Below are positions 1 through 10,000 of a DNA stretch of 10,000 nucleotides, piece after piece. A program made the translations under genes and the position numbers. This DNA is from Flavobacterium sp. (GTDB lineage Bacteria; Bacteroidota; Bacteroidia; Flavobacteriales; Flavobacteriaceae): positions 1 to 10,000 of the forward strand of contig NZ_JAIWOF010000151.1 of assembly GCF_020217025.1 (NCBI RefSeq), in the 5' to 3' direction. The notes beneath the pieces were generated by a model. That model ran no database searches. It saw only the letters and a program-made list of their open reading frames with translations, and was not told the origin of the DNA. Within the stretch, counting starts at the first letter, position 1; each line of letters starts with the position of its first letter.

Positions 1-3
1 TAA

Positions 4-597
4 ATGAAAAAACTACTTTACCATTTTGCTATTCTTTTTACTTGTATTGTCTCTGCACAGCAAGAATTTTCGTATGGATTAGTAATTGGCAATAGCTTTT
101 ATACAATTGCCAATAACAATGGAACAAATGGTATGAATACAGATGATTATAGTACTATTACTTTTGGTGGTTATGGAGAATATAATTTCAATGAAAAAAC
201 AGGAATAAAAACGGAAATCTTATTTGCTAAAAATAATTTTACCTATTATCCAACCAAACAACTTTTTGAAATGAGTATAATGAGCATTGCTCCTAATTTT
301 AAGTATGATTTTGGTGAAACATACAGAGAAGGCATCTATTTGTTAGCAGGTCCAAAATTAGCTTTTATAACTAGTGTTAAATCAGAAGGAGAGGATGCAA
401 AAGATAGTTTTGAAACATTTAATTTTGGTGCTCAATTAGGATTTGGGTGGCGAATATTAAAATTTATTGATATTCAAACTAAATTAGATTATGAATTAAC
501 ACCTTTTTTTAAATTGAATAATGGTAATAAAAGTAATTTCTTTGGTGCTGTAATTTCAGCAAATATTGATTTATCAAGATTGCTTTCAAACAACTAA
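4..597 (+). CDS. PorT-like outer-membrane beta-barrel protein
   Basis: A 197-residue exported protein, probably a small beta-barrel of the outer membrane. Residues 1-18 form a signal peptide (MKKLL, hydrophobic core, then VSAQQ), with type I cleavage near residue 18. The mature part alternates polar and hydrophobic residues in strand-length blocks rich in glycine and aromatics, such as FGGYGEYNF (about 54-62), GIYLLAGPKLAF (about 111-122) and FNFGAQLGFGWRI (about 139-151). This is typical of the porin-family/PorT-like barrel proteins of Bacteroidota. No enzymatic motif is seen. The coiled-coil gene follows after 10 nt, so the two are probably cotranscribed; any promoter lies before the window. 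The ATG at 4 directly follows an in-frame TAA at 1-3 and begins the signal peptide, so the start is secure. The role (structural, adhesion or transport) cannot be told from sequence. Confidence 0.8.
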   Translation: MKKLLYHFAILFTCIVSAQQEFSYGLVIGNSFYTIANNNGTNGMNTDDYSTITFGGYGEYNFNEKTGIKTEILFAKNNFTYYPTKQLFEMSIMSIAPNFKYDFGETYREGIYLLAGPKLAFITSVKSEGEDAKDSFETFNFGAQLGFGWRILKFIDIQTKLDYELTPFFKLNNGNKSNFFGAVISANIDLSRLLSNN

Positions 598-607
598 ACT
601 TCAAAAC

Positions 608-1093
608 ATGAAACTATTTTATTTCTTAATCTTCACATTTCCACTTTTAGGGTTTTCACAAGGTTTTTCAGTTCCTAGAAACAATGTCAATGTAAACAAT
701 CAATTGTTTAGTCAGCGAACCCAAATGATGCAACAGCAACAAATCATAAAAACCTTAGAAACAAAAGTTGCTACAGACGAAGAAACATTAGTTACAGAGA
801 CTAATAAAAAGGAAAGTGCAATAAAAAGCAATGAAGAACTAAATTCAAAATTAAATCAACTAAATGAAGAGTTAGCATCAATTGAGAATGACCCAAACCT
901 TACAGCAGATGAAAAATCAAAAAAATCTGCAAAAATCAAAAAGAATATCGGTGCAACTCAATCTAAAATTAATTTAAACTCTAAAAGAATAGAAATTTCT
1001 ACAAAAAAGATAGAAAATCTAGAAAAAAGAATCGAAGCTTCAAAAAAAGAGCTCGATGAAAAAAAGAAGAAAGAGGAAGAAAAGAAAAAATAA
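608..1093 (+). CDS. secreted coiled-coil protein of unknown function
   Basis: A 161-residue exported protein with no recognised family. The start at 608 is preferred over an in-frame ATG at 566 because it begins a clean signal peptide (MKLFYFLIF, then LLGFSQ, about residues 1-18) and because 566 lies inside the preceding gene. The mature protein starts with an Asn/Gln-rich stretch (about 25-47, including MMQQQQ). It then becomes almost entirely Lys/Glu/Asn/Ser-rich helix (about 48-161) with heptad-like leucine and isoleucine spacing, as expected of a periplasmic coiled coil. A break at NDPNLT (about 94-99) suggests two antiparallel helices. The last dozen residues are almost all Lys and Glu. 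It may work with the barrel protein encoded 10 nt upstream, but that rests only on adjacency. Confidence 0.75.
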   Translation: MKLFYFLIFTFPLLGFSQGFSVPRNNVNVNNQLFSQRTQMMQQQQIIKTLETKVATDEETLVTETNKKESAIKSNEELNSKLNQLNEELASIENDPNLTADEKSKKSAKIKKNIGATQSKINLNSKRIEISTKKIENLEKRIEASKKELDEKKKKEEEKKK

Positions 1094-1097
1094 ATTC

Positions 1098-1134
1098 AAA
1101 TCCCGAAAAGCAAAAACTTATCGGGATTTTTTTA
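1098..1134 (+). terminator. rho-independent terminator, possibly bidirectional
   Basis: A perfect 9-bp stem (AAATCCCGA at 1098-1106 with TCGGGATTT at 1121-1129) can extend by an inner AAG/CTT helix after one mismatch. The right arm runs into a T tract through 1133. It ends the barrel/coiled-coil transcript four bases after the stop codon at 1091-1093. Read from the other strand, the stem is followed by a T-rich but interrupted tract, so it may also stop the convergent transcript, whose stop codon (1132-1134) sits in the T run. Confidence 0.85.
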
Positions 1135-1506
1135 TTCTACCACTGCAATTGCTTCAATTTCAATCAACCATTCTTTTCTGCCTAAACTTTCTACGCCTAC
1201 TAAAGTGCTTGCTGGATAATTTTCATTTCCTAGAAATTCCTTTCTAACTTTTCTGAAAATAGGTAAATCTACTTCGGGATTAAAATTTACGATATAGGTA
1301 TTCATTTTTACTACATCTTTAAAAGTAGCATTGCAATTTGTAAGTTGCATTTCTAAATTTTGAAATGTAGTAATGGTTTGTGCTTCTAAATCTGCACCAT
1401 CACCTATTTGACCTGAAATGTAAAGCGTTTTGAAATTTCCAGTTTTTACTACAACAGTTTGAGAGAAACCTTCGTTAGGTTCAATATATTCTTTTTTAAA
1501 CATCAT
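1132..1506 (-). CDS. RidA-superfamily (YjgF/UK114) protein lacking the catalytic Arg
   Basis: A 124-residue protein covering the full length of the RidA fold. Family marks are LYISGQIG (about 29-36), the central TFQNLEMQLTNCNATFKDVVKMNTYIVNF segment in two parts (about 47-75), YPASTLVGVESL (about 97-108) and the C-terminal IEIEAIAVVE. Canonical RidA deaminates reactive enamine/imine intermediates formed by PLP enzymes and uses an arginine in a PAR-S motif (Arg105 of E. coli RidA). Here the matching position is serine in PAST, while the acidic residue of IEIEAIA is kept. It therefore belongs to the Arg-less branches (Rid4-7 type), whose activity is not established, and should not be called an imine deaminase. 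The start could be the ATG at 1506 or the next codon at 1503. It lies 6 nt downstream of the ABC exporter gene and is probably cotranscribed with it. Confidence 0.9.
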   Translation of the reverse strand: MMFKKEYIEPNEGFSQTVVVKTGNFKTLYISGQIGDGADLEAQTITTFQNLEMQLTNCNATFKDVVKMNTYIVNFNPEVDLPIFRKVRKEFLGNENYPASTLVGVESLGRKEWLIEIEAIAVVE

Positions 1507-1512
1507 ATTCTT

Positions 1513-3258
1513 TTATTTTCTCTCACCTATTTGCTGACGCCACATGGCATAATACAATCCTTTTTCTGCAACCAAATCTTCATGCCTTCCTTCTTCAATA
1601 ATTTTACCTTGCTCTAAAACAAAAATCTTATCTGCATGCATAACCGTAGACAATCGATGTGCAATTAAAACTGTTATTCTACTATGGTCGGAAATTGCTC
1701 TAATGGTTATGTTTATTTCTTCTTCTGTAATAGAATCTAAGGCAGAAGTTGCCTCGTCAAAAATCAATAAATTAGGATTCCTTAAAATGGCTCTAGCTAT
1801 AGATAAACGCTGTTTTTCTCCACCTGACACTTTGATTCCTCCTTCTCCAATTGTGGAATTCAAACCATCATCTGCACGATCCAGTAACTTTTGACAACTC
1901 GCTTTTTTCATTACATCATATAACTCTTCGTCGGTTGCATTTGGTTTTACAAATAATAAATTCTCTCTAATAGTTCCCGAAAACAACTGTGCATCTTGCG
2001 TTACAAATCCTAATTGTTTTCTCAAATCTAATAAATCAATTTCTTTAGAATCGGTATTATTATACAAAACTTGACCTTCTTGTGGAGGATACAAACCCAC
2101 TAAAAGTTTGACTAAAGTTGTCTTACCAGACCCTGAAGGACCAACGAAAGCAACAGTTTCTCCTTTTTTAATGCTAAAATTTATATTTTCAACTGCTTTT
2201 TGCCCAGCCGTTTTATGCTGAAAAGAAACGTTTGAAAAATGCAAATGTGTTATTGGACCAATATTTTTGGGATTACTCGGACGAAATTCTTTTGGTGCAT
2301 TTAGTAATGCTTTAAAATTCTCCATTGAAACTTTAGTTTCATTGAGTGTAATAATAAAATTCCCTAATTCTTGAAGCGGACCAAATATAAAGAAGGTAAA
2401 GAAAACCATTGTTAGCAAATCTCCAACCAAAATTTTCTCACCAAATAAGAAATAATACAGCGTAAAAACAACACAAGTTCTTAAAAAATGAACTGTAGTT
2501 CCCTGGATAAAACTTAAACTTCTTATGAATCTAATTTTTTGCAATTCGAGTTGAAGTATTTTTAATGTATTAAGATTCAACCTTTTTTCTTCCTGTTGCG
2601 TTAAACCTAAACTTTTAACTAATTCGATATTTCGTAAACTTTCTGTAGTGGAACCCGCTAATGAATTAGTTTGAGTGACAATTTTACGAGAAACCACTTT
2701 AATTTTTTTACCCAGATAAGAACTTACTAAGGCAATAATTGGAGCTGTTATTAAGAATATTAAAGAAATTCTCGCATCAATTCTTGAAACATAAATAACC
2801 ACAAAAACAAATCCAATAATGGTTTGAAATATCAATGAAATTGAAAGTGTAATTAACTTTTCAGAATCGATTCGAACTTTTGTTAACTTGCTCAAAGTTT
2901 CACCACTACGTTGATCCTCAAATTCTTCAAAAGGTAAATCCAACGATTTTTTAATTCCGTCTGTATACATTTCTGCACCTGTTCTTTGAATTACAATATT
3001 GGTGAAATAGTCTTGAAAGTTTTTAGTAATTCTAGAAATCATTGCTGCACCTAGCGACAATCCTAACCAAAATGAAACCGCTTTGATAAAGCCCATTTCA
3101 TTTCCTTTGTATTTTGCCATCCCAACACCGCAATCTTGCATTAATTTACCCGTAATAATGGAATCAGATAAACTAAAACAAATATTAATTGTAGCCATTA
3201 TTAATGCAAAAAACAGTAACATTTTATGCTTACTAATATAAGAATATAGTAGTTTCAT
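1513..3258 (-). CDS. ABC exporter, fused permease and ATPase (MsbA-like half transporter)
   Basis: A 581-residue type IV/B-family ABC half transporter, expected to act as a dimer in the inner membrane and export an unidentified substrate. The N-terminal half holds about six hydrophobic segments (roughly 12-32, 60-80, 137-158, 164-182, 258-275 and 278-297). The nucleotide-binding domain (about 337-575) has Walker A GPSGSGKT at 373-380, Q-loop Gln421, signature VSGGE at 477-481 (a variant of LSGGQ), Walker B LLIFDE at 497-502 with catalytic Glu502, D-loop SALD at 505-508 and switch His534. The usual A-loop tyrosine after VSF appears to be His348 (VSFQH). The essential ATPase motifs are intact, so it should be active. 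MsbA-like lipid flipping or drug/peptide export are both possible. It is divergent from the GSCFA gene across 114 bases and is followed by the RidA-like gene after 6 nt. Confidence 0.93.
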   Translation of the reverse strand: MKLLYSYISKHKMLLFFALIMATINICFSLSDSIITGKLMQDCGVGMAKYKGNEMGFIKAVSFWLGLSLGAAMISRITKNFQDYFTNIVIQRTGAEMYTDGIKKSLDLPFEEFEDQRSGETLSKLTKVRIDSEKLITLSISLIFQTIIGFVFVVIYVSRIDARISLIFLITAPIIALVSSYLGKKIKVVSRKIVTQTNSLAGSTTESLRNIELVKSLGLTQQEEKRLNLNTLKILQLELQKIRFIRSLSFIQGTTVHFLRTCVVFTLYYFLFGEKILVGDLLTMVFFTFFIFGPLQELGNFIITLNETKVSMENFKALLNAPKEFRPSNPKNIGPITHLHFSNVSFQHKTAGQKAVENINFSIKKGETVAFVGPSGSGKTTLVKLLVGLYPPQEGQVLYNNTDSKEIDLLDLRKQLGFVTQDAQLFSGTIRENLLFVKPNATDEELYDVMKKASCQKLLDRADDGLNSTIGEGGIKVSGGEKQRLSIARAILRNPNLLIFDEATSALDSITEEEINITIRAISDHSRITVLIAHRLSTVMHADKIFVLEQGKIIEEGRHEDLVAEKGLYYAMWRQQIGERK

Positions 3259-3317
3259 GTAGTTTAATTTAAGAATGTAAAAGTACTAATAATCATCTTT
3301 TAAAAAGTTCGCTTATA

Positions 3318-3353
3318 TTGTTAAATGTTTTGTAATTAAAATCCTTAATTTTG
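3318..3353 (+). promoter_or_regulatory. candidate promoter for the GSCFA gene
   Basis: TAATTTTG at 3346-3353 fits the Bacteroidota -7 consensus TAnnTTTG exactly and lies 19 nt before the ATG at 3373. The best TTG upstream is at 3318-3320, a 25-nt spacing that is longer than usual; another (3330-3332) is too close. On the opposite strand TACTTTTA (3278-3285), one base off the same consensus, could serve the ABC exporter but has no good -33 partner. The rest of the 114-base divergent gap shows nothing else clear. Confidence 0.4.
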
Positions 3354-3372
3354 AACTTATAAAATTATTTGT

Positions 3373-4350
3373 ATGCAATTCACTACCAAAATACCCGTTC
3401 AAAAAAGCAGTTTCCCAATCGATTACGATTCGAAAGTTATGTTATTGGGTTCGTGTTTTGCAGAAAATATGGGTAACAAGTTTGATTATTTTAAATTTCA
3501 AGCTACTACCAATCCGTTTGGAATTATTTTTAATGCGGTTTCTTTAGAAAAATTAATTCGACGTTCGGTAGAAAACAGAACGTTTACCGAAAGTGATATT
3601 TTCTTTCATAACGATTTATGGCATTGCTATGAAGTACATTCGGAACTGTCAAATTCGGATAAAGATGGCTTTTTAGAATCTTTAAACGATATAATCCGTT
3701 CCACAAACAAACAATTAAACGACTCAACACACATTATAATTACGCTAGGAACGTCGTGGGCGTATCGAAATATAGAATCAAACGAAATTGTCGCCAACTG
3801 TCATAAAGTCCCGCAAAAGCAGTTTACAAAAGAATTGTTGTCGATTCATCAAACCGAAGAAAGTTTACAAAGTATTATTTCATTAATACATTCGGTTAAC
3901 CCAAATTGCAATTTTATTTTTACGGTTTCTCCTGTACGCCATATAAAGGATGGATTTATTGAAAATACGTTGAGTAAAGCGCATTTGATTTCGGCAATTC
4001 ATTCGGTATTAAATCAAAAAATCTCGACTTCGCTCGAACTGACAACTCAGAATAATACCTATTTCCCAGCCTACGAAATTATGATGGATGAATTGCGTGA
4101 CTATCGTTTTTATGCCGAAGACATGTTGCATCCTAGTCAAACAGCTGTTGATTATATTTGGATTCAATTCTTTGAAAACTACATTTCGGAATCACAATTT
4201 GGATTAATGAATGAGATTTGCTCTATTCAAAAAGGATTAAAGCACCGACCTTTTAATCCAAATACAGAAAATCATCAGAAATTCTTAAATCAACTCGATC
4301 TAAAAATAAAATCCATTAAAAATCAATATCCTTTTATAATATTTTGTTAA
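3373..4350 (+). CDS. GSCFA-family SGNH-like hydrolase
   Basis: A 325-residue cytoplasmic protein without signal peptide or membrane segment. The family-naming GSCFA is at residues 26-30 (MLLGSCFAENMG). Other conserved blocks are NPFGIIFN (47-54), TLGTSWAY (124-131), NCHKVP (142-147), FTVSPVRH (183-190) and YFPAYEI (230-236), ending with YRFYAEDMLHPS (244-255). GSCFA proteins resemble SGNH/GDSL esterases: Ser27 would be the nucleophile, and Asp250/His253 in DMLHPS match the DxxH of block V, so a hydrolase or acyl-esterase role is likely. The natural substrate is not known to me. Length is normal for the family. Codons appear somewhat richer in TCG, CGT and GCG than in neighbouring genes, which is a visual impression only. 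The stop codon touches the first palindromic operator, and no strong terminator follows. Confidence 0.88.
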   Translation: MQFTTKIPVQKSSFPIDYDSKVMLLGSCFAENMGNKFDYFKFQATTNPFGIIFNAVSLEKLIRRSVENRTFTESDIFFHNDLWHCYEVHSELSNSDKDGFLESLNDIIRSTNKQLNDSTHIIITLGTSWAYRNIESNEIVANCHKVPQKQFTKELLSIHQTEESLQSIISLIHSVNPNCNFIFTVSPVRHIKDGFIENTLSKAHLISAIHSVLNQKISTSLELTTQNNTYFPAYEIMMDELRDYRFYAEDMLHPSQTAVDYIWIQFFENYISESQFGLMNEICSIQKGLKHRPFNPNTENHQKFLNQLDLKIKSIKNQYPFIIFC

Positions 4351-4370
4351 AATACGGCAATTGTCGTATT
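4351..4370. promoter_or_regulatory. palindromic operator, copy 1 of 3
   Basis: AATACGGCAATTGTCGTATT is a 20-bp near-perfect palindrome with a single G/T mismatch pair. It begins right after the GSCFA stop codon and lies 60 nt before the YbjN-like ATG. It matches copies at 7186 and 9897, and like them is followed after 21 nt by an AATTTT box. Length and symmetry suit a dimeric DNA-binding protein. The encoded response regulator is the nearest candidate, by inference. Confidence 0.75.
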
Positions 4371-4391
4371 TCCTACCTTATCCTTTTTTGT

Positions 4392-4410
4392 GAATTTTGA
4401 CTTATCAATA
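4392..4410 (+). promoter_or_regulatory. core promoter of the YbjN/propeller operon (candidate)
   Basis: GAATTTTG at 4392-4399 differs from the -7 consensus TAnnTTTG at one fixed base. It sits exactly 21 nt after the palindrome, as in the other two copies. The bases after it (TTATCAATA) parallel the second copy at the same offset. No TTG occurs at normal -33 spacing, so the palindrome-bound protein may replace the -33 contact. Transcription would begin near 4405, leaving a leader of about 25 nt. Confidence 0.5.
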
Positions 4411-4429
4411 AATATAAAAATTCACACTT

Positions 4430-4909
4430 ATGAAAACTTTAAAAAATTCAACTCTATTTTGTTTGTTACTTTTATTCGTTTCGATTCAATTCGCAACAGC
4501 TCAAAAATTAGTTAATGCATCGGAAGTTACTCCTTCTTTATTAAAAGAAACTTGCGACAATGCTTATATAGAAGTATTAGAGGTTAAAGACACTTATATA
4601 AAAATTAAAAACACCTATAGTGTTTATCTTGATATTGATGCCAACAAAAGATTCATAACCTTTAGTAGCGTTTATAATCTTGTAGATGGTACTTCAAAAA
4701 AAGATGCTTTAGAATTAATAAACAAATTAAATGCTGAAGTAGCGTTAATTAAAGTTTACTATTCCGAAAGTACAAACACCATTACTTATTTCTATTATTT
4801 TTGGACGGAAGGCGGATTTACACAAAAATCCTTAATTAGTTCTTTACGCCTTTATAAAACAGCATTGGATTTATCTTTAGATAAAGATACAGGTAAACTT
4901 ATTAAATAA
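4430..4909 (+). CDS. exported YbjN-domain protein
   Basis: A 159-residue protein with a signal peptide (about 1-25, hydrophobic LFCLLLLFVSIQ, then FATAQK). The mature part resembles the YbjN family, which has a type III secretion chaperone-like fold. It shows a strand pair around VKDTYIKIKNTYSVYLDID (52-70), RFITFSSVYNLVDG (74-87), the helix SKKDALELINKLNA (89-102), then strands VALIKVYYS and TITYFYYFWTEGG followed by the helix SLISSLRLYKTAL (134-146). YbjN proteins are described as sensory or regulatory and usually lie in the cytoplasm, so the signal peptide points to a periplasmic variant. It is the first gene of a three-gene operon (8 nt to the next gene) behind palindromic operator copy 1. 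A binding or adaptor role in an envelope response is plausible but unproven. Confidence 0.72.
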   Translation: MKTLKNSTLFCLLLLFVSIQFATAQKLVNASEVTPSLLKETCDNAYIEVLEVKDTYIKIKNTYSVYLDIDANKRFITFSSVYNLVDGTSKKDALELINKLNAEVALIKVYYSESTNTITYFYYFWTEGGFTQKSLISSLRLYKTALDLSLDKDTGKLIK

Positions 4910-4917
4910 AAATATTT

Positions 4918-5289
4918 ATGAAAATAAGAATCGCCTTTGTATTGCTTGTGATTAATCTTTTTCACAGCGAATCAATATGGTCTCAAAGACCTGTTCTTAC
5001 AGACGAAGAAACTGTTTCTGAAATGGTTATATCCGAAATGCACGAAGTATTTCAATCTCCTGATTTTATTAAAAAGAAAAACAAGAAATTTTCTGAAGTA
5101 ACAGGCGACATGACTATTGACATTACTGTAATTCAGAGCGGAAAAGTTGCTACTTTTTTCAAAGTAGATAGCACAATAAAAGACATCGATTTTATCAACT
5201 TTATGTCGGAATACATTCTTACTCACAAATTCAAATTCAAATTAGAGAAGAAGAAAAGATACAAAATTAGATACAACTTATCATTTTAA
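4918..5289 (+). CDS. small exported protein, possibly TonB-C-like
   Basis: A 123-residue protein with a signal peptide (about 1-23, ending SIWSQ). I do not recognise a firm family. After a short helical stretch (about 28-58) with a basic KKKNKK patch, residues 62-123 follow the pattern G-M-T-I-D-I-T-V-I-Q-S-G-K-V, a variable 'VDSTI', a helix (DFINFMSEYILTH) and a final basic strand pair (KFKFKLEKKKRYKIRYNLSF). This resembles the layout of TonB C-terminal and related energy-transduction domains, but it has no N-terminal anchor or proline-rich linker and so cannot be a full TonB. It is flanked by exported proteins, 8 nt after the YbjN-like gene and 17 nt before the propeller gene. Confidence 0.65.
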   Translation: MKIRIAFVLLVINLFHSESIWSQRPVLTDEETVSEMVISEMHEVFQSPDFIKKKNKKFSEVTGDMTIDITVIQSGKVATFFKVDSTIKDIDFINFMSEYILTHKFKFKLEKKKRYKIRYNLSF

Positions 5290-5306
5290 CATTAAAAACG
5301 AAACTC

Positions 5307-7121
5307 ATGAAAAAATCAATTATTATGTACTCTCTTCTTGTAGCAATAGTAGGAACTACTCCTGCAACTGCTCAATTTGGAAAGTTATTAGACAAAGTCA
5401 AAGGAAGTGGTGGTTCTAAAAAATCAGGAAGTTTTGCTACTGTTTGGGAATCAGAATTTGGAAACAAAGCCACTCGATTAGCCGTAAACAATAGCGATGG
5501 TTCTTATATTTTAGGAACAGATGATAACTCTGCTTCAGTATTAAATGGTGAAGGCAAGCTAATTTGGAATGGCGATTACAAAAACATCACAACCAACAAA
5601 ACCAATAAATGCGAATATCAATACGTTATCTGGAAAGATAATGGTGGTTACTTGTTCTTATTTGACGAGAGAAAAATGGGAACTGACCGCGTTGCTGTAA
5701 TTGATATTGCTACAGGAAAAGAATTATGGAATTCTGAACAATACCAAAATTTATTACCAAAAGGAACAAAATCCGAAGATGGCGCTGACCAAGGGGAATT
5801 AGAAACTGTAAAGTACATTTACGAATTGGATGCCTTTTTAATTTCTCAAAAAGCATCTGTAATATTGGTAAAAGCCAATACAGGAGAAAAAGTTTGGGAA
5901 ACCAATCGTTTTAAAGGTGGTGTTGGAAAATACATTTACGATGCTAAAAAGAATGAAATCATCATGGTGAATTTCAAACCAACTGCTTTAGGTGCTTTAT
6001 TTGCTGGATTTAAAAATCAAATGGTGAAATTAAACGCGAATAATGGTGAAATCATTTGGGAAAACACTTTTACAGGAACTGTTGAAAAAGAATTGGTAAC
6101 CCGAAGAGCCATTTTAGATTTATGGATTAAAGGCGACAAAGTATTCATGTATTTGAATGGATTACAAGTTTTCAATATCAATACAGGACAAAAACTTTGG
6201 GAATCTATCTATGAAAACGACATGGATGGTGGCGGCGGAGGTATGTTCTCTAACACTACTCAGAAAAAATATTATAGAACTATTGCTGATCCATTATTTA
6301 CGGATAATGCGGTTTATATAGTAATGTTAGGCGGAAGAGATCGTACTAAATACGTTCAAAAACATGAATTAGAAAGTGGTAAAATCATGTGGACTTCTGA
6401 AAAAATCACAGGTGCTTTTTCTATACCAAATATCTACAGATCAGGCGATAAAGTAATTGTTCAAGTAGGTGGAAAAGTACAAGTTCAAGAGTTTAGAAAA
6501 GAACAACAACAAAGTTTATATGGAGGTTCTTACACTTCTAATGTTCCTTATATTTATTGGGATTACAAAGCACAAAAAAATAGCTTATTAGCTTTAGATG
6601 ATAAAACAGGAGCTACTGCTTGGCGTTCAGAAAAATTTGATAAACGTATTACGGATTTCATCATCCATGAAAATAAAAATGTATTTGTTGGAGATGGCGA
6701 TCAATTCTACTGTTATGACATTGCTTCGGGAAAACAAATTTTTGATGTAAAACACAACGATGCTGGTGTTGGAAAAGCAACAGACGTAATCGATTTTGGA
6801 AACACAGTAGTAGTTTTATCTGAAAAAGGATTGGCATCATACAACAAAAAAGATGGCTCAAGAGCTTATGCAACTGAAAAAATTAAAGGAGTAGATTATT
6901 TCTACGATGTAAATGGAAACTACTTTTTACGCGACCAAAGAAACAGCAAAAACATACTTCATGCAATTGACATGACTAATGGAGAAACTAAAGGCTCTGT
7001 TCAATCGAAAGGTAAAGGCGGAAGTCCAAAATATGGTGACGGTTTAGACATTACTGACGATGGAGAATTCATTTTTGCTTTTAAAGGAAAAAAAGTAGAA
7101 AAAATAAAAGTGAACAATTAA
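5307..7121 (+). CDS. exported PQQ-like beta-propeller protein
   Basis: A 604-residue protein with a signal peptide (about 1-23, PATAQF) and a short Gly/Ser/Lys linker (about 29-43). The rest is a beta-propeller of PQQ-type repeats, each ending in G-x-x-x-W: GKLIW (83-87), GKELW (137-141), GEKVW (193-197), GEIIW (247-251), GQKLW (294-298), GKIMW (358-362), GATAW (435-439), and a degenerate GKQIF (475-479). Seven or eight blades are likely. I see no haem-binding CXXCH motif, and it lacks the features of PQQ alcohol dehydrogenases, so a scaffold or ligand-binding role, as for BamB-like propellers, fits better than catalysis. A glycine run (308-313) forms a loop between blades. It closes the operon that starts at 4430 and is followed by a strong terminator. 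Confidence 0.82.
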   Translation: MKKSIIMYSLLVAIVGTTPATAQFGKLLDKVKGSGGSKKSGSFATVWESEFGNKATRLAVNNSDGSYILGTDDNSASVLNGEGKLIWNGDYKNITTNKTNKCEYQYVIWKDNGGYLFLFDERKMGTDRVAVIDIATGKELWNSEQYQNLLPKGTKSEDGADQGELETVKYIYELDAFLISQKASVILVKANTGEKVWETNRFKGGVGKYIYDAKKNEIIMVNFKPTALGALFAGFKNQMVKLNANNGEIIWENTFTGTVEKELVTRRAILDLWIKGDKVFMYLNGLQVFNINTGQKLWESIYENDMDGGGGGMFSNTTQKKYYRTIADPLFTDNAVYIVMLGGRDRTKYVQKHELESGKIMWTSEKITGAFSIPNIYRSGDKVIVQVGGKVQVQEFRKEQQQSLYGGSYTSNVPYIYWDYKAQKNSLLALDDKTGATAWRSEKFDKRITDFIIHENKNVFVGDGDQFYCYDIASGKQIFDVKHNDAGVGKATDVIDFGNTVVVLSEKGLASYNKKDGSRAYATEKIKGVDYFYDVNGNYFLRDQRNSKNILHAIDMTNGETKGSVQSKGKGGSPKYGDGLDITDDGEFIFAFKGKKVEKIKVNN

Positions 7122-7146
7122 TTTGTTATTATAGTTTGATTAGTTT

Positions 7147-7182
7147 GAGTGGATTGATGTTTTATCAATCCACTCTTTTTTT
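7147..7182 (+). terminator. rho-independent terminator of the propeller operon
   Basis: A perfect 11-bp stem (GAGTGGATTGA at 7147-7157 and TCAATCCACTC at 7165-7175) with a 7-nt loop is followed by seven T at 7176-7182. It lies 26 nt after the propeller stop codon and separates that operon from the next promoter region. Confidence 0.95.
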
Positions 7183-7185
7183 GTA

Positions 7186-7205
7186 AATACGTCAAATGTC
7201 GTATT
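7186..7205. promoter_or_regulatory. palindromic operator, copy 2 of 3
   Basis: AATACGTCAAATGTCGTATT lies three bases past the terminator T tract and 51 nt before the ATG of a 42-codon gene. Eight of ten base pairs are symmetric. It matches copy 1 at 18 of 20 positions and the reverse complement of copy 3 at 18 of 20. Its arms are AATACG and CGTATT in every copy. Confidence 0.75.
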
Positions 7206-7226
7206 GAAAAACGTCTTATTTTAAAC

Positions 7227-7245
7227 GAATTTTACGCTATTAATA
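7227..7245 (+). promoter_or_regulatory. core promoter of the 42-residue gene (candidate)
   Basis: GAATTTTA at 7227-7234 is exactly 21 nt after the palindrome and shares seven of eight bases with the box of copy 1. The following CTATTAATAAA parallels TTATCAATAAA at the same offset in copy 1. It is a poor match to TAnnTTTG by itself, which suits a promoter needing an activator. Transcription could continue into the kinase gene, since no terminator is seen between them. Confidence 0.45.
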
Positions 7246-7255
7246 AACCTGAATT

Positions 7256-7384
7256 ATGTCTAAATTATTTCTTTCCATCGAATCATTGAGTCAAAAGAAA
7301 GAATTGCTTGTTATTCTTTTTAGACTATTCGTTTTACTTTGCTTGCTATTGAATGTTTATAATCTTATTTATGTATTGCATTAA
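7256..7384 (+). CDS. 42-residue single-helix membrane protein
   Basis: A short reading frame in the 307-base gap between the terminator-ended propeller gene and the kinase. It begins MSKLFLSIESLSQKKE, a polar, lysine-bearing N-terminus, and continues from residue 17 to the end as a very hydrophobic Leu/Val/Ile/Phe segment with one Arg23 and one Cys29, ending YVLH. It would be a single transmembrane helix with no cleavage site. Support for its reality comes mostly from context: its ATG is 51 nt past palindrome copy 2, the same distance as the gene after copy 3, and the core promoter box has the same spacing. It ends 59 nt before the kinase start. I cannot name a family. A small regulator or partner of the sensor kinase is one possibility, inferred from position alone. 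Confidence 0.55.
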   Translation: MSKLFLSIESLSQKKELLVILFRLFVLLCLLLNVYNLIYVLH

Positions 7385-7405
7385 TTTAAACGCACTTTAA
7401 ATTTG
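7376..7405 (+). promoter_or_regulatory. housekeeping-type promoter of the kinase-regulator operon
   Basis: TTG at 7376-7378 and TAAATTTG at 7398-7405 form an exact TTG-N19-TAnnTTTG Bacteroidota promoter. Transcription would start near 7411, giving a leader of about 33 nt before the ATG at 7444. The -33 element overlaps the last codons of the 42-residue gene. It has no palindrome nearby, so it probably gives constitutive kinase and regulator synthesis. Confidence 0.75.
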
Positions 7406-7443
7406 ATTTTATACTTTTATAGTAAACATTGATCCATTTCAAA

Positions 7444-9216
7444 ATGAAAAACTATATATCTATCCTATTCGCTTTACTTCTTACCCAACTCTTTAGTCTT
7501 AGTTGGAGCCAAACCTATTCGGTAAAACAAATAGATTCGGTTTTGAATATGCCATACGATGATATTGTTGCTAATACTTCTAAGTCATTACAACTGTTCA
7601 ACAAAGTTCTATCGGATGCTAAAAAGCAAAACTACAAATTAGGTATTGCCAACAGTTATGATAAAATGGCACTTTGTTATTTTTATCAAAGCAAGTATGA
7701 TTTGCAATCTAAATATATTTTCATGGCAATTGATTATTTTAATCAATTAAAGCAATACGATAAAGTTGCCTCACTTTATGGAAGTTATGGCTATCACTTA
7801 AAAAGACGCAACTTAGATTCTGGGATTTTGTACATGCAAAAAGGCTTGAAAATTGGTGAAAAACACAATGCAGAATACGAACTTAGAGCTATTTATGACA
7901 ATTATGGTGTTTTAAAAGAAATTAAAAAAGAGTACGATAGTGCTTTTTTGTTCTACAATAAATCGCTGACTTTAAAAGAAAAAGCAAATGATAAAATTGG
8001 AATTCCGTATAGTTTGAATAAAATTGGAATGCTTCAATTGACTTTAAAACAATTTGCTAAAGCGAAACAAAATTTAGACAAAGCCTATCAAATTCGATTA
8101 GAGATTGATGATAAAATTGGGATTGCCGAAAACTTAAATTTCTATGGTTACTACTATTTTGAAACCAAAGACCATCAAAAATCGATTGAATATTTTAATA
8201 AAGCATTAAATGAAAGTAAAACCTATAATTACAACTATTTAACCCAAGACAATTACCAAAAACTATCTGAATTGTATGAATTGAATTCCGATTATAAAAC
8301 AGCATTAGATAATTTTAAAAACTATACTACTTATAAAGACAGCATTTCTAATATCAATCTAAGAATAAAACAAGCAGAACTTGATACAGCGTTTGACACG
8401 GAACGAAAAGAAAAGGAAATTTTAACTCAAAAAGCAGATTTAGCCATTAAAAATACTTATATCGTAATCATTGTTTCACTCTTAATTTTATCAATAATTG
8501 TTGGGTATTTTATGCTAAAAAATCAAAAAATGAAAACGCTTCAGCTTCAAAAAGAAAACGAATTAAAAGATGCGTTACTGAAAATTGAAACTCAAAATCG
8601 TCTTCAGGAACAACGTCTTCAAATTTCAAGAGATTTGCATGATAATATTGGAGCACAACTTACTTTTATTATTTCGTCTGTAGATTCTTTAAAATATGCG
8701 TTTGCCGATGGAAATCCGAAATTAGAAGATAAATTAAACAATATTAGTTCGTTTACCAAAGAGACAATTTATGAATTAAGAGATACTATTTGGGCCATGA
8801 ACAAAGAAGAAATAACGATTGAAGATTTAAAAACTAGAATTTCAAACTTTATTGATAATGCCCAACTTTCATTAAACGGAATTCAATTTAATTTTAATTT
8901 CAACACAAAATCGTTTCAATCTTTTACTTCTAGAGACGGGATGAATATTTATCGTTTGATACAAGAAGCGGTAAATAATGCTATAAAACATGCAAAAGCA
9001 AGTCAAATTGACGTATCTTTAACTGAGTCGGACAATAAAATCAATGTTATTATTTCAGACAATGGAAAAGGATTTGATTTGGCTACAGCCGAAATTGGAA
9101 ATGGATTAAATACCATGAAAAAAAGAGCTTCCGAATTAAAAGGAGATTTCAAAATTGAATCCACAGAAAATGGGACTACAATATATTTAAGTTTACCTAA
9201 TCAAACTGAATTTTAA
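7444..9216 (+). CDS. TPR-containing sensor histidine kinase (HisKA_3 type)
   Basis: A 590-residue membrane sensor kinase. A signal peptide or N-terminal anchor (about 1-23, ending SWSQ) leads to a periplasmic sensor of about six TPR-like helical pairs (roughly 45-300, for example YDSAFLFYNKSLTLKEK at 164-180 and HQKSIEYFNKALNESK at 244-259). A coiled linker follows (about 305-335), then one transmembrane helix (about 339-358) and a cytoplasmic coiled coil. The dimerisation/phosphotransfer domain carries SRDLHDNIGAQL with phosphoacceptor His399. The ATP-binding domain has N-box EAVNNAIKHA (508-517), G1 DNGKGF (539-544) and G2 GNGLNTM (552-558), all intact. The start at 7444 is chosen over a TTG at 7429 because it opens the signal peptide. 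The response regulator follows after 20 nt and is its clear partner. The signal is unknown; TPR sensors of this kind often bind peptides or proteins. Confidence 0.95.
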   Translation: MKNYISILFALLLTQLFSLSWSQTYSVKQIDSVLNMPYDDIVANTSKSLQLFNKVLSDAKKQNYKLGIANSYDKMALCYFYQSKYDLQSKYIFMAIDYFNQLKQYDKVASLYGSYGYHLKRRNLDSGILYMQKGLKIGEKHNAEYELRAIYDNYGVLKEIKKEYDSAFLFYNKSLTLKEKANDKIGIPYSLNKIGMLQLTLKQFAKAKQNLDKAYQIRLEIDDKIGIAENLNFYGYYYFETKDHQKSIEYFNKALNESKTYNYNYLTQDNYQKLSELYELNSDYKTALDNFKNYTTYKDSISNINLRIKQAELDTAFDTERKEKEILTQKADLAIKNTYIVIIVSLLILSIIVGYFMLKNQKMKTLQLQKENELKDALLKIETQNRLQEQRLQISRDLHDNIGAQLTFIISSVDSLKYAFADGNPKLEDKLNNISSFTKETIYELRDTIWAMNKEEITIEDLKTRISNFIDNAQLSLNGIQFNFNFNTKSFQSFTSRDGMNIYRLIQEAVNNAIKHAKASQIDVSLTESDNKINVIISDNGKGFDLATAEIGNGLNTMKKRASELKGDFKIESTENGTTIYLSLPNQTEF

Positions 9217-9236
9217 TTCAACTAATCATCAAAGAA

Positions 9237-9893
9237 ATGGAGAAAGTAATCAAAACTGTTATCGTAGACGACAATACGTTCCTGATAAAAGCTATCCAGG
9301 AAAAGCTTTCCTTTTTTGATGATATTCAGATAAAATTTACAGCTTTAGATGGCTCTGATTTGCTAACCAAGATTAGTAACAATCATAATATCGATGTGAT
9401 TTTAATGGATATTGACATGCCCATTTTAAACGGAATTGAAGCCACCGAAATTATAAAAAATAAATATCCCCATATTAAAGTAATCATGTTAACCGTTTTT
9501 GACAATGATGAAAATATCTTCAACGCAATTAAAGCTGGAGCTGATGGTTATTTATTAAAAGAAGTAGAGCCTAAAACATTATACGAAGGCATTATCGATA
9601 CTTTAAATGGCGGAGCTGCTATGAATCCTTCTATCGCATTGAAAACTTTAAAATTACTTCGCAATCCAATAGATTTAGACAACAAAAAGGAAGAAGAAAT
9701 CATCAAATTATCGGCTAGAGAAATCGATGTTTTAGAACAACTTAGCAAAGGTTTAAACTATATTAATATTGCTGAGAATTTATTTTTATCACCAGCAACG
9801 GTAAGAAAACATATTGAAAATATTTACACCAAACTTCAAGTTCACAACAAATTAGAAGCGGTTCAAAAAGCAAAGAAGAACAATCTTATTTAA
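9237..9893 (+). CDS. NarL/LuxR-family response regulator
   Basis: A 218-residue DNA-binding response regulator. The receiver domain (about 5-122) has acidic pair Asp11/Asp12, phosphoacceptor Asp58 in LMDIDMP, Thr86 in MLTVFD, and Lys108 in YLLKEVEP, so all switch residues are present. After a linker (about 125-154), a LuxR-type helix-turn-helix (about 157-216) reads LSAREIDVLEQLSKGLN, then IAENLFLSPATVRKHIENIY, the recognition helix being around SPATVRKHIENI. Proteins of this family dimerise on inverted-repeat sites when phosphorylated by a HisKA_3 kinase such as the one encoded 20 nt upstream. The third palindrome starts 3 nt after its stop codon, and two more copies lie upstream in the window, so it is the leading candidate to bind them. 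It has no own promoter and no terminator is visible behind it. Confidence 0.95.
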   Translation: MEKVIKTVIVDDNTFLIKAIQEKLSFFDDIQIKFTALDGSDLLTKISNNHNIDVILMDIDMPILNGIEATEIIKNKYPHIKVIMLTVFDNDENIFNAIKAGADGYLLKEVEPKTLYEGIIDTLNGGAAMNPSIALKTLKLLRNPIDLDNKKEEEIIKLSAREIDVLEQLSKGLNYINIAENLFLSPATVRKHIENIYTKLQVHNKLEAVQKAKKNNLI

Positions 9894-9896
9894 AAA

Positions 9897-9916
9897 AATA
9901 CGTTATTTGACGTATT
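9897..9916. promoter_or_regulatory. palindromic operator, copy 3 of 3
   Basis: AATACGTTATTTGACGTATT begins 3 nt after the response regulator stop codon. Its reverse complement matches copy 2 at 18 of 20 positions. The outer arms are exact, while the centre is less symmetric. An ATG lies 51 nt beyond its end, the same distance as for copy 2. Confidence 0.72.
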
Positions 9917-9937
9917 GGTTATTGAGTTTAATTATTG

Positions 9938-9961
9938 CAATTTTACAACATTATAAATTTG
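9938..9961 (+). promoter_or_regulatory. core promoter of the gene entering at 9967 (candidate)
   Basis: CAATTTTA at 9938-9945 is the third box placed exactly 21 nt after a palindrome. A textbook TAAATTTG at 9954-9961, with TTG at 9935-9937 and 16-nt spacing, is also present. It would place the transcript start at the ATG itself, so either a nearly leaderless transcript or use of the upstream box is implied. Confidence 0.45.
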
Positions 9962-9966
9962 ACAAA

Positions 9967-10000
9967 ATGAAGTGGACTGTTGGCGCGTTTATAAGAAAAA
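9967..10000 (+). CDS. start of an unidentified gene, cut by the window edge
   Basis: An ATG at 9967 opens a frame reading MKWTVGAFIRK to the last base. Eleven residues are too few to assign a family. It is listed because its start has the same 51-nt distance from palindrome copy 3 that the 42-residue gene has from copy 2, and promoter-like boxes precede it. If real, it is the third target of the putative regulon and probably separate from the kinase-regulator operon. Confidence 0.4.
   Translation, partial: MKWTVGAFIRK

Follow-up and report, generated by a model that had tools for sequence, protein, structure and literature searches.

A palindrome beside a flavobacterial two-component system as a predicted NarL-type operator of its LuxR-type response regulator

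Introduction

In a 10-kb window of a Flavobacterium sp. draft genome (the window being the whole stretch of DNA analysed here), a 20-bp palindrome occurs three times around a two-component system, which raises the question of what reads these sites and to what effect. An earlier note on this DNA had proposed that they are operators of a local regulon, with the adjacent LuxR-type response regulator as the likely binder. From the computed positions and conservation of the sites, their constant distance to a predicted promoter, the way they co-occur with the regulator and an association with that protein's helix, we argue that each palindrome is very probably a NarL-type 7-2-7 operator through which the adjacent LuxR-type regulator would activate neighbouring genes. 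Our literature search returned no report of the palindrome motif and no operator for these two-component systems; for such systems in a widespread bacterial family, the predictions below provide a DNA address open to testing, together with a promoter prediction and a list of genes.

Results

Exact copies are few and lie beside regulator genes

The three window copies are inverted repeats of the form AATACG-N8-CGTATT, both 6-base arms being exact in each, and their coordinates are those given in the earlier note (Table 1). Also confirmed are its base counts (18 of 20 bases shared by copies 1 and 2, and again by copy 2 and the reverse complement of copy 3) and its statement that the palindromes lie only between genes (3 of 3 window copies intergenic). 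Copy 3, which it had placed 3' of the response regulator, in addition precedes a small reading frame that the window end cuts. We take the signal to be limited to the exact copies, because the pattern loosened to 3 mismatches stays near expectation (10 window matches versus 5.5 expected, with at least 10 in 9 of 200 shuffles).

Table 1. Genes, predicted operators and predicted promoter elements of the window.
Feature	Position	Strand	Basis
Predicted operator 1 (palindrome)	4351..4370	none	directly 3' of GSCFA gene stop codon; exact arms; exact counterpart at this position in 11/11 relatives
Predicted -7 box GAATTTTG of operator 1	4392..4399	+	exact composite match; predicted start of transcription ~4404
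YbjN-like secreted protein gene, first in putative target operon	4430..4909	+	Pfam YbjN E 4.2e-06
123-residue gene, family unassigned, putative target operon	4918..5289	+	no Pfam match
Beta-propeller (PQQ_2) gene, putative target operon	5307..7121	+	Pfam PQQ_2 E 3.6e-27
Intrinsic terminator of propeller operon	7147..7182	+	terminator prediction; fold -18.4 kcal/mol
Predicted operator 2 (palindrome)	7186..7205	none	exact arms; behind terminator of propeller operon
Predicted -7 box GAATTTTA of operator 2	7227..7234	+	composite match and alignment; predicted start of transcription ~7239
42-residue single-span membrane protein ORF	7256..7384	+	pS > pN in 14/15 pairs from six loci; hydropathy
Sensor kinase (TPR repeats, HisKA_3, HATPase_c)	7444..9216	+	domain matches
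LuxR/NarL-type response regulator, proposed binder	9237..9893	+	Response_reg and GerE domains
Predicted operator 3 (palindrome)	9897..9916	none	exact arms; same place in six aligned close relatives
Predicted -7 box CAATTTTA of operator 3	9938..9945	+	composite match and alignment; predicted start of transcription ~9950
Small single-span membrane protein ORF, first 11 codons, cut by window end	9968..10000	+	conserved; 37-38 residues in six relatives

The whole draft genome comprises 2,527,226 bases in 238 contigs and is 92.75% complete. In it the exact-arm pattern occurs at 4 places, 3 of them within the window, and a control, the pattern read backwards, at 0 places. The earlier note had named genome-wide abundance as evidence against a regulon; at 4 exact places the motif is not frequent. 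The fourth copy adjoins a paralogous kinase/regulator pair, and the exact copies are confined to two of the genome's three loci of the regulator family; at the third locus, a composite of palindrome and -7 box (see below) with one mismatch stands directly 3' of the regulator. GerE-domain matches number 8 in the genome, and exact or one-mismatch composites are found only at the three regulator-family loci. Allowing the composite 3 mismatches in a search for further regulon members gave noise (402 matches versus 439 in the control).

Conservation across regulator loci

We then consider 80 named loci, picked solely for a related response regulator. Among all 6-base inverted repeats tested, the palindrome is the one present in most of these loci (45 seen versus 0.14 expected); the enrichment ranking covers words seen at least 15 times, and all words enter the ranking by number of loci. 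Second in this unbiased scan came the inverted repeat TGAATA-N10, which was set aside, as 30 of its 32 places are one recurring stretch. By translation, that stretch codes for the kinase residues GMNIYRIIQEA.

One-mismatch intergenic sites number 94, whereas 100 controls gave 0.49 on average and 4 at most. In total, the loci hold 45 exact and 104 one-mismatch sites, of which 6 and 10, respectively, overlap frames of at least 90 codons and were excluded, leaving 133; two-mismatch sites were left aside (141, 53 of them intergenic, versus a control mean of 68, with 8.5 intergenic and a maximum of 36). An intergenic site with at most one mismatch is present in 71 of the 80 loci and absent from 9. 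The conservation at orthologous loci on which the earlier note had made its proposal depend is thus seen here, and likewise in all 11 relatives that have a full-length orthologue of the propeller gene.

Fixed spacing to a predicted promoter

When the 97 of the 133 intergenic sites that are followed by a start codon at 40-65 bp are aligned, a -7 box (nAnnTTTG) appears at a fixed 21 bp from the palindrome, with C as its first base in 60% and T in 26%. Transcription starts were predicted from this alignment together with the rule that the -7 box spans -12 to -5, and the fixed spacing therefore places the palindrome near -43.5. Its predicted span, -53 to -34, overlaps the -33 region, and operator 1 is without the TTG of that region. 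For operator 3, TAAATTTG at 9953 was considered as a -7 box and ruled out, the alignment placing the box at 9938-9945.

The predicted geometry is close to that of E. coli NarL. In the window sites and the 133-site consensus alike, two heptamers form an inverted repeat across 2 bp, their outer bases being TAC and GTA, as in the published NarL site, TACCCCT-AA-AGGGGTA; the E. coli sites compared were the engineered site at narG -89 and those of the ogt, napF and yeaR promoters. The two regulators also have the same domain make-up and a single site near -44, NarL being reported in PMC9314961 to activate from a single site at -44.5 (ogt1052). They differ in the heptamer (TACCCCT in E. coli, TACGKCA here), and unlike the E. 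coli system, the present one has a flavobacterial -7 box, a TPR-bearing kinase and, in one genome, three paralogues with a common frame.

The predicted position could also be read the other way: the regulator might bind the palindromes yet repress, since a dimer lying over the -33 region would block RNA polymerase. We regard this as unlikely, in that a rigid -7-box spacing and a first box base that is mostly C suit a promoter needing help, and NarL itself activates from almost the same position.

The adjacent regulator as the likely binder

The response regulator combines a receiver domain (PF00072, E 2.9e-23) with a GerE helix-turn-helix (PF00196, E 2.4e-17), which makes it NarL/FixJ-type (LuxR-type), and its closest solved relatives are ChrA, VraR and NarL; the cultured relative Flavobacterium sasangense has a regulator 99% identical to it. 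Next to it, the kinase gene carries HisKA_3 (PF07730, E 4.6e-11), as in partners of NarL/FixJ-type regulators; its adjacency suggests that it is the partner here. A plasmid search with the regulator as query gave only matches below 60% identity among 1573 records, and these were not used.

Across genomes, the composite is found in 25 of 28 with the regulator (none in the other 3) versus 9 of 122 without a match at threshold, with no more than 20 first-look candidates scored in each genome. Those 9 genomes hold 14 composites, 4 of them in G016. Within 10 kb of a detected regulator gene lie 59 of 92 composites; the other 33, 11 of them in G060, are more than 10 kb away or on another contig. The regulon proposed in the earlier note seems local in the genome of the window, but these 33 composites show a wider spread in relatives.

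The inner bases of the operator also bear on the binder. CA occupies heptamer positions 6-7 in 174 of 194 half-sites where the neighbouring regulator has the helix [SA]TVRKHI, versus 7 of 70 for GTIRKH[VI], with an intermediate 42 of 92 for GTVRKHI; this comparison uses sites with at least three of four -7-box letters and at most 9 kb from the regulator, its main contrast omits 8 sites of rarer helix types, and related loci are not independent. There are exceptions (G072, L137, L138). Because the inner half-site bases vary with the helix sequence of the regulator, the regulator is indicated as the binder, which, together with the -7-box spacing and the co-occurrence, supports the choice made in the earlier note.

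A different transcription factor, binding the palindrome and jointly controlling these loci, would accommodate the composites that lie far from a regulator gene and those of genomes in which none was detected. It would fit poorly with the association of composites with the regulator gene in both presence and place, and with inner bases that differ with that regulator's helix, and we consider it quite improbable.

RNA elements and dispersed repeats

It is very improbable that the palindromes act as RNA hairpins, whether to terminate the preceding genes or as their 3' elements. They can fold, at -5.0 to -8.9 kcal/mol (z -2.2 to -4.4), but operator 2 already stands behind a strong terminator, the three sites gave no terminator-like call (G+C-rich stem plus T run), and no Rfam match was obtained. 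Over the 80 loci, moreover, the site keeps a constant distance from the -7 box but lies at widely varying distances from the preceding gene; this spacing, and the weakness of the hairpins, make an RNA element unlikely. In the 11 close relatives taken alone the spacing argument is weaker, the site lying 0-8 bp behind the stop codon in 10 and 31 bp in one.

Short, intergenic and alike as the palindromes are, and with many near-identical ones in each of the relatives G060 and G016, a dispersed (REP-like) repeat can be dismissed because the copy number is low (4 exact places in 2.53 Mb, rather than many), and conservation between species is restricted to the arms, the -7 box and some of the inner bases.

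A predicted regulatory circuit

If the palindromes are operators of the adjacent regulator, the frame TACGNNN-NN-NNNCGTA would serve that protein as follows. The TPR/HisKA_3 kinase would phosphorylate the regulator, a dimer of which would occupy the site near -43.5, overlapping the -33 region, and recruit RNA polymerase to the weak -7 box. It would thereby switch on three putative targets: the YbjN/propeller operon; the 42-residue membrane protein, probably together with the kinase and regulator genes (autoregulation); and the second small membrane protein, 3' of the regulator. Several steps here are inferred: that the regulator binds, that it must be phosphorylated to do so, that it activates and does not repress, that transcription from the 42-residue ORF reads through into the kinase gene, and what the targets do.

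Paralogous pairs of the same genome have a common outer frame and differing inner bases, which would keep their circuits partly apart; the three paralogues of one genome, alike in frame and unlike in inner bases, thus offer a natural experiment for asking how regulators escape cross-talk after duplication. Tentatively, and with rather more doubt than confidence, we suggest a family of paralogous two-component systems across the Flavobacteriaceae that may use one frame (TACG...CGTA at about -43.5), with the inner bases as the address of each paralogue. Its regulators may drive dedicated single-span membrane proteins of 29-42 residues that feed back on the neighbouring kinase; each locus would then form a cell-surface-protein module that is self-contained, insulated and self-tuning.

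Small membrane proteins can modulate sensor kinases, MgrB being an example. A search with the 42-residue protein as query found no homologue. The likeness to MgrB-like proteins lies in single-span ORFs of 29-42 residues behind the regulator's own predicted operator and near kinase genes, and we conjecture that they act on the neighbouring kinase, as candidate new kinase partners. The ORF behind operator 3 and that behind operator 2 are of the same kind, both encoding small single-span membrane proteins.

Intergenic palindromes in the window and at orthologous loci

The earlier note had read three intergenic palindromes as operators of a local regulon, with the adjacent LuxR-type response regulator as the likely binder. 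All three palindromes are present in the window sequence with their arms, AATACG and CGTATT, intact, and all three lie between genes (3/3; see the table below). The motif is not frequent in the draft genome that holds the window: across 2,527,226 bases in 238 contigs, the exact arms occur in four places, and a backwards control in none. The fourth place, on contig C93 (locus L024), has a DUF4230 gene on one side and a 94-residue gene on the other; the latter is followed in turn by a TPR kinase and a LuxR-type regulator that are paralogous to those of the window.

The motif is likewise conserved at orthologous loci. Of the 150 genomes compared (our own included), 11 others hold a full-length propeller orthologue (65-97% identity; another six matches were both short and weak), and each of these 11 has an exact site 52-63 bp upstream of the first listed gene of the YbjN/123-residue/propeller operon. 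The distance from the site to the preceding reading frame is 0-8 bp in 10 relatives and 31 bp in one, and the arms are constant between species while the 8 inner bases vary. At least one additional exact site falls within the fetched stretch in 9 of the 11 relatives; the L051 stretch ends with its contig.

Enrichment near related regulators and promoter geometry

Named loci were picked by similarity to the regulator alignment alone (at least 592 stretches, with 518 relatives among the matches listed), and the best 80 of the 518, at 72-99% identity, were kept; they come from Flavobacterium, Psychroserpens, Aequorivita, Bizionia, Algibacter, Gelidibacter and others. In a scan of these 80 loci for all 6-base inverted repeats with spacers of 0-16, AATACG-N8 was both the repeat found in most loci (29/80) and the most enriched among words seen at least 15 times (45 seen, 0.14 expected). 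Allowing one mismatch gave 104 further sites, 94 of them intergenic, in 61 loci, compared with a mean of 4.1 (maximum 25), or 0.49 intergenic (maximum 4), for 100 permuted-arm controls. Exact and one-mismatch intergenic sites together number 133, spread over 71 of the 80 loci, with none in the other 9.

We aligned, without gaps and from the end of the site, the 97 of these 133 sites that have a start codon 40-65 bp downstream, many of them related by descent and thus not independent. Downstream, position +21 is mostly C (60%), with T in 26%; then come A at +22 (93%), TTT at +25 to +27 (100, 100 and 94%) and G at +28 (76%). The base directly 3' of the site is G in 73%, so that the palindrome ends in a TTG, 20 bp upstream of the box. 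Operator 1 lacks this TTG because its next base is T instead of G. Judged by its sequence, this element is the flavobacterial box TAnnTTTG, for which the position in Flavobacterium psychrophilum is given as -12 to -5 (PMC9723704). Adopting that position puts the palindrome at a predicted -53 to -34, centred at -43.5.

Palindromes (proposed operators) and predicted -7 boxes in the window
Feature	Position	Sequence or spacing
Operator 1	4351-4370	AATACG-N8-CGTATT
-7 box of operator 1 (predicted)	4392	GAATTTTG, 21 bp after site
Operator 2	7186-7205	AATACG-N8-CGTATT
-7 box of operator 2 (predicted)	7227	GAATTTTA, 21 bp after site
Operator 3	9897-9916	AATACG-N8-CGTATT
-7 box of operator 3 (predicted)	9938	CAATTTTA, 21 bp after site

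The window regulator falls within the domain definition of the NarL-type family. The predicted place of the palindrome matches that of NarL at ogt1052, where NarL activates from -44.5 (PMC9314961); likewise, the frame TACGNNN-NN-NNNCGTA shares its size and outer bases with the engineered NarL 7-2-7 site TACCCCTAAAGGGGTA (PMC4549865). From these likenesses, the palindrome would work like a NarL-type activator site. A literature search by title or abstract found nothing on this motif.

In several genera (L142, L144, L150, L156, L187 and others; L054:7851), a site stands between the kinase and regulator genes, which would provide a promoter of its own for the regulator or for a preceding 31-33-residue membrane ORF.

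Co-occurrence of the composite element and the regulator

Arms and -7 box at fixed spacing were searched for as a composite, ATACG-N8-CGTAT-N23-ANNTTT. In our own genome it matches exactly at five places, namely the three window sites plus C93:5944 and C93:8853. One mismatch adds C94:6199, directly after a third regulator, and C93:5915, which is the other-strand reading of the C93:5943 palindrome; two mismatches add C93:3064, before an OmpA/PD40 gene, amid scattered noise.

Composites occur in 25 of the 28 genomes with a regulator at E 1e-40, our own among them, with 92 matches in total; of the 122 genomes without such a regulator match, 9 have composites, 14 in all. These counts ignore kinship; the backwards control gives 5 matches over all 150 genomes. 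The E-value cut-off for regulator presence was an arbitrary choice and scoring was limited to 20 candidates per genome, so the 122 genomes may contain regulators that are more divergent or were overlooked. A regulator gene is found within 10 kb of 59 of the 92 composites, within 3 kb of 34 and within 1 kb of 21; composites at 10 kb or less are present in 22 of the 28 genomes. Among the other 33, 14 are on a contig other than the regulator's, and 11 are in genome G060. The adjacency extends to genomes from other families of the order: the regulator of G141, 41% identical, has a site on either side, and those of G120 and G143 each have one next to them.

The same arms also recur around a near-constant core, TATAAATA (loci L102, L087 and L128 in G060, L103 in G016); G060 has 13 exact arm matches, G016 has 6 and G036 has 3. 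In G060, a kinase/regulator pair of more distant kinship (about 24-29% identical) lies between two such palindromes, and this form is possibly the operator of another regulator branch. Tandem exact arm matches in G079 (C5:8174-8279 and C15:28-133), one every 43 bp, form a repeat array that has no relation to the regulator and gives rise to false matches.

Inner half-site bases and the regulator helix

Across 12 aligned regulators, helix residues K191, H192, E194 and N195 do not vary and R190 hardly does; the outer TACG is likewise constant. The inner half-site differs with the regulator helix, with exceptions in G072, L137 and L138. In counts uncorrected for kinship, CA stands at heptamer positions 6-7 in 174/194 half-sites (97 sites) beside [SA]TVRKHI regulators, 42/92 (46 sites) beside GTVRKHI, 7/70 (35 sites) beside GTIRKH[VI] and 9/16 (8 sites) beside rarer types. 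Within our own genome, CA half-sites make up 5/6 at the window locus and 0/4 at the C93 locus, leaving out the two-mismatch site C93:3063 (1/2), which is outside the main tally. For the third paralogue, the sequences of two relatives show the helix TVKKH and yet another core, CCG or CCA.

Paralogous loci

Our own genome has eight GerE-domain matches, among them three regulators related at E 1e-40 or better, on C148 (the window), C93 and C94. The C93 locus has the same plan as the window, since its sites stand before a target gene, before the small protein and kinase, and after the regulator (before a 234-residue ORF). In the relative G066, all three paralogous kinase/regulator loci (L088, L089, L047) lie within about 37 kb (C9, about 159-196 kb), a clustering that suggests spread by local duplication. 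One regulator in G013 is preceded by two tandem kinase genes (L101:10132-13813).

Proposed target genes and small membrane proteins

Across the named loci, together with the window and L024, a tally of genes behind composites gives a 165-190-residue protein in 43 loci (DUF6252 in the one member scanned), the regulator itself in 25, a 619-638-residue protein in 12 (PQQ_2 in the one member scanned) and a YbjN-like protein in 5; OmpA/PD40, FGE-sulfatase-domain and Por_Secre_tail proteins are further targets or neighbours. At L095 and L204, proteins with the type IX secretion sorting domain (Por_Secre_tail) adjoin or stand behind sites, a hint that the regulon may act at the surface or in secretion.

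Downstream of site 3, an ORF starts at 9968 that in six relatives corresponds to a single-span protein of 37-38 residues; the end of this protein is similar to that of the 42-residue ORF behind site 2. The pS value exceeds pN in 14 of 15 pairs for the 42-residue ORF (pN 0.01-0.08, pS 0.00-0.34) and in 6 of 6 equal-length pairs for the site-3 ORF (pN 0.06-0.29, pS 0.29-0.84); by this measure, both resemble coding sequence. A search of the protein collection with the 42-residue protein found no homologue. Among ORFs of 25-100 residues behind composites, 39 of 47 (one place counted twice, as L052 and L097) have a membrane-span-like stretch, compared with 177 of 2124 control ORFs. A second class, of 78-99-residue proteins behind sites (L024:6003-6287 and relatives), with no Pfam match in the two members scanned, has one N-terminal membrane span and a long charged tail; the L024 member stands just before the kinase.
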